A DNA stretch of 64,000 nucleotides. Origin: a bacterium. GTDB taxonomy: Bacteria > Myxococcota_A > UBA9160 > UBA4427. The stretch spans positions 62,001-126,000 of the forward strand of contig JANSYR010000014.1 of the NCBI GenBank assembly GCA_024742285.1. Direction: 5' to 3'. The translations under genes and the position numbers were made by a program. Below the pieces are notes generated by a model that was not told the origin of the DNA, made no database searches, and was given only the letters and a program-made list of their open reading frames with translations. Shown here one piece after another: positions 1 through 64,000 of the stretch (positions are counted from its first letter, which is position 1; every line of letters starts with the position of its first letter).

Positions 1-250
1 GATCCGGGAGATCCTGAAGCGCGGCGTCGCGCTCGGCGTCTTTCGGCCGGGCGTGGATCCGGTCCAGCTCTACATCACGATCGCGTCCCTCGGATACTTC
101 TATCTGAGCAACGCGCACACCCTCGGCGTCGTGTTCGAGCGCGACCTGCTCGCGCCGCGCGCGCGGGGAGCGCGGCGACGTCACATCCACGAGGTGGTCG
201 AAGGGTACTTGCGACCGGCGGCGGCAGAGGCCGGGGAGGTCCGGCGATGA
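1..250 (+). CDS. TetR-family regulator, C-terminal part (5' end outside window)
   Basis: Reading from base 2, 82 codons run to the TGA at 248-250. The helical segment around VDPVQLYITIASLGYFYLSN, followed by a basic linker and HIHEVVEGYL, is what I recognise as the C-terminal ligand-binding/dimerisation domain of one TetR subfamily. The N-terminal helix-turn-helix lies before the window, so DNA binding is inferred from family. The stop overlaps the next ATG as ATGA, which makes it the leading or an internal gene of the catabolic operon that follows and a plausible local regulator of it. No operator can be seen because the promoter is also outside. Confidence 0.75.
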   Translation, partial: IREILKRGVALGVFRPGVDPVQLYITIASLGYFYLSNAHTLGVVFERDLLAPRARGARRRHIHEVVEGYLRPAAAEAGEVRR

Positions 251-1202
251 CGGCCGATGCGCATCCCGGGACGCTCCTGCGCCGCGGGCGGAAGATCACG
301 GGCATGAGTGCGGTGCTGCTCCCGATCGATGCGGGCGGAGGCATCGACTGGCGCTCGTTCGAGCGCCTGCTCGAGCGGACGGTCGCAGCGGGGCTCGTGC
401 CCGCGGTGAACATGGACACGGGCTACGTCCAGCTCCTCGACGAGGCGGAGCGGCTCGCGGTGCTCGACGCGACCCGGGCGATCGCGGGGGGCGACTTCGT
501 CGCGGGGGCGCACGTGGCGGACGCGCCCGGCGACGCCTGGGATCGCGACGCGACGGTGCGCGCAATGGAGCCGGTCGAGGCGCGGGGCGGCCTGCCGGTC
601 GTCTTTCCGTCGAACGGGCTGACGGCTTTCGAGGGGCCGGACTGGGCGGGGGCCCACGCCCGGCTCGGCGAGACGAGCGACCGGTTCCTGGCCTTCGAGC
701 TCGGACCGATGTTCGTGCCCTACGGTCGGATCTACGACCTCGAGGCCTACCGCGCCTTGCTCGACGTCCCACAGTGCCTCGGCGCGAAGCACTCGTCGCT
801 CTCCCGTGCGCTCGAGTGGGAGCGGCTCGCCCTTCGCGATGCCCATCGCCCCGACTTTCGCGTCCTGACCGGCAACGATCTCGCGATCGACATGGTGATG
901 TACGGCAGCGACTACCTGCTCGGGCTCTCCGCCTTCGCGCCCGAAGCCTTCGCGAAGCGCGATGCGCTCTGGTCCGCCGACGATCCGGCCTTCTACGCGT
1001 GGAACGACCTGCTCCAGTACCTGGGCTTCTTCGCCTTCCGGGATCCGGTCCCCGCCTACAAGCACGATGCGGCGATCTTCCTCCATCTGCGCGGTCGGAT
1101 CAGCGAGCCCGCGACCCACCCCGTTGCCCCGACACGACCGGCGAGCGACCGCGAAGTCCTCGCCGAGATCGCCGATCGACTCGACCGTCTGGAGGATCCG
1201 AC

Positions 1203-1206
<4 letters not shown>
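247..1206 (+). CDS. Dihydrodipicolinate synthase/N-acetylneuraminate lyase family protein
   Basis: This 319-residue protein has the length and fold pattern of DapA-type (beta/alpha)8 class I aldolases, which form a Schiff base between a lysine and a 2-oxo acid. Near the N-terminus GMSAVLLPID matches the strand 1 region, and Lys181 in LGAKHSS matches the Schiff-base lysine. The tyrosine motif (YNxP) normally about 28 residues earlier is not visible: the corresponding stretch reads ELGP, so the substrate or chemistry may differ. The start ATG overlaps the regulator stop (ATGA), and the next gene starts inside this stop (GTGA), so translation is coupled. The true substrate is unknown. Confidence 0.75.
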
Positions 1207-2614
<1,408 letters not shown>

Positions 2615-2618
<4 letters not shown>

Positions 2619-5425
2619 AGCGCTTCCTGCTCTGGATGCTCGCCGTTCTCGGTGGGCTCGCGGTCGCGGGGGCGATCGCGTTCGTCGTGCTGCGGGGGCC
2701 GGACCCCGAGAAGATCCTGGCCGGGATCGAGCGGCCGCCTTCGCCCGAGCTCGAGCCCGAAGAGGCCCTCGCCGCGTTCCGCGTCGCCGAGGGCTTCCGG
2801 GTCGAGCTCGTCGCCGCGGAGCCGCTGGTCTTCGACCCCGTCGCGATGGATTGGGACGACCGCGGTCGGCTCTACGTCGCGGAGATGCGCGGCTACATGA
2901 CGGACCTCGAGGGCAGCGGCGAAGAACGCCCCATCGGGCAGGTCGCCCTCCTCGAAGACGTCGACGGGGACGGTCGGATGGATACGCGGCGCGTCTTCGC
3001 GGACGGGCTCGTCCTTCCGCGCGCGGTGATGGTCCTGCCCGAGGGCGTCCTGATCGCCGAGCCGGAACATCTCTGGCTCTGTCGCGACACGACCGGGGAC
3101 GGCCGCTGTGACGACAAGCGGCGGCTCGGCGACTACGCGCTTCCGGGGCCGAGTCCCGAGCACCAGGAGAACGGCCTTCTCCCCGGTCCGGATGGCTGGC
3201 TCTACAACGCGAAGTCCGAACGAAGGATCCGCCTCGACCGCGCGGGCTTCGTCTCCGAGCCGTCTCCCTTCCGCGGACAGTGGGGCATCGCCCGGGACGA
3301 CGAGGGGCACCTCTTCTACAACCACAACTCGGGCTTCCTCTACGGCGAGGTCTTCCCCGGCGAGTACGCGATGCGTCAGGCGTTCACTGCGGCGCGACTC
3401 GAGAAGCCGGGCCTGAACGTGCCGCTCGCAGACGGCGAGAAGGTCTGGGGGATCCGCGTTGCTCCGGGTCTGAATCGGGCCTACGTCCGGGGGACCCTGC
3501 GCGCGGACGGTCGGCAGAACGGCCCGACGGGCGTGTCCGGGCTCGTGATCCAGCGCGGCGATCAGTACGGGCCCGACTTCGTCGGTGATGCCTTCGTGCC
3601 CGAGTCGGCGGGCAACACGGTCTCGCGCTTCCGGGTCGAGCGCGACGGGACGTCGATCTCGGCGGAGCACGTCCTCGAGGTGGACCCCGAGTGGGACCAG
3701 CGTGAGTTCCTCGCGTCGAGCGACGAACGCTTCCGGCCCGTCGATGCGAAGGTCGGGCCCGACGGCACGGTCCACGTGATCGACATGTACCGCGGCGTGA
3801 TCCAGCACGCGGTCTACGTCTCCGACTATCTCCACGACTACGTGACGCGTCACGACCTCGCGCCCCCCGGCGCGCGCGGAAGGATCTGGCGCATCGTGCG
3901 CGAGGGCCGAGCGATCGACCGCGTGCCCCCGCTCCTCGACGGACGGGACGCCCAGCTGGCGGCGCTCGATCACCCGAACGGCTGGGTCCGGGACCACGCC
4001 CAGCGACGTCTCGTGGCGGAAGCGGATCCGGAGGCGGTCGAGCGCCTGGGCGCCCTCGACTTCGCGACGCCGCTCGGGCGCCTGCACGCGCTGTGGACGC
4101 TCGCGGGACTCGGGGCGCTCGATCGGGCGACCTGGCAGCGGGGACTCGAGGATCCGGATCCACGCGTGCGGCGCGCGGCACTTCGGTCGGGCGAGCCCTT
4201 CTTCGCGTCTGCGAACGACGCGCTCGCGGCGATCGAAGCCGCGCTCGAAGACGACGATGCGCTCGTCCGTCTCCAGTCGATCCACACCCTCGGTGCCGGA
4301 TCGCTCTCGCAATCGACCCGGAACCGGCTGCTCACCCTCGCTCGGAGCGGCACGCCGATCGTCCGACAGGCGGTGGTCTCGGGACTCGGTGGGGAAGAGC
4401 TCGCGGCGCTCGCCGTCGAGCTCGAAGCGGTGTCGGGCGAGCCGGCGGAGGAGACCCGGTCAGCCTGGCTCGGGGAGCTCGCCGCGGCGGTGCATCGCTC
4501 CGCCCAGCGGAAGCCGGATCCGGCCGCAGAGGTCGCGACGCTCCTCGACCACATCGCGTCGAGCACGCCGTCCGTCGCCGTTGCCCTGCTCGAAGGGATC
4601 GTTGCAGCGCAGCGAGCGCCGGGCGCCGATCGCGTCGTGCTCGCCGAAGCGCATGCGATCTTCGCGGAAGACGCCGGCTTCGAAGGCGAGGTCGCGTCAG
4701 CCCTGGCGCGGGTGCGACCCCACCTGACCTGGGCGGGGGATCCGCGGCCCGGTGGCGCCCGGGCGCTCACTGCCGAAGAGAAGGCGCTCCGCGATCGGGG
4801 CGAGACCCTCTTCGCGAACTCCTGCGCGACGTGTCACGGGGGAGCCGGGGCGGGGCAGCGCGGGCTCGCGCCTCCGTTGGTCGGCTCGCCGTGGGTTCGC
4901 GACGCCGACGACTGGCTCGTGCGGATCATGCTCCACGGCGTGACGGGGCCGATCGTGGTCGACGGCGAGAGGTGGGAGAGCACGATGCCCGGTCATGCGA
5001 TGGACCCGCGCTTCGACGACGAAGGCGTTGCCGCCGTGGCGTCGTTCCTGCGTCGAGCCTGGGGCCACGGGGACGAGCCGATCGCGCCGGCCCGGGTCGC
5101 GGCGATCCGCGCGGCGGAGGAGGGGCGCATCATGCCCTGGACGGTCGCGGAGCTCGAGGCCCTCGACGTCGACCACCGGCTCGACGACTACACGGGGCGC
5201 TACGACCTCCCGCTCCCCGGGGTCCACTTCGAAGTCGAGCGCCGGGGATCGGGTCTCGTGATCGGGCGGGGCGACGGTGCCGTCGCGCCCCTGCTGGAGC
5301 TCGGCCTCGACACGTTCACCGGCGAGGGGCTGATGCTCCTCTTCTTGCGGGAAGACGACGGCCAGGTCGAGAGCGCCCAGGCCTCGTTCCAGGGTACGTC
5401 CTTCACGCTCGGTCGGGCCGACTGA
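2615..5425 (+). CDS. PVC-type membrane-anchored propeller dehydrogenase with HEAT repeats and cytochrome c domain
   Basis: The 936-residue product starts at GTG 2615, overlapping the OYE stop. Residues 4-25 form a membrane anchor. Residues about 45-450 carry the beta-propeller of PVC-type 'membrane-bound dehydrogenases' (DWDDRGRLYVAEMRGY, DVDGDGRMDTR, NGLLPGPDGWLYNAKSE). Residues about 450-700 look like HEAT repeats. A cytochrome c domain follows with CATCH near residue 735 and STMPGHAMD as a likely axial-Met segment. A last domain of about 100 residues is unassigned. It should act on the periplasmic side, passing electrons from an unknown substrate to the respiratory chain, and closes the operon; a strong hairpin follows its stop. 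Confidence 0.8.
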
Positions 5426-5432
5426 GCGGTTC

Positions 5433-5468
5433 GAATCGCGCGCGAGCTCCGGGCTCGCGCGCAGATTC
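5433..5468. terminator. Strong hairpin between convergent genes (likely bidirectional terminator)
   Basis: Arms GAATC plus GCGCGCGAGC (5433-5447) pair with GCTCGCGCGC (5453-5462) and GATTC (5464-5468) around a TCCGG loop, with one bulged A. It lies 8 bases after the dehydrogenase stop and 14 bases before the end of the opposing crotonase gene. There is no T-run, so intrinsic termination is inferred from position and stem strength. Confidence 0.6.
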
Positions 5469-5482
5469 GTGGACCGGTCGGC

Positions 5483-6235
5483 CTAGCGTCCCTTCCATTC
5501 CGGCTTGCGCTTCTGGGCGAAGGCGGTCGCACCTTCCTTCGCGTCCTCGCTGCCGAAGATCTTGCCCATGTATGCGTCCTGGGCCTTCCAGCTCTCGGCC
5601 TCGGGGCGGCCGATCGAGTCGTGGACGATCTCCTTGCTCGCGGCGACGGAGAGCGGTGCGTTCTCGGCGATCCGCTCGGCCAGCTCGAGGGCGACCTCGA
5701 GGGCCTTGCCCGGCTCGGCGAGGTGGTTGATCAGCCCGATCTCGTGGGCCTGCTCCGACTGGATCGGGTCGCCGGTCAGCGCGAGCTCCATGGCCGTGCC
5801 GTAGGGGACGCGTGAACTCAGGCGGAAGAGGCCGCCGCCCGCCGCGAAGAGGCCGCGCTTGACCTCCGGGATGCCGATCTTCACGCCCTTGGCCGCGACC
5901 AGGAGATCGCAGGTCAGCGCGATCTCGAGGCCACCCGCGAGCGCGAAGCCTTCGATCGCCGCGATCAGCGGCTTCTTCGCGCCGTTTCGCAGGAACGTGC
6001 CGAAGTTCGCCGGCGGGCCGCCCGAGGCGAAGGCCTTCAGGTCCATGCCCGAGCTGAAGCCGCCGTCCGCGCCGGTCAGCACGCCGATCGTGAGGTCGTC
6101 GTCCTCGTCGAGCTGCTGCGTCGCGGCGACCATCGCGTCCGCCAGCGGGGTGTTGACCGCGTTCTTCGCTTCCGGTCGATTGAGGGTCATGACGAGGATG
6201 CGTCCCCGCCGCTCGAGAAGAAGTTCGTCTGCCAT
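5483..6235 (-). CDS. Enoyl-CoA hydratase/isomerase (crotonase family)
   Basis: This is a 250-residue crotonase homologue of normal length. IEGFALAGGLEIALTCDL is the oxyanion-hole segment. Both glutamates used by true hydratases appear conserved: one in IPEVKRG and one in AMELALTG, so hydration of an enoyl-CoA thioester during beta-oxidation is the best guess. The ATG is preceded by AAGGAG. It lies downstream of the thiolase on the same strand, with two hairpins between, so it may be transcribed separately or as a distal operon member. Confidence 0.88.
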   Translation of the reverse strand: MADELLLERRGRILVMTLNRPEAKNAVNTPLADAMVAATQQLDEDDDLTIGVLTGADGGFSSGMDLKAFASGGPPANFGTFLRNGAKKPLIAAIEGFALAGGLEIALTCDLLVAAKGVKIGIPEVKRGLFAAGGGLFRLSSRVPYGTAMELALTGDPIQSEQAHEIGLINHLAEPGKALEVALELAERIAENAPLSVAASKEIVHDSIGRPEAESWKAQDAYMGKIFGSEDAKEGATAFAQKRKPEWKGR

Positions 6236-6331
6236 CTGGACTCCTTGCTAGTGACCGTGCCGACCGACCGCCTGGCCGCGCGGATCGAAGATCCGCCGCG
6301 GGCGAAGTCGATCGGCCAGTCCATCCTGGTG

Positions 6332-6360
6332 CAGCGTGCGGCGCGAAGCGCCGCGCGCTG
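6332..6360 (-). terminator. GAA-loop hairpin just downstream of thiolase stop
   Basis: CAGCG + GCGGCGC pair with GCGCCGC + CGCTG around a GAA loop, with one T/G mismatch. It starts 5 bases after the thiolase stop codon. A second 7-bp hairpin with a GAA loop lies at 6280-6296. Neither is followed by a T-run; a terminator or mRNA-end stabiliser is inferred. Confidence 0.5.
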
Positions 6361-6365
6361 AACTG

Positions 6366-7607
6366 TTATGCGCGTTCGATGATGATGGCCGGGGCCATGC
6401 CGCCGCCGGTGCACATCGTGATGAGCGCGCGCTCCTTGTCCTGGCGCTCGAGTTCGTCGAGGGCCGTGCCGATCAGGATCGAGCCCGTCGCGCCGATCGG
6501 ATGGCCGAGGGCCATCGCGCCGCCGTTCGGGTTCACGATCTCGGGGTCGAGCTCGAGGTCCCGGATGAACTTGAGCGCGACGACGGAGAACGCCTCGTTG
6601 ACCTCGAAGAGGTCGATGTCCGAGAGCTCCATCTTCGCCTTCTTGAGGACCTCCCTGGCCGCCGGAACCGGCTCGTTCAGCATCAGCGTCGGCGATCCGC
6701 CGGCGGTGGCCGTCGCCACGACGCGCGCGCGGGGCTTCCAGCCCTGGCCCTTCGTGTAGTCCTCGTTGGCGAGGATCAGCGCGGCGGCGCCGTCGACGAC
6801 CCCCGAACTGTTGCCCGCGTGATGCACGTGGTTGATCTCGAGGTCCGGGTAGGCGCGCTTCACGAGCTGGTCGAAGGTCTCGCCGGTGTTGTCGATCGGG
6901 ACGCCCATGAACTGATCGAAGACCGTCGGCAGCTTCGCCAGGCTCTCCATCGTCGTGCCCGGCCGCGGGAACTCCTCGTGATCGAGGGCGATCGACCCGT
7001 CGTCGTTCTTGATCGGGATCAGCGCCTTGTCGAAGTGGCCGTTCTTGATCGCCTTGTCCGCGCGCGCCTGGCTCGTGACGGCCAGGGCGTCGACGTCTTC
7101 GCGGCCATAGCCCTCGAGGGTCGCGATCATGTCGGCGCAGATGCCCTGATGGGGCTGGGGATGCAGCCCACGCAGGTGGAGGTTCGCGCCGTCGACGGTC
7201 TTGTTCTTGTCCTCGCTGCGCGGCGCGGTCTGCGTGTAGGACATCATCTCGACGCCGCCGGCGACGACGAGGTCCTGCATCCCGCTCATGACGCCCATCG
7301 CGCCCAGGTTGACGCTCGTGATCCCCGAACCGCAGAAGCGATCCAGGGTCACCGCGGAGGCGTTCGTGTCCCAGCCCGCGTCGAGGGCGGCCATGCGGCC
7401 GATGCACGAGCCCTGGCGGCTGATCTGGGCGCTGCAAGCGACGACGCAGTCGTCGATGTCGGCGGTGTTCAAGCCGTTGCGGGCTTCGATGCCTTCGAAG
7501 ACCTGCGCGAGCAGGCGCTGGGGGTGGATGTGGGAGAGCGCGCCCTTGCCGGGCTTGCCGGTGCCGCGGGGGCTGCGGCACGCGTCGATGATGTAGGCCT
7601 CGGGCAT
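6366..7607 (-). CDS. Acetyl-CoA C-acyltransferase (thiolase)
   Basis: The 413-residue product is a classical degradative thiolase, cleaving 3-oxoacyl-CoA with CoA. The full catalytic set is visible: Cys92 in LDRFCGSGI, the NEAF motif, His369 in LGHPIGATGS and Cys399 in MCTGGGMAP. The chosen start (MPEAYIIDACRSPRGTG) has GAAGGAG upstream; the reading frame is open for 36 more codons to 7715, but that extension looks like leader. A TACGCT hexamer at 7648-7653 (minus strand), 41 bases upstream, could be a -10 box. Confidence 0.93.
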   Translation of the reverse strand: MPEAYIIDACRSPRGTGKPGKGALSHIHPQRLLAQVFEGIEARNGLNTADIDDCVVACSAQISRQGSCIGRMAALDAGWDTNASAVTLDRFCGSGITSVNLGAMGVMSGMQDLVVAGGVEMMSYTQTAPRSEDKNKTVDGANLHLRGLHPQPHQGICADMIATLEGYGREDVDALAVTSQARADKAIKNGHFDKALIPIKNDDGSIALDHEEFPRPGTTMESLAKLPTVFDQFMGVPIDNTGETFDQLVKRAYPDLEINHVHHAGNSSGVVDGAAALILANEDYTKGQGWKPRARVVATATAGGSPTLMLNEPVPAAREVLKKAKMELSDIDLFEVNEAFSVVALKFIRDLELDPEIVNPNGGAMALGHPIGATGSILIGTALDELERQDKERALITMCTGGGMAPAIIIERA

Positions 7608-7747
7608 GAGGGACTCCTTCGGGTCGGGTGGGAAACGCGGGCTCCCGAGCGTAGGCGATCGCGATGGGGCGCCCATCCCCTGCGCGCCTCCGTCAGGGAA
7701 CGCCGAGTCCGGCATCCGATCGGGCCGGCGACGACCCCCGGGCCTGG

Positions 7748-8536
7748 TCAGCGGCCCTTGAAGTCGGGCGTGCGCCGCTCCCCCATGGCCTTCACGCCTT
7801 CGCGCCAGTCCTCGGTCTTCTGCAGGCGATCCTGTTCCGCCTTCTCACGGTCGGTGGCCTCTCGGATCGCCGCGGGCAGCGCACCGCGAAGGGTCTGCCG
7901 GATCGAGTCGACCGCCAGCGGCGCCGAGATCGCGATCTCTCGCGCGAGCGCGGTCGCTTCCTCGCGAAGGGCGGCCCGCGGAACGAGTCGGTCGCAGATT
8001 CCCAACGCGAACGCCTCCTCGCCCTTCACGCGCCGACCGGTGTAGAGGAGCTCCGCCGCGGCCTGCGGCCCGACGAGACGGGGCAGGGTGACCGACAGAC
8101 CGAAGCCGTGATGGAAGCCGAGACGCGCGAAGTTCGCGGAGAAGCGGGCCTCCGCGCAGGCGATCCGGAAGTCGGGCATGAGCGCGAGACCGAGTCCGCC
8201 GCCGATCGCGGCGCCCTGGATCGCGGCGACGACCGGCGTCCGCGTCGCGAAGAGCCGGACCGCCTCGTCGTAGAGATGGCGCCCTTCGGGTCCCTCGGTC
8301 GCGGGGGTCTTCGAAGAGAAGTTGGCGCCGGCACAGAAATGCCGACCCTCCGAAGCGAGCACGATCGCGCGGCAGGCATCGTCCGCGTCCGCTGCCTCGA
8401 AGGCATCGCAGAGACTCGCGATCAGTGCATGGTCGAAGAAGTTGTCCGGCGGGCGCCGGATCTCCGCGAGGGCGACGTAGTCGTCGTCGACCGTCAAGTG
8501 GACGTCGCCGAAGGTCCCGAAGTCTCGCTGGGTCAT
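7748..8536 (-). CDS. Crotonase-family enoyl-CoA hydratase/isomerase
   Basis: The 262-residue crotonase homologue contains the oxyanion-hole region AAIQGAAIGGGLGLALMPDF. It keeps the second catalytic glutamate (AAELLYTG), but the position of the first reads SANFARLG with no glutamate. It may therefore be an isomerase, a retro-aldol/hydrolase-type crotonase, or a hydratase with altered chemistry. The ATG has a good GAGGAGGA upstream. It sits between the acyl-CoA dehydrogenase pair and the thiolase on the same strand, which supports a role in the same beta-oxidation route. Confidence 0.85.
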   Translation of the reverse strand: MTQRDFGTFGDVHLTVDDDYVALAEIRRPPDNFFDHALIASLCDAFEAADADDACRAIVLASEGRHFCAGANFSSKTPATEGPEGRHLYDEAVRLFATRTPVVAAIQGAAIGGGLGLALMPDFRIACAEARFSANFARLGFHHGFGLSVTLPRLVGPQAAAELLYTGRRVKGEEAFALGICDRLVPRAALREEATALAREIAISAPLAVDSIRQTLRGALPAAIREATDREKAEQDRLQKTEDWREGVKAMGERRTPDFKGR

Positions 8537-8565
8537 CGTTCCTCCTCTTCGTTCGGAGTGCCGGG

Positions 8566-8617
8566 GCGGGTAGAGCGCCGCAGCGGGTAGAGCGCCGCGC
8601 TGGGTGAAGCGCCGCGG
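8566..8617. repeat. Three tandem copies of a ~17-bp unit
   Basis: Near-identical units gcgggtagagcgccgc at 8566 and 8583, with a diverged third copy (gggtgaagcgccgc) at about 8602, fill the gap between the acyl-CoA dehydrogenase stop and the crotonase start. There are no spacers between units, so this is a short tandem repeat and not a CRISPR. Confidence 0.7.
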
Positions 8618-8635
8618 CGACGGGCGGCGCGCTGC

Positions 8636-9811
8636 CTACCGCGGCAGCCCGACCAGGGTCCGCGCGATGATCATGCGCTGGACCTGGCCGGTGCCCTCGA
8701 CGATGTCCATCGCTTTCACGTCACGGTAGAGCTTCTCGATCAGGTGGTCGCCGCGGGCGCCCACGAGGCCGACCAGCTCGAGGCCGAGGGTCGTCGCTTC
8801 CTGCGCCATCTGCGCGGCCAGGGCCTTCGACATCGAGGCCTCGATGATGTTCGGACGCTCTTCGTCGGCCAGCCAGCCGGCCTTCAGACAGACGAGCCGT
8901 GCTTTGCGGACCTTGCGCGAGATCGCCTCGATCCGGTCACGCACGCGATCGCGGCCGAGGAGGTCGTTCTCCCGGGCGAAGCGGATCGACTCGTCGAGGG
9001 CGGCCCGCGCCATGCCGACGGCGTTCGCGGCGATCTGGGGACGGCCCGCGTTGAAGGTCCGCATGGCGGTCTTGAAGCCCGCGCTGCTCTCGTAGCGCGC
9101 TTCGCCGCCCAGCAGGTTCTCCGCGGGCACGCGACAGTCGTCGAGGGTGAAGGAGGTCGACTCGTACGCCTTGAGCCCCATCTTCTTCTCGATCTTGAAG
9201 CCGCCGAGCCCGGGCGTCCCCGCCTCGACGAAGAAGGCGCGCTGGGCTCCTCTTCCTTTCGTCGGGTCGAGCGTCGCCTGCACGAGGATCCAGTCGGAGC
9301 GGCTGGCGCCGCCGATGAAGCACTTGGCCCCGTTCAGGATCCAGCCGTCGCCGTCCTTGCGCGCCGTCGTCCGGATCGCGGCGGCGTCGGAGCCGGCGCC
9401 GGGCTCGGTCATCCCGAAGCAGGCCCAGCGCGGCCGGTCGCGCGCGAGGAAGGGCCCGAGGAATCGTTCCTTTTGTTCGTCCGTGCCCATCGAGAGGACG
9501 TTGTTCTCGGGCAGGCCCGGTCCGGGCATCGCGATGATCACGCCGCGGTCCCAGTAGGCGAGCTCCTCCGAGAGCAGCAGGCGCTCGACGACGGAACGAC
9601 GCGGCCCCGTCGCGCGCTTTCCATCCGGGCCCGCCCAGACCGTCCCGCCCTCGCCGCGGGCGAGGCAGCGTTCGAAGAAGGCATCGTCCGGCGGGATCGG
9701 CGCGCCGCGCCCGTCCGCTTCGAGGCCCGCCGGACGGAGCTCCTTGCGCCCGATCTCGGCGGCCTCCGCGAGTCGGGCCTGGGTTTCGGGAGAGACGCGG
9801 TAGTCGATCAC
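8636..9811 (-). CDS. Acyl-CoA dehydrogenase, catalytic-type subunit
   Basis: The 391-residue flavoprotein starts at GTG 9811, overlapping the upstream stop as GTGA. ACAD signatures are clear: CFGMTEPGAGSD for flavin/substrate contact, GGASRSDWILV, and a C-terminal IVEGTGQVQR that carries the glutamate expected at the catalytic position. The overlapping upstream gene encodes a shorter ACAD homologue that lacks this glutamate, so the two probably form a heteromeric enzyme like the alpha2beta2 dehydrogenases of steroid side-chain degradation. The chemistry is alpha,beta-dehydrogenation of an acyl-CoA with electrons passed to ETF. Confidence 0.88.
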   Translation of the reverse strand: MIDYRVSPETQARLAEAAEIGRKELRPAGLEADGRGAPIPPDDAFFERCLARGEGGTVWAGPDGKRATGPRRSVVERLLLSEELAYWDRGVIIAMPGPGLPENNVLSMGTDEQKERFLGPFLARDRPRWACFGMTEPGAGSDAAAIRTTARKDGDGWILNGAKCFIGGASRSDWILVQATLDPTKGRGAQRAFFVEAGTPGLGGFKIEKKMGLKAYESTSFTLDDCRVPAENLLGGEARYESSAGFKTAMRTFNAGRPQIAANAVGMARAALDESIRFARENDLLGRDRVRDRIEAISRKVRKARLVCLKAGWLADEERPNIIEASMSKALAAQMAQEATTLGLELVGLVGARGDHLIEKLYRDVKAMDIVEGTGQVQRMIIARTLVGLPR

Positions 9812-10890
9812 AGCGCGCCTTCCTGGCCGAGCGCGAGCGGCGACGCCGTCGCGACCAGCGCGCGTCCGGCGTCCTCGATCGCGGCGTCGAAGCCGCCGTG
9901 GAGGAGCGAGAGCGCGCGCGCTTCGCGCATGTGCTTCTCGACGGGGTAGTCGGCCATGAAGCCGTGGCCGCCCAGGATCTGGACGCCGTTGGGGCCGAGG
10001 GTGCGGGCGATCTCGATGCACTCGGCCCAGGCGGAGGCGGCTTCGGTCTCGCACGGGAGGCCCTGGTCGACGCGCCAGGCGGCCTCGTGGACGACGAGGC
10101 GCGCGGCGTCGAGGGCGATCCGCATGTCGGTGATCAGGAAGGCGAGGGCCTGGTGGTGGGCGATCGGGCGTCCGAAGGCCTGGCGTTCCTGCGCGTAGTC
10201 TGCGGAGAAGGAGCAGGTGGCGGAGAGGATGCCGAGCAGGAGCGAGGCCGTATGGAGGCGGGCGCGTGCTCGCGCGCGGGCTGCGCCGTCGGGGTTCTCG
10301 AAGCGGTGGGCGATCGGAGCGCCTTCGAGTCGCAGCCGCGCGCCGCCCGCCGCGCGAAGTCCGGCGCCTCGAACCGGATCGAACGAGAGTCCTTCGGCCA
10401 CGAGTCGGGCGCCGGCGTCGTCGACCAGCACGAGCGCCGCCGCGTCCTCGGCCGCGACCCACGCGACGTCGAGGGTCAGTCGGTTCCCGTCCTCGCGCAC
10501 GACGGCGTCCCGCGCGTCGACGTAGAGCGCCCGGCGCGTCCCTCCGTCCGTCGCTTCGACGAGCGTCCGCGCCGCATCGGTCCCGCCCGTCTCGAGCAGG
10601 GCCACGAGGGCCGGTCCGTAGGGATCGAGGGCGATCGCCGCGCCGACGTCGCCCTCCGCGAGCGCCTCGTTCAGGTGGACGCGGGCCAGGCATCCCATCC
10701 CGGCGCCGTCCAGCTCGATCGGCACGTCGAGGGTGGAGAGCCCGACCTCGTCCCAGCTCGCCGAGAGCGCCTTCGAGATCGATCGCTCGGCTTCGTGGGT
10801 CCGCATGGGCGGGACGAGCTCATCGCGGGCGAGGCGCCGCGCGGTCTCCAGGACGAGCGCGAGCTCGTCGTCGGGTTCGAGATCGAACAA
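9808..10890 (-). CDS. Acyl-CoA dehydrogenase, non-catalytic-type partner subunit
   Basis: The 360-residue ACAD homologue starts at TTG 10890 with GAGGA eight bases before it. The C-terminal domain is well preserved (YAQERQAFGRPIAHHQALAF; LGGHGFMADYPVEKHMREAR), but where catalytic ACADs have EGT the sequence reads LSLLHGG, so the base is missing. Its stop overlaps the GTG of the catalytic-type subunit. The DUF3604 gene ends 28 bases upstream on the same strand, so all three may share a transcript. I infer a structural or FAD-binding partner in a heterotetramer. Confidence 0.83.
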   Translation of the reverse strand: MFDLEPDDELALVLETARRLARDELVPPMRTHEAERSISKALSASWDEVGLSTLDVPIELDGAGMGCLARVHLNEALAEGDVGAAIALDPYGPALVALLETGGTDAARTLVEATDGGTRRALYVDARDAVVREDGNRLTLDVAWVAAEDAAALVLVDDAGARLVAEGLSFDPVRGAGLRAAGGARLRLEGAPIAHRFENPDGAARARARARLHTASLLLGILSATCSFSADYAQERQAFGRPIAHHQALAFLITDMRIALDAARLVVHEAAWRVDQGLPCETEAASAWAECIEIARTLGPNGVQILGGHGFMADYPVEKHMREARALSLLHGGFDAAIEDAGRALVATASPLALGQEGAL

Positions 10891-10918
10891 GGGCGCGTCC
10901 TCCGATTCGTCGACGGGC

Positions 10919-13159
10919 TCAGCTCGAGGCGGGAGAGAGGAAGATCGGCGAGGACCAGGCCCGCTGCTCGTCCGGCGCCGTGCAATCGTCGTCGTCCGCC
11001 CGCGCGAAGCAGGCGTCGATCTTCGTGCAGCCCTCGGGCCCCGCGTCCCGGCAACCGTAGGGGTCGGCCGAGATCGTCGGGGAGGGCGCTTCGACCGCCC
11101 GGACGTAGTAGCTCGTCTCGCGCGCGTCCTCGCCGAACTCCGGGTCGCTGAAGACGACCTCGCAGCCCTCCCGGTCGCCGTCGCAATCGAAGCGCTTCCA
11201 GGGGTCCTCGATCAGCGGGGCCATCGGCTCGTTCGCGCCGAGCTGGGTCCGGATCCGGACGACCTCGATCCGCGTGATCGGCCGGCGCGTCTCCGACGGG
11301 TGGTAACACTCGCCGCGACAGAGCGCTTCGAGACGCTCGGGGGAGAGGGGGGTCGTCGTCGCGTCCGGGCAGCCCGGCTTCTGCTCGAAGCTCCCCGCCG
11401 CGCGGACGCGGAAGGTGGGGGCGCCCCGGACGGCGACCTCGCTGCCCATCGGCCAGCGGCCGCCGGGGGCGTTCGGGTCGAGGAGGTCGAACCAGAGGAG
11501 GATTCGCGGCCCGCTCGTGCCGTAGGTCTCTCGGCGCTCGAGGGCGTCGAAGATCGCCCCGCGTTCGCGACTCGTGGCGTGGACCGCGGCGAGGCCACCC
11601 GTATAGAAGTACGAGCCACCGCGTTCGCCCTCGAAGAAGGCGACGTTCGGGACCGGTCCCATCGGGTCGAATCGCTCGGCGCGGGCCGTGGGTTCGCGCC
11701 GCCACGGGGTGACGAGGACGCTCGTTCCGGCGCGTCCCATCCGCGCGTCGGTGAAGTCGAGGCGTTCGACCTCCTTGTAGCCCGTGCCGGCGCGGGCGGT
11801 GTGGTTGTCGCTCGAGGCGATGAATCCGAAGCGGAACGAACGCGCGCCTTCCTCGGCGTCCGGTCGGCCGAGGGCGAGGATCGCCTGCGCGCTGCTCAGG
11901 GGGCGGTGGTTGAAGGCCGGCTGGAAGCAGTCGCGACACTGCCCCGCGTCGAGGAGCTCGCTCGCGGCGAGGCCCGGGACGACCCAGGCGCCCGCGTTTC
12001 GATCCGCGTCGACGAAGAACTGGCGGGCTTCGGCCGCGCGGGCGCCGCAGTCCGCGGCGTCCGATCCCTCGGCCTCGCATCGCGCACGGATCACCTCGCC
12101 GACCTGCCAACACGTCGGTGTGTAGTCGGCGGAAGGGGCCGGGCAGCGGCGCGCGCCATCCGCCGCGATCTCGACCGCCTTCCAGGGGCGATACTCCTCG
12201 GCGTTGCCGTGTCCCGAGTAGATCTCGAGGAGACGTTGCCTCTCCGGGTCGTGCTGGAACGACGTGAGCTGCTTCGCCCAGCTCGAGCCGGGCGGCGTGT
12301 ACATGCCCCAGACCGTGCCGTGCGGGATCACGGTCGCTGCGTGGCCCCAGTCGTCGAGCTTCGCGAAGAGCTCGCCCGGCGTCTGGACCGACTCCATGCA
12401 GTCGGTCGGCAGCTCGCGGACCGGAACGCCGTCGGGGCATCGATCTGCTGCGGTGAGCTCGCTCATCATGGCGATCAGGTCGTGGCCACCCTCGATCGTG
12501 AAGGCGCCGAGGCCCTGGAGCAGGGCACCGCCCCGGTCGATGTCGAAGGGGGAGGGCACGCCGTCCGGCGGTCGTGCGGCGATCGGTCGCGCCGGGATCG
12601 CGTCGTCCTCGAGGTCTCGCAGGACGACGTTCTTGTGACCGTAGTGATTGGTCGGCGTCGACCCCATCTGGGTCCACTCCCAGCCGAGGAAGGAGACGAG
12701 GTCGCGCTCGCCGCCCTGGCCGCCGATCGCGTCGCAGCGGCGGATCGTCTCGACGGTCTCCTGCCAGCGCCGCGGCGTGAGCGAGGCCGCGTGATCGTTG
12801 ATCGACCAGAAGTCGAGGTTCGAACAGAAGCGCGCGAAGTCGCAGGCGTCGGCGACGGGATGGGTCCCCTCGCCGCCGGTCATCGGCAGCGTCAGCTGGA
12901 ACGCGTCGACGGAGAAGGAGCTGTGGACGTGGAGGTCGCCGAAGAGGATCTGTCGGGGGCGGTGGACACGAAGCGCTCGCGCGGTCGCGGCCTGGGCCTC
13001 GTCGCGGGCTCCGACGCCGGCGGAGTCGACGGGCGTCGAGGCCGGTTCGCCGGCGTGGACCCACTCGCCGTAGGCGCCTCGCCCGGCCTGCGAGAGGACC
13101 CAGGCGCCGACGGCGACGATCAGGACCGAGACGACGACGAGGGGGACGACAACTCTCAA
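10919..13159 (-). CDS. DUF3604 protein, copy A (PHP-like metal-dependent fold, exported)
   Basis: The 746-residue protein has an N-terminal hydrophobic segment (residues 3-23), a signal peptide or anchor. The family signature FGDLHVHSSFSVDAF (Asp75, His77, His79) resembles the first metal-binding motif of PHP phosphoesterases. Further motifs are INDHA, LGWEWTQ, VIPHG, LEIYSGHG, FIASSDNHT, RRETYGTSGPR, and a terminal RAWSSPIF. The function of DUF3604 is not established; a secreted metal-dependent hydrolase is the reasonable reading. The start is TTG 13159, supported by GGAGG five bases before it. It is the most divergent of the three copies here and lies directly upstream of the acyl-CoA dehydrogenase pair. 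Confidence 0.85.
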   Translation of the reverse strand: MRVVVPLVVVSVLIVAVGAWVLSQAGRGAYGEWVHAGEPASTPVDSAGVGARDEAQAATARALRVHRPRQILFGDLHVHSSFSVDAFQLTLPMTGGEGTHPVADACDFARFCSNLDFWSINDHAASLTPRRWQETVETIRRCDAIGGQGGERDLVSFLGWEWTQMGSTPTNHYGHKNVVLRDLEDDAIPARPIAARPPDGVPSPFDIDRGGALLQGLGAFTIEGGHDLIAMMSELTAADRCPDGVPVRELPTDCMESVQTPGELFAKLDDWGHAATVIPHGTVWGMYTPPGSSWAKQLTSFQHDPERQRLLEIYSGHGNAEEYRPWKAVEIAADGARRCPAPSADYTPTCWQVGEVIRARCEAEGSDAADCGARAAEARQFFVDADRNAGAWVVPGLAASELLDAGQCRDCFQPAFNHRPLSSAQAILALGRPDAEEGARSFRFGFIASSDNHTARAGTGYKEVERLDFTDARMGRAGTSVLVTPWRREPTARAERFDPMGPVPNVAFFEGERGGSYFYTGGLAAVHATSRERGAIFDALERRETYGTSGPRILLWFDLLDPNAPGGRWPMGSEVAVRGAPTFRVRAAGSFEQKPGCPDATTTPLSPERLEALCRGECYHPSETRRPITRIEVVRIRTQLGANEPMAPLIEDPWKRFDCDGDREGCEVVFSDPEFGEDARETSYYVRAVEAPSPTISADPYGCRDAGPEGCTKIDACFARADDDDCTAPDEQRAWSSPIFLSPASS

Positions 13160-13183
13160 GGCAGCCTCCGCGGTGGACTTCGC

Positions 13184-13189
13184 AGCGTA
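13184..13189 (-). promoter_or_regulatory. Possible -10 hexamer TACGCT for DUF3604 copy A
   Basis: TACGCT lies 25 bases upstream of the TTG start and belongs to a recurrent TAnnCT/TAnnAT pattern found before several genes in the window. No -35 element is convincing. Confidence 0.25.
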
Positions 13190-13351
13190 GCGGGTTCCCG
13201 CGCTGGCCGTTCCGGTGGTCTCGCGTCCCCCAACGGCGGTGCTCGCCTCTCAGTCGGGACGGAAACCGGTCCCGCGTCCGGAGCGCCACGGCCAGTTCGG
13301 GATTGTCCTAACTTCGCTTCCGGCGATTCCTCGCGAGGAGTGACGATTCCG

Positions 13352-14542
13352 ATGCCCGGCCCCCTCCATGGTTTCCGCGTCCTCGAAGTGAGCGAGCTCA
13401 TCTCCGCGCCGCTCGGCGTGATGATGCTCGCGGAGCAGGGGGCCGAGGTCATCAAGGTCGAGCCACCGCGCCACGGCGACGAGGCGCGCCAGCTCGCCAA
13501 CCATCGCGCGGGCATGGCGGGGCTCTACCTGACCTCGAACCACGAGAAGCGCTCGATCGGGATCGACCTGAAGAAGCCGGAGGGCAAGGCGCTCTTCGAC
13601 GAGCTCCTCGCGACCGCCGATGTCCTCGTCTCGAACTGGCGTCCCGGCACGGCGGAGCGGCTCGGATTGGGCGAAGAGGACGTCCGGAAGATCCATCCGG
13701 ACATCGTCTATGCCGCGGTCGTCGGCTACGGCGACGACGGTCCCTACGCGGATCGGCGCGGCTACGACCCGATCTTCCAGGCGCTCACGGGCTACGTCGC
13801 CGCGCAGCTGAACCCGGAGATCCCGATCCCGGACCTCGTGCGCCACGCGATCGTCGACAAAGCGACCGCCTACACCCTCGCGCAGGGCATCACCGCGGCG
13901 CTCCTCGCCCGGGAGCGCGGCGCGCCGGGACAGAGCGTGCGGGTGACGATGCTCGACGCGGGCATCGCGTTCTTCTGGCCCGACGGCATGCTGCGCCACT
14001 GCCTGGTCGGCGACGACGTCGCGAATCCGATGGTGCCCGGCGAGCGCTACACACTCACGCCCACGAAGGACGGACAGATCGTCTTCTGGGCGAGCACCGC
14101 CGAGCAGATGCAGGGCACCCTGCGCGCCGTCGGTCGCGACGACCTCGCGAAGAGCCCGCGCCACCAGGGCAAGGCCCTGATCGAGCCGGCGAATATGGAG
14201 GAGCGGGTGGCCGCGGTGGCGGAGGGGCTGTCGCGCATGGCGACCCACGACGCCTACGCCGCGCTCCTCGAGCAGCAGGTCCCGGTCGCGCCGATCCTCT
14301 CCCAGGCCGAGGTCCTCGAGGATCCGCAGATCGTCCACAACGGCACGATCGTCGAGGCGACCCATCCGGTCTACGGGCGCTATCGCCGGGTCCGCCCGGC
14401 GGCGCGCTTCTCGCAGACGCGCTTCGAGATGACGAAGCCGGCGCCGATCTACTCCGAGGACGCCGACGCGATTCTCGAAGAGCTCGGCCACGACGCCGAA
14501 GCGCGGCAGGCGCTTCGCGAGAAGGGCGTGATTCCGGATTGA
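13352..14542 (+). CDS. CaiB/BaiF family (family III) CoA-transferase
   Basis: The 396-residue protein is of full family length. The N-terminus GFRVLEVSELISAPLGVMML followed by GAEVIKVEPP is diagnostic, and Asp139 in RRGYDPIFQAL fits the catalytic aspartate that carries the CoA thioester intermediate. It would move CoA between carboxylic acids, activating a substrate without ATP. ATG 13352 is preceded by GAGGAG. It is transcribed divergently from DUF3604 copy A and ends convergently with the BtrH-like gene. The acyl donor and acceptor cannot be told from sequence. Confidence 0.9.
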   Translation: MPGPLHGFRVLEVSELISAPLGVMMLAEQGAEVIKVEPPRHGDEARQLANHRAGMAGLYLTSNHEKRSIGIDLKKPEGKALFDELLATADVLVSNWRPGTAERLGLGEEDVRKIHPDIVYAAVVGYGDDGPYADRRGYDPIFQALTGYVAAQLNPEIPIPDLVRHAIVDKATAYTLAQGITAALLARERGAPGQSVRVTMLDAGIAFFWPDGMLRHCLVGDDVANPMVPGERYTLTPTKDGQIVFWASTAEQMQGTLRAVGRDDLAKSPRHQGKALIEPANMEERVAAVAEGLSRMATHDAYAALLEQQVPVAPILSQAEVLEDPQIVHNGTIVEATHPVYGRYRRVRPAARFSQTRFEMTKPAPIYSEDADAILEELGHDAEARQALREKGVIPD

Positions 14543-14586
14543 TCGAAGGACGCGGCGGCGGCGGCCCGTGAGTGTGGGCCCGACGA

Positions 14587-15609
14587 TCAGCCGACCGCGT
14601 CGGCGAGGCGGGTGAAGAGCGTCTCTTCGAGTTCGGCGGCACGGGCGATGTGGCCGGCGGCGTCCTTCCAGGGGCCCGGATCCCCGGGTGTGTCCCGGGC
14701 TCGCAGGATGTCGCCGCTCGCGGCGGTCCATTCGTCGGCGGCGGAGACGCAGAGGTCCGGCGCCGATTCGGGGACGAGCTTCTCGTCGAGCGCCCGGGCC
14801 CAGGTGAGGAAGCCTGCGTAGAGGCGGCGGAAGTTGCCGCCGCCGTTGCCGAACTTCTCGAGCAGCGGCGCGTTGAAGCTGGCGGTCGCCTCGGCGTTGG
14901 CGAGCGCCGCGACCGACGGCAGGGCGTCGCCGTAGGCGCGGGTGCCCTCGACGCCGAGCTTCGCTCCCGGGAAGCTCGAGGACTCGTTCTCGCCGAGCAT
15001 CGAGGCGGCGCACGTCCGGATCGCGGTCTCGGCGGCGGTCCGCAGGTCGTTGCCGACGGCCGTGTCGTGGAAGCGGCCCCAGCGATTCCGGTCGGACATC
15101 GGCGTCGGCGCGTTCCGGCTGATCTTGACGGCGGCGAGGGAGCAGATCTCGAATTTCTCGCGGATCCGGTCGCCGATGTAGACCTCTTCCCGTTCGTCGT
15201 CGAAGCCCATCAGGACGAATCGATGGGAGGGGAAGTTCACCTTGTAGTCGCGATAGTCGAGGTAGAAGATGTCCCCGGCGAGCATCGTCGGCCGACCAGC
15301 GAGGACCTCTTCGCGGACGACGGCCCAGGCATGGTCGTCGTCGTCTTCCGTCCGCTCGCGATAGTCGATTCCCAGGTGGCGACCGAGGTCGACCTCGAAG
15401 GTCGCGGTCCGGCCGAAGACCGCGACGGCGTAGTCGGCCTGTGGATTGTCGCGCTGGTCGATGAACCCGCTTCCGAGGCCCGCCCCCAGCCCGAAGGTCG
15501 CGTCTTCCGGCAGCTGGAGATCGCAGTAGAACGCGAGCAGGCCGCGCATCGAAGCGCTGCCGCAGTGTTCGCCGGGGTGGATCCGGTAGTCGTCGATGAC
15601 CTTGCGCAT
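14587..15609 (-). CDS. BtrH N-terminal domain protein
   Basis: The 340-residue protein starts HPGEHCGSASMRGLLAFY, followed by a GLGAGLGSGF segment. This matches the BtrH_N family (butirosin biosynthesis H-like), a papain/C39-like fold with an N-terminal Cys that transfers acyl groups or hydrolyses amides; here the Cys is about residue 17. A C-terminal DUF4872-type half is likely. The ATG 15609 has GAGGAG seven bases upstream. The small SnoaL-like gene lies upstream on the same strand, with a 41-base gap, so the two may be co-transcribed. The substrate is unknown. Confidence 0.72.
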   Translation of the reverse strand: MRKVIDDYRIHPGEHCGSASMRGLLAFYCDLQLPEDATFGLGAGLGSGFIDQRDNPQADYAVAVFGRTATFEVDLGRHLGIDYRERTEDDDDHAWAVVREEVLAGRPTMLAGDIFYLDYRDYKVNFPSHRFVLMGFDDEREEVYIGDRIREKFEICSLAAVKISRNAPTPMSDRNRWGRFHDTAVGNDLRTAAETAIRTCAASMLGENESSSFPGAKLGVEGTRAYGDALPSVAALANAEATASFNAPLLEKFGNGGGNFRRLYAGFLTWARALDEKLVPESAPDLCVSAADEWTAASGDILRARDTPGDPGPWKDAAGHIARAAELEETLFTRLADAVG

Positions 15610-15650
15610 GGCGGGCTCCTCTCGCGAACGGCTGCGTGCGGGCGTGGCGT

Positions 15651-16049
15651 TCAGGTCAGGACGATGTCCGCGAAGCGCTTCGAGTCGACGTGCTCCTCGA
15701 TCTCGGCGATCCGTCCGTCGCGGACGATGTAGACCCAGATGTACTCGTTCTGATAGTCCTTGCCGTTCGCGGCCTTGCCCGTCGCAGACTGACGGATCAC
15801 CACCTTGTCCCCTTCGGCGATGATCCACTTGACGTCGACCTTCATGGTCGGCATGTCGAAGAATCTCGCCCCCGCCTCGGCCATGGTCTGCATCACGGCC
15901 TCGCGGCCGGTCGTCTCCCCGAGCGGCACGCTCTGGGGAGGACGCCACTGGAGGTCGTCGGCGAGGAGAGAGGCCATCTTCTCCCCGTCGCCGCGGCCCT
16001 GGGCCGCCAGGTAGTCGAGGACGACCTGCTTGCTGGCTTCTCCGTCCAT
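15651..16049 (-). CDS. SnoaL/NTF2-like nuclear transport factor 2 superfamily protein
   Basis: The 132-residue product has the cone-shaped alpha+beta pattern of the SnoaL/limonene-epoxide-hydrolase group: an N-terminal helix (VVLDYLAAQGRGDGEKMASLLADDLQW), then strands ending in VYIVRDGRIAEIEEHVDSKRF. Members include isomerases, cyclases, hydrolases and non-enzymatic binders, so no reaction is assigned. AAGGAG precedes the ATG. A TAGAAT hexamer at 16116-16121 (minus strand), 67 bases upstream, could be its -10 box. Confidence 0.72.
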   Translation of the reverse strand: MDGEASKQVVLDYLAAQGRGDGEKMASLLADDLQWRPPQSVPLGETTGREAVMQTMAEAGARFFDMPTMKVDVKWIIAEGDKVVIRQSATGKAANGKDYQNEYIWVYIVRDGRIAEIEEHVDSKRFADIVLT

Positions 16050-16127
16050 GTCGGCTCCTTCTCCGGTCTGTTCTTCGTCGTCGGGTCCGTCGCGTGGGTC
16101 AGGCGACGCGCCCCCATTCTAGGAGAT

Positions 16128-17009
16128 CTAGAAGATCAGGCCGGGGACGTTCGCCGGCTCCGGCCAGTCCTCGACGGAGGCGCGGATCTTCTGCCCGATC
16201 TCGTCCGGGCTCCAGACCTTCGAGACGTCCGCGTCGTCGGCGATCTTGAATTGCGCCGGATAGAGGAGGGAGACGCGGTTTCCGCTGATCACGAACTGCT
16301 TTCCGGTGATGTCCGCCGCGTCGTCCGAGCAGAGCCAGGTGATCGCCGGAGAGACCTTGTCGGTCGTGTACTTCTCCTCGGCGCCTTCCGGGAAGATGTC
16401 GGCGGTCATGCGTGAGTAGGCGTTCGGGGCGAGCACGTTCACCGTGATGTTCGCCTTCTTGGCCTCGATCGCGAGGCAGCGCATGAAGCCGGCGATGCCG
16501 GCCTTCGCGGCGCCGTAGTTCGTCTGGCCGAAGTTGCCGATCAGGCCGGACGTCGAGCTCGTCATGATGATCCGGCCGCCTTCGCCCTGCTCGATCATTC
16601 GGAGGTAGGCCGCGCGGGTCGGGTGATAGGTTCCCTTCAGGTGGACCGCGATCACCGGGTCCCAGAGGTCCTCGGTCATGTTCTTGAAGGACTTGTCCCG
16701 CAGGATGCCGGCGTTGTTGATCAGGATGTCCAGGCGACCGAACTCACCGAAGGCCGTATCGACCAGCTTCTCCGCGTCTTCGGCGCTCGTGACCGATCCG
16801 TAGTCCGCGGCGGCGCGCCCGCCGGAGTCCACGATCTCCTTGACCACCTCGTCCGCGACCCGGGATCCGTCCCCGGAACCGTCCACGGCACCGCCGAGGT
16901 CGTTCACGACGACCGCCGCCCCTTCGCGCGCGAGGGAGAGCGCGTGGGACTTGCCCAGGCCTCCGCCCGCTCCGGTCACGATCGCCACCTTGCCGTCCAG
17001 CAGTCCCAT
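16128..17009 (-). CDS. Short-chain dehydrogenase, MFE-2/HSD17B4-like 3-hydroxyacyl-CoA dehydrogenase type
   Basis: The 293-residue SDR has TGAGGGLG (12-19) for NAD(P) binding, INNAGILRD, the serine of TSSTSGLIG and the catalytic pair Tyr165/Lys169 in NYGAAKAG. The phrase VVVNDLGGAVDGSG after the first beta-alpha-beta unit is typical of the dehydrogenase domain of peroxisomal multifunctional enzyme 2, so oxidation of a 3-hydroxyacyl-CoA is the likely role. The ATG at 17009 is the start of the conserved fold; the open frame continues upstream without support. It is divergent from a second, atypical SDR. Confidence 0.87.
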   Translation of the reverse strand: MGLLDGKVAIVTGAGGGLGKSHALSLAREGAAVVVNDLGGAVDGSGDGSRVADEVVKEIVDSGGRAAADYGSVTSAEDAEKLVDTAFGEFGRLDILINNAGILRDKSFKNMTEDLWDPVIAVHLKGTYHPTRAAYLRMIEQGEGGRIIMTSSTSGLIGNFGQTNYGAAKAGIAGFMRCLAIEAKKANITVNVLAPNAYSRMTADIFPEGAEEKYTTDKVSPAITWLCSDDAADITGKQFVISGNRVSLLYPAQFKIADDADVSKVWSPDEIGQKIRASVEDWPEPANVPGLIF

Positions 17010-17033
17010 ATCGCTTCTCCTCGTCGGTCTTCT

Positions 17034-17051
17034 TCGGGGTCCGGACCCCGA
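17034..17051. promoter_or_regulatory. 18-bp perfect palindrome in divergent SDR promoter region
   Basis: TCGGGGTCC followed directly by GGACCCCGA is a perfect 9+9 palindrome, 25 bases upstream of the minus-strand SDR start and 134 bases from the plus-strand one. Position suggests an operator for a dimeric regulator; a cruciform or hairpin is the alternative. Confidence 0.4.
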
Positions 17052-17184
17052 CCGGGTCGAGACAGGTAACGCGAGCCCGCAGGAGCGACCAGCGACGGAG
17101 AGTCCGGGCGCGCGAGGCCTCTGCGACGTTGCCCGGGGTCGAGCCAGGGCCGATGATGGCGGTCCAACGAAGAAGGAGAGCGTC

Positions 17185-17940
17185 ATGCCCGGATCGAACG
17201 AAGTCGCGGTGATCGTCGGAGGAGGTCCCGGCGTGAGCGCGAGCTGCGCACGCCTCTTCGAGGGGGAAGGAATGGCGGTCGCGATCGCGGCGCGCACGCC
17301 CGGAAAGCCCGAGCTCGTGCAGCTCGAGAACGAGTGCGGCGTGAGACCCTTCGAGTGCGACGCGACGGAGGCGGACTCGGTCGATCGTCTCTTCACGTCG
17401 GTCGAGGCGGAGCTCGGTCGTCCCACCCTCGTGGTCCACAACATCGACGGCCGCACGAGCGGCATCTTCCGCAAGAAGATCACCGAGGCGGATCCGGAGC
17501 TCGCGAAGGCGACGCTCCTCAACTCGGCGTTCAGTGCCTTCCTGGTGGGCCAACGCGCCGCGCGCTCGATGCTTGCCGGTGACCTGCCGGAGAGCGGACA
17601 GCGCGGGACCATTCTCTTCACGAACGCCAGCGCCGCCTTCAAGGGCTATCCGCTCTCGGGGGCGTTCGCGATCGCCTCCCACGGCAAGGCCGGGCTCGCC
17701 GAGAGCATGGCGCGAGAGCTCGGCCCGCAGGGCATCCACGTCGTCCACTGCCCGATCGACGCCGCGATCGGCAACACCCGCGAAGACGGGAAGCGCGCGC
17801 ATTGGCTCGCCGGGGAAGCGAGCGACGACAACATGGCCGACCCGGCCCGGATCGCCGAGACCTACCTCCATCTCCACCGGCAGCATCGCTCGACCTGGAC
17901 CTTCGAGGCGATCATGCGGCCCTGGGTGGAGAACTGGTAG
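17185..17940 (+). CDS. Atypical short-chain dehydrogenase/reductase lacking the catalytic tyrosine
   Basis: The 251-residue protein has the Rossmann start VIVGGGPGVSASCARLF and SDR-like topology, but several landmarks are changed. The NNAG motif is replaced by HNIDG, and at the YxxxK position the sequence is FAIASHGKAG: Lys168 remains and the tyrosine does not. It may bind a nucleotide or acyl-CoA without classical oxidoreduction. GAAGGAG precedes ATG 17185. It is followed by the Ltp2-like thiolase homologue and DUF35 gene on the same strand, with a 119-base gap. Confidence 0.75.
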   Translation: MPGSNEVAVIVGGGPGVSASCARLFEGEGMAVAIAARTPGKPELVQLENECGVRPFECDATEADSVDRLFTSVEAELGRPTLVVHNIDGRTSGIFRKKITEADPELAKATLLNSAFSAFLVGQRAARSMLAGDLPESGQRGTILFTNASAAFKGYPLSGAFAIASHGKAGLAESMARELGPQGIHVVHCPIDAAIGNTREDGKRAHWLAGEASDDNMADPARIAETYLHLHRQHRSTWTFEAIMRPWVENW

Positions 17941-18059
17941 CGACGGATCGGGGTGGTTGAGGAAGGGCGCACGATTCACGAAGCTTGGTCTTCCGGCGAA
18001 GCTCGGCGCGAGTCGCTCGTGGGCGTCGGTGGATTTCGAACTTCGAGGAGCAATCGCGC

Positions 18060-19226
18060 ATGCACGGAGAAGCAGTCGTCGTCGGTGTCGGCGAGTCGGC
18101 GTACTACAAGCACGGGGGATCCCCCGATACCGAGTTCCAGCTCGCATGCACCGCGATCCGGAACGCGGTCGAGGACGCCGGACTCCGGCTCTCGGACGTG
18201 GACGGTCTGGTCTCCTACATGGACTACCGCAACAGTCCGCTCCGGCTGGCGGACGCCCTCGGGATCGGGGACCTCAAATGGTCGGTCACGCCCTGGGCCG
18301 GCGGTGGCAACAACTCTTCGGCGACGATGCACCTGGCCGACGCCGCCGTGTCGGCCGGCCACGCCGAGGTCGTCGTCTGCTTCCGGGCCCTCGCCCAGGG
18401 GCAGTTCCAGCGCCTGGGCTCCGGGGCCGGCCTGATGGCCGGAACCGCTCCGGAAGGCCTCGCCTGGGGCCTCCCCTACGGCCTGATGACGCCGGCGCAG
18501 GAATGCGCCCTGCAGACCGCGCGTTGGATGCACGACCACGGCGTCTCCCAGGAGGCGCTCGCGAGCGTCTCCCTCGCCTGTTATGCGAACGCCCAGCTGA
18601 ATCCGCGCGCCGTCCGGCACGGCCGACCGCTCACCCGCGCGGACTACCACGACTCCCGCTGGATCGTGGAGCCCTTCCATCTCTTCGACTGCTGCATGGA
18701 GAACGACGGCGCCGCGGCCCTCGTCGTGACCACGCCGGAGCGGGCGAAGGATCTGCCGGGGAAGGCGGTGCCGATCCTGGCGACGGCCCAGGGAAAGGGA
18801 CCGGACATCGGCATCTACGCGTTCCAGGACCGCTGGTTCCCGAGCATGTACTACGAGGGCGTCGCCGAGCAGATCTGGAACCGCTCCGGCCACAAGCCTG
18901 CGGACGTCGACGTCGTCCAGATGTACGAGAACTTCACGGGGCCCGTTCTGATGGCGCTCTGCGAGATGGGCTACTGCGAGCCGGCGGACGTCGAGGCCTT
19001 CGTCGGCGACGGACGTCTCGAGGGACCCGACGCCGCGGTCCCCTTCAATACGAGCGGCGGCAACATCGCCGAGGCCTACATCCATGGTCTCGAGATGGTG
19101 GTCGAGGCGGTCCGTCAGGTTCGCGGCGACTCGTCCTGTCAGGTGAAGGACGTCGAGCTCTCCCTCGCCGTCGGCGGCCCGGGTTACGCCCCGGGCAGCG
19201 CCGTTCTCTTTGGCCCTGCGCTCTAG
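18060..19226 (+). CDS. SCP-x/Ltp2-type thiolase homologue (probable acyl-CoA retro-aldolase subunit)
   Basis: The 388-residue protein has the thiolase fold of the nonspecific lipid-transfer group (VVVGVGESAYYKHGG; DVVQMYENFTGPVLMALCEMG; PFNTSGGNIAEAYIHG). At the place of the nucleophilic cysteine the sequence is AGGGNNSSATM, with no Cys, so it is unlikely to be a true thiolase. In steroid degradation, Ltp2-type homologues without that cysteine act as aldolases with a DUF35 partner, and a DUF35 gene follows 36 bases downstream. I infer a retro-aldol C-C cleavage of a 3-hydroxyacyl-CoA. The start at 18060 has GAGGAG upstream. Confidence 0.83.
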   Translation: MHGEAVVVGVGESAYYKHGGSPDTEFQLACTAIRNAVEDAGLRLSDVDGLVSYMDYRNSPLRLADALGIGDLKWSVTPWAGGGNNSSATMHLADAAVSAGHAEVVVCFRALAQGQFQRLGSGAGLMAGTAPEGLAWGLPYGLMTPAQECALQTARWMHDHGVSQEALASVSLACYANAQLNPRAVRHGRPLTRADYHDSRWIVEPFHLFDCCMENDGAAALVVTTPERAKDLPGKAVPILATAQGKGPDIGIYAFQDRWFPSMYYEGVAEQIWNRSGHKPADVDVVQMYENFTGPVLMALCEMGYCEPADVEAFVGDGRLEGPDAAVPFNTSGGNIAEAYIHGLEMVVEAVRQVRGDSSCQVKDVELSLAVGGPGYAPGSAVLFGPAL

Positions 19227-19262
19227 GCAGCGGCCCCGCCCTTCGATTCCGGAGATTCCAAG

Positions 19263-19694
19263 ATGGCCCGATATCTCGGTGACGACTTCCTCCTCCCCCA
19301 GCTCACGCCCAACAACACGCCCTGGTACACGGCGGGCGAGATCCAGGTCCAGTTCTGCGACGACTGCGGTCACGCGCAGCATCCGCCGGACGAGATCTGT
19401 TATGCCTGCCAGGGCACGAATCTCTCGTTCAGGGCCGTCGACGGCACCGGGACGGTCGAGAGCTTCGCGCGCGTCCACCATCCGCTGCACCCGGCGCTCA
19501 AGGACCGGGTGCCCTACGTGATCGCGATCGTCTCGATCGACGGCGCGCCGGGCTGCAACGCCCAGGGCAACGTCGTGAACTGCGATCCCGGCGACGTGTC
19601 GATCGGCCAGAAGGTCCGCGCGGTCTTCGAGGAGGCGGTCGAGCCCCAGACGGGGACGAAGCTGCTGATTCCGCAGTGGGAGCCGGCGGAGTAG
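19263..19694 (+). CDS. Zn-ribbon OB-fold (DUF35) acyl-CoA-associated protein
   Basis: The 143-residue protein has a rubredoxin-like zinc ribbon (Cys32, Cys35, Cys46, Cys49 in CDDC...CYAC) followed by an OB fold (GTGTVESFARVHHPLHPALK...PYVIAIVSIDGAPG). Such proteins pair with thiolase-like enzymes and bind acyl-CoA or stabilise the partner. The position directly after the Ltp2-like gene and the shared strand fit this. GGAG precedes the ATG. It ends convergently with the nitrilase gene, 27 bases apart. Confidence 0.9.
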   Translation: MARYLGDDFLLPQLTPNNTPWYTAGEIQVQFCDDCGHAQHPPDEICYACQGTNLSFRAVDGTGTVESFARVHHPLHPALKDRVPYVIAIVSIDGAPGCNAQGNVVNCDPGDVSIGQKVRAVFEEAVEPQTGTKLLIPQWEPAE

Positions 19695-19721
19695 GGCGCG
19701 CGCTCGGGCAGCGTCGACGAC

Positions 19722-20693
19722 TCAGACGCCGGCGGCGAGCTTCGCGAATTCCTCGGCGATCAGACGCGACGTGGGCTGCTGGTGGGTCGCACGCCACTCC
19801 CGCCAGGGGAAGACGCTCTCCCATCGGTGGAGCTTCTCGAAGCTGACCGTCGCCGAGACGAGCCCTTCTCCTGCCTCGGCTTCGGCGAAGACACGCGAGA
19901 AGGACGGGAAGTCGGGGCCGGCGATCGTGCTGTGGCCCAGGAAGTGGGCAGCGCGGCCCTCGTCGAGACCGCCCGCGGCATAGGTGCTGCTCGCGTCCGC
20001 GCCCTGTTGCGCATGATTCGCGCTGACCACGTAGCAGTGGTTCTCCTGGGCGCGGACCTGGGTCGTCGCACGCATGTACTCGCGCTTGTTGGGTCCGCTG
20101 AACGTGGCGCAGCAGTTGAGAATCACGCGTGCGCCCTTGAGTGCCATGAGCCGCGTCAGCTCCGGGTTGAACCAGAAGTCGTAACAGATGATCACGCCGA
20201 CCGGTCCGTAGCGGGTCTCGAAGACGGGAATCGAATCGCCGGGCGTGAAGGTGATGCCTTCCGTCACCCAGGGCAGCGAGCCGAGATGGAGCTTGCGATA
20301 GGTGCCCTGGATGCCTTCGGGACCGATGAAGGCCGAGGCGTTGTAGAGCGTCTCGGGATCGTTCGCGTCGCGTTCGGCGAGACCGACGGCGCAGTAGAGA
20401 TCGAGCTCCCGGCAGAGCTCGGCGATCCGTTCCGTCGACGGGCCAGGGACGGTCTCGGCGAGCGCGTGGTGATGATCGCAATGCGCGACGCCTGCGCGGC
20501 ACGCGGCGCACTCGGCGGCGCCGACGAGCGCCTCTTCCGGAAAGGCGACGATGTCGATCCCCTGGGCGGCGGCCTCCCGGAGGTTGGCCTCGATCTTTGC
20601 CAGGTTGGCTTCCTTGTCACCGCTCGCGACGCCCATGTTGCAGGCGCCGAGGGTCACGACCTTCTCGTAGGACGCGTATCGCTCGGGGATCAT
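19722..20693 (-). CDS. Carbon-nitrogen hydrolase (nitrilase superfamily)
   Basis: The 323-residue protein contains the Glu-Lys-Cys triad of nitrilases and amidases: Glu53 in AFPEEALVG, Lys134 in TYRKLHLG and Cys170 in IICYDFWFNPE. It hydrolyses a nitrile or amide C-N bond; which one cannot be told. The ATG at 20693 precedes the first beta strand (VVTLGACNM). It is divergent from the long CoA-transferase, so a shared control region at 20694-20852 is possible, though I see no clear motif there. Confidence 0.9.
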   Translation of the reverse strand: MIPERYASYEKVVTLGACNMGVASGDKEANLAKIEANLREAAAQGIDIVAFPEEALVGAAECAACRAGVAHCDHHHALAETVPGPSTERIAELCRELDLYCAVGLAERDANDPETLYNASAFIGPEGIQGTYRKLHLGSLPWVTEGITFTPGDSIPVFETRYGPVGVIICYDFWFNPELTRLMALKGARVILNCCATFSGPNKREYMRATTQVRAQENHCYVVSANHAQQGADASSTYAAGGLDEGRAAHFLGHSTIAGPDFPSFSRVFAEAEAGEGLVSATVSFEKLHRWESVFPWREWRATHQQPTSRLIAEEFAKLAAGV

Positions 20694-20852
20694 CGGCCGG
20701 CCTCCTCGGCCCGGCGCGGGCCGTCCTCGAGAGTTTGGCGCGCCACGCCCGGATGCGCCCCTCCCGCAGGGTTGCTTCCCCCTCGAGGGCGTTCGATCCT
20801 TCGGGCTCCGTCGCGGCGATCGCGGCGCGCCCAGCAAGGAATCGACGAATCC

Positions 20853-23231
20853 ATGCGTGACCCCCTCGCCGGCTTCCGAGTCGTGGACCTGACCGTCGAC
20901 CGTGGCGAGCTCTGCGCGCGATTGCTCGCAGACCTCGGCGCCGAGGTGATCAAGGTCGAGCCGCCGGAGGGCTCCCCGGCCCGCGCGCTCGCCCCGCTCC
21001 ACGAAGGCGTCTCTCTCTTCTTCGCCGCCCGCAACGCGGGCAAGCGTTCGGTCGTGATCGACCTGCCGGCAGAAGAGGAGAAGCTCCACGCGCTCCTCGC
21101 CTGCGCCGACGCCTTGGTCCTCTCCGACGGTTCTCTCGGCGATCTCGATCCCCACGCGCTCTCGGATCGACACCCCCATCTCGTCGTCACGGCGATCACG
21201 CCCTACGGAATGACCGGACCGTGGAAGGATCGCGTGGCCACCGATGGCGTCGTCGCGGCCACGGGCTCGATCGCCTTCAAGGCCGGCGTTCCCGAGAAGG
21301 CGCCGCTCTTTCCGCCGGCCTCCTTCGTCGACGACTGCACCTGCATGCCCTTCGCGTTCGCCACGCTCTGCGCTCTCTGGCAGCGTGAGGAAACGGGATA
21401 CGGCCAGGTGCTCGACTGCTCGGCGAACGAAGCGATCGCGAACCAGGGCGACTGGACGCTGCACAACATCTGGTCGGCCCGGGAGTTCGGACAGCCGACC
21501 CCCGAGCTGCGCAACGGGCCGGGGCCGGTCTGGCCTTCTTTCAAGTGTGCCGATGGGTTCGTGCGCGTCGTCATGCTCGCGGCGCGCCAGTGGATCGCGA
21601 TGCGCGCCTGGCTCGGCGAGCCCGAGTACCTGCAGGACCCGGAGCTCGAAAATTTCGTCGCACGACTCGGGCTCTCGGAGACGGTGATCAACCCCTTGAT
21701 CGCCGAGCTCTTCGCCGACAAGTCGATGGACGAGATTTCGACGGAGGCCCAGCGGCGCGGGATCGTGTGCACGCCCCTCGCGATGCCGTCGGACGTGCTC
21801 AAGAACGAGCACTTCCTCGAGCGGGGGACCCTCGTCGAGGTCGAGCTCGGCGGCGGACTTCGCGGACCGATCCCGGCGGGCTTCTTCGAGGTCGACGGCG
21901 TGCGCCAGGGTCCGAAGGTCGGACCGCCGGCGATCGGCGCCGATACCGAGGAGGTCTTCGCGAATCTCGGCGACCCGCGATCCGTTCCGCCTGAAGCGCC
22001 GGCGCCGGGGCTTCCCCTCGAAGGCTTGCGCGTGGCCGACTTCGGGCACGGCGGCGTCGGCGTCGAGATCGGTCGCATGTTCGCCGAGTACGGCGCGGAC
22101 GTGATCAAGATCGAGAGTCGTAGCTATCCCGACTTCATCCGGGTGCAGACGGGCGGTGAGATGTCACCGGGCTTCGCTTCGTCGAGTCGGTCGAAGCGCG
22201 GCTTCGGGGCCAACGCCAAGCACGACGACGGGCGGGCCGTCCTGAAAGAGCTCGTCGCCAAGTCCGACCTCGTGATCGAGAACAACTCGACCGGCGTGAT
22301 GGACGAGCTCGGACTCGGCTGGGACGTGCTCTCCGACGTGAATCCCTCGGTCGTGATGCTCTCCAGTCAGCTGATGGGCGCCCGCGGGCCCTGGAAGGAT
22401 TTTCGCGGCTACGGGCCGAGCACCCGCGCGGCGGGCGGGCTCGAGATGCTGTGGAACTACGGGGACCAGGAAGAGCCGGCGGGCGGCATGTCGATCTTCC
22501 CGGACCACGTGGCGGGGCGCGTCGGCGCGATCGGGTCGCTCGCGGGCCTGATCGGGCGACGTCGCGGGGACGGGCGGGGCGCCCACGTCGAGCTCGCCCA
22601 GGTCGAGACCACCGTCGGCATCGTCGGGGACCTCCTGACCAAGGAGGCCCTCGCCCCCGGCACCGTTCGTGCGACGGGCAACCGACGTTCGCGCGGCGCA
22701 CCGTGGGGACTCTTCCCGTGCGAAGGCGAGCAGCAGTGGGTGGCGATCACGGTCCGGGACGATGCGGACTGGTCGGCGCTCGTCGAGGTCATGGGCGCCC
22801 CGGCGTGGGCGAAGGACGAGGTGTTGGCGACGGCCGAAGGCCGACATGCGCGCGTCGACGCGGTCGAGGCCGGTGTCGCCGAGTGGACTTCGGGACGTTC
22901 GCGGGAAGCCGTCGCCACAGCCTGTCAGGCGGCCGGCGTTCCCGCCGGCGAGATGCTCACGACGCTCGAGACCGAGGTGAACGAGCACTTCGTGGCGCGG
23001 GGCTTCCCGATCGTGATCCCCCAGCCGGGTCTCCTGAACGAGAACCAGCTCTTCGACGGGCCGGGCTTCACCGGGTCGCGGATGACTCCGCCGCGGATCG
23101 AAGCGGCCCCGATGATCGGAGAGCACACCCGCGAGATCTGCCGCGACCTGCTCGGGATGGACGAGGCCGAGATCGAGCGTCTGGTCGCGGACGTCGCCCT
23201 CGAGGTCACGCCCGCCGTAGAGAAGGCGTAG
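20853..23231 (+). CDS. Two-domain CaiB/BaiF family CoA-transferase
   Basis: The 792-residue protein is a tandem of two family III CoA-transferase domains, roughly 1-390 and 395-792, each opening with the GAxVIKxE motif (GAEVIKVEPPEG near residue 30; GADVIKIESRSY near 415). In the first half Asp131 in VATDGVVAATG lies where the catalytic aspartate is expected. In the second half the matching place reads FRGYGPSTRAAGG without Asp, so only one half may be active and the other structural. ATG 20853 has AAGGA upstream. Such fusions are known in bacteria degrading unusual acids; substrate unknown. Confidence 0.87.
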   Translation: MRDPLAGFRVVDLTVDRGELCARLLADLGAEVIKVEPPEGSPARALAPLHEGVSLFFAARNAGKRSVVIDLPAEEEKLHALLACADALVLSDGSLGDLDPHALSDRHPHLVVTAITPYGMTGPWKDRVATDGVVAATGSIAFKAGVPEKAPLFPPASFVDDCTCMPFAFATLCALWQREETGYGQVLDCSANEAIANQGDWTLHNIWSAREFGQPTPELRNGPGPVWPSFKCADGFVRVVMLAARQWIAMRAWLGEPEYLQDPELENFVARLGLSETVINPLIAELFADKSMDEISTEAQRRGIVCTPLAMPSDVLKNEHFLERGTLVEVELGGGLRGPIPAGFFEVDGVRQGPKVGPPAIGADTEEVFANLGDPRSVPPEAPAPGLPLEGLRVADFGHGGVGVEIGRMFAEYGADVIKIESRSYPDFIRVQTGGEMSPGFASSSRSKRGFGANAKHDDGRAVLKELVAKSDLVIENNSTGVMDELGLGWDVLSDVNPSVVMLSSQLMGARGPWKDFRGYGPSTRAAGGLEMLWNYGDQEEPAGGMSIFPDHVAGRVGAIGSLAGLIGRRRGDGRGAHVELAQVETTVGIVGDLLTKEALAPGTVRATGNRRSRGAPWGLFPCEGEQQWVAITVRDDADWSALVEVMGAPAWAKDEVLATAEGRHARVDAVEAGVAEWTSGRSREAVATACQAAGVPAGEMLTTLETEVNEHFVARGFPIVIPQPGLLNENQLFDGPGFTGSRMTPPRIEAAPMIGEHTREICRDLLGMDEAEIERLVADVALEVTPAVEKA

Positions 23232-23283
23232 CGCCGCAGAGCAGCTTCGTGAGAGAACAGCTGCGCGAGGTAGAGAGGACCCG

Positions 23284-23877
23284 ATGTCCGACACGCTGTA
23301 TTCGCCGCCGACCTCCGACGTCGGCAGTGGCCTCGGGACCGACGAGGAGCGCTTCTACGTCGTCGGCATCCGCAAGTACGTCGTACTGAGCATCGCGACG
23401 CTCAACCTCTACCACGTGTATTGGTTCTGGCGGAACTGGCGCAACGTGCGCGATCGGGACGGCGAGGACCTCTGGCCGATTCCGCGCGCGCTCTTCAGCG
23501 TGTTCTTCACGCACTCCCTGTTCCGGAAGGTCGACGAGTCCCTCCGGTCGAGCGGCCGGCGCTACGCCTGGTCCGCCCAGGGAACGGCGAATGCGGTCGT
23601 GCTGCTCACCGTCGTGAGCAACCTCTCGAGCAATGTCACGAATCGGATCGAAGACCTGAGTCCGTTCGTCGACGTCGCCGTCATGGGGATGTCGCTGCTG
23701 ATCCCCTTCGCGACGGTCCCCGCCCAGCGCGCCGTCAATACGCTGAACGGCGATCCCGAAGGCACGGCGAACGACGGGCTGAGCCTGGCGAACTGGCTCT
23801 GGATGATTCCGGGCGCGCTCTTCTGGATCCTGATCCTCGTCGGATTCGCGGCGCTCTTGTCCGGCGAGCCGCTCTAG
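23284..23877 (+). CDS. DUF4234-like membrane protein
   Basis: The 197-residue protein has a cytosolic start, then RKYVVLSIATLNLYHVYWFW (residues 30-49), a pattern typical of DUF4234-type membrane proteins, and further hydrophobic stretches near 100-125, 135-150 and 170-193. The function is unknown. AGAGG precedes the ATG. Its TAG stop shares CTAG (23874-23877) with the stop of the opposing protease gene, so the two genes overlap by four bases at their ends. Confidence 0.65.
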   Translation: MSDTLYSPPTSDVGSGLGTDEERFYVVGIRKYVVLSIATLNLYHVYWFWRNWRNVRDRDGEDLWPIPRALFSVFFTHSLFRKVDESLRSSGRRYAWSAQGTANAVVLLTVVSNLSSNVTNRIEDLSPFVDVAVMGMSLLIPFATVPAQRAVNTLNGDPEGTANDGLSLANWLWMIPGALFWILILVGFAALLSGEPL

Positions 23878-24578
23878 CGATAGCTCACGTCGGGGTAGAG
23901 CAGGCCGATCGCGGTGAACAGGACCGGCCGGAAGATCGAACGGAACTGGGTGAAGACGACGATCAGTCCCACGATCGCGACGAAGGGGTGCCGGACCAGG
24001 GCGTAGTATCCGTCGAGCATCGACTCCGGCACGAGCAGCGTGAGCGCCGTCCCTCCGTCCAGGGGAAAGATCGGGAGCATGTTGAGCAGGAAGAGCAGCA
24101 GGTTCATCGAGAACGCGACGCTCATGATGAACCCGAGGCCTGCGGCGAGGCCATTCGGATCGCCGCTCGATTCGGTGATCTGATCGAAGTTGATGCTCAT
24201 CGGGATTTCGAAGGCGCCCATGGCGAGGCCGATCTGGACGCCGACCGCCATCAGTACGACGACGGCGAGGTTCGCCGCCGGACCGGCGAGGGCCATCCAG
24301 GCCGCGCGTCGGGGATGGCGCTCGGCCCAGGCCGGATCGAAGGGCGCGCTCGCCCAGCCGAGCGGCCAGCCGGAGAGGGCGACGCCGATCAGCGGAAGGA
24401 CGACCATGCCGAAGGGTTCCCGCTTCATGTGCGGGACGGGATCGAGGGAGACCTGCCCTCCTTCGTAGGCGGTCGGATCACCGCCCAGGAGGGCCGCCGT
24501 CGCGTGGGCCGCCTCGTGGATCGTGACGGAGAAGACGAAGACGGCGTAGTAGACGATCGCGGAGACGGGATCGAACAT
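23874..24578 (-). CDS. Site-2 protease family (M50) zinc metalloprotease
   Basis: The 234-residue integral membrane protein has HEAAH (His21, Glu22, His25), the zinc site of site-2 proteases, and the second metal-ligand motif NMLPIFPLDGG (Asp175). Several transmembrane helices are evident. These proteases cut substrates within the membrane, often in signalling; no partner anti-sigma gene is adjacent. The gene begins 9 bases after the SMP-30 gene on the same strand, so both are likely one transcript. Confidence 0.9.
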   Translation of the reverse strand: MFDPVSAIVYYAVFVFSVTIHEAAHATAALLGGDPTAYEGGQVSLDPVPHMKREPFGMVVLPLIGVALSGWPLGWASAPFDPAWAERHPRRAAWMALAGPAANLAVVVLMAVGVQIGLAMGAFEIPMSINFDQITESSGDPNGLAAGLGFIMSVAFSMNLLLFLLNMLPIFPLDGGTALTLLVPESMLDGYYALVRHPFVAIVGLIVVFTQFRSIFRPVLFTAIGLLYPDVSYR

Positions 24579-24587
24579 CGGACGCGC

Positions 24588-25472
24588 CTAGGGCCGGCCC
24601 GCGCCGGGCACGTCGACCCGCAGCGCTTCGATCCACGCGGATCCCGCGGCCATGGGCTTCGGTCCGGGAAGCTCCCGGCTCACGGCCATCAGCAGCGTCC
24701 GCCGGTCGGGTCCGCCGAGGGTGCACGCGATCGCGGCGGCGCCCTCCGCCGGGACGACGCAGTCGGTGACCTCGCCGCCGGGCAGCACGCGATAGAACTT
24801 CCGAGCGATCGGGTCCCCGAGCCAGACGGCGCCCTCGGCGTCGAGGCAGATCCCGTCCGGTGGCGCGAAGTCGATTCCCGGCTCGGGGGTCAGCTCGGCG
24901 TAGATCCGACGATTGGAGAGCGACCCGTCCTCCGCGACGTCGAAGGCCGTCAACCGGAACCCGCCGGATTCCGCGACGATCAGCGTCCGGCCGTCTTCGG
25001 TCAGGATGTGGCCGTTGGGCGCGACGAGGTCCCCGGCGGCGCTCGCTGCGGCGCCGTCGGGTCGCACGACGATCGTCTGCCCGGGCCCCGGGGCCGCGGT
25101 CTCGGCGTGGACGTCGAAGCCCATGTCGCCGACCCAGGCCGTCCCGTCCGGCGCCGAGATCATGTCGTTCAGGTTGCCGACCGCGAGCCCGGAGAGGTCC
25201 GCGTGAACGACGACCGAGCCGTCGGACTCCACGCGGCGCAGCTGCTGCGTCGCCATGGCGACGACGAGCAGGCGACCGTCCGGCAGCCAGCCGAGGCCCG
25301 ACGGATGATCGTCCTCGATCCGAACGACCTCGTGGGCCTCTCCATCGAGGGTGGAGCGCATGACCCGATGGCCGTGCATGTCCGAGAACCAGAGCGCACC
25401 CTCGTGCCAGCGCGGCCCTTCGACGAAGTGGAAGCCCGAGAGAATCGTCTCGGCTTTCGAAAGGGTGCGCAT
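24588..25472 (-). CDS. SMP-30/gluconolactonase/LRE family protein
   Basis: The 294-residue six-bladed propeller has typical SMP-30 features: FVEGPRWHEGALWFSDMHGHRV at the start, an LNDM..PDGTAWVGDMGF segment and PPDGICLDAEGAVWLGDP near the end, which supply metal-coordinating Glu, Asn and Asp residues. Members hydrolyse sugar lactones or related esters. The ATG 25472 follows one base after the stop of a 42-codon ORF, so translation is probably coupled; the frame stays open upstream to 25508. Confidence 0.85.
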   Translation of the reverse strand: MRTLSKAETILSGFHFVEGPRWHEGALWFSDMHGHRVMRSTLDGEAHEVVRIEDDHPSGLGWLPDGRLLVVAMATQQLRRVESDGSVVVHADLSGLAVGNLNDMISAPDGTAWVGDMGFDVHAETAAPGPGQTIVVRPDGAAASAAGDLVAPNGHILTEDGRTLIVAESGGFRLTAFDVAEDGSLSNRRIYAELTPEPGIDFAPPDGICLDAEGAVWLGDPIARKFYRVLPGGEVTDCVVPAEGAAAIACTLGGPDRRTLLMAVSRELPGPKPMAAGSAWIEALRVDVPGAGRP

Positions 25473-25473
25473 G

Positions 25474-25602
25474 TCAGGCCTCCTGCTCGCTGATCTCCGG
25501 CGATTCACCGCGGTCCTCGAGTCCCAGGACGGTCTCGTGGAAGTACACGCTCTCGTCGAGATCGCCGACCTCGATGCAATCGCGTTCGATGCTGACCTTC
25601 AT
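25474..25602 (-). CDS. Small acidic protein, 42 residues, coupled to SMP-30 gene
   Basis: An ATG at 25602, preceded by AGGAGCC, opens a 42-codon frame with 12 acidic residues (for example CIEVGDLDESVYFHETVLG), ending in TGA one base before the SMP-30 start. The good ribosome site and the exact junction support translation. The piece resembles the start of a glyoxalase/VOC-type beta-alpha unit, so it could be a remnant of a VOC domain, but it is too short to assign. Confidence 0.5.
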   Translation of the reverse strand: MKVSIERDCIEVGDLDESVYFHETVLGLEDRGESPEISEQEA

Positions 25603-25639
25603 CGGAGGCTCCTCCCGGATCCGTGGATCGAGTTGGACT

Positions 25640-26239
25640 CTAGTCGTTCGAGGCCGACCGAGGCAGGCCCGATTTCCTCGACTCCGCACGCCGACGAAGA
25701 GCGACGGCCAGGCTGGGCACGTCCGGCTGCCAGGTTTCGAGAGCCCAGACCATCGCCGCGTTCTCGAATCCCGCGAGCAGGCAGACCGAGCCCGCGACGT
25801 AGTACAAGACCGGGACGAAGCCCTTCGTGAAGAGCACGAGCACGAAGGCGGCGAAGAGGAGGATACCCGCCTGGGCGAGGCGGGTGTGGAAGCTGGACGT
25901 CCGCCCGTACCGGACGAGGGAGGCCAGGTGCACGCCCGTCCAGACGACGACGATCGCCCAGAGGAAGGCACCGTGGTCGGTGTAGACGATCGGATGGAAG
26001 GACCACACGCCGTAGAGGATCGCGACGATGAGCGAGACGTCCGCGACCGAGTCGAGCACCGCGCCGAGCCGACTGACCCAACCGAAACGACGGGCCAGCC
26101 ATCCGTCGAGTCCGTCCGTCGCCCACGCCGCCACGACGAGTCCGAAGAACGCGCCTTCGCGCTCCTGGTTCGCGAGCACGACGAGAACCGGGACGCAAGC
26201 CAGCCGAAGCAGAGAGAGCAGGTTGGGTAGTTGAGGCAT
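25640..26239 (-). CDS. CDP-alcohol phosphatidyltransferase family protein
   Basis: The 199-residue membrane enzyme has the full family motif D42-x2-D45-G46-x2-A49-R50-x8-G59-x3-D63-x3-D67 in TDGLDGWLARRFGWVSRLG followed by AVLDSVAD. These residues bind two metal ions and the CDP-lipid. It transfers a phosphatidyl group to an alcohol such as glycerol-3-phosphate or inositol. The start MPQLPNLLSLLRL at 26239 fits the family; 25 upstream codons are open but unlikely. It may lead an operon with the small ORF, SMP-30 and M50 genes. Confidence 0.88.
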   Translation of the reverse strand: MPQLPNLLSLLRLACVPVLVVLANQEREGAFFGLVVAAWATDGLDGWLARRFGWVSRLGAVLDSVADVSLIVAILYGVWSFHPIVYTDHGAFLWAIVVVWTGVHLASLVRYGRTSSFHTRLAQAGILLFAAFVLVLFTKGFVPVLYYVAGSVCLLAGFENAAMVWALETWQPDVPSLAVALRRRAESRKSGLPRSASND

Positions 26240-26401
26240 CGGGTCTCGTCGTCGGACCACACCGACCGAGCGAGGTTCGCACGTCCGACGCACATCGGGA
26301 ATGGAACGACGCATCGCTGGGCGCCGAACCCGCGGCGCCTCACTCGGGTCGTTCGCCGAAGTGATCCCCCTTCGATCTGTCCGGCGTCCGGGGAAACGGA
26401 C

Positions 26402-26407
26402 TAGACT
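26402..26407 (+). promoter_or_regulatory. Possible -10 hexamer TAGACT for radical SAM gene
   Basis: TAGACT inside CTAGACTGG lies 36-60 bases upstream of the three candidate starts of the radical SAM gene. An identical CTAGACT precedes the P450 gene at 47423. A -35 box is not recognisable. Confidence 0.35.
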
Positions 26408-26442
26408 GGTGGTCTCCGGTGGCGTTCGGCGCGTGAACCGGT

Positions 26443-28050
26443 GTGAGGCTCCCGATGCGAAGCACGATGGATTCAGTCCCCGTTCGGCCCGCCGTCGGTC
26501 CGCTTCCGAAGAAGCGTGTCCTGATCGTGAACTGCTACTTCGCCGAGGTGCGCGAGCCGGTGAAGCGAAGCAACGAGGTCCCGAACGCCCTCGCGCCGGT
26601 CCTGCTCGCAGGCCACTTCGATCCCGAGGCCTGCGAGGTCCGGCTCTACAACGAAGTGAACAGCGGCGTGATCGAGGTCTACGCGCCGGAGCTCCTCTCC
26701 TGGCCCGACATGGTCGTGATGACGGGGCTCACGGCGGCCTTCGACCGCCTGCTGCACGTGAGCGCCTACGTCCGGTCCGCCAATCCGAAGGCGGTGGTCG
26801 TCGCCGGAGGACACGGAGTCCGGGCGCTTCCGCGCTACTCGGAGCAGTTCTTCGACTACGCCTGCCAGGGCGACGTCGACGACGTCCGCGAAGTCGTGCG
26901 CGAAGCGTTCGGGGAGGATTACGTCGCCCGGGAGTTCCGGCCCCGGTACGACCTCGCCTACTGGATGAAGCGGATCGGCTACGTCGAGTCGAGCCGGAAC
27001 TGCAACTTCCGATGCAGCTTCTGCAGCCTGACCGGAGTCGGGCGACCCTACGCGGTCAACGGGATCGACTACCTCGAAGCCCAGCTCGAGGCAGTGGGCA
27101 AGCGACGCGTCCTCTTCTTCAACGACAATCAGCTGCTGGGCGACGGTCAGAAGACCTTCCGCTCGCGGCTCGAGCGTGTGGGGGCGCGGCGCGAAAGCGG
27201 CCAGTTCGACTACTGGGGTGGGTTCGTGACCCAGCCCTTCTTCTGGGACGAGGAGAACGTCCGCCTCGCCCACGACACCGGCTGCGTCTCGCTCTTCGTC
27301 GGGGTGGAGTCCTTCGTCGACGAAGCCTGGCTCGAGGGCGTGAACAAGTCGCAGAACGCGCGACAGAGCCAGGTCGAGCTGATCCGCCGCTGCCTCGATG
27401 GCGGAGTGCTCTTCCAGTACGGGCTCGTCTTCGATCCGACGAAGCGGACCGTCGCCGAGATGTCGCGAGAGCTCGACGTCATCTGCGACACCCCCGAGAT
27501 CCCGGTGCCGCTCTTCATCTTCACGTCGATCCCGTTTCCGGGCACGCCGCTCTTCCACGAGCTCCTCGCCGAGGGGCGGATCCTGCCGAACACGAAGATG
27601 CGCGACCTCGAGAGCTCGACGCTCTCGGTCGCGCCGCTCGATCCCGTCGAGGACGTCGTCGGCTTCATTCGCGGCGGCAAGAACTTCCGCGGCTACCGGC
27701 GGCGGGTCTTCGACCACCAGCGCGAGCACCTGGCGCGCTATCGCGATTCCCTGTCCTTCGATCAGAAGATCGTCTCGAACCTCGCGGTCGCCGCGATCCT
27801 CTTCCCGGGCCAGTTCTCCAGCCCGAAGTCGCTCCTCGTCGGCAAGCGCCCGCGGACCCACGTGAGCACGACCGACCGGCTCGACGACGTCTACACGCCG
27901 CGACTCCCCGTCGACGCGCGCTGGGCGCATCATTTCGAGCCCACGGTCCTGGTCGAGCCCTCCGGCGAGCTGAATCCGAAGCTCGCCGAGGACGCCCTCG
28001 ATACGCGCTTCCGGAACGCCGAGCGGGTCGCGAAGGTCGGTTCTGCGTGA
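26443..28050 (+). CDS. B12-binding-like radical SAM protein
   Basis: The 535-residue protein (GTG 26443; ATGs at 26455 and 26467 are alternatives) has an N-terminal Rossmann region like the cobalamin-binding domain (KKRVLIVNCYF, VVVAGGHGVRALP), then C187-NFR-C191-SF-C194, the CxxxCxxC ligand set of radical SAM enzymes. The usual corrinoid DxHxxG motif is not evident (YNEVNSG instead), so base-on cobalamin binding is not expected. SAM cleavage would power a radical modification. The desaturase start overlaps its stop (GTGA), suggesting a joint role in lipid modification. Confidence 0.85.
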   Translation: MRLPMRSTMDSVPVRPAVGPLPKKRVLIVNCYFAEVREPVKRSNEVPNALAPVLLAGHFDPEACEVRLYNEVNSGVIEVYAPELLSWPDMVVMTGLTAAFDRLLHVSAYVRSANPKAVVVAGGHGVRALPRYSEQFFDYACQGDVDDVREVVREAFGEDYVAREFRPRYDLAYWMKRIGYVESSRNCNFRCSFCSLTGVGRPYAVNGIDYLEAQLEAVGKRRVLFFNDNQLLGDGQKTFRSRLERVGARRESGQFDYWGGFVTQPFFWDEENVRLAHDTGCVSLFVGVESFVDEAWLEGVNKSQNARQSQVELIRRCLDGGVLFQYGLVFDPTKRTVAEMSRELDVICDTPEIPVPLFIFTSIPFPGTPLFHELLAEGRILPNTKMRDLESSTLSVAPLDPVEDVVGFIRGGKNFRGYRRRVFDHQREHLARYRDSLSFDQKIVSNLAVAAILFPGQFSSPKSLLVGKRPRTHVSTTDRLDDVYTPRLPVDARWAHHFEPTVLVEPSGELNPKLAEDALDTRFRNAERVAKVGSA

Positions 28051-28967
28051 CGGGCGACGGGGCCGTTCGATACCACCAGCGACGCGCCCGTCCGCTGGGC
28101 GAGCGCCGCAAGGCCGCGTTCCTGATCGGACTCATGCACCTGGCGCCGCTCGTCGGGCTGTGGATCGGTCCGAACGCCCTCGACTGGCGGATCGTCGCGT
28201 GCGTCTACCCCTTCCAGGCGATCGGGATCGGCGTCTCGCTCCATCGCTACTTCGCGCATCGCTCTTTCAAGACGAGTCGTCCCTTCCAGTTCTTCCTGGC
28301 GCTCTGCTCGGCGTCGATCTTCGGCGATCCGGTCGGCTTCGCCGGCAAGCACCGGATCCACCATCAGCACGTCGACCGCGAGACCGACGTGCACACGCCG
28401 CTCCACGGCTGGTGGGCATGCTGGATGGGGAGTCTCCTCGACAGCGGCTACACCGAGGAAGAGATCCTCCGGCGGGTGGCGGACCTGCGCCGTTATCCCG
28501 AGCTCATGTGGATCCACCGGAACGCGAGGCTGCCCGGCCTCACGCTGATCGCGCTCGCGGCGCTCTTCGGGGGTGTGACGGCGGGGCTCGAAGCGGGCCT
28601 GGTCGCCGGGATCACGGGAGCGATCACCGCCGGGACCGTGGGCGTCTGTCTTCCGACGATCGTCGGCGTTCACCAGACGAGTGCGGTCAACTACTTCACC
28701 CACAAGTACGGCACGCAGCGCTTCGAGACCGGCGATCACTCGACGAACAACCTGCTCGTCGCGCTCGTCACCTGGGGAGAGGGGTGGCACAACAACCACC
28801 ACCGCTACCCCCGGTCGGCGCGGGCCGGCTTCCTGTGGTGGGAGATCGACCCCTTCTTCTGGGTGATCTGGCTCTTCGAGCGCCTGGGCCTCGTCTGGGA
28901 CGTCCGAAGGCCCCCCCTCGAGCTGACGAAGTCGCCGGCCGTCCGGGCGGAAGCCTCGACCGCCTGA
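28047..28967 (+). CDS. Acyl-CoA/acyl-lipid desaturase
   Basis: The 306-residue integral membrane di-iron enzyme has three histidine boxes: H66-RYFA-H71, H102-RI-HH and H248-NN-HH, with hydrophobic helices between. It is the delta-9 stearoyl-CoA desaturase type and inserts a cis double bond using O2. It starts with GTG 28047 overlapping the radical SAM stop, so both proteins are made from one transcript. Its last codons and stop form the first copy of a 35-bp direct repeat, so the C-terminus may have changed recently. Confidence 0.9.
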   Translation: MTGDGAVRYHQRRARPLGERRKAAFLIGLMHLAPLVGLWIGPNALDWRIVACVYPFQAIGIGVSLHRYFAHRSFKTSRPFQFFLALCSASIFGDPVGFAGKHRIHHQHVDRETDVHTPLHGWWACWMGSLLDSGYTEEEILRRVADLRRYPELMWIHRNARLPGLTLIALAALFGGVTAGLEAGLVAGITGAITAGTVGVCLPTIVGVHQTSAVNYFTHKYGTQRFETGDHSTNNLLVALVTWGEGWHNNHHRYPRSARAGFLWWEIDPFFWVIWLFERLGLVWDVRRPPLELTKSPAVRAEASTA

Positions 28968-29014
28968 AGCGCGCCTGCAGTCCGGGCGGAAGCCTCGACC
29001 GCCTGAAGCGCGCC
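28941..29014 (+). repeat. Perfect 35-bp direct repeat (39-bp period) across the desaturase stop
   Basis: Bases 28941-28975 and 28980-29014 are identical. The first copy encodes the end of the desaturase (VRAEASTA) and its TGA; the second lies just downstream. The 4-base spacer gives a 39-base period, so a single tandem duplication with an almost complete second copy explains it. Confidence 0.9.
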
Positions 29015-29033
29015 GGCCGCTTCGGAAGGCGAC

Positions 29034-29068
29034 GAAAGCGGGCCCGCCGTCGATGGCGGCCGCGTTTC
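29034..29068 (+). terminator. Imperfect hairpin after the desaturase
   Basis: A left arm around GAAAGCGGGCCCGCC and a right arm GGCGGCCGCGTTTC flank the loop GTCGAT, with a bulge. It lies between the duplicated desaturase end and the putative promoter of the MMPL gene. No T-run follows, so confidence is low. Confidence 0.3.
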
Positions 29069-29077
29069 CCGCTGGTC

Positions 29078-29083
29078 TAGGCT
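29078..29083 (+). promoter_or_regulatory. Possible -10 hexamer TAGGCT for the MMPL transporter
   Basis: TAGGCT lies 31 bases before the ATG at 29114 and matches the recurrent hexamer pattern in the window. No clear -35 element. Confidence 0.3.
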
Positions 29084-29113
29084 AGCTCCGCGTCATCTCC
29101 GACCGGGGTACCC

Positions 29114-31807
29114 ATGAGCAGTGAAGGGCGGGCCGCGAGCGGCCTCATCGAAGCGCTGAACCGATTCTTCCGCGTCGTCGCAGGATTCTGCTTCGACTTC
29201 CGGTGGGGTGTGCTGGCGGCGTCGCTCGCCTTCGCGGTCGGCGCCGGCATGGTCGCCGAGGGCGTCGGCTTCGACGCGAGCTACGAGCACTACTTCTATC
29301 CCGGGGACACGACCTACCAGTCGTACGAGCAGTACCGCGACGACTTCGGCTCGGACGAGGTGGCCTACGTCGGATACGAGGTCGCGGGGCTCGAGCATGG
29401 CCCGTGGAACGTCGTGGCGATGGAGCGTCTCGTCCAGCTGACCGAGGCCCTCGAGGACGAGGTGCCCTTCATCTACGAGGTGACGACCCTCGCGAACGCC
29501 GAGCTGACCGTCGGCGACGAAGACGGGATCGAGATCACCAAGATCATCGACGACTGGCCGCTCACCCAGGCCGAGCTGCTCGAGCTTCGGGAGGCGTATC
29601 TCAAGAAGCCGATGCTCGTCGGCGGCATCATCGACGAGGACGCCGACTTCGGGGCGCTCATCCTCGAGATGGACCGGTCGAGCACGGATCCGCCCGACGA
29701 GATCCTCGCGCCGCCGGAGCAGCAGCCCTTCCCCGACGATCCGGGGAACTACGAGAACCTCTACCCGCAGGTCACCGACGCGAAGATCTTCGAGATCCTC
29801 GCTCGGCCCGAGTACGACGACTACGAGTTCTGGGCCTCCGGCGATGTCCCGATCAACGCCTACTTCAACCGGATCATCTTCGTCGAGCCCGACTTCCTGA
29901 TGCAGATCGCGATGTTCGTAATCGCGATCATCCTCTGCCTCACGTTCCGCGAACGATCGTCGATCGCTCGGCAGTTCGGGTTCGCGGCGCTCTACGCCGG
30001 GGGGACCCTGGGTGCCCTCTACGGGGTCTCGCTGCTCGAGGCGCCGGCCCTGGCCGGGTTCGCCCTCACGCTCCCCCTCGCGATGCTGGTGGTCGCCTGG
30101 AGTCTCGCGATCGCGTGCAAGGCCTTCATCTCGGTGACGGCGCCGCTCGTGGTCGTCCAGCTGAGCGTGATCGCGACGGTCGCGTTCATGGCGCTGGTGG
30201 GTTGGGACATCTCCCTCGGATTCAGCGGGACGCCGACCCTGCTGACGGCGATCGGCGTCGCCCACTCCGTGCACGTCCTGTCGGAGTTCAAGACGAATCT
30301 CGCAGAGGGGCGCGCCCGGCGGACGGCGCTGGTGGAGACGATGGGGCTCGTCGGCATGCCCTGTCTGCTCACGAGCGTCACGACGGCGGTGGGTTTCGCC
30401 TCGATGAGCTTCGTACCGATCAAGAGCCTCGCGCAGGGCGGCGTCACCGACGCGGTCGGCGTCCTGCTCACGTTCGTGTTCTCGATGACGCTACTGATGT
30501 CACTGCTCTCGATCGACTGGCTCGAGGGATTCCGCTGGATCGCCGCGAAGGTACGCGGCCGCGAGGCGACGAGTGAGCCCGTCGTGGGCGCCGTCGATGC
30601 GTCGGCGAAGGGCGGGGACTGGATCAAGTCGGCCCTCGACTCCGTCGCTTCGCTCAACATCGCCCATACGAACCGGCTCCTCGCGATCTTCGCGGTCTTC
30701 CTCGTGACCTGCCTGATCGGAGCGACGCGAATCGAGGTGGACTCGAACTATCTGAAGGACTTCTGGCCAACGTCCTGGATGTACGTGAACACGGTCAAGG
30801 TCGACACGGAGATGGGCGGGACGACGAACGTCGTCTACCTCTTCGACGCCGGCGAGGACGACGCGATCAAGGAGCCCGCGGTCCTGCGTGAGATCGATCG
30901 TCTCCAGCAGAGCGCGAACCAGGAAGACTGGCTCGTCACCAAGACCTACTCGATCGTCGACATCGTGAAGGATCTGAACCAGGCCTTCCATGGCGACGAT
31001 CCCGCCTACTACGCGATCCCCGAGACCCGAGAAGAGGTCGCGCAGTATCTCCTGCTCTACGAGAGCTCCGGCGGCGAGGAGGCCGAGGAGTACGTGACCT
31101 CCGACTACCGGCGAGCCAACGTCGAGCTCCGGCTCAAGATGGACCGCACGGCGGCCATGCAGGAGCTGATCCGCGGTCTCGACGCCGAGCTCGAGGACCC
31201 GCCCCTCGAGGAGACCACCGTCTCGCTCACCGGGATCGGCGCGCTCTGGCTGATCCTGATGGACTACATCGTGTCGAGCCAGATCCAGGGGCTCACGCTC
31301 GCCTTCAGCGTGATCACCCTCTTCATGGTCCTGCTCTTCCGCTCCTTCAAGATCGGCTTGATCTCGATGGTGCCGAACCTGGCGCCGGTCCTGCTCGCGC
31401 TCGGCGCGATGGGGTGGTCGGGGATCAGCCTCGACTACAACAAGGCCACGATCGCGGCGATCGCGCTCGGGATCTCCGTCGACGACACGATCCATCTCAT
31501 GACGCGCTTCCACCACGAGTTCGGCATCCATCAGAACTATCGGAAGGCCCTCCGCGAAGCGCTCGGCGACGTCGGGCGTGCGCTCGTCATCACGTCGATC
31601 GCGCTCGTCCTGGGTTTCCTGGCGATGTCGTTCTCGGAGCTGCGGTCCCAGGCGTTCTACGGGCTGCTGCTGGCGAGCGCCCTCGTGACGGCGCTGATCG
31701 CGGACTTCTTCTTCATGCCGGCGCTCGTGCTGCGCTTCGAGCCCTTCGGACCGGAAGGGCAGGGGGCGGGCAGCGCCCGCACCGAGGAGCTCAGGGAGGC
31801 GGCCTGA
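29114..31807 (+). CDS. MMPL/RND-family transporter
   Basis: The 897-residue protein has two RND repeats, each with one N-terminal helix, a large periplasmic domain and a bundle of membrane helices (about 265-420 and 700-885). The second bundle contains LGISVDDTIHLMTRFHHEFG, the conserved RND helix with charged proton-relay residues. Proteins of this MMPL/hopanoid-transporter group export lipids or hydrophobic compounds with proton motive force, and no adaptor gene is next to it. The neighbouring lipid-modifying genes fit a lipid cargo, but that is inference. Confidence 0.87.
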   Translation: MSSEGRAASGLIEALNRFFRVVAGFCFDFRWGVLAASLAFAVGAGMVAEGVGFDASYEHYFYPGDTTYQSYEQYRDDFGSDEVAYVGYEVAGLEHGPWNVVAMERLVQLTEALEDEVPFIYEVTTLANAELTVGDEDGIEITKIIDDWPLTQAELLELREAYLKKPMLVGGIIDEDADFGALILEMDRSSTDPPDEILAPPEQQPFPDDPGNYENLYPQVTDAKIFEILARPEYDDYEFWASGDVPINAYFNRIIFVEPDFLMQIAMFVIAIILCLTFRERSSIARQFGFAALYAGGTLGALYGVSLLEAPALAGFALTLPLAMLVVAWSLAIACKAFISVTAPLVVVQLSVIATVAFMALVGWDISLGFSGTPTLLTAIGVAHSVHVLSEFKTNLAEGRARRTALVETMGLVGMPCLLTSVTTAVGFASMSFVPIKSLAQGGVTDAVGVLLTFVFSMTLLMSLLSIDWLEGFRWIAAKVRGREATSEPVVGAVDASAKGGDWIKSALDSVASLNIAHTNRLLAIFAVFLVTCLIGATRIEVDSNYLKDFWPTSWMYVNTVKVDTEMGGTTNVVYLFDAGEDDAIKEPAVLREIDRLQQSANQEDWLVTKTYSIVDIVKDLNQAFHGDDPAYYAIPETREEVAQYLLLYESSGGEEAEEYVTSDYRRANVELRLKMDRTAAMQELIRGLDAELEDPPLEETTVSLTGIGALWLILMDYIVSSQIQGLTLAFSVITLFMVLLFRSFKIGLISMVPNLAPVLLALGAMGWSGISLDYNKATIAAIALGISVDDTIHLMTRFHHEFGIHQNYRKALREALGDVGRALVITSIALVLGFLAMSFSELRSQAFYGLLLASALVTALIADFFFMPALVLRFEPFGPEGQGAGSARTEELREAA

Positions 31808-31882
31808 ACGTCTCACGGGTCGTGGCTCCGGGAGCCGGCTCGCGCCGGACGCGCGGTCCTGCCGGATCGACGCGCGGCGGTC

Positions 31883-31888
31883 TAGCAT
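31883..31888 (+). promoter_or_regulatory. Possible -10 hexamer TAGCAT for the MDR gene
   Basis: TAGCAT in TCTAGCATCGGGG, 59 bases upstream of ATG 31947. The same TAGCAT occurs on the minus strand at 45944-45949 upstream of the 45859 membrane protein. Confidence 0.3.
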
Positions 31889-31946
31889 CGGGGCCGCGTC
31901 CCCCGTCTCCCGCCATGCGGCGCGCGCTCGCCGCACCGAGGTCCCC

Positions 31947-33086
31947 ATGTCCGAACCCGTCCCCTCGACCTGTCTCCAGATCCTGAGCAACGCCCGCTCC
32001 GACGGCTTCATCGAGCTGAGCCTCGGCGAGGTCGACGTGCCGGCCCCCGGCGAGAACGAGGTCACGATCCGCGTCGAAGCGGCGCCGATCAATCCGTCGG
32101 ATCTCGGCCTGCTCGTCGGCCCGGCCGACGTCTCCGCCGCCGTCGCCAAGGGCACGCCCGATCGCCCCGTGGTCGAGATCCCCGTCGACGAGCGCCTCCA
32201 GCGCGCGCTCGCGGCGCGACTCGACCAGGCGCTGCCAGTCGGCAACGAGGGCTCGGGTGTCGTCGTCGCGGCGGGGTCGGGGGAGGCCGCGCAGGCGCTG
32301 CTCGGGAAGGTCGTCGGCTTCATCGGCGGCGCGAGCTACTCGCAGTACCGGACGGTGCCCGTCGGGATGACCCTCGCGATGGAGGAGGAGACGACGCCGC
32401 GGGAAGCGGCCGCCTGCTTCGTGAATCCGCTCACCGCGCTGGGCATGGTCGAGACCATGAAGCGCGAAGGCCATACCGCGCTCGTCCACACGGCCGCGGC
32501 GTCGAATCTCGGACAGATGCTCCAGAAGATCTGTCTCGCCGACGGAATCGATCTCGTGAACATCGTGCGACGCGAGGAGCAGGCGGAGATCCTGCGCGGG
32601 ATCGGGGCGAAGTACGTCGTCGACTCGAGCGCCGACGATTTCCGCGCGCAGCTGACCGACGCCCTCGCGGAGACCGGCGCGACGATCGCCTTCGACGCGA
32701 CCGGCGGCGGCAAGCTCGGCGGACAGATCCTCGGCTGCATGGAAGCGGCGCTCAACCGGAGCGGCGGGGCCTACAGCCGCTACGGCTCGGACACGCACAA
32801 GCAGCTCTACATCTACGGTCGCCTCGATACGAGCCCGACCCAGGTCGGCTCCGACTTCGGCTTCGCCTGGGGGATCGGGGGCTGGCTGCTCACGCCCTTT
32901 CTCCAGAAGCTCGGCTCCGAAGCGGGCGCGCTCTACATGCGCGTCGCGAAGGAGATCAAGACGACCTTCGCGAGCCACTACACCGCGGAGGTCAGCCTGG
33001 CCGGTGCTCTCGACGTCGAGACGCTCCAGGCCTATCAGCTGAAGGCCACGGGCCAGAAGTACCTGATCGAGCCGCAGCGCGGTTGA
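31947..33086 (+). CDS. MDR superfamily zinc-free dehydrogenase/quinone oxidoreductase-like protein
   Basis: The 379-residue protein follows the medium-chain dehydrogenase/reductase plan: an N-terminal GroES-like domain (INPSDLGLLVG; GNEGSGVVVAAG) and a C-terminal Rossmann domain (HTAAASNLGQMLQKICLADG; AKYVVDSS). The cysteines that bind catalytic or structural zinc in alcohol dehydrogenases are absent, which places it with quinone/enoyl reductase-type members using NAD(P)H. The substrate is unknown. DUF3604 copy B follows 41 bases downstream on the same strand and may be co-transcribed. Confidence 0.83.
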   Translation: MSEPVPSTCLQILSNARSDGFIELSLGEVDVPAPGENEVTIRVEAAPINPSDLGLLVGPADVSAAVAKGTPDRPVVEIPVDERLQRALAARLDQALPVGNEGSGVVVAAGSGEAAQALLGKVVGFIGGASYSQYRTVPVGMTLAMEEETTPREAAACFVNPLTALGMVETMKREGHTALVHTAAASNLGQMLQKICLADGIDLVNIVRREEQAEILRGIGAKYVVDSSADDFRAQLTDALAETGATIAFDATGGGKLGGQILGCMEAALNRSGGAYSRYGSDTHKQLYIYGRLDTSPTQVGSDFGFAWGIGGWLLTPFLQKLGSEAGALYMRVAKEIKTTFASHYTAEVSLAGALDVETLQAYQLKATGQKYLIEPQRG

Positions 33087-33127
33087 TCGAGGGACCCGGG
33101 GGTCCTGATTCCCAGAGGAGGGGAGAG

Positions 33128-35011
33128 ATGCGCGTCCGAATCGCATTCGTCGTGTTCATGGTCCTCGCGGCGCTGGTCGTCGCGAGCAGCGCCCAGGCGT
33201 GGGGTCGCAAGGAGACCCAGGCCTACTACGGAGAGCTCCACCTGCACACGGCGCTCTCGACCGACGCCTGGTTCAACGGCACGCGGAAGCATCCCTACAC
33301 CGCCTACCGCTTCGCGATGGGCGACCCGGTCACGCTGACGAACGGGGCGACGTGGGCCCTCTCCCGCCCCCTCGACTTCGTGGCGATCACCGACCATGCC
33401 GAGGCCTTCGGGGACCTCGCGCTCTGCCTGCGACCCGGCTCGGTCAGCTACGACACGCCGATGTGTGAAGCCATGCGGACTGGGAACGACCCCGTCCGGA
33501 TGGGACAGGTCATCGGCGGCTGGAACGTCGACGGCGCCACGCGGATCCCCGAGGTCTGCGGTGAGGACGGTGCGCTGTGCATGGAGGAGGCGCGCTCGAC
33601 GTGGCAGTCGCTGATCGATGCGGCGAATCGCGCCAACCGCCCGGGCGAGTTCACGGCGCTCGTCGGCTACGAATATTCTCCGGTCGCGCTCGGACCCGAG
33701 GGCGCGATCAAGGTCCACCGCAACGTGATCTTCCGGAGCGACGACGCGCCGGATCGGGCCTTCAGCTCCTACGACGGGACGATCGAGGACCTGTGGGCCT
33801 GGCTCGACGAGGAGTGCGCGCCGCCCTGCCAGGCGCTCACGATTCCCCACAACTCGAACGCGTCGTCGAGTCGGATCTTCTGGGAGGGCAAGAACTCCGA
33901 CGGTTCACCGTGGTCGCAGCAAGTGCTCGAGCGCCGCGCCCGCCTCGAGCCCGTCGTCGAGATCTACCAGGGCAAAGGCTCGTCCGAGTGTCATCCGGGG
34001 CTCGGCCTGACCGACGAGGAGTGCGGCTTCGAGCAGTGGGTGCGCAACTGCGAGGAAGGTGAGCGCCTCGGCTGCGCCACGACCAGCGACATGGTTCGCG
34101 ACACGGTGGTCCGTGGCCTGCGCGTCGAGGAAGAGCGAGGAATCAATCCCCACAAGCTCGGCTTCATCGGCAGCACCGACTCCCATCTCGGCACCCCGGG
34201 CGCCGTCGACGAGACGGACTACCAGGGGCAGCTCGGCAATCCCGACGACACGCCGGAAGAGCGTCTTTCCGGCGGCTTCGCAAGCTTCGACGTCGACCAG
34301 CTCGGTCAGGCGGGGAACGCGCCGGATGGCGGCTGGGGATTCATGGGGCCGACGAAGTTCAGCCCCGGTGGTCTCGCCGCGGTCTGGGCGACGGAGAACA
34401 CCCGGGAAGGGATCTGGGACGCGCTGGCGCGCAAGGAGGCCTTCTCGACCAGCGGCCCGCGGATCCAGGTGCGTTTCTTCGGCGGGTTCGCGCTGCCCGA
34501 GGATGCCCACGAGCGTCGCAACGCCGTCGCGACGGGCTATCGCAAGGGCGTCCCGATGGGCGGGGATTTCTCGGACGCGCCCGAGGGCGCGGCGCCGCGT
34601 TTCCTGCTCTGGGCCGGCCATGACCCCGAGAGCGCCCGGCTCGGGAAGATCCAGGTCGTGAAGGGCTGGATCGAGAACGGCGAAGAGCGCGCGGCGGTCT
34701 ACGACGTGGTCTGCTCGGACGGCGCGCAGCCGGATCCGACGACGCGCCGCTGCCCCGACAATGGCGCCGGGGTCGATCTCGCCACCTGCGCGCTGACCGG
34801 CGACGGCGGCGACGCCGAGCTCGCGACGACCTGGACGGACCCGGACTTCGATGCGAGCAAGCGCGCGGTCTACTACGCGCGCGTGCTCGAGAATCCGGTC
34901 TGCCGATGGAGCACCCACGACGCGATCAAGATCGGCGCCGAACGGTCTCCTTTCGTTCCTGCGACGATTCGTGAACGCGCCTGGACCTCCCCCATCTGGT
35001 ATTCACCTTAG
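33128..35011 (+). CDS. DUF3604 protein, copy B (secreted)
   Basis: The 627-residue protein starts at ATG 33128 behind AGGAGG and has a clear signal peptide ending near ASSAQA (residues 1-24). The signature YYGELHLHT has Glu36, His38 and His40 in the metal-motif position (Glu where copies A and C have Asp). It shares with copy C the blocks VCGEDG-LC, TIPHNSN, STDSHLGTPGAVDE, FSTSGPRI and a final RAWTSPIW. Periplasmic location is supported by the signal peptide and many cysteines. DUF3604 function is not established; a PHP-like hydrolase is inferred. It may be co-transcribed with the preceding MDR gene. Confidence 0.87.
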   Translation: MRVRIAFVVFMVLAALVVASSAQAWGRKETQAYYGELHLHTALSTDAWFNGTRKHPYTAYRFAMGDPVTLTNGATWALSRPLDFVAITDHAEAFGDLALCLRPGSVSYDTPMCEAMRTGNDPVRMGQVIGGWNVDGATRIPEVCGEDGALCMEEARSTWQSLIDAANRANRPGEFTALVGYEYSPVALGPEGAIKVHRNVIFRSDDAPDRAFSSYDGTIEDLWAWLDEECAPPCQALTIPHNSNASSSRIFWEGKNSDGSPWSQQVLERRARLEPVVEIYQGKGSSECHPGLGLTDEECGFEQWVRNCEEGERLGCATTSDMVRDTVVRGLRVEEERGINPHKLGFIGSTDSHLGTPGAVDETDYQGQLGNPDDTPEERLSGGFASFDVDQLGQAGNAPDGGWGFMGPTKFSPGGLAAVWATENTREGIWDALARKEAFSTSGPRIQVRFFGGFALPEDAHERRNAVATGYRKGVPMGGDFSDAPEGAAPRFLLWAGHDPESARLGKIQVVKGWIENGEERAAVYDVVCSDGAQPDPTTRRCPDNGAGVDLATCALTGDGGDAELATTWTDPDFDASKRAVYYARVLENPVCRWSTHDAIKIGAERSPFVPATIRERAWTSPIWYSP

Positions 35012-35035
35012 TCCCGGCCGCGCATAGCACGCCGC

Positions 35036-35112
35036 TTTCGACGCCTTCTCCCTGCGCGATCCTCGACGTACAGGAGTACGCCTGCGGTCGCTCCGGTCCG
35101 AGGTCGTCGAAA
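35036..35112. repeat. 77-bp near-palindromic element between convergent genes
   Basis: TTTCGACG at 35036-35043 is mirrored by CGTCGAAA at 35105-35112. The centre is GTAC-AGGA-GTAC (35068-35079), with inner arms GCGATC.../...GGTCGC partly complementary. It lies between the ends of DUF3604 copy B and the acyl-CoA synthetase, so it may terminate both transcripts; its size and symmetry also fit a REP-like or MITE-like element. No second copy is seen in the window. Confidence 0.6.
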
Positions 35113-35152
35113 TCGACGCACTCTGCACGGCCTTGTGCTGGGTTGGGTAGAG

Positions 35153-36877
35153 CTAATTGGCGTCGCTGAGGGGCAGCGTCTCGCGGAGCTCGCGCTTGAG
35201 GAACTTGCCGGAGGCGTTGCGGGGGAGGGGTTCGGGGACGAGCCAGACGTAGCGCGGGAGCTTGTGGGCCGCGATCTTCGCGCCGGCGTGGGCGCGGAGG
35301 TCGTCGGCGGACGCCTGACCGCCCTCGCGGAGGAAGACGGCGGCGCCGACCTCTTCGCCCAGACGATCGTCGGGGACGCCGAAGACGGCGCACTCGGCGA
35401 CCTCGTCGTGGTCGAAGATCGCGGCCTCGACCTCGGCGCAGTAGACGTTCTCGCCGCCGCGCAGGACCATGTCCTTCTTGCGATCGACGATGTGGACGAA
35501 GCCGTCCTCGTCGATGCGTGCCACGTCGCCCGTGTGGAGCCAGCCGTCGGTGATCGTCTCGGCGGTCGCATCGGGGCGGTTCAGGTAGCCCTTGATGACC
35601 GGGGCCCCGCGGACCCAGAGCTCGCCGGGCTCGCCTTCGGGCACGTCGTTGCCTTCGTCGTCGACGAGGCGGGTCTCGAAGGTCGGAAGCGCCGGTCCGC
35701 AGCTGGTGGGCCGCTCGACGAACGCGTCGGCGCTCGTCATCGTGATCACGCCGCAGGTCTCGGTCATCCCGTAGCCCGTGCCCGGTCGCGCCGTCTTCGA
35801 CGTCTTGTCGATCTTCTCGACCAGATCCGGCTGGAGCGGAGCGCCGCCGCCGCCGAGGGCCTTGAGCGACGACGTGTCGGTCTTCTCGAAGTCGGGATGC
35901 TGGACGAGCTCCCGGGCCATCGTCGGGACACCGCTCATCGACGTGATCCGCTCCCGCTCGATCAGCTGGAGCGCCTCCGCGGGATCCCACTTGTACATGT
36001 GGACGAGCTTGCCGCCCGAAGCGGTCATGCCGTGGGCCACGCAGTTGTTCGCCGTGACGTGGAAGAGGGGCGTCGTGACGAGCGCCGCCGCCTGTCCCAC
36101 GGCCGCGCTCTCGGAGCTCTCCGGCGGCGGTCCGCCGGCGGCCTTGGCGCCCTTCAGGCAGGTCTCCCAGAATGCCATGTTCATCAGGTTGTGGGCACAG
36201 CCACGGTGGGTGAGCTGCGCGCCCTTCGGACGACCGGTCGTGCCGCTCGTGTAGAAGATGCAGGCGTCGTCATCGGGGTCGATCGTGACGTCGGGGAGCG
36301 TACCCACGGCTCCGATCACGTCCTGCCACGGGATGACGTCGTCCGTCGGGTTCGCCAGGCGAACGCCGACGACCGGGGTGTCGGCGTAGTCGCTCCGGAT
36401 CTCCGTGAAGCGGTCGAGTCGTTCCTGGTCGAGGATCAGCACGGAGGGAGCCGCGTCTTCGAGCGCGTAGCGCATCTCGTCGGCGACCCACCACGCGTTC
36501 ATGCCGATCACGCGGATGCCGGTCGCGACGCACGCCCAGTAGGTCAGCATCCACTCCGGGTAGTTGCGCATCGCGATCGCGACCGAGTCCCCTCGAGCGA
36601 CGCCGCGGTCCGCCAGCCAGGCGGCGATCCGACCGACGTCGCGGTGGGCGTCCGCGTACGTCCAGCGCTCGGCTCCATAGACGAGATAGTCGTTCGCCGC
36701 ATGGTCCGCGGTGGCGAGCCAGATGGCCCGGAGGTCCGGGGGCGCATGCTTGTAGGTCCGGAGCGAGACGCCGCGCACCGTCTGCGGGACCACCTCGAAG
36801 GGGGCGCCTTCAGCGGTCAGGGCCTGACGCGTGGCGGTGATTCGGGCGGCGAGGGAGTCGGACGTGGGGGGAGTCAT
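35153..36877 (-). CDS. Acyl-CoA synthetase (AMP-dependent ligase)
   Basis: The 574-residue protein has the full ANL motifs: IFYTSGTTGRPKGAQLTH (A3 phosphate loop), GYGMTETCGVI (A5), WLHTGDVARIDEDGFVHIVDR (A7) and the A8 hinge DMVLRGGENVYCAEVE; the A10 lysine lies in NASGKFLKREL near the end. It adenylates a fatty or aromatic acid and forms its CoA thioester. TATGCT at 36913-36918 (minus strand) could be its -10 box. It is divergent from the next gene, so the two may share control. Confidence 0.93.
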   Translation of the reverse strand: MTPPTSDSLAARITATRQALTAEGAPFEVVPQTVRGVSLRTYKHAPPDLRAIWLATADHAANDYLVYGAERWTYADAHRDVGRIAAWLADRGVARGDSVAIAMRNYPEWMLTYWACVATGIRVIGMNAWWVADEMRYALEDAAPSVLILDQERLDRFTEIRSDYADTPVVGVRLANPTDDVIPWQDVIGAVGTLPDVTIDPDDDACIFYTSGTTGRPKGAQLTHRGCAHNLMNMAFWETCLKGAKAAGGPPPESSESAAVGQAAALVTTPLFHVTANNCVAHGMTASGGKLVHMYKWDPAEALQLIERERITSMSGVPTMARELVQHPDFEKTDTSSLKALGGGGAPLQPDLVEKIDKTSKTARPGTGYGMTETCGVITMTSADAFVERPTSCGPALPTFETRLVDDEGNDVPEGEPGELWVRGAPVIKGYLNRPDATAETITDGWLHTGDVARIDEDGFVHIVDRKKDMVLRGGENVYCAEVEAAIFDHDEVAECAVFGVPDDRLGEEVGAAVFLREGGQASADDLRAHAGAKIAAHKLPRYVWLVPEPLPRNASGKFLKRELRETLPLSDAN

Positions 36878-36988
36878 GGGGCGCCTCGGAGCTCTTGGTC
36901 GATCGGGCGCGAAGCATAGCTGGAAGCGCCGTCCGGGCGGGATGGAAAACCAGGACCGTTGCGCGATCCTCGGTCACCAGGAGAAGCG

Positions 36989-37957
36989 ATGCCCCCCGAC
37001 TTCCAGAAGCCCCGCGCGCCGGTCCTGATCGACCGCGCCTATTCCGATCCCGACGCCGTTCGTGCCCTGGTCCGGCGCGGCGGGCCCTACTGGCCGACGA
37101 TCCGCTACGTCGCGAGCGCCACCGAGCTCGCGGCCTACGGGGGCGAGCCGGCGAAGCTCAAGGTCGTCCCGTGGTTCCGATCGGACTGGGCCTACGGCGA
37201 GGTCCGGGTGGACGGGGCCGAAGCGATCCTGCACAACGCGCCCTTCATCCGGGCCGCCCACGCGCTCTTCGACGCCGAGGTCGTCCGCCCGCAGATCGTC
37301 TACGTGAACGCGATGGGGCCGATGGGCGCCGGTCCGGCTCACATCGACGTGCCCGCCTTCCGCGGGATCGATCGCACGGAATATCCGGTGACCTTCCTCC
37401 ACCTGATGCACCGCTCCGGACTCTTCGAGTCCCACCGGATCGACATCGCGACCGCCGTGTCGTGGTTCTACGCCGGCGAGCGAGGCGAGTTCGAGTACTG
37501 GGCGAACGGCGTCGGCGAGGCGCCCTCCCGGATCGAAGGGTCCCTCGACAATCGGGCCGTCGTCGGAGACAACGAGGTCATGTTCCACCGCGTGGCCCCG
37601 ATCGGCGCCGACGGTCCGCCGCTCATCGAGGACGCGACGATCGACGTGGAGCTCGTCCCCGACGCCGCGAGCTCGGACTGGATCGCCGTCGACGAGGGGC
37701 GCGAGCTGCTGCGCTATCCGGATCACGACGTGCGCATCTCGATCTCCTGGAAGGCGGAGGTCTTCGTCGACGCCGAAGCCGCGCGGGTCCGCGAACAGCA
37801 CCTCGACGACCTCCTCTTCGACGACGTGGTGGACAGACTCTGCGCGGACCTCGCCGCGCGCGGACATGCCATCGACCGGCCGGAGGACGCGCTCCGGGAC
37901 GAAGTCTTCATCGCGCTGCTGAACGAGGCCTACCCCGTTCCCCAACCGGCGCTCTGA
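36989..37957 (+). CDS. Uncharacterised protein, possible 2OG-Fe(II) oxygenase-like fold
   Basis: The 322-residue soluble protein is not one I can place with certainty. A motif H118-x-D120 (PAHIDVPAFRG) followed by H200 (NEVMFHRVAP) has the spacing of the iron-binding facial triad in jelly-roll 2-oxoglutarate dioxygenases, but the arginine that binds 2-oxoglutarate is not obvious. ATG 36989 has CAGGAGA upstream. The CoA-transferase follows 26 bases downstream on the same strand, which suggests a shared catabolic role. Confidence 0.5.
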   Translation: MPPDFQKPRAPVLIDRAYSDPDAVRALVRRGGPYWPTIRYVASATELAAYGGEPAKLKVVPWFRSDWAYGEVRVDGAEAILHNAPFIRAAHALFDAEVVRPQIVYVNAMGPMGAGPAHIDVPAFRGIDRTEYPVTFLHLMHRSGLFESHRIDIATAVSWFYAGERGEFEYWANGVGEAPSRIEGSLDNRAVVGDNEVMFHRVAPIGADGPPLIEDATIDVELVPDAASSDWIAVDEGRELLRYPDHDVRISISWKAEVFVDAEAARVREQHLDDLLFDDVVDRLCADLAARGHAIDRPEDALRDEVFIALLNEAYPVPQPAL

Positions 37958-37983
37958 TCGCGCCGCCCCGGAGACCGCAGACC

Positions 37984-39195
37984 ATGGTTGAGAGTAGTGG
38001 CATGCCGATCGAGCTCGGGGGGGCGGCGACCGGCCCCTTCGCCGGAATCCGCGTCGTCGATCTCTCGACGATCGTGTCGGGTCCGCTCTGCGGACAGATC
38101 CTCGGCGATCTCGGCGCCGACGTGATCAAGATCGAGACGCCGATCGGCGACTCGTCGCGCTACATGGGCGGCGAGCGCAAGGGCGACTTCACCGGCTTCT
38201 TCGCCCAGATGAATCGCAACAAGCGGAGCGTGGTCCTCGACCTCAAGACCGAGGCCGGCGTCGACGCGTTCAAGCGGCTGGCGAAGACCGCCGACGTGGT
38301 CCTCGAGAATTTCCGCCCGGGCGTGATGGAACGACTCGGGATCGGCTACGAGACGCTCCGGGCGGACAACCCGCGCCTGGTCTACGGCGCGATCAGCGGC
38401 TTCGGCGCTCTCGGGCCCTACGCGGCGCAGCCCGCCTACGACATGGTGATCCAGGCGCTGTCCGGGATCGCCGACATGATCGGCGAGCCGGATGCCCCGA
38501 AGCTCGTGAGCAACCTGCTCGCGGACAAGACCGCAGGACTGTCGGCGGCCTACGCCGTTGCGGCCGCGCTCTTCGCCCGGGAGCGGACCGGCGAGGGACA
38601 GAAGGTCGATCTGCCGATGTTCGACGCGTTCTCCGCGTTCCTCCACATCGACCGGATCGGCGCGGACGCCTTCGGCGCGCCCGCCGCCGACATCTCCGCG
38701 GTCGGCGAGCTGCTCTTCCGACCCTGGGAGACGTTGGATGGCAAGGTCGTCGTCCTGATGATCGAGGATCACCAGTGGCAGGCGGTCTGCCGGATCATCG
38801 GTCATCCCGAGATGGGCGAGGATCCGCGCTTCCGGACGATCGTCGACCGGTTCGTGAACGCCGCCGAGCTGATCGCCTTCCTCTCGGAGGAGGTCGGGAA
38901 GCGCACGACCGCCGAGATCGTCGCCGGTGCCCACGCCGAGGGCACGCCCCTCGCACCGATCCACGACCAGGCGAGCTTCCTCTCGGATCCGCAGGTGCAG
39001 GCGAGTGGGATCGTCTTCCCGCTCGATCACGAGGAGGTCGGACCGATTCCGGCGCTTCGCCAACCGGCCCGTTTCTCGGGGACTCCGGCGAACGTCCGAC
39101 GGGCCTCACCGGCGCTCGGGCAACACACCGAAGAGGTGCTGCGCGAGGCGGGCCTCTCAGACGACGAGATCGCATCGGTCCGCGGCCAGGGTTGA
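37984..39195 (+). CDS. CaiB/BaiF family (family III) CoA-transferase
   Basis: The 403-residue protein contains GIRVVDLSTIVSGPLCGQIL, GADVIKIETP and Asp153 in QPAYDMVIQALSG, the position of the catalytic aspartate. ATG 37984 and ATG 38002 are both possible; the fold starts after the second. It follows the possible oxygenase gene and ends seven bases before the opposing alcohol dehydrogenase gene. Acyl donor and acceptor are not evident; with the other CoA-transferases here it points to acid substrates activated by CoA exchange. Confidence 0.9.
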   Translation: MVESSGMPIELGGAATGPFAGIRVVDLSTIVSGPLCGQILGDLGADVIKIETPIGDSSRYMGGERKGDFTGFFAQMNRNKRSVVLDLKTEAGVDAFKRLAKTADVVLENFRPGVMERLGIGYETLRADNPRLVYGAISGFGALGPYAAQPAYDMVIQALSGIADMIGEPDAPKLVSNLLADKTAGLSAAYAVAAALFARERTGEGQKVDLPMFDAFSAFLHIDRIGADAFGAPAADISAVGELLFRPWETLDGKVVVLMIEDHQWQAVCRIIGHPEMGEDPRFRTIVDRFVNAAELIAFLSEEVGKRTTAEIVAGAHAEGTPLAPIHDQASFLSDPQVQASGIVFPLDHEEVGPIPALRQPARFSGTPANVRRASPALGQHTEEVLREAGLSDDEIASVRGQG

Positions 39196-39202
39196 GCGCT
39201 CC

Positions 39203-40147
39203 CTAGGGCTCGATCACGACCTTCAGGGACTCCGACTCGCTTCGCGCGAACGCGAAGGCCTCCGCCGCCGCGTCGAGCGGGAAGCGATGGGTGTTCACGA
39301 TCTCGGCGATGCGCGGGTCGCGACCGAGAAGCGTCGCGGCGGCGTCGACGTCGCGGCCGGTCGCGCTGTGCCCGTAGAAGGCGCCGAAGACCACGGTCAG
39401 CTCCTTCACGAACGCCGTCGTGAAGTTCCAGGTCTTGGGCGTGTAGTAGCCGGCGACGAGAGCGAGGGTTCCACCCGGACGCGCCCACTCGGCGGCCTTG
39501 TGGATCGAGTCCTCGGAGCCGTCGGCCTCGATCACCAGGTCGTACTGGCCGCTGGGCTCGACGCCGGCGCCGAGGCGTGCGGCGGCTTCCCGCTGGAACG
39601 CGCGATCGCCGTCGAAGTCGACACGCTCGCCCCCGCGCGCAATCGCCGCGGCCACCGCCAGGATCCCGAAGCCGGACTGGTTCGCGCCGACGACGAGGAC
39701 GCGCGTGCGGCCGGTCGCGCGGGTCAGGTCGAGGGTGTGGAGGTGGATGGCGAGGGGCTCGATCAGGTTCGCGCCGTTCCTCGCGTCGAGGCCGCGCGGC
39801 AGGGGAACGATCGAGCTCGGGGGGACGATGACTTCGTCCGCCATGCCGCCGTCCTGTCCGATCCCGATCAGGCGGGTGTAGCCTTCGACGCACCAGACGG
39901 AATCCCCGTTGCGGCAGAGCTCGCAGTGGCCGCAGGGCACCGTCGGCTGCACGCCGACCGGTGTGCCGTCGTCGAGGACGCCGGCGAACTCGTGGCCGAT
40001 CGTGAACGGAAGCGGCCCCATGGCCGTGAGGTTGAGATCCGTCTGGCAGATCCCGATCGACTGGACCTTGATCCGCACGCCGTCTCCCGACGGGCGCGGA
40101 AGGTCGACGATCTCGACTCCGTTCTCGGTTCGGCGGACGCCTCGCAC
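39203..40147 (-). CDS. Zinc-dependent alcohol dehydrogenase (MDR family)
   Basis: The 314-residue protein has catalytic zinc ligands (Cys34-x2-Asp37; GHE at 51-53) and the structural zinc set Cys72, Cys75, Cys78 and Cys86 in PCGHCELCRNGDSVWC. The Rossmann domain follows (VLVVGANQSGFGILAV). GTG 40147 is chosen because AAGGAGGAG stands seven bases before it; an upstream GTG at 40189 lacks this. It oxidises an alcohol or threonine/sorbitol-like substrate with NAD(P); substrate unknown. It is rather short for the family. Confidence 0.88.
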   Translation of the reverse strand: MRGVRRTENGVEIVDLPRPSGDGVRIKVQSIGICQTDLNLTAMGPLPFTIGHEFAGVLDDGTPVGVQPTVPCGHCELCRNGDSVWCVEGYTRLIGIGQDGGMADEVIVPPSSIVPLPRGLDARNGANLIEPLAIHLHTLDLTRATGRTRVLVVGANQSGFGILAVAAAIARGGERVDFDGDRAFQREAAARLGAGVEPSGQYDLVIEADGSEDSIHKAAEWARPGGTLALVAGYYTPKTWNFTTAFVKELTVVFGAFYGHSATGRDVDAAATLLGRDPRIAEIVNTHRFPLDAAAEAFAFARSESESLKVVIEP

Positions 40148-40217
40148 GGGTGTGCTCCTCCTTCGGTTCCTCGAAGGAGTGAACGCCACGCGCCGCCACC
40201 GCGCAATCGCGCGACAG

Positions 40218-40301
40218 CTAGGCGCCCGACTCGGCGGGCAATGCGAACCACCAGGCGAGGGCGATCCAGAGCAGCGGTGCCAGGAGAGTGATCGGTCTCA
40301 T
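40218..40301 (-). CDS. 27-residue single-helix membrane ORF coupled to flavin monooxygenase
   Basis: An ATG at 40301 overlaps the monooxygenase TGA as ATGA and opens 27 codons that encode one hydrophobic helix (ITLLAPLLWIALAWWFALP) after MRP, ending at TAG 40218. The coupling and the strong membrane pattern suggest a real small protein, possibly an anchor or partner for the monooxygenase. There is no independent ribosome site and no known family, so confidence is moderate. Confidence 0.45.
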   Translation of the reverse strand: MRPITLLAPLLWIALAWWFALPAESGA

Positions 40302-41530
40302 GCCGTCCCTTCCTTCTCGGACCGGTCGAGCGCCGCGGCCATCACGTCCGCGATCTCCCATCCCCATCGGCCCAGGCTGAACCCTCCGAGCGGAGTGCGG
40401 TCGAAGCCCGGGAAGAAGAGCGTCGGGTCGACGCTGGACCGGCAGCGTCCGTCGGTCCTGGGATAGGCCGCGTAGCCGAGTGCCGGCGCGAGCAGCATCT
40501 CGTCGGCGATGAACTCCTCGAGGCCGGGTTCGTAGCCCGTCGCGAGGATCACGTCGTCGAACGCCTCGACGCGGTCGCCGAGCGCGACGCCGTCGGATCG
40601 GAAGCCGTTGATGGGGCGCTCGTTCCCGTCGATCACGCGCACGTCGCCCCGCTTGATCGCGGAGATCGTGCCCTGGTCGAAGGTCGGAATCCGGTTGTTC
40701 AGGTAGGTGTCCATGAAGGGGCCGACCTCGGGACGCTGGATCCCGTACTTCGAGAGGTCCACCGCGAGTCGGCCCACGATTCCATCGCGCATTCGGGCCA
40801 TCTTCTCGAACTGAGGGTCACCGACGGAGATCCGGTGGGCCTCGTCGTTCGCATTGTCGCTCATGACGCCCAGGAAACGGAGCACACGGAAGAGGCGGCC
40901 CATGCGCTTCAGCGGAATGAAGTGGCGCGGCGCGCGGACCCACATGGCGACGTCTCGCGCTCCGCCCTCGCTCAGGTCGAGGGCGATCTCGGCTGCCGAG
41001 TTGCCGCTCCCCACGACCAGAACGCGATGGCCAGCGAAGGGCTTCGAGTTGGCGTACGCGTGGCTGTGGAGGACGCAACCTTCGAAGGCGTCGATCCCCG
41101 GAATCTCCGGGACGTGCGGGATCCGGTTCATGGCCGTCGCGACGGCGACGAAACGCGCTCGAATCGATCCTCGATTCGTCTGCAGCTCCCAGGTCGCCTC
41201 TTCGTCGGGGCGGTCGACACGCGTCACGTTCGTGTCGAAGTGGATGTGCGGGACGAGACCGTGCTGCCTGGCGTAGCGCCCCAGATAGTCGACGACGTCG
41301 TTCCTCGACAGGAACATCGGGTAGTCGGCGCGCAGGCCACCGTCGTGGGGCATGTCGTGGAACGCGGAGTGGAGATGGAGACGCTCGTAGGTCGTCGACC
41401 AGAAGAAGCCGGCGCGGTCGCCCCTCTCGAACAGGACGAAGTTCTCGATCCCCTGGGCGCGCAACCCCGCGCCGGTGCCGAGACCGGCGAAGCCGGCTCC
41501 GATGATCGCAACGTCGACGATTTCGCTCAT
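40298..41530 (-). CDS. Flavin-containing monooxygenase (class B type)
   Basis: The 410-residue protein has the FAD motif GAGFAG (11-16), the FMO fingerprint FEGCVLHSHAY (149-159, F-x-G-x3-H-x3-Y), the NADPH motif GSGNSA (174-179) and the ATGYEP segment before the C-terminus. It uses NADPH and O2 to oxygenate a soft nucleophile or ketone; which is unknown. It starts at ATG 41530, and a 27-residue membrane ORF is coupled to its stop. Confidence 0.9.
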   Translation of the reverse strand: MSEIVDVAIIGAGFAGLGTGAGLRAQGIENFVLFERGDRAGFFWSTTYERLHLHSAFHDMPHDGGLRADYPMFLSRNDVVDYLGRYARQHGLVPHIHFDTNVTRVDRPDEEATWELQTNRGSIRARFVAVATAMNRIPHVPEIPGIDAFEGCVLHSHAYANSKPFAGHRVLVVGSGNSAAEIALDLSEGGARDVAMWVRAPRHFIPLKRMGRLFRVLRFLGVMSDNANDEAHRISVGDPQFEKMARMRDGIVGRLAVDLSKYGIQRPEVGPFMDTYLNNRIPTFDQGTISAIKRGDVRVIDGNERPINGFRSDGVALGDRVEAFDDVILATGYEPGLEEFIADEMLLAPALGYAAYPRTDGRCRSSVDPTLFFPGFDRTPLGGFSLGRWGWEIADVMAAALDRSEKEGTA

Positions 41531-41643
41531 GAATCGACCTCGGATGGGGCGTCAGGCCGGGGGGAGCTGGATCGGAGCACCCATGGTGCCGTGGCGGACT
41601 TCGCCTCGACTCACCTCCGTGTCCAGCTCTCCCCCGGGCAGGG

Positions 41644-42327
41644 TCAGATGCGGAGCGGTCCGGGCACCATGGCCGGTGCGGGTCCGTCCGCGAAGCAGGC
41701 GACGTTTCGAACGAGGCGCAGGATGGCTTTGTTGACGTCGTCGGCGGTGGGGCAGATCTCACCGAAGGCGACGTGATGGAGATCGCCGGCGGCCTCGAGC
41801 AGCAGGCCTTCGGGGTCGATCGCGACCACACGCGCTCCGGTTCCGTCCCGCTCGACGATCTCCCAGACGAGAGCCTCGATGACCGGCGCGTGGAACAGGT
41901 TCAGGTGGTCGACGAGCGCGGACTCTTCGGCGAGGCCCGGCGCGTCGTCGAGCAGCCACTCCGAGGCGAGGAAGGCATGCGGTCCGGCGTCCACGCAGTT
42001 CCACACGATCACGTCGGGGTCCAGGCACCACTTCATGTCGAAGCCGGGATGGAGCGCACGCCAGCGGTCGGCGTCGTTCTCGTCGTGGTGCGATCGCACA
42101 CGGCCTTCGATCACCGCGAAGCAACGCTTGGTTCCGAGCCAGAGGCGGGTCGCGCGGCGTGGGCGCGCAACGACGGGGACGTCGTTGCCGAACAGGACCG
42201 AGCCGTCCTGCGTGAAGGCGATCGCGACCGTCTCTTCGACGTTCGTGCCTTCGATGGACGCGATCGCGAAACGCTGCGTGCGGGCGAAGGCGCGCGCCGT
42301 GCTAGCGGGAGTAGAACTCGACGACAT
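41644..42327 (-). CDS. DUF2470-like C-terminal domain protein overlapping rpsD
   Basis: The 227-residue protein starts at ATG 42327, 26 bases inside the S4 gene, so it should be translationally coupled to it. The C-terminal third (LVDHLNLFHAPVIEALVWE...VVAIDPEGLLLEA) looks like DUF2470, a domain found in heme-iron utilisation HugZ-type and related proteins, where a histidine ligates heme. The N-terminal part (FTQDGSVLFGNDVPVVARP) could be a split beta-barrel of the PNPOx type, but this is weak. It appears to belong to the metal-responsive S4 transcript. Confidence 0.5.
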   Translation of the reverse strand: MSSSSTPASTARAFARTQRFAIASIEGTNVEETVAIAFTQDGSVLFGNDVPVVARPRRATRLWLGTKRCFAVIEGRVRSHHDENDADRWRALHPGFDMKWCLDPDVIVWNCVDAGPHAFLASEWLLDDAPGLAEESALVDHLNLFHAPVIEALVWEIVERDGTGARVVAIDPEGLLLEAAGDLHHVAFGEICPTADDVNKAILRLVRNVACFADGPAPAMVPGPLRI

Positions 42328-42892
42328 ATTGCTCCTCGCAGATCACCGGGATCTCGGTGCGTTCGGGTAGACGGGTCAGGGTCGCCTTCAGCTCGTCGAG
42401 ATCGCGCTCGAGATAGCCGGGCGGCGAATAGGCGGCGTGCTCCATGTCGAACATCTGCAGGGAGCGGCTCTTCTCTCGGATGCGCAGGGTGTCGCCGGGC
42501 AGGAGCGACTGGGACACCGTGCGTACGCGGCGGCCGTTCAGCTCGATGTGCCCGTGGGCGACGACCTGCCGCGCGGCGAAGATCGAGGCGACGAAGCCGC
42601 TGCGGTAGACGAGCGCGTCGAGGCGGCGCTCGAGGAGGCAGATCAGGTTCTCGCCGGTCCGGCCCTTCTGCCGGCTCGCGCGCGAGAAGGTCCGGCGCAT
42701 CTGCTTCTCGGACACGTTGTACTGGAAGCGCAGGCGCTGCTTCTCGAGCAGCTGCAGGCCGTAGTCCGAAAGGCGTCGCTCGGCACGGCCCTGCCGTGTG
42801 GTCGACTTCCGCTCGATCAGGCGCTGGGCCTTCGGCGTGAGGGCGACGCCGAGCTGGCGGCTGAGCTTGACCCTGGGACCGTTGAATCGCAT
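42302..42892 (-). CDS. rpsD: 30S ribosomal protein S4, zinc-ligand-free form
   Basis: The 196-residue protein is clearly S4: an N-terminal rRNA-binding region (MRFNGPRVKLSRQLGVALTP) and the S4 RNA-binding domain (LERRLDALVYRSGFV, ARQVVAHGHIELNG). The N-terminus lacks the cysteine cluster that binds zinc in 'C+' S4 proteins, so this is a zinc-independent 'C-' form. It stands outside a ribosomal protein operon and overlaps a non-ribosomal gene, as expected for a paralogue made under zinc shortage. The promoter carries a Fur/Zur-type palindrome 142 bases upstream, and a hairpin lies in the leader. Confidence 0.93.
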   Translation of the reverse strand: MRFNGPRVKLSRQLGVALTPKAQRLIERKSTTRQGRAERRLSDYGLQLLEKQRLRFQYNVSEKQMRRTFSRASRQKGRTGENLICLLERRLDALVYRSGFVASIFAARQVVAHGHIELNGRRVRTVSQSLLPGDTLRIREKSRSLQMFDMEHAAYSPPGYLERDLDELKATLTRLPERTEIPVICEEQYVVEFYSR

Positions 42893-42916
42893 CGGGGGGA
42901 GCGCCTTGTTTCCGTG

Positions 42917-42941
42917 CCGCCTCGGGCGGGGACCGAGGCGG
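42917..42941 (-). promoter_or_regulatory. Strong hairpin in the rpsD 5' leader
   Basis: CCGCCTCGG and CCGAGGCGG form a perfect 9-bp stem with a 7-base loop, ending 25 bases upstream of the rpsD ATG and inside the expected ~125-nt leader. It could be the site where S4 represses its own translation, or an attenuator; there is no T-run after it. Confidence 0.45.
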
Positions 42942-43024
42942 TGAGCTCGTTTCGGGGAGGGCCGGTTGGGCCGCGTCCGAGCTGGCGGGGACTCCGTGAA
43001 GGGTCGAGCTCGCTGGGAGATGGA

Positions 43025-43052
43025 AGAATACGAAATTGAAAATCATTTTCAA
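43025..43052 (-). promoter_or_regulatory. Sigma70-type promoter of rpsD-DUF2470
   Basis: On the minus strand TTGAAA (43047-43052) and TATTCT (43025-43030) are separated by 16 bases. This is the only consensus-like -35/-10 pair I can see in the window, in a short AT-rich patch. The -35 lies inside the 21-bp palindrome, so a bound Fur-family repressor would block polymerase. Transcript start is expected near 43018. Confidence 0.75.
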
Positions 43053-43054
43053 TT
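43034..43054. promoter_or_regulatory. 21-bp perfect Fur/Zur-type operator
   Basis: Arms AATTGAAAAT and ATTTTCAATT flank a single C, giving a perfect inverted repeat of the GAAAATnATTTTC type bound by Fur-family repressors. Because the regulated gene is a zinc-ligand-free S4, Zur is more likely than Fur. The box covers the -35 element of the promoter. Confidence 0.75.
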
Positions 43055-43064
43055 AGTGAAGGGC

Positions 43065-43101
43065 AAAAAAAGCGCCGCCTGCGCCGGAGGGGCGGGGCGG
43101 C
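43065..43101 (-). terminator. Intrinsic terminator of the 68-codon gene
   Basis: On the minus strand GCCGCC/GGCGGC plus inner CGCC/GGCG form a stem around a 5-base loop, followed directly by GC and seven T (43065-43071). It ends the 43127-43333 gene 25 bases after its stop and separates it from the Fur/Zur-controlled unit. It is the only hairpin in the window with a proper T-run. Confidence 0.78.
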
Positions 43102-43126
43102 TGAAGCCGAGCCTGGAAAAAAGGAG

Positions 43127-43333
43127 CTAGTTCAATCGCTTGCGCCAGGTATCCGCCGCGTCGCGGACCGCCTCACGGGCCGAACCGTGGCGTCGGACGC
43201 GCTTCACGCCGTCGCCGCGCTCGTCCTCGAGGAGATAGTCCTTCGGCGACCGGGGATCGTTGCGGACGTGAAGGGTTCGACCCTTCTCGCGGTCGCGAAG
43301 TCGGACGCTGAAAGCCAGGGGACGCAGGGCCAT
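43127..43333 (-). CDS. Small basic protein, 68 residues, unknown
   Basis: The 68-codon gene starts at ATG 43333, preceded by GGAGGAGATT, and encodes a charged protein rich in Arg and Asp with no membrane segment or signal peptide (ALRPLAFSVRLRDREKGRTL...SAREAVRDAADTWRKRLN). The good ribosome site and a proper terminator after its stop argue that it is expressed. I do not recognise a family; a nucleic-acid or ribosome-associated role is only a guess from its charge. The frame is open for 62 codons further upstream but without a ribosome site. Confidence 0.6.
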   Translation of the reverse strand: MALRPLAFSVRLRDREKGRTLHVRNDPRSPKDYLLEDERGDGVKRVRRHGSAREAVRDAADTWRKRLN

Positions 43334-43412
43334 CTCGGAATCTCCTCCGGCGCGTCGAGATCGGGTGCGCGCCGCTGAGGACCGTTTCGGCCGCGGTCGG
43401 TTTTTCTTGAGG

Positions 43413-43449
43413 CTTTCTCGCGACTTGGGGCGCGATTTGCGCGAGAAAG
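43413..43449. promoter_or_regulatory. 10-bp inverted repeat in divergent leader region
   Basis: CTTTCTCGCG (43413-43422) and CGCGAGAAAG (43440-43449) are perfectly complementary with a 17-base spacer. They lie between the small basic protein gene and the thioesterase gene, so an operator controlling either is possible, as is an RNA hairpin. Confidence 0.35.
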
Positions 43450-43517
43450 AGGGGGTGTCCCCGCGATTCACTCCTCGTCCCGGCGGTTCGGGGCTGGATC
43501 GGCCATCCTCCCGCGCC

Positions 43518-44165
43518 ATGCAGACCCCGAAGATCGGACAGGCCCCCGCGGACGACCTCGTCGACCTCGCTCAGCGTGTTCGGGACGTCGCGAACGAGCT
43601 GCTTCGCATCCACGAGGGCGACCATGCGCACGTGGCCGAGGCACGCGAGACCCTCGACGAGGCGGTGGCGAAGCTCGGCGCGATCGCGAGCCGACACGAG
43701 GCACCGCGTGCGGTCGAGGCCGTCGAGAAGGAGGGCACGCGGCCCTACTACTTTCCCGGCGCCCTCGCGCCGCGGGTCCACGTCGCGCATCCGTGGATGA
43801 CCGCCGAGGAGATGCCGGAGGGACGCCGCGGGCGCGTGCGCTTCGACCTGATTCACGAGGGGCCGCCCGGGTGCGCCCACGGCGGCCACGTCGCCTGGTT
43901 CTTCGACCAGGCCTTCGGTCATCACGTCGTCGCGCAGCAGATCGGCGGCCCGACCCATCGGCTCGAGGTCGTCTACCGACGGCTCACGCCGCTTCAGACC
44001 GAGCTCGACTACGAGATCCGCACGGACCGCGTCGACGGGCGCAAGATCTTCGCGGATGGCGTGCTCCGGCACGGAGACGACGTCGTCGCCGAAGCGAAGG
44101 CGCTCTTCGTCGCGCCGAAGGCGGGATTCGAGATGACCAAGGACGGGATGACCCGGAGCGACTAG
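43518..44165 (+). CDS. PaaI-type hotdog thioesterase
   Basis: The 215-residue protein has an N-terminal helical extension (residues about 10-65, heptad-like) and a hotdog domain with CAHGGHVAWFFDQAFGHHV, the central helix motif of PaaI/thioesterase family 4, followed by strands ending in KALFVAPK. It hydrolyses acyl-CoA thioesters, releasing free acids. Start ATG 43518 is taken as the first Met of the conserved part; the frame is open upstream to 43365. It ends six bases before the opposing SDR gene. Confidence 0.85.
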   Translation: MQTPKIGQAPADDLVDLAQRVRDVANELLRIHEGDHAHVAEARETLDEAVAKLGAIASRHEAPRAVEAVEKEGTRPYYFPGALAPRVHVAHPWMTAEEMPEGRRGRVRFDLIHEGPPGCAHGGHVAWFFDQAFGHHVVAQQIGGPTHRLEVVYRRLTPLQTELDYEIRTDRVDGRKIFADGVLRHGDDVVAEAKALFVAPKAGFEMTKDGMTRSD

Positions 44166-44171
44166 CGCGGG

Positions 44172-45035
44172 TCAGTCGTCCCGCGGCGGGGCCGAAGGGT
44201 CGAGGGCCGGATTGCTTCCCTCGAGGATCGCGTCGAAGCGCGAACGGAGCCGGGCATCGGCATTGTCGTGGGTGAAGATCCAGAAGCGCTGCTCGCGGAT
44301 CGAGTTCAGGACGCGCTCCGCGACGTCTTCCGCGGGAACGGCGATCGCCTTCAGCGCATCCGTGGCGTCGCCCGTCCAGCCGCCCGCCATCGCCCGCGGC
44401 GGCGGCGCATCGTCGCGGCGCAGCGCCTCGGGACGATTGCGGTCCGACTGCGTGATGCCCGTCGCGACGTAGCCGGGGCACAGGACCGAGACGCCCACCG
44501 GCGTGTCCACGAGCTCCTGGTACAGGGTCTCGGCGAGAGCGACGGTGCCGTGCTTGGACATCTGGTAGGCGGCGTTGCCCGGGACGACGGTCAGGCCGGA
44601 CATCGACCCGGTGATCACGACGTGGGCCGGCTCGCCGGCTTCGAGCATCCGCGGCACGAAGCTCCTCACGCAGTGGATCGGCCCCCAGAGATTCACGCCG
44701 AAGACCCAGGCGAAGTCCTCGAGCGGGCGCTCCCAGGCGGGGCCGACCTCCTGCATGACGCCCGCGTTCGCGAAGACGAGCTGGACGCCGCCGAAGCGCG
44801 CGACGGCGGCCTCGGCCAGCGCCTCGACCGCGTCGGCGTTCGACACGTCGGTCACGACGCCGATCGCTTCCGCGCCGTCGGTTTCGAGCTCGGCGACGGC
44901 CTTCGCGAGGGCCGCTTCCTCGACGTCCGAGAGGACGAGGCGCACGCCCTCGCGAGCGAGGCGGTCGCAGAGGGCGCGCCCGATTCCACTGGCGGCACCG
45001 GTCACGACGGCGACGCGATTTTCGAGATCCTTCAT
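44172..45035 (-). CDS. Short-chain dehydrogenase/reductase
   Basis: The 287-residue SDR is canonical: TGAASGIG (12-19), FANAGVM for NNAG, Ser144 in ITGSMSG and Tyr157/Lys161 in AAYQMSKHG. It oxidises or reduces a hydroxy/keto compound with NAD(P). GGAG stands eight bases before the ATG. A membrane protein gene lies upstream on the same strand, 32 bases before it, so they may be one unit. The substrate is unknown. Confidence 0.9.
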   Translation of the reverse strand: MKDLENRVAVVTGAASGIGRALCDRLAREGVRLVLSDVEEAALAKAVAELETDGAEAIGVVTDVSNADAVEALAEAAVARFGGVQLVFANAGVMQEVGPAWERPLEDFAWVFGVNLWGPIHCVRSFVPRMLEAGEPAHVVITGSMSGLTVVPGNAAYQMSKHGTVALAETLYQELVDTPVGVSVLCPGYVATGITQSDRNRPEALRRDDAPPPRAMAGGWTGDATDALKAIAVPAEDVAERVLNSIREQRFWIFTHDNADARLRSRFDAILEGSNPALDPSAPPRDD

Positions 45036-45067
45036 CGGAGGCTCCGTTCAGGTCGTGGGGAGATGGG

Positions 45068-45859
45068 TCAGGGAGCGGACAGGACGCGTAGGATGACGTG
45101 CATCCAGACGGGGATCACGAGGACCCAGTAGGCGGCCATCCAGGTCACCCCGATGATTCCGCCCCAGGCCTCGCTCGACGTGGCGCGCTCGCGCACGAAG
45201 AGCGTCGCACGCACGCGTTGCGAGATCGAGGTGTCCCCGCCGCCCGGAGCGGGATCTCGTTCCTGCTCCCGCGCTTCCCGAACCAGGAAGCGCAGGTGGA
45301 ACAGCTGCCAGGGCAGGTAGCCCGCACCGAAGACCAGCGCGAGGACGAGCAGACTACGGGTCCCGGCATCCGTCGGGTCGTCGAAGAAGAGCCAGCCCGC
45401 GCCGACGGTGTGGCCGGCGAAGAGCACGAGCCAGCCGATCTCCTCGTAGACGTAGAGCCGGTAGCGGTCGGTCAGGATCGCGGTCCAGACGAAGCCCTGG
45501 GAGATCGTCGCAGCGGCGACCATGAAGATCGCGATCGCCTGAACGCCAGGACGACCGGTCGGGTCGAGACGCATCAGGGCGACGGCGAAGAACGAGACGT
45601 ACGCGACCTCGGAGAAGGTCGCGAGGACACGGGTCACGAACGCGGAGGAAAGGACCGTGTCGTGGAGGACGACGTTGCCTTCGTAGCGGTTGGGGAGGCA
45701 GCATCGCCACGCGGAAACGGCGAAGAGGATCGCGCCGGGGATCACGAGAAGCGGGTCGCGTCGGTCGGCCGGGATCGAGAGTGCGTGGATCAGGAATGCG
45801 ACGTTCGTGATCGTGCCGAGCTTCAGCGCGTGGAGGAAGGGCGTGAGGTCGGCGTTCAT
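45068..45859 (-). CDS. Uncharacterised multi-pass membrane protein
   Basis: The 263-residue protein has about six hydrophobic segments (around residues 15-30, 40-50, 75-95, 105-125, 140-155, 170-190) and a last one near 235-258, with a charged loop in between (residues about 195-225). I do not recognise a family. A minus-strand TAGCAT at 45944-45949 may be its -10 box. It is followed by the SDR gene. Confidence 0.65.
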   Translation of the reverse strand: MNADLTPFLHALKLGTITNVAFLIHALSIPADRRDPLLVIPGAILFAVSAWRCCLPNRYEGNVVLHDTVLSSAFVTRVLATFSEVAYVSFFAVALMRLDPTGRPGVQAIAIFMVAAATISQGFVWTAILTDRYRLYVYEEIGWLVLFAGHTVGAGWLFFDDPTDAGTRSLLVLALVFGAGYLPWQLFHLRFLVREAREQERDPAPGGGDTSISQRVRATLFVRERATSSEAWGGIIGVTWMAAYWVLVIPVWMHVILRVLSAP

Positions 45860-46023
45860 CTGGCTTCGACGTCCCTTCCCCGCGTCGCCTCGGGCGGTGC
45901 GAATCGCGGTCGCGCCGACCGGCTCGCCCGATGCGAATCGCCGATGCTAGCCCGCGCGCGTTCAGGTCGCGTCTCGAGGGACCCCGATGGCGGGTCGGCA
46001 GTCTCGTCGCTACTGATGGACGC

Positions 46024-46842
46024 ATGGTGAGCCTTCCGGTCCCGCCGCCGCTTCGCCCCTTCGTGTCGAGTCTCTGGGCCTCGACCGGCGAGACGCGGCA
46101 TCCGAGGGGGACCACGGTGGAGCGGATGCTTCCGACCGGATCGATGCACCTGGTGATCCGCCTGGATCCGGCGCCGCTGCGGATCCTCGAAGACGGGCGG
46201 CGGCAGGCGCTTCCCTTCGCCCTCGTCGGGGGAGCGCGGGCGGCGCCGTACCTGAAGGACGTGGCGACGCCGGTCGCGTCCGTGGGGGCGATGCTTCGGC
46301 CGGGTGCGGCCGCCGCGTTCTTCGGCGAGTCCGCCGAAGCGCTCGCGGAGAAGCACACGCCTCTCGAAGCGTTGTGGGGACGCGACGTCGACCGGATCGC
46401 GAACCGGTTGATCGATCTGCCCGGACCGCGCGCGCGGCTCGAGGCATTCGCCGACGAGCTTCGGGCGCGGTCGCCACGCGTGCGCGGGGTCCATCCGGCG
46501 ATCGCCCTCGCCCTCGAAGCAGTCGGGCGCGACGTGGTGCGGGTGGAGGACCTGTCGAAGCTGGCAGGCGTCGGTCCGCGCCGCTTCGGCCGCCTCTTTC
46601 GCGAGGACGTCGGCCTCGCGCCGAAGCGCTGGCTTCGCCTGCGCCGGTTCCAGCGGACCCTCGGGCTCGCGTCGCGCGCAGAGATCGATTGGGCGCGGGC
46701 TGCCGTCGATCTCGGATACGCGGACCAGCCTCATCTGGCCCGCGAGTTCCGCGCCTTCTCCGGACTCACGCTGGGCGAGTACCGCCGTCGAGCGCCGTGG
46801 TCGGCGAATCACGTGCCGGAGGGCGCGGACCTCGACCGATGA
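46024..46842 (+). CDS. AraC-family transcriptional regulator
   Basis: The 272-residue protein has an N-terminal sensor domain typical of one AraC group (PPPLRPFVSSLWAS...MLPTGSMHLVIRL) and a C-terminal AraC DNA-binding domain with the first helix-turn-helix around EDLSKLAGVGPRRFGRLFREDVGLAPKRW and the second around IDWARAAVDLGYADQPHLAREF. ATG 46024 places the sensor domain right at the start; ATG 45931 is also open. It is divergent from the membrane protein and precedes the VOC gene, either of which could be its target. Confidence 0.87.
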   Translation: MVSLPVPPPLRPFVSSLWASTGETRHPRGTTVERMLPTGSMHLVIRLDPAPLRILEDGRRQALPFALVGGARAAPYLKDVATPVASVGAMLRPGAAAAFFGESAEALAEKHTPLEALWGRDVDRIANRLIDLPGPRARLEAFADELRARSPRVRGVHPAIALALEAVGRDVVRVEDLSKLAGVGPRRFGRLFREDVGLAPKRWLRLRRFQRTLGLASRAEIDWARAAVDLGYADQPHLAREFRAFSGLTLGEYRRRAPWSANHVPEGADLDR

Positions 46843-46941
46843 GTCCCGCTCGCGGCCCATCGGGGGTGCCGATTTCTTCAAGACGCGAGGCCGCCGATTC
46901 GGCGACCCTCGAAACGAATCGATCCCCCGGGAGGCCTCTCC

Positions 46942-47385
46942 ATGTCCGGCATTCACGAAGTCTTCGCGTATCTGCGCGTGTCCGATGCGACCCGCGCGAT
47001 CGACTACTACCGCGACGCGTTCGATGCGACCGAGAAGTTCCGTCTCGTCGAGCCGAGCGGCCGAATCGGTCACGCCGAGCTCGATCTCGGCGGAACGACG
47101 CTCATGCTCTCCGACGAGTATCCCGAGGCAGGCATCCAGGGCCCCGAGGCGATCGGCGGGACGTCCGTCACGATCCATCTCCATGTCGACGACGCCGACG
47201 CGGTCCTCGCCCGGGCCGAGAAGGCGGGCGGCGAGATCATCCGGCCCCCGGCCGATCAGTTCTACGGCGAGCGTTCCGGGACCGTGCGGGATCCCTTCGG
47301 TCACGAGTGGAACGTCGGCCATGAGATCGAGGCGGTGACGCCCGAGGAGATGCAGCGTCGCTACGACGCGATGTTCGATGGGTAG
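46942..47385 (+). CDS. VOC-family (glyoxalase/bleomycin resistance-like) protein
   Basis: The 147-residue protein has two beta-alpha-beta-beta-beta modules, as in PhnB/glyoxalase-like proteins: FAYLRVSDATRAIDYYRDAF and VTIHLHVDDADAVLARAEKAG, ending DPFGHEWNVGHEIE. Metal ligands are plausible (His in IGHAELDL, Glu near the end), but the substrate is unknown. GGGAGG precedes the ATG. It lies between the AraC regulator and the P450 gene. Confidence 0.87.
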   Translation: MSGIHEVFAYLRVSDATRAIDYYRDAFDATEKFRLVEPSGRIGHAELDLGGTTLMLSDEYPEAGIQGPEAIGGTSVTIHLHVDDADAVLARAEKAGGEIIRPPADQFYGERSGTVRDPFGHEWNVGHEIEAVTPEEMQRRYDAMFDG

Positions 47386-47423
47386 CAGGCGGAATCGGGC
47401 GTCGTCGGCCGAGACGATCGGGC

Positions 47424-47429
47424 TAGACT
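47424..47429 (+). promoter_or_regulatory. Possible -10 hexamer TAGACT for the P450 gene
   Basis: TAGACT in GCTAGACTCCGGG, 40 bases before ATG 47469 and identical to the hexamer before the radical SAM gene. The -35 region is not recognisable. Confidence 0.35.
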
Positions 47430-47468
47430 CCGGGCCGCGATCACGCGCCACGCCCGGAGGACCCCGCC

Positions 47469-48692
47469 ATGCCGATCTCGCTCGAAGAACTCGACCTGAC
47501 CGACTCCGATCTCTATCGCCAGGGCTTCCCCCACGAGATCTTCCAGCAGCTTCGGGACGAGGCGCCGGTGTGGCGGCATCCCGAAACGTCGGGCTTCGCC
47601 GAGACCGGAGGAGAAGGCTTCACCGTCCTCTCGCGCTACGAAGACATCCAGGCGGCGAACCGCGACCCGGAGCTCTTCCTGTCGTGCAAGGGGCCGGGAC
47701 TCGGCTACGAAGGCAGCGGGCTCATGTTGACCGACATGGACGGCGCAGCCCATCTCCGCCAGCGCAAGCTGATCAGCGCCGGCTTCACGCCGCGCATGAC
47801 GCGTCGCCTCGAAGGGCTCGCTCGGGAGTGGGCCACGAAGATCGTCGACGACGCGATCGAGAAGGAGACCGTCGAGTTCGTCCAGGACGTCGCGTATCAG
47901 CTGCCGATGCACATGATCGCGGACATCCTGGGGATCCCGCTCGAAGAGCGGGACTGGCTCTTCAAGACGACGAACGACATGCTGCTCTGCATCGATCCCG
48001 AGTACCCGGTTCCCGAGTCCGATCGTGAGGGACTTGCGACGCAGGTCTTCGCCTACGGGCACGAGATCCTCGGACGGAAGCGCGAGAATGCGACCGACGA
48101 CGTGCTTTCGCTGCTCGCGACGGTCTCGGACGACCAGGGGCCGCTCAACGACCTCGAGCTCGAGGCGTTCTTCATGCTCCTGACGGTCGCGGGAAGCGAG
48201 ACGACTCGGAACGCGATCTCGAGCGGACTCCAGAAACTCCTGACCGAGCCCGAGCAGCTCGCCGCGCTGCGGAGCGATCCATCGCTCATGAAGGGCGCGA
48301 CCGAGGAGATCATCCGCTGGACCTCGCCGGTCGCCTACTTCAAGCGCATGGTCGCGCGGGAGACCGAGATCGCGGGCGTTCCCCTCGTCGAGGGCGAACG
48401 CGTCACGCTCTGGTATCCCTCCGCGAATCGCGACGAGCGCGCCTTCGAGGATCCCTCCCGCTTCGACGTCCGGCGCAAGAAGAACGAGCACGTCGCCTTC
48501 GGCGGCGGCGGACCGCACTTCTGTCTCGGGGCCCACCTGGCGCGCCGTGAGATCATGATCCTCTTCGAAGAGCTCCTCTCCCGGACGGCGGACATCGAGC
48601 TGGTCGGGGACCCGACCTACAGTGTGCTCGGGATCGGCAATCCGATCCTGCTCTCGCTCGGGAAGCTGCCGGTCCGACTCAAGGCGGCCTGA
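47469..48692 (+). CDS. Cytochrome P450
   Basis: The 407-residue soluble bacterial P450 has AGSETTRN in the I-helix (oxygen activation), the ExxR motif in GATEEIIRW and the heme loop FGGGGPHFCLGAHLAR with Cys352. It hydroxylates a hydrophobic substrate; redox partners are not adjacent. Similar P450s in sterol and fatty-acid degraders hydroxylate side chains, which would fit the beta-oxidation genes nearby, but the link is inference. GGAGG precedes the ATG. Confidence 0.93.
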   Translation: MPISLEELDLTDSDLYRQGFPHEIFQQLRDEAPVWRHPETSGFAETGGEGFTVLSRYEDIQAANRDPELFLSCKGPGLGYEGSGLMLTDMDGAAHLRQRKLISAGFTPRMTRRLEGLAREWATKIVDDAIEKETVEFVQDVAYQLPMHMIADILGIPLEERDWLFKTTNDMLLCIDPEYPVPESDREGLATQVFAYGHEILGRKRENATDDVLSLLATVSDDQGPLNDLELEAFFMLLTVAGSETTRNAISSGLQKLLTEPEQLAALRSDPSLMKGATEEIIRWTSPVAYFKRMVARETEIAGVPLVEGERVTLWYPSANRDERAFEDPSRFDVRRKKNEHVAFGGGGPHFCLGAHLARREIMILFEELLSRTADIELVGDPTYSVLGIGNPILLSLGKLPVRLKAA

Positions 48693-48746
48693 GCCCACGG
48701 CGACGAACGCTGCGATCGCGTCCTTCGCGCGACCGCCCCGCTCGTT

Positions 48747-49574
48747 TCAGCTCGTCGAGGTCGGCCGAGGTGACCGGGCGCAGCTCCCGTCGACGGTCGG
48801 TGCGCCGCGGACGGTCTCGATGATCGGTGCCCATGCGTCGAGGAGCGCCTCGACTTCGGCGGCGTCGCCGAGCCACAGGAGGTCGCCGGGGTCGGGGGCG
48901 GTGCGGAGCGGTCGCGGCGCGATCCGGCGACCCAGCGCTGCCAGAAGGGCGGGCGCCTCCAGCGCGGCCCCGGTCGCGATGAACAGGTCGACCGGCAGGG
49001 CCGTGAGACCGTCCTCGTCCACGATCCGCGTCGGCGTCTCGCCGCCGTGGGTCGCGGATTCGGCACCGAGCAGCTGCACGAGATCGGTCTCGAAGCTGTG
49101 TCCGCCCGCGAGGGTGAGCGGGGCGGTGTCGACGATGACGACCACGCAGGGGCGTCTCGCTCCGAGGTAGGCGGTCGACCGCGCGGCAAGCGGGCGATGG
49201 AGCCGGCGGATCAGGCGTTCCGCGTGCTCCCCGCGTCCTGTCGACGTCGCGGCTTCTCGGATCAGCGCGTACGCCTCTTCGATCTGGTGAACGTCGATCA
49301 CGAGCGGTGTCGGCGAAGGCGGAGTCGGTGACGGGCGCAGCGACGGCGGCGTGTCGACATCGAAGAGGACGAGCGTCGGCGGAGCGTTCGACGGGGGCGA
49401 TCCGCCCAGCAGGTCGAGCAGACGTTCCGCCTTCGATCCGACGGCGGCGATGGTCGCTGGCTCGTCCGGCGATACGGTCTCCGTCCGCTGATCGCAGGCG
49501 ATCGTCCACGTAGACGCCACGAGGGCGAGCACGGGGGGGAGAACGCGTCCGATCGGAAAAGTCGCCGGCATCAC
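48747..49574 (-). CDS. BtuF/TroA-type periplasmic binding lipoprotein
   Basis: The 275-residue protein (GTG 49574 or ATG 49571) has a signal peptide ending in a lipobox (ASTWTIAC), then a helical-backbone metal-receptor fold: VGSKAERLLDLLGG, RPCVVVIVDTAPLTLAGGHSFETDLVQLLG, and a C-terminal DLLWLGDAAEVEALL segment. This class binds vitamin B12, heme, siderophores or metal ions for ABC import. No permease or ATPase gene is adjacent, so it either serves a distant transporter or has another role. It ends convergently with the P450. Confidence 0.72.
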   Translation of the reverse strand: MMPATFPIGRVLPPVLALVASTWTIACDQRTETVSPDEPATIAAVGSKAERLLDLLGGSPPSNAPPTLVLFDVDTPPSLRPSPTPPSPTPLVIDVHQIEEAYALIREAATSTGRGEHAERLIRRLHRPLAARSTAYLGARRPCVVVIVDTAPLTLAGGHSFETDLVQLLGAESATHGGETPTRIVDEDGLTALPVDLFIATGAALEAPALLAALGRRIAPRPLRTAPDPGDLLWLGDAAEVEALLDAWAPIIETVRGAPTVDGSCARSPRPTSTS

Positions 49575-49598
49575 TGCGGACTATGGCATGATGCGGCC

Positions 49599-50249
49599 AT
49601 GGCGAGCCGACTGAGAGATCACGTCCGCGTTCCCTCCGTGCTCGACGCGGCCCGACTGGCCGTGTTGTGGGTCGCGCTCCTCGCGCCAGCGCACGTCCAC
49701 GCGAAAGCACACCTGTGGCGAATCTCCGAGGTGTACAGCAATGCCGACGGCACGATCCAGTTCATCGAGCTGAACGAGTGCTGCGGGAGCAACCAGGAAC
49801 GCAATCTCGACGTCACCTCGATCACCAGCAACGCGAACACCTATCTGTTTCCGAACGATCTCCCGCTGTTCCCATTCACCGCGTTCGCCTACGTGCTGAT
49901 CGCCACTGCCGACTTCGCCGCGCTTCCCGGAGCGCCGACACCCGACTACATCATCCCCGATAATTTCTTCGACCCGTCGGGCGACCTGGTGACCTATGTC
50001 GGTGGCCTCGACGAGATGGTCCTTCCGCCCGGCGCCCTGCCGACCGACGGGACCACCTCCCTGCATCGCGACATCAATACGGGTGTTCTCACTCCCGGGC
50101 CGAACTCGCCGACCAACTTTTCCGGCGTGATGGGGTCCGTGAGTCTGCCGAGTGCGGTCCCCGGCGTGGCGCCCTGGCTCCTGGCGCCGATGCTCGTCGG
50201 GGCGAGCGGGTGGACGGTGCTGCGAAGGCGGAACCGCCGAGACGGGTGA
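49599..50249 (+). CDS. Secreted protein with C-terminal membrane-anchor/sorting-like tail
   Basis: The 216-residue protein has an N-terminal signal peptide (hydrophobic AARLAVLWVALLAPAHVHA, residues about 17-35), a middle domain that I do not recognise (SEVYSNADGTIQFIELNE resembles lamin-tail-type domains) and a C-terminal PGVAPWLLAPMLVGASGWTV helix followed by RRRNRR. That tripartite tail resembles PEP-CTERM/IPTL-CTERM-type sorting signals for exosortase-like processing. It is transcribed divergently from the binding lipoprotein with only 24 bases between starts. Confidence 0.7.
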   Translation: MASRLRDHVRVPSVLDAARLAVLWVALLAPAHVHAKAHLWRISEVYSNADGTIQFIELNECCGSNQERNLDVTSITSNANTYLFPNDLPLFPFTAFAYVLIATADFAALPGAPTPDYIIPDNFFDPSGDLVTYVGGLDEMVLPPGALPTDGTTSLHRDINTGVLTPGPNSPTNFSGVMGSVSLPSAVPGVAPWLLAPMLVGASGWTVLRRRNRRDG

Positions 50250-50259
50250 GCCTGGCTAC

Positions 50260-53200
50260 TCAGATCGGGGGATCCGGCGCGCGCACGAACCGCTCGGAGA
50301 GCGTGACCAGCCACGCGTGTACGACCGGGACGACGACGAGGGTGAAGATCGTCGAGAAGAGCAGGCCCCCGACGACGGCGACGCCGATCGCCTGACGACT
50401 CTCCGCGCCGGCGCCGCTCGCGAGCACGAGGGGCAGGCTGCCGAGGACCGAGGTCGTGCTCGTCATCAGGATGGGGCGGAAGCGCGTGTGACCCGCCGCG
50501 CGGAGCGCGTCCTGGAGCGAGGCGCCCCGGGCGCGCTCCTGGTTGGCGAAGTCGACGAGCAGGATCGCGTTCTTCGTGACCAGGCCGATCAGGAGGATCA
50601 TCCCGATCTGGCTGTAGAGATTCAGCGATTGCGGGGCGCTGTAGAAGCCCTTCTCGTGGAGCTCGTTGAAGAGCCACAGCGCGAAGAGCGCGCCGAGCGT
50701 CGAGAGCGGAACCGAGAAGAGCACCGTCAGCGGGTGGAGGAAGCTCTCGAACTGGGCCGCCAGCACGAGGTAGATGATCACGAGGGCGAGGCCGAAGGTG
50801 ATCAGGACCTGCTGGGACGATTCGCGGTACTCCTTCGCGTTCCCGCGCAGGTCGCGCGTGAACCCGGGCGGAAGGGTCTCGTCGAAGATCGCTTCGAGGC
50901 GCTGCAGCGTGTCCTCGAGGTCCGCCCCCTGGAGCAGGCTCGCGGAGAAGGTGGCGGAGCGGCGCAGTCCGTAGTGGTTGAGCGTGCTCGGCCCGATCCC
51001 CGCCTTCGGCTCGATCAGCGAGGAGAGCGGGATCATCGCACCGCTTGCCGACCGGACGTGGATCTCGCCGAGCTGCTCGGGGACGCTCCGCAGCGGGCTC
51101 TCGAGGGCCATCACGACGTCGTACTGCTCGTTCCTGAGCACGAATTCGTCGGCGGGACCCTGCGACACGAGCAGCCGGAGGCTCTCGGCGACGGACCCGA
51201 TCGGGATCCCGAGGTCGGCGGCGCGCTCGCGATCGAAGTCGATGTCGAGCTGGGGATTCGCGAGGCGCAGGTCGGAGTCGACGTTGTAGAGCGTGCCGAG
51301 GGCCTGTGCGCGGCCGACGATCTGGCCCATCAGGTCGGCGAACTCGAACAGGTCCGCGGACGCGCTCGTGAAGACGACCTCGATGTCGCTGTCGCTCTCC
51401 TGGCCGAGGGAGGGGCGATTGAAGATCAGGACGAGGGCTTCGCGGATTCCGCCGAGGAGCTGGCCGTAGAGCGACTCGACGACGTCCTGCTGCTTGCGTT
51501 CGCGTTCGCTCCAGTGCCTGAAGCGGATGAAGAGCGAACCGAGGCCGGTGTCTTCGCCGCGGCCGAAGCCCATGCCGATCGCCTCGAAGAAGCCGTCGAT
51601 CTCCGGGGTGGCGAGCAGAACCTCTTCGACCTGGTCCAGGGCCCGCGCGGTATAGGAAGCGGTCGAGCCCTCGGGTGCGCGAATGAAGATCATCGCTTCG
51701 CCTTTGTCCTCGACGGGGAGGAAGGTCTGGTCGATCCGTTCGAAGAGGAGCCAGGTCGTGGCGACGACCGCCAGCAGGAGCACGGCGATGGCCACGGGGA
51801 AGCGGAGCGCGCGGTCGAGGAGGCGGTCGTAGACCCGGGCGACGACGGCGATCCCGCGGTTGATCGCGCTCGAAAGAGGCCCCTGCCGTTCCTTCACGGT
51901 CAGGAAGCGAGAGCAGAGCATCGGGACGAGGGACAGCGCGATGAAGGTCGAGATCGCGACGGCGGCGGCGGCGGTGATCGCGAACTCCCGGAACAGGCGC
52001 CCGGTGTCGCCGCTCATGAGCGAGAGCGGAACCAGCACGGCGATCACGGCGGCGCTCGTCGCGAGCACGGGAAAGAGGACCTCCCGCGCCCCGCGCTTCG
52101 CCGCGTCGAGACGGCCCTCGCCGGTCTCCTGGTGCCGGTAGACGTTCTCGAGCACGACGATCGCGTCGTCGACGAGCAGGCCGATACAGAGCACGAGGGC
52201 GAGCAGGGTCAGGATATTGACCGAGAAGCCGAGGACGGCCATGGCGGCGAAGGTGCCGACCAGGGAGACCGGGATCACGATGCTCACGATCGTCGTGGTC
52301 GTCCGCGACTGGAGATAGAAGAGGTTCACCAGCACGACGACCCCGAAGGCGATCGCGAGGGTCTGCCAGACCTCCTTCATCGCCTCGCGGACGAAGATCG
52401 TCGAGTCCGTCGCCGTGGTGAGCTCGACGCCCGGCGGCAGGCTCGGCTCGATCGCTCTCATCTCGGCGTGGACGGCGTCGGAGATGTCGAGCTCGTTGGC
52501 GCGGGACTGGCGGACGATCCCGACGCCGACCGTCTCCCGGCCCGCATAGCGGGTGATCGTGTGGTAGTTCGCCGAGCCGAGCTCGACCCAGCCGACGTCC
52601 CGCAGCCGGATCGGCATGTCCTCGGTCTCGCGGATCACGATCGCGGCGAAGTCGCTCGCCTCCTCGAGCTGCGCGTCCGCGTTGATCGTGAACTTGCGCG
52701 TCGTCGCCTCGAGCTCGCCGGCCGGGAGCTGGAGATTGCTGCGTCGGATCGCGTCCCGGACGTCGAGGGCGTCGACGCCCCGGGCGGCCATCCGGGCCGG
52801 GTCGAGCCAGATCCGCATCGCGTAGCGCCGCTCCCCGCCGATCACCGCCTGTGCCACGCCGGGCAGGAGCTGCATGCGGGACTGGACGAGGCGATCGGCG
52901 ATGTCGGTCTGGTCGACGAGCGAATAGTCGTCGGCGAAGACGTTGATCCAGATGATGGGGCTGCTGTCGGCGCCGGACTTGCGGACGACCGGACGCTCCG
53001 CCTCCTCCGGCAGGTCGCCGACCGCCCGCTGGACGGCGTTCGAGACGTCGGTCGCGGCGAGGTCGAGGTCGCGGCCCGCGGCGAACTCGACGTTGATGAC
53101 CGAGATGCCGTAGTAGCTGCTCGAGGTGATCACCTCGATCCCCTCGAGCCCGTTCATCTCGGCCTCGAGGGGCTCGGTCACCGTCGCTTCGACGGTCTCG

Positions 53201-53367
53201 GGACTCGCGCCGATGTAGATCGTCGAGATCGAGACGACGGGCTTGTCCACGTCCGGCAGCTCCCGGACGGGGAGCGAGCGGTAGGCGGCCACGCCGGCCA
53301 CGACGATCAGCAGGCTCATCACCGTCGCGAGCACCGGCCGGCCGATCGAGAGATCGGAGAGGGTCAT
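50260..53367 (-). CDS. RND multidrug-type efflux pump permease
   Basis: The 1035-residue protein is a full-length HAE1/AcrB-type inner-membrane pump: N-terminal helix MTLSDLSIGRPVLATVMSLL, porter domain, the charged TM4 region LCIGLLVDDAIVVLENVYRH with adjacent acidic residues for proton transfer, and a second repeat ending KNAILLVDFAN. With a periplasmic adaptor and an outer-membrane channel it exports hydrophobic compounds. The adaptor gene lies 34 bases upstream on the same strand; an outer-membrane factor gene is not in the window. Confidence 0.94.
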   Translation of the reverse strand: MTLSDLSIGRPVLATVMSLLIVVAGVAAYRSLPVRELPDVDKPVVSISTIYIGASPETVEATVTEPLEAEMNGLEGIEVITSSSYYGISVINVEFAAGRDLDLAATDVSNAVQRAVGDLPEEAERPVVRKSGADSSPIIWINVFADDYSLVDQTDIADRLVQSRMQLLPGVAQAVIGGERRYAMRIWLDPARMAARGVDALDVRDAIRRSNLQLPAGELEATTRKFTINADAQLEEASDFAAIVIRETEDMPIRLRDVGWVELGSANYHTITRYAGRETVGVGIVRQSRANELDISDAVHAEMRAIEPSLPPGVELTTATDSTIFVREAMKEVWQTLAIAFGVVVLVNLFYLQSRTTTTIVSIVIPVSLVGTFAAMAVLGFSVNILTLLALVLCIGLLVDDAIVVLENVYRHQETGEGRLDAAKRGAREVLFPVLATSAAVIAVLVPLSLMSGDTGRLFREFAITAAAAVAISTFIALSLVPMLCSRFLTVKERQGPLSSAINRGIAVVARVYDRLLDRALRFPVAIAVLLLAVVATTWLLFERIDQTFLPVEDKGEAMIFIRAPEGSTASYTARALDQVEEVLLATPEIDGFFEAIGMGFGRGEDTGLGSLFIRFRHWSERERKQQDVVESLYGQLLGGIREALVLIFNRPSLGQESDSDIEVVFTSASADLFEFADLMGQIVGRAQALGTLYNVDSDLRLANPQLDIDFDRERAADLGIPIGSVAESLRLLVSQGPADEFVLRNEQYDVVMALESPLRSVPEQLGEIHVRSASGAMIPLSSLIEPKAGIGPSTLNHYGLRRSATFSASLLQGADLEDTLQRLEAIFDETLPPGFTRDLRGNAKEYRESSQQVLITFGLALVIIYLVLAAQFESFLHPLTVLFSVPLSTLGALFALWLFNELHEKGFYSAPQSLNLYSQIGMILLIGLVTKNAILLVDFANQERARGASLQDALRAAGHTRFRPILMTSTTSVLGSLPLVLASGAGAESRQAIGVAVVGGLLFSTIFTLVVVPVVHAWLVTLSERFVRAPDPPI

Positions 53368-53401
53368 GGCGTCCCTCCGCGACGCTCCGGCGCGGCGTCC
53401 A

Positions 53402-54541
53402 TCAGGACGACTCGCAGCCGGCGGGCCCGTAGCGGCCGACCTCGGCGACCGGATTCCGTTCGCTCGCGCGGTCGTCGGGACTCGGGATCACCTTCATGCC
53501 GGGCTGTCGCAGCTTCTGCTGGCCGGCGACGACGACCTTCTCGCCCGGGGCCAGCCCCTCCGTCACGTGGGCACCGTCCAGGTAGTAGTCGCCGATCCGG
53601 ATCTCGCGCGGCTGCGCGCGGTCTTCTTCGTCGACGACCTGCACGATGTGCTTCGTGCCCTGACGGATGATCGCTTCCTGCGGGAGCAGGATCGCGTCCT
53701 CGAAGGTCCCGGTGACGACGCGCAGTCGGACGGCCATGCCGGGATGGAGCAGGCCTTCGGCGTTGGGCACGGCCGCACGCACCCCGACCATCCGCGTCTC
53801 GGGATCGACGCGCGGGTCCACGGCGATGACGCGACCCTCGAAGCGTGGGCCGCAGCGGCCGACGATCCCGTAGACGGTCTGTTCGGTCTCGACCTGCGCG
53901 ATGAAGCGTTGGGGCAGGGCGAAGCGGAGCTCGAGGGCGCTCGTGTCGGAGATCTCGACGATCGGGTCGCCGCGGTCGATGTAGTCGCCGAGGTCGACGC
54001 TGAAGAGGCCGAGGGTGCCGGCGTAGGGCGCGCGGAGCGCGTGTCGCGCGAGCCGGGTCCGCGCCGCGCGGCGGGCGCCGTCCGCCGCGTCGTAGGCCGC
54101 CTGCGCGTCGTCGAGGCGGGCCTGCGAAGCGACGCCGTCGGAATGCAGGCGTTCGATGCGCGCCAACCGGTCCCGCGCGTTCTTCAGCTGGGCATCCCGG
54201 ACCTTGAGGTTCGCCCGGGCTTCGGTGTCGTCGAGACGCAGCGCGGTGTGGCCGACCTCGACGCGCTCGCCCTCGCGGGCGGAGACCTCGACGACGGTCC
54301 CCGCGATCTCACTCGCGACCGTCGTCATCTCCGGGCTCTCGAGGCTGCCCACCGAAGTCACCGTTCGCGGCAGGTCCGTCGCCTCGAGCACCGTCGCGAA
54401 GACCGGGAGCGGGGGGATTTCCCGCTGCGTGACTTCCTCTTCGCCACAGCCGATTACGCCCGCCGTGAGCGCGAGCAGGAGCAGGACGGGACGGCACGTG
54501 AGCGGGCGGCCGGGGCGGGGGCAGTTCGAGGCGAGCGTCAC
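53402..54541 (-). CDS. RND efflux periplasmic adaptor (membrane fusion lipoprotein)
   Basis: The 379-residue protein (GTG 54541) has a signal peptide with lipobox GVIGC near residue 32, then the lipoyl/biotinyl half (SEIAGTVVEVSAREGERVEVG), a coiled-coil hairpin (about residues 110-160), the second lipoyl half (LRAPYAGTLGLFSVDLGDYI) and beta-barrel and membrane-proximal domains. It links the pump to an outer-membrane channel. It starts 158 bases from the divergently transcribed aau operon, so the pump could remove toxic amines or aldehydes; this is inference. Confidence 0.9.
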   Translation of the reverse strand: MTLASNCPRPGRPLTCRPVLLLLALTAGVIGCGEEEVTQREIPPLPVFATVLEATDLPRTVTSVGSLESPEMTTVASEIAGTVVEVSAREGERVEVGHTALRLDDTEARANLKVRDAQLKNARDRLARIERLHSDGVASQARLDDAQAAYDAADGARRAARTRLARHALRAPYAGTLGLFSVDLGDYIDRGDPIVEISDTSALELRFALPQRFIAQVETEQTVYGIVGRCGPRFEGRVIAVDPRVDPETRMVGVRAAVPNAEGLLHPGMAVRLRVVTGTFEDAILLPQEAIIRQGTKHIVQVVDEEDRAQPREIRIGDYYLDGAHVTEGLAPGEKVVVAGQQKLRQPGMKVIPSPDDRASERNPVAEVGRYGPAGCESS

Positions 54542-54607
54542 GCGGACGACGCTAGCGCGTGGTCCTTCGGGCTACGAGAATCGAGGGCGCGGCAGGGGGC
54601 TTCGGAC

Positions 54608-54622
54608 GGGACTCCGAGTCCC
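54608..54622. promoter_or_regulatory. 15-bp perfect palindrome upstream of the aau operon
   Basis: GGGACTC and GAGTCCC flank a single C, 31 bases upstream of the possible -10 hexamer TACTCT (54653-54658) and 78 bases before the aauB start. The position fits an operator for an activator or repressor of the operon or of the divergent pump genes. Confidence 0.4.
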
Positions 54623-54652
54623 ACGGCGCGGGCTCGTCCCGAACGCGAGCGT

Positions 54653-54658
54653 TACTCT
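54653..54658 (+). promoter_or_regulatory. Possible -10 hexamer TACTCT of the aau operon
   Basis: TACTCT lies 42 bases upstream of the aauB ATG and matches the recurrent hexamer pattern of the window. The -35 region is not consensus-like, as might be expected for an activated promoter. Confidence 0.35.
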
Positions 54659-54699
54659 GATCGGCGCAGGCGGTCGGGCCGCCCGGGAGGACGACGACC

Positions 54700-55938
54700 A
54701 TGGCTTCGAGGAACGTGGACCCGGGACGCCGAACGGCCGCGGCGATGGGTCTGGTCTGGCTGCTCGTCGCGCCCACGTCGATCGCCGTCGAGATCGACTC
54801 CGCCGGGCAGGTCGCGACGATGCCGCCGATCTCCGACCACTGGGTCTTCGTGACCGACCGGCTCTTCCAGCACAGCTTCGTCTTCGACGGAGACTCGGGA
54901 GATCTCGTCGCCACGATTCCGAGCGGGGGAACGCTCACGCCGAAGCTGCCCCTGGTGTCGCGGACCCGCGGCGAGATCTACTCGATCGACGTCGACTACG
55001 CGCGGGGGACGCGCGGCGAGCGCACGGACTACGTCACGGTCTACGACGCAGAGACCCTCGACGTGCGTGCGGACATCCTGCTCACGAACCCGGTCTCTTC
55101 GAGCAACACGAGCCTGAACCATGCGACCCTGCTCGACGGAGATCGCTTCCTCGCAGTCTTCAGTCAGTTCCCCGACACGGTCGTCATGATCGTCGACCTC
55201 GAGGCGCGCGCGGTGGTCGCGAGCGCGCCGATCGCGGGCTGCGCCGGGGTCTACGCGACGGGGGCCCGACGGGTCGCGACCCTCTGCGGCGACGGGTCGA
55301 CGGTCCAGGTGTCCCTCGACGAAGACGGCTCGGTCGCCTCCACGGAGCGAAGCGAGCGCTTCTTCGACGTCCTGACGGATCCCGTCTCGATGGTCGGGGT
55401 GCGGAGCGGCGCCGCCTGGCTCTTCGTGAGCTTTCTCGGGCAGGTCCACGCGATCGACTACGCCGCGTCGAAGCCGAAGGCCTCGGCCTCCTGGTCCCTC
55501 GTCTCCGCGGCGGAGAAGGACGCGGGATGGCGCCCCGGCGGTCTCCAGCCCCATGCGCTGCATGCCGCGACGGGGCGACTCTTCGTCCTGATGCACGAGG
55601 GCGAAGCCGGGTCGCACAAGGACGCGAGCCCCGAGATCTGGGTCTTCGACATCGCCGAGCAGGCTCGCCGCGCCCGCTTCGACGTGCCCAACCTGGCGGT
55701 CGAGTTCCTCGGTCCGATGTTCGGGTTGGCGCCCGGCAGCTTCGCCCATTCGGTCCTCGGCTGGCTCGTGCCGAACGAGGGCGCCCATTCCCTGGTCGTC
55801 TCCCAGGATCCGTCGCCGCTCCTCTTCACCCGCTCCGGCGACTTCGGCGTCGTCGGCGTGATCGATCCGGAGAGCGGCGACCATGTTCGGACCCTCGTGG
55901 AGGCCGGACTGAGCGGGCCCTCCCTCGGAGTGCCGTGA
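54700..55938 (+). CDS. aauB: Aralkylamine dehydrogenase heavy (alpha) chain
   Basis: The 412-residue protein has a signal peptide (hydrophobic about residues 13-29) and the seven-bladed propeller of TTQ amine dehydrogenase heavy chains (HVFVTD-like SDHWVFVTDRLF; SLNHATLLDGDRFLAVFSQFPD; LFVLMHEGEAGSHKDASPEIWVFD). It pairs with the TTQ light chain as alpha2beta2 in the periplasm and helps bind the amine. The ATG follows GGGAGG. The next start shares one base with its stop, so it leads a tight operon aauBEDA plus a cytochrome. Confidence 0.9.
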   Translation: MASRNVDPGRRTAAAMGLVWLLVAPTSIAVEIDSAGQVATMPPISDHWVFVTDRLFQHSFVFDGDSGDLVATIPSGGTLTPKLPLVSRTRGEIYSIDVDYARGTRGERTDYVTVYDAETLDVRADILLTNPVSSSNTSLNHATLLDGDRFLAVFSQFPDTVVMIVDLEARAVVASAPIAGCAGVYATGARRVATLCGDGSTVQVSLDEDGSVASTERSERFFDVLTDPVSMVGVRSGAAWLFVSFLGQVHAIDYAASKPKASASWSLVSAAEKDAGWRPGGLQPHALHAATGRLFVLMHEGEAGSHKDASPEIWVFDIAEQARRARFDVPNLAVEFLGPMFGLAPGSFAHSVLGWLVPNEGAHSLVVSQDPSPLLFTRSGDFGVVGVIDPESGDHVRTLVEAGLSGPSLGVP

Positions 55939-56474
55939 TGCCCGGACTCGATCCCGTCCTCCCGCTCTTCGCGCGTCTCGCGCTCGCTCTGCTCTTCGTC
56001 GGCGCCGTTCGGCACAAGCTCGCGGACCTGCTCCGCTTCGAAGGGATCGTGCGCGACTATCGCCTCGCCCCCGCGACCTGGTCGTTCGGAATCGCGCGCG
56101 TGCTCCCGGCGCTCGAGATCGGGCTCGTCGTCGGACTCGTCGTGCCGTGGACGGCGCCTCACGCGTCCGTCCTCGCGGCGATCGTGCTTGCCGGGTACGC
56201 CGTGGCGATCGGCGTGAACCTCGCGAGGGGGCGCAACGAGATCGAGTGCGGCTGCGGTGGCCCCGGGGAGCGCCTGCACCCTCGGCTCGTGGCGCGCAAC
56301 GCACTGCTGATCGCGGTCGGCCTCGTCGGTGCTTCGGTATCCACGGATCGCGTTCTAGGCGCGCTCGACGGGCTGACGCTCGCCGTCGGTCTCGCGAGCG
56401 TGGCCCTGCTCTGGTCGGCGGCTTCGCACCTCGTCGGCGTCGCGGACGCCGAGCTCGAGCAGGGGACGTCATGA
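55938..56474 (+). CDS. aauE: MauE/AauE-type membrane protein for TTQ enzyme maturation
   Basis: The 178-residue protein has four membrane segments (about residues 5-24, 42-62, 64-84, 112-130 and a further one near 140-165) and a CGCGG motif in NEIECGCGGPGE. It is the DoxX-like MauE family, thought to help form the disulfides of the light chain together with MauD. The ATG overlaps the aauB stop by one base (TGATG), and its stop overlaps the next ATG. Confidence 0.88.
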   Translation: MPGLDPVLPLFARLALALLFVGAVRHKLADLLRFEGIVRDYRLAPATWSFGIARVLPALEIGLVVGLVVPWTAPHASVLAAIVLAGYAVAIGVNLARGRNEIECGCGGPGERLHPRLVARNALLIAVGLVGASVSTDRVLGALDGLTLAVGLASVALLWSAASHLVGVADAELEQGTS

Positions 56475-57091
56475 CGCAGGCGCTCGTCGTCTCGGTCGTC
56501 GCCCTCTGGATCGTCGTGCTCGTGCTGGCGGGGGTCGTGTTCGCCCTGGCGCGGCAGGTCGGTGTTCTCCACGAGCGCATCGCGCCCGCCGGCGCGCTGG
56601 CCCTCTCGGATGGGCCGAAGGTCGGAGAGGCGGCGCCGACCGTCGCTGTGGAGGCCCTCGACGGCACGTTCGGGCGGATCGGTGAGCCCGATCCGGACGG
56701 GCGCGTACGGCTGCTCTTCTTCGTGTCCCCGCGCTGTCCCGTCTGCAAGAGCCTGCTGCCCACGGTGAAGCGGATCGCGCGGGAGCGCGCTTCGAAGCTC
56801 GTGATCGCGAGCGACGGCGCCGAGGAGGACCACGTCGGCCTCGCGCGGGAGCACGAGCTCGCGCCGGCGGACTACGTTCTCTCCGCGGAGCTCTCGGTCC
56901 GATACGGGATCGCGAAGCTGCCCTACGCTGTCCTCCTGGATGGCGACGGCATCGTTCGCGGTCAGGGAATCGTGAACACCCGCGAGCACGTCGAGAGCCT
57001 CTTCGAGGCGGAGCAGCTGCGGGTCGGATCGATCCAGGACTACCTCTCCCAGCAGCCCCTGGCCGTCGAGACTCGGAGGAGCGACGCATGA
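56471..57091 (+). CDS. aauD: MauD/AauD thioredoxin-like maturation protein
   Basis: The 206-residue protein has an N-terminal membrane anchor (residues about 4-26) and a periplasmic thioredoxin fold with active site C-P-V-C in FVSPRCPVCKSLLP. MauD-type proteins are needed to build the disulfide-rich light chain, probably as disulfide isomerases with MauE. The ATG and the stop both overlap neighbours (ATGA), so amounts are linked to aauE and aauA. Confidence 0.9.
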   Translation: MTQALVVSVVALWIVVLVLAGVVFALARQVGVLHERIAPAGALALSDGPKVGEAAPTVAVEALDGTFGRIGEPDPDGRVRLLFFVSPRCPVCKSLLPTVKRIARERASKLVIASDGAEEDHVGLAREHELAPADYVLSAELSVRYGIAKLPYAVLLDGDGIVRGQGIVNTREHVESLFEAEQLRVGSIQDYLSQQPLAVETRRSDA

Positions 57092-57636
57092 GCGGATTCG
57101 ACGATGGCTTCGAGCGCCTCACTCGCGGACTCGCGCGCAACACGAGTCGAAGGTCCCTGCTGTCGCGCTTCGGCGCGCTGCTGGTCGGTGCGGCCGCGGT
57201 GCCGCTGCTGCCGGTGGCGCGAGCCTCCGCCGATTCGCCGCGGGTGCCGGCGCCGGACGAGGACGTGCCCGGCGAAGCAGGCGATCCGACGAAATGCGAC
57301 TACTGGCGACACTGCGCGATCGACGGATTTCTCTGCGCCTGCTGCGGAGGGAGCGCGACCACCTGTCCGCCCGGAACCGAGATGTCCCCCGTCACCTGGA
57401 TCGGAACCTGTCAGAATCCCGGCGACGGCAAGGACTACGTGATCTCCTACAACGATTGTTGCGGCAAGGGATTCTGCGGACGTTGCGGCTGCAACCGGAA
57501 CGAAGGCGATCGGCCCGAGTACCACTGGTACCGCAGCAACGACATCAACTGGTGCGCCGGGGCGGAGTCCCAGGCCTATCACTGCTCCGTCGCGCTCGTG
57601 GTCGGACAGGCGACCGAAGCGCAGCCGGAACGATGA
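57088..57636 (+). CDS. aauA: Aralkylamine dehydrogenase light (beta) chain, TTQ subunit
   Basis: The 182-residue precursor has a twin-arginine signal (TSRRSLLSR, hydrophobic 29-42). The mature part is disulfide-rich with 14 cysteines. Trp104 (TWIGTC) and Trp155 (INWC) are 51 residues apart, as the TTQ-forming tryptophans are in known enzymes, and Asp123 (YNDCC) and Asp79 (IDGF) match the catalytic Asp and the cofactor-forming Asp. From memory the sequence, including DGFLCACCGG and WIGTCQNPGDGKDY, is closer to aromatic amine dehydrogenase than to methylamine dehydrogenase. It oxidises primary amines to aldehydes in the periplasm. Confidence 0.92.
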   Translation: MSGFDDGFERLTRGLARNTSRRSLLSRFGALLVGAAAVPLLPVARASADSPRVPAPDEDVPGEAGDPTKCDYWRHCAIDGFLCACCGGSATTCPPGTEMSPVTWIGTCQNPGDGKDYVISYNDCCGKGFCGRCGCNRNEGDRPEYHWYRSNDINWCAGAESQAYHCSVALVVGQATEAQPER

Positions 57637-58037
57637 GGCGCGCGCTGGCGACGGCGCTTCTCGTCGCGTCGGCCGCGACCGGCGCGTTCGCCGAGATCCC
57701 CGTCCGGGAGGCGTTCCAGCTCCACTGCTCGGGCTGCCATGGGGCCGACGGCCGGGGGGATGGCCGGATCGTGCCGGATCTGCGCGCCCTCGCTCCTCTC
57801 CTCGCGGTCGAGGGCGGGCGTGAATTTCTCGTCCGTGTTCCGGGCGTGGCTCAGGCGCCGCTCGAGAGCGCGGCCCTGGCCAGGCTCCTCGATTTCGTGC
57901 TGACGGAGATGTCCGGGGTCGACGACCTCGAGGCGTTCGGGGTCGCCGAGGTGGAGCGGCTCCGGAAGCGCCCGCTGCTCGATCCGCTCGGGGCGCGTCC
58001 GATCCCGCGCCCGAGGATTCCAGCGCTCGCGCCCTAG
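57633..58037 (+). CDS. Small secreted cytochrome c, probable electron acceptor of the amine dehydrogenase
   Basis: The 134-residue protein has a signal peptide cleaved near GAFA (residue 20) and one heme site, CSGCH at residues 32-36. It is a c-type monoheme protein; the sixth ligand is not obvious, the only downstream Met being in LTEMSG. Its ATG overlaps the aauA stop (ATGA), so it is the fifth gene of the operon and a good candidate to take electrons from TTQ, directly or after a copper protein. It is far too short to be the diheme MauG. Confidence 0.82.
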   Translation: MRRALATALLVASAATGAFAEIPVREAFQLHCSGCHGADGRGDGRIVPDLRALAPLLAVEGGREFLVRVPGVAQAPLESAALARLLDFVLTEMSGVDDLEAFGVAEVERLRKRPLLDPLGARPIPRPRIPALAP

Positions 58038-58060
58038 GCAGGATCCGATCGGCGCCCGCC

Positions 58061-58222
58061 TCAGGCCTCGTCGTTCCAACCCCGCGGATAGGCGAGGGCG
58101 GCCAGGCCGGTCAGGCCGAGGAAGGCCGCGACCGGCGTGGTCAAGCCGATCGTGCCCACGAAGAAGGTCAGGGCGGCGACGAGCGACGAGAGCAGAACGG
58201 GACGAACGACGGCAGCCTGCAT
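58061..58222 (-). CDS. Small two-helix membrane protein, 53 residues
   Basis: A 53-codon frame starts at ATG 58222 with AAGGAG seven bases upstream and ends with TGA at 58061. It encodes two hydrophobic helices (LLSSLVAALTFFVGTIGL and a second around PVAAFLGLTGLAALA) with a short tail RGWNDEA. The excellent ribosome site supports translation. I do not recognise a family; it lies between the aau cytochrome and the cytochrome lipoprotein gene on the opposite strand. Confidence 0.6.
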   Translation of the reverse strand: MQAAVVRPVLLSSLVAALTFFVGTIGLTTPVAAFLGLTGLAALAYPRGWNDEA

Positions 58223-58360
58223 TCCGGTCTCCTTCGGAGCCCCTCGTCGGGGCGTCCATCGTGGACACGGGAATACTGCGCGCTTCGGCCGGGTCGCTCT
58301 GTGAAGGGGTTCACAGAGCGGGCGATTGCGCCGCCGAGTCCGCCGCCTGCGGAGCCGGGA

Positions 58361-58957
58361 TCAGGACTCGCCGGGCACCGGTCCCGAGTAGGGCGGGTCG
58401 GCGAGCGTCCGGATGAACACGACGAGGCTGTTGATCTCGTCGTCGGAGAGGCTCGTGCCCCACGGCGCCATCATCGAGGACTTACCGACGGCCGCGCCGC
58501 CCTCGGCGATCACCTTGTAGATGTGGTCGTTCGAGAGCGCGTTCATGTAGCCGCCGTCCGCATGCTTCGCGGGCTGGGGCTGGAGGCCGCCGGAGAGCGG
58601 ACCGTCTCCCTCGCCGCGCGCGCCGTGGCAGCTCGAACAGTTCGCGGTGTAGACCTCTTCGCCGCTCGCGAGGCTGATGCCCGCGGAGGCCTCTTCTTCC
58701 CCTTCCGAGGCGTCGCCGGCGGAGAGCGCGTAGGCGTTCGGCGAACTCGCGAGGCTCTCGTTCATCACCGCGAGGCGGTTGCCGATCCGTTCGAGACGCT
58801 CATTCGCCATCTCGGCGCGCACCTTCTCGCGGATCGCGCGGGTCTCCTCGGACTCGTAGCGCTCGGATCGGTAGTCCTCACCGCAGCCGAAGATCGGGAG
58901 AAGAAGGGCGATCAGAAGGGCGAAGACGATGGACGACGGGACGCGCGTCGATGCCAT
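58361..58957 (-). CDS. Cytochrome c lipoprotein
   Basis: The 198-residue protein has a signal peptide with lipobox-like PIFGC (Cys25), a charged coiled linker (about residues 30-95) and a cytochrome c domain with CSSCH at 107-111 and a likely axial Met in KSSMMAPWG. It is probably anchored in a membrane and shuttles electrons. It is close to, but opposite in strand from, the aau operon, so it may serve that pathway. Start ATG 58957 is the first with a signal peptide in frame. Confidence 0.85.
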   Translation of the reverse strand: MASTRVPSSIVFALLIALLLPIFGCGEDYRSERYESEETRAIREKVRAEMANERLERIGNRLAVMNESLASSPNAYALSAGDASEGEEEASAGISLASGEEVYTANCSSCHGARGEGDGPLSGGLQPQPAKHADGGYMNALSNDHIYKVIAEGGAAVGKSSMMAPWGTSLSDDEINSLVVFIRTLADPPYSGPVPGES

Positions 58958-59240
58958 GGCGCGGTACTCCTCATGGGGCAGGATCGAATGCGGTGGACTG
59001 GGGGGCGGAACGGCGAGGAGGATAACCGCAGCGGGGGCCGCTTGTCGCCCCTCCGCGACAGGTTCCCGTCGGGACCCGGGGTCGCGGCTCTGCCCGAAAA
59101 AATGTCGTGGATCCGGGGGGTTGCACTCCAGACGGTCGTGGCGGAGCCGTTCGATGCCTCGCGGATGCGGGATTCGACGGCCCGACGGGGTTCGGCCAGA
59201 ATCGATGGGTGTCGGGGGGCCGGTCCTGGAGGAGATCATG

Positions 59241-60317
59241 ATGAAGCTCTGGAGTCTGACGACGTCTTCCCCTCGCGGTCTCGCACGACGCGCCGAGCGG
59301 GCGGAGCGGGACGGCTGGGCCGGTCTCGGCGTGACCGACTCCCAGAACCTCGCGGGAGATGCGTGGGTGGCGCTCGCCCTGATCGCCGGCGCGACCGAGC
59401 GTCTCGAGTTCGGCACGAGCGTCACGAATCCGATCACGCGCCATCCCGCGGTGACGGCGGCGGCCGCGCATGCGCTCTCGGTCGAGTCCGGTGGGCGCGT
59501 GACCGTTGGACTCGGCCGCGGGGACTCTGCGCTGGCCCACCTCGGTCGCGCGCCGGCTTCGGTCGCCCATACCGAACGCTACGTACAGGTCCTTCGGCGC
59601 TTTCTGCGTGGAGCGCCCGTCGCCTTCGAGGACCTCGGCTTCAGCGAGTCGACGGCACCGGATGTGGCGACCCTCGGTCTGGCGGACACGCCGGCGGCGA
59701 GTCGCCTGGTCTGGCGCGCCGACGGTGACCCTCTGGTCTCGGTGGAGGTCGCTTCGACCGGCCCGAAGGTGATCGCGGCGGCCGCGCGTTCGGCGGACCG
59801 GATCGTCTTCGCGCTCGGTGCCGATCCGGATCGACTCCGCTGGGGAATCGAGACCGCGAGAAAGGCGCGCGTCGACGTGGGTCTCGACCCCGACGCGTTC
59901 GAGTACGCGACCTACCTCAACGTGATGTGTCATCCCGACATCGAGAAGGCGAGAGCGCTCGTCGCCGGAGGCCTCACGACCTTCGCCCGCTTCTCGGTCA
60001 TGCATGGGGCCGTCCAGGGGCCCGCGGACGAGAAGATGCGGGGCGTGATGGAGAAGCTCCACGGCGTCTACGACATGAAGCAGCACACCCGCGCCGACTC
60101 GGACCAGACGAGCGCCCTGACGCCCGAGTTCATCGACCGCTATGCGATCGTCGGATCCGCCGAGACCTGCGTGGCGCGGCTGCAGGAGATCGCCGAGCTC
60201 GGGATCGGCAAGGCCATCCTGGTCGGGGCGACGGGCGGTGTCGACGTCGCGGAGGCCCGCAAGGCGGACGAGCATCTCGTCGGCGGCGTGCTGCCGGCGT
60301 TCGCCAGCGGCGCGTGA
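59241..60317 (+). CDS. Luciferase-like monooxygenase family (F420/FMN-dependent) oxidoreductase
   Basis: The 358-residue protein has the LLM (beta/alpha)8 pattern of methylene-H4MPT reductase-like and F420-dependent enzymes: MKLWSLTTSSP at the first strand, FGTSVTNPITRHPAVTAAAA and GRVTVGLGRGDSALAHLG in the core, and a C-terminal VGATGGVD segment. ATG 59241 is chosen over 59238 because GGAGGAG is 6-7 bases before it. The cofactor (F420 or FMN) cannot be decided from sequence; no F420 synthesis gene is in the window. Confidence 0.85.
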   Translation: MKLWSLTTSSPRGLARRAERAERDGWAGLGVTDSQNLAGDAWVALALIAGATERLEFGTSVTNPITRHPAVTAAAAHALSVESGGRVTVGLGRGDSALAHLGRAPASVAHTERYVQVLRRFLRGAPVAFEDLGFSESTAPDVATLGLADTPAASRLVWRADGDPLVSVEVASTGPKVIAAAARSADRIVFALGADPDRLRWGIETARKARVDVGLDPDAFEYATYLNVMCHPDIEKARALVAGGLTTFARFSVMHGAVQGPADEKMRGVMEKLHGVYDMKQHTRADSDQTSALTPEFIDRYAIVGSAETCVARLQEIAELGIGKAILVGATGGVDVAEARKADEHLVGGVLPAFASGA

Positions 60318-60681
60318 AGCGCGCGGTCGGGCCGAGCCGGCGGCCGCCTGAGCCCGGTCCCTGGCAACGGAGGCTGATTCCCGAAGTCGCACCCCGCGAA
60401 TCGTGGACCGACGATTGCACCCTCCTGAGATCGCGCGAATTCGTCGTCTGATTCGCTCGAGGTCGAGAACGGCTGGTCTCGTTTCTCTCGCGGATCGTGG
60501 ATCGCGGTACTCGCTTCCACGGCTTCCGGCGGTGCTGGCAGCGCGGGTGCATTCCTCGGTCCACCTTGCACCCCGCGTCCCGCCCGTGCCCGGCAACGCA
60601 CGCTACCGTCGAATTCCCACTTCGTGAGGTGGAGAGCGGGCGAGGTTACACGCCTCCCGCCGCCGACCGCCGGGAGGTTCC
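60318..60681 (+). other. 364-base non-coding stretch with a Shine-Dalgarno hairpin at its end
   Basis: I see no supportable gene here. The last part holds CCTCCCG (60653-60659) complementary to CGGGAGG (60671-60677), the latter being the ribosome-binding site of DUF3604 copy C four bases before its ATG. The 11-base loop gives a hairpin that would hide the site. A TACCGT hexamer near 60604 may be a -10 box. Confidence 0.5.
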
Positions 60682-62742
60682 ATGTCGTTCCGAACGATCC
60701 GTCCCTACGCCTTCGCCCTCGTCTTCGTTCTCTTCACCGCCGCCTGTAGCGAAACGCAGGACGCCGGAGACGCCGCCACTCCGGCCGAGGAAACCGCCGC
60801 GACCGCCTCCGGGGCGACCGAGGGGGAACGTCTGGTAGTCTACACCGAAGAGCGCACGCCCTGCGACCACTACACGCCGAACCGACTCCCGCTCTTCGGG
60901 GACCTCCACGTCCATACCGAGCTCTCCTTCGATGCGGCCGCGAACACGATCGGAGCGACGCCCGAAGACGCGTACCGCTATGCGCAGGGCGAAGCGATCG
61001 ATTTCTGGCCCCTCGAGAACGGAGCGCCCGTCGGATCCTTCGCGATCGACCGGCCCCTCGACTTCCTCGCCGTCACGGACCACGGCGAGTTCCTCGGCGA
61101 GCGCCGTCTCTGCCGGGACCCGGACTCGCCCCGCTACGACGCCGACTTCTGCAAGCAGGCCCGGAGCGACGAGCGAACCGGCATGATGCTCTTCGGCCAG
61201 GTGATCACGACCGAGACGCCGGCGCGACTCCCTCAGGTGTGCGGCGAGGACGGCCAGCTCTGTCGCGAGTGGGCTCGGGATCCGTGGACGCGGATCGGTG
61301 ACGCGGCGGACGCGGCCTACGATCGAAGCTCGGCCTGCCGCTTCACGGCGCTCAAGGCCTACGAGTACACGGGCACGCCCGGGACGTCGAACTACCACCG
61401 CAACGTCGTCTTCCGGAACGGCAGCGTTCCGCCCTTTCCGGTCTCCTACGTCGACGCGCCCTACGACAGCGCGCTGTGGGAAGGTCTCGACGCGGTCTGT
61501 CTGGAAGCAGACGGCTGCGAGTACCTCACGATTCCGCACAACTCGAATCTCGCGAACGGCCGCATGGCGCCCTACATGCGACTCGCCCCGACCCTCGAGA
61601 ACCGCCGGGCCTATGCGGCCAAGCGGCTCGAGCGTGAGCCGATCATGGAGATCTTCCAGCACAAGGGCGCGTCCGAGTGCATCAACGGCCTGTCGAGCGT
61701 GCTCGGCGCGCCGGACGAGCTGTGCGACGTGGAGGCCGTCCGTTTCATCGGCCGCGAAGAGGTCTACGGAGTCACTCAGGCCGACGAGGACGGGAACCTG
61801 ATCCTCGGCGAGGCGCGCGAAGTGACGCAGGAGTGCGGGGACGAGGTCGGCAGCTACGGCATGCTCGGCGCGGGCTGCGTCGATGCCACGGACTATCTCC
61901 GGTCCGGTCTGCTCGTCGGCCTCGAAGAGGCGGACGCCATCGGCCTCAACAGCGTGAAGCTCGGCGTCGTCGCGGCAACCGACACGCACGCGGCGACGCC
62001 CGGCGCCGTCGACGAAGCGGATTGGCGCGGGCACGTCTCTCTCGAGGCGACGCCCCAGGAACGTCTCTCGCCTGGCCTCCTGACCAGCGGGATCGACGGC
62101 AACCCGGGTGGGCTCGCCGGCGTCTGGGCCGTCGAGAACTCCCGCGACGCGATCTTCGAAGCCATGCTGCGGCGCGAGACCTTCGGGACCTCCGGGCCGC
62201 GGATCGTTCCGCGCTTCTTCGGCGGTTGGGACTACGAGGCCGACCTCTGCGATCGTGCGGACATGGTCGAGGTCGGATACGCCGGAGGTGTGCCCATGGG
62301 CGGAGATCTACCGGCGCCGACGTCGCCGGAGGCGAAGCCCGTCTTCGTGGCGGCGGCGACCCGCGACGCCTCGCGAATGGGGGCACCGCTCCAGCAGCTC
62401 CAGCTCGTCAAGGGTTGGATCGACGCCGAGGGCCGTCGACGGACCGAGGTGATCGTCCTCGCCGGCGGACCGAACGACGCGACGGTCGATCTCGCCACCG
62501 GGGAACGGAAGGGCGACGGCCACGACAGTCTCTGCGCGGTCTATCGCGACGACGATTTCGATCCGGGCCAGTCGACCTACTACTACGTGCGCGCCGTCGA
62601 GAACCCCTCGGCGCGTTGGAGCGTCTTCGACTGCCTGCGCCTGCCCGAAGCAGAACGCCCGGCGGTCTGCGGTGATGGATCGTATCCGCAGACCACCCAG
62701 GAGATGGCCTGGACGTCGCCCATCTGGCACGAGGCCCCCTAG
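60682..62742 (+). CDS. DUF3604 protein, copy C (lipoprotein)
   Basis: The 686-residue protein has a lipoprotein signal (hydrophobic FALVFVLFTA, Cys22 in TAAC), a low-complexity Ala/Thr/Glu linker (23-50) and the DUF3604 domain starting LFGDLHVHTELSFD (Asp74, His76, His78). Further motifs shared with copy B are VTDHGEF, VCGEDGQLC, TIPHNSN, ATDTHAATPGAVDE, FGTSGPRI and the terminal MAWTSPIW. It is probably anchored in the outer or inner membrane facing the periplasm. A strong terminator hairpin follows. The function is unknown; metal-dependent hydrolysis is inferred from the PHP-like motifs. Confidence 0.87.
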   Translation: MSFRTIRPYAFALVFVLFTAACSETQDAGDAATPAEETAATASGATEGERLVVYTEERTPCDHYTPNRLPLFGDLHVHTELSFDAAANTIGATPEDAYRYAQGEAIDFWPLENGAPVGSFAIDRPLDFLAVTDHGEFLGERRLCRDPDSPRYDADFCKQARSDERTGMMLFGQVITTETPARLPQVCGEDGQLCREWARDPWTRIGDAADAAYDRSSACRFTALKAYEYTGTPGTSNYHRNVVFRNGSVPPFPVSYVDAPYDSALWEGLDAVCLEADGCEYLTIPHNSNLANGRMAPYMRLAPTLENRRAYAAKRLEREPIMEIFQHKGASECINGLSSVLGAPDELCDVEAVRFIGREEVYGVTQADEDGNLILGEAREVTQECGDEVGSYGMLGAGCVDATDYLRSGLLVGLEEADAIGLNSVKLGVVAATDTHAATPGAVDEADWRGHVSLEATPQERLSPGLLTSGIDGNPGGLAGVWAVENSRDAIFEAMLRRETFGTSGPRIVPRFFGGWDYEADLCDRADMVEVGYAGGVPMGGDLPAPTSPEAKPVFVAAATRDASRMGAPLQQLQLVKGWIDAEGRRRTEVIVLAGGPNDATVDLATGERKGDGHDSLCAVYRDDDFDPGQSTYYYVRAVENPSARWSVFDCLRLPEAERPAVCGDGSYPQTTQEMAWTSPIWHEAP

Positions 62743-62769
62743 ACGAGGAAGCGTGATCCGGAACGCGAA

Positions 62770-62801
62770 GCGGCTCGCCGGGCCTGGACCCGGCGAGCCG
62801 C
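62770..62801. terminator. Strong hairpin between convergent DUF3604 and porin genes
   Basis: A perfect 13-bp stem, GCGGCTCGCCGGG pairing with CCCGGCGAGCCGC, encloses the 6-base loop CCTGGA. It lies 27 bases after the DUF3604 stop and 47 before the end of the porin gene. No T-run, but position and stability fit a bidirectional terminator. Confidence 0.68.
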
Positions 62802-62848
62802 GCGTGGCTGCCGACGGTGGATGGGGCGGGTCGGGTGCCCGCGCCGTC

Positions 62849-64000
62849 CTAGAAGGAGATGTCCCACTGCAGGCGGACGCGGTGGTCCTCCGTGTTGCCG
62901 AAGACGACGGTGGTGGCGTTGTCGTTGTCGAGGGTCAGGTAGGAGTAGTCGAGCGTGACCTTGTTGTTGTGGCCGCTGAAGAACCAGTTGGCCGCGCCCG
63001 TGAATTCCTGGCGCGTCTGGGACTTGAGCAGGTTCGCCGTGGCGTTCTGCTCGGGCTCCCGAACCATCGCGTAGCGGAAGGCGAGCTCGAGCTCCTCGGG
63101 GACGCAGTCGAAGAGCTCGTTGAAGAAGTACCCCGTCTGCGCGTAGCCACCCCAGTAGTGGGTGTCGCGTGCGGCGCTGGACGCGGCCTGCGACCGGTCG
63201 GTGACGCGCTTCCAGTGGAATTCCTGCTGGATCGAGAGACCCTGGTACTTGAAGGCGAATCCCTGGGTGGCCTGGGTGACCGTGAACTGGCCGTCGGAGG
63301 CCGCGGCCGGCGACGCGTAGGCCTGGAGATTGCCGCAGCCACTCGAGGACCAGCGCGTGCAGCGACCGGTGTGTTCGGCGAAGCCGAAGGAGAGGGAGCC
63401 CGTGGGCTTCTCGGTCCGCTCGACGTCGGTCTGGCGCAGCGCGAGGTCCCGGCCGAGGAAATTCCACTGGAGCCGGGCGGCGTACATCACGTCGTTGTCG
63501 TCGTTCGCGACGCCGCGACCTTCGCCGGTGAAGACGCCGAAGTAGTAGCGGAGCTCGCCGGGCGTACCTTCGAAGAGGTGACCGCGAAGGCTGACGCCGA
63601 CCTGGCGATCGATCGTGAACACGCGATTCACGATCGAGCGCTCGACGAACTGCTGACGCCCGGAGGAGTCCACGCGCTCGCGGTTGTAGTCGATCTTCCA
63701 CTGACCGACGCGGAGGGCGATCTTCTTGTACTTCGCGATGTCGATGCGCCAATCGATCACGCGGGTGTCGGAGCTGCCGCTGTCGTTGGTGCGCGTGGGC
63801 TCGAGGTCGACCTCGAAGTAGTACTTGAGCCAGGGGCGATAGCCGTGGCCTCCGATCTTCATGCGCAGACGTCGCGCCTGGAAGGTGAGCTCTTCGGTTC
63901 CGCCGAAGCTCGAGACGTTGCGCGGATCGCTCCGGGTGGGCCAGGTCAGGCGGAACTGGGCGCGCCACTGGAGGTTGGTCTGGAAGTTCCCGTCCTTGGT
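62849..64000 (-). CDS. Outer-membrane porin (phosphate-selective porin O/P-like), 5' end outside window
   Basis: The visible 383 codons run in frame to the window edge. The sequence alternates polar and hydrophobic residues as in beta strands, with QARRLRMKIGGHGYRPWLKYYFEVDLEP, DWRIDIAKYKKIALRVGQWKI and a last strand ending in aromatic Phe (HRVRLQWDISF), typical of outer-membrane barrels. The N-terminus with the signal peptide is beyond base 64000. It is likely a general or anion-type porin; its position after DUF3604 copy C may be chance. Confidence 0.82.
   Translation of the reverse strand, partial: TKDGNFQTNLQWRAQFRLTWPTRSDPRNVSSFGGTEELTFQARRLRMKIGGHGYRPWLKYYFEVDLEPTRTNDSGSSDTRVIDWRIDIAKYKKIALRVGQWKIDYNRERVDSSGRQQFVERSIVNRVFTIDRQVGVSLRGHLFEGTPGELRYYFGVFTGEGRGVANDDNDVMYAARLQWNFLGRDLALRQTDVERTEKPTGSLSFGFAEHTGRCTRWSSSGCGNLQAYASPAAASDGQFTVTQATQGFAFKYQGLSIQQEFHWKRVTDRSQAASSAARDTHYWGGYAQTGYFFNELFDCVPEELELAFRYAMVREPEQNATANLLKSQTRQEFTGAANWFFSGHNNKVTLDYSYLTLDNDNATTVVFGNTEDHRVRLQWDISF

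Follow-up and report, generated by a model that had tools for sequence, protein, structure and literature searches.

Why would a bacterium carry a second gene for ribosomal protein uS4 outside the main ribosomal operon, place it behind an operator of Fur-family type, and overlap it with a gene for a heme-type protein? We addressed this question at a locus of a myxococcotal genome, in a window of 64,000 nucleotides (the whole stretch of DNA that was analyzed). We put the probability at roughly two in three that the locus is an iron-starvation operon, in which a cluster-free S4 stands in for the Fe-S form, or serves as its backup, and is made together with a heme-iron protein.

The control region contains the following features, in window coordinates:

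43034..43054, no strand: operator, the 21-bp palindrome AATTGAAAATcATTTTCAATT, a predicted Fur box
43025..43052, minus strand: sigma-70-like promoter TTGAAA-16-TATTCT, with its -35 element under the operator
42893..43018, minus strand: S4 leader of about 125 nt, with the transcription start deduced from the position of the -10 element
43071..43085, minus strand: terminator-like hairpin, by consensus match only, just upstream of the operon

The first-pass annotation of this DNA had described a 21-bp palindrome of Fur-family type over the -35 box of a promoter. Both elements are present, the palindrome at 43034-43054 and the promoter as TTGAAA-N16-TATTCT, and the observation as a whole was confirmed. 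This promoter was the one sigma-70-like site within positions 41500-44500, with 0.1 expected in 3 kb. The 7-1-7 core of AATTGAAAATcATTTTCAATT is TGAAAATnATTTTCA. When the 17-bp palindrome core was searched at up to three mismatches, it gave a single match in the window, compared to 0 expected from 100 shuffles. A search for further copies, which the annotation had proposed, returned three in total in the 6.5-Mb genome at up to two mismatches, and none for the reversed control pattern; the two other copies lie before a TonB-dependent receptor gene (L008) and before the gene for a small CxC protein (L007). In the aligned leaders of relatives (alignment A3), the conserved block is the operator and little else is kept. 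The terminator-like hairpin at 43071..43085 sets the operon apart from the preceding minus-strand ORF at 43127-43330. The S4 leader also contains a G+C-rich hairpin (CCGCCTCGG...CCGAGGCGG; window 42917-42941, minus strand) that is not conserved in relatives.

The operon itself consists of two genes:

42302..42892, minus strand: C- (cysteine-free) paralogue of ribosomal protein uS4, 196 aa (PF00163, PF01479, TIGR01017)
41644..42327, minus strand: predicted HugZ/HOZ-like protein (FMN split-barrel plus DUF2470), 227 aa, with its first 26 nt inside the 3' end of the S4 gene

The S4 of the window scored 70 bits against PF00163 and 50.5 bits against PF01479, and was full-length by TIGR01017 (196.6 bits, cut-off 177.2). 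It does lack the N-terminal cysteines, as had been annotated: none occurs among the first 45 residues, and the CxxC...CxxxxC site is missing. A second S4 with a CxxC-type N-terminus, which had been suggested as something to look for, was found in the alpha operon, flanked by S11 and rpoA (G000:C21; MARYTGSVCRLCRREG...RCFTEKCAIERR). This protein has four cysteines (C+), and the window gene is therefore not the only S4 gene in the genome. The C+ S4 is related to Thermus thermophilus uS4 over its full length, with all four cysteines aligned. The cysteine site of T. thermophilus uS4 holds an Fe4S4 cluster by long-wavelength diffraction (PMC6555806), and uS4 is given as the one iron-sulfur ribosomal protein (PMC10450194). 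By analogy, the C+ S4 of the source organism would carry a [4Fe-4S] cluster. Pairs of C+ and C- S4 genes, with C+ in the alpha operon and C- elsewhere, were described by Chen, Roberts and Luthey-Schulten in 2009 (PMC3087516) for deltaproteobacteria (myxobacteria) and Actinobacteria, among others. The C- genes had no Zur sites; the S4 site was treated as zinc-binding and the regulation of C- S4 was left open. The present pair resembles those in the location of both genes and in that no Zur control was found.

The second gene begins 26 bases inside S4, as previously noted, and the overlap is conserved in relatives. It measured 26 nt in four of the six genomes with a boxed S4, and would be 38 nt in G009 with a GTG further upstream as the start codon. 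For the DUF2470-like domain assigned to its product, the window protein scored 16.2 bits, under the Pfam cut-off of 22; two orthologues exceeded that cut-off (L029, 32.2; L030, 26.6), and the predicted fold is HugZ/HOZ-like. A profile search with the protein matched Dri1 and the HugZ heme oxygenase 3gas. An AlphaFold model of the 227-aa protein (pLDDT 80.5) gave Foldseek matches to 2arz (E 1e-13, TM 0.73), 6m0a and 5bnc, and the split-barrel plus DUF2470 proteins matched by the model were 2arz, the heme-bound At3g03890 (6m0a) and M. smegmatis MSMEG_6519. The second gene product is thus predicted to have the HugZ/HOZ heme-protein fold, and may bind or degrade heme. The coupling of S4 to a DUF2470/heme-type gene was supported. 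Elsewhere, in the vicinity of a TonB receptor-like gene, a short DUF2470 homologue stands alone behind a perfect Fur box (L338 2543-3104, G004:C93).

C- S4 genes of the window type were found in three families of the order, in seven genomes altogether. The operator matched at 12-14 of 14 positions upstream of the gene in six of the seven, a match equaled in at most 1 of 1000 shuffles, so the palindrome, whose presence upstream of orthologues the annotation had left to be checked, is conserved. The HugZ-like gene follows the boxed C- S4 in 6/6 genomes of the lineage. The seventh genome (G073) had no box, and no C+ S4 was found there either; G003 had the box and no C+ S4 was found in its 540-contig assembly, but gene absence in Myxococcota is weak evidence because many of the genomes used are fragmented, incomplete assemblies. 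A separate type of myxococcotal C- S4 carried a Fur-type box in three of seven two-S4 genomes and in G223, with no HugZ neighbor. The other four two-S4 genomes had no recognizable box, and none was found in the 12 rows of this type from C- only genomes. The G223 gene (L087) has a perfect TGATAATCATTATCA box, and no C+ S4 was found in that assembly.

The letters of the palindrome do not by themselves separate Fur from Zur, and they also resemble actinobacterial Zur boxes. The first-pass annotation had assigned the operator to Zur and zinc. In that case the C- S4 would spare zinc, following the same C+/C- logic as the Zur-controlled S14, L31 and L33 paralogues, and the zinc-binding site assumed in PMC3087516 would agree. 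Against this, the genome encodes one FUR-family protein (L009 6080-6514), whose highest scores were to ferric Fur models (103 bits, versus 40.8 bits for the Zur model with its cut-off of 167; both below their cut-offs) and whose nearest solved structures are Fur proteins. No Zur regulator was found in the genome, this single protein being Fur-like, and no ZnuA was found either. ZnuA was present in 3 of 10 relatives searched, and the palindrome was missing from all three loci. Where the palindrome occurs in relatives at up to one mismatch, it adjoins FeoA/FeoB, ferritin-like, fecI-type sigma and TonB receptor genes. We therefore read the palindrome as a Fur box, because the only FUR-family protein is Fur-like, ZnuA is absent from the genome searched, and iron genes lie beside it in relatives. 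Zur was rejected as the regulator on genome content and on the palindrome's neighbors, and the controlling metal is probably iron, not zinc. Iron control also makes better sense because the four-cysteine S4 site is [4Fe-4S] in Thermus. Zinc sparing under a Zur box is further disfavored by the lack of Zur sites at S4 paralogues even where such sites were present at others (PMC3087516), and by the DtxR-type iron box at the actinobacterial C- S4 genes described below; we regard it as unlikely. What stood of the earlier interpretation was the Fur-family operator over the promoter, the metal-site-free S4 with a four-cysteine partner, and the heme-type coupling; Zur and zinc did not.

Other genes of the order were seen at Fur boxes. 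The perfect palindrome copy at L007 (5737-5958, G000:C3) lies before the gene for a protein of 73 aa, which contains a CxC/HCTCG motif, has only a weak Pfam match and is probably a Fur-regulated small metal-site protein; G004 has an orthologous region (L335). At L008 (3757-5892 and 6194-6610), a TonB receptor gene and a divergent gene for a protein of about 138 aa, of no known family, have a common Fur box, an arrangement shared by several relatives (L339, L340). A porin-like protein recurs at Fur boxes, sometimes beside FeoB (L346, L347, L348, L344, L353); the one tested had no Pfam match.

Scanning genomes with the C- S4 alignment pointed to Streptomyces and Phytohabitans, in which a DtxR-type iron box lies about 40-60 bp upstream of the C- S4 gene. 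Boxes were scored out of 19 against TTAGGTTAGGCTAACCTAA, the IdeR/DmdR1 consensus; at most about 0.1% of shuffles reached 14 of 19 or better. With two-S4 status assigned by match counts (the second match was S4-like wherever it was listed for these genomes), the C- S4 had a box of at least 15 of 19 in 23/24 two-S4 Streptomycetales and of at least 14 of 19 in 45/48 two-S4 Micromonosporaceae, counts that overstate independence because genomes within a clade are related. No DtxR-type box was found at five Streptomyces C+ S4 genes, which have four cysteines and lie in the alpha operon. Among the best-matching C- S4 genes of Micromonosporaceae, 29 of 30 had a box (at least 14) and all 30 a DUF2470 neighbor, the boxless gene coming from a genome with a single S4 match. 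Further Micromonosporaceae had the box in 16/19 two-S4 genomes versus 0/16 C- only genomes; with all sets taken together, it was absent from the 17 in which C- S4 alone was found. Nonomuraea C- S4 had both the box and a HugZ-like neighbor.

Among single-S4 Streptomyces, the box was kept in 19 of 23 genomes close to the two-S4 group and in 0 of 20 at a greater distance from it. In the tree, boxless single-S4 genes are nested among boxed ones, as if the box had been lost after the C+ gene. The C- S4 is thus paired with an iron-repressor box mainly in genomes that contain a four-cysteine S4 as well, which fits a backup for the iron-sulfur S4 and is hard to explain by zinc. The 19 boxed genes among close single-S4 Streptomyces count against this reading, since a box that fully shut off the only S4 would be dangerous. 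Streptomyces whose single S4 gene has an iron box include L240, L242, L244, L245, L248 and L249, among others; in L261 the box is broken.

In most Actinobacteria the box is common to the C- S4 gene and a divergent HugZ-like gene, and therefore could serve the latter. S4 would then just share the promoter region or, in the operon, provide translational coupling. This would account for the HugZ-like gene adjoining the boxed C- S4 in both phyla (Myxococcota and Actinobacteria), for the box kept by close single-S4 Streptomyces in which no C+ partner was found, and for the solitary DUF2470 homologue under a perfect box in G004. However, boxes of 16-18 of 19 also occur at six Streptomycetales C- S4 genes of another type, whose upstream neighbors are different and which have no HugZ in the stretch fetched. 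L160 likewise has a box and no HugZ neighbor in the stretch read, and L381, from a two-S4 member of the Micromonosporaceae, has a box of 14 of 19 and no HugZ match in its stretch. In Myxococcota, S4 comes first in the operon, downstream of the box, and the other C- type is boxed with no HugZ neighbor. We consider it improbable that the box serves the heme gene alone.

S4 governs accuracy, and Fur-type regulators respond also to oxidative loss of iron. The C- S4 could thus serve in a ribosome variant made under iron stress for another purpose than iron sparing, such as altered decoding accuracy or resistance to oxidants that attack Fe-S clusters; this reading would draw on both points and on the rise of clostridial C- S4 in sporulation (PMC3087516). 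We consider it unlikely, because the box hardly occurs outside genomes with a four-cysteine S4, a pattern that a backup would produce, and is missing in more distant genomes where C- S4 was the only one found.

The iron-starvation operon would therefore be expected to work as follows. Judging from the operator and its neighbors in relatives, iron-loaded Fur would bind the palindrome that covers the -35 box and repress the operon. When iron is scarce, Fur would leave and a C- S4 needing no metal would be produced, to be built into new 30S subunits instead of the housekeeping four-cysteine S4. The HugZ-like protein would be made alongside, translationally coupled via the 26-nt overlap, and probably binds or breaks down heme, which would yield iron. 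Iron-dependent expression, replacement of S4 in the ribosome, and heme chemistry are what we infer from this arrangement.

Other groups were searched for the same arrangement. Neither a recognizable box nor a HugZ neighbor was found in two-S4 Acidobacteria and a Chloroflexota genome, and the extra S4 of Acetoanaerobium (Clostridia) had no significant box. These cases count against the iron-starvation reading, as do the four unboxed two-S4 Myxococcota of the other type and the boxed G003. Matches to S4 in C. difficile and other 'plasmid' records were rejected as paralogues, the one opened being a piece of the alpha operon. In the 'plasmids' collection (L334, L332), a C. difficile 'plasmid' contains an alpha operon, and the Nonomuraea record named 'plasmid I' has a length of 11.85 Mb; these records are probably mislabelled chromosome sequence. 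A DtxR prediction in Corynebacterium diphtheriae that names rpsD (PMC524172) is a different case, S4 there lying in a long secY/alpha operon. The C. difficile Fur paper does not have rpsD among its contents, the main text of the DmdR1 regulon study (PMC12161575) does not mention it, and no paper was returned for rpsD in combination with 'Fur box' and iron. No description of iron control of S4 was found in the literature searched and, to that extent, the iron boxes and HugZ partner of C- S4 are new relative to PMC3087516.

The locus resembles the Zur-controlled zinc-free paralogues (S14, S18, L28, L31, L33, L36) in having a metal-site-free copy outside the main operon, a metal repressor, and a partner with the metal site. 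It differs in its repressor, Fur or DtxR-type and not Zur, in a site that is [4Fe-4S] in Thermus uS4 and not zinc, and in its HugZ-like gene partner. The predicted split-barrel plus DUF2470 fold is that of the HugZ/HOZ/Dri1 heme proteins, whereas here the gene is coupled to that of a ribosomal protein and the window protein falls under the Pfam cut-off. Iron-sparing responses governed by Fur/RyhB, IdeR and Irr likewise save iron in starvation, but they shut off Fe-S proteins; a cluster-free ribosomal substitute is proposed here.

These results suggest that, under iron scarcity, some bacteria exchange an iron-containing part of the ribosome for one free of iron. We lean slightly toward a broader statement: the [4Fe-4S] cluster of uS4 would be a regulated iron cost of the ribosome, and in at least two phyla unrelated repressors (Fur and DtxR-type) would place a cluster-free S4 under iron-starvation control, usually with a HugZ-like protein, as the iron counterpart of the Zur/zinc switch. 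If true, this would explain the absence of Zur control at S4 paralogues in genomes whose other metal-site paralogues had it. The source lineage is known here from metagenome assemblies only; iron-dependent ribosome remodelling could be tested in culturable Streptomyces and Micromonosporaceae (e.g. Phytohabitans). It would also assign a role in cell physiology to the iron-sulfur cluster observed in ribosome structures.
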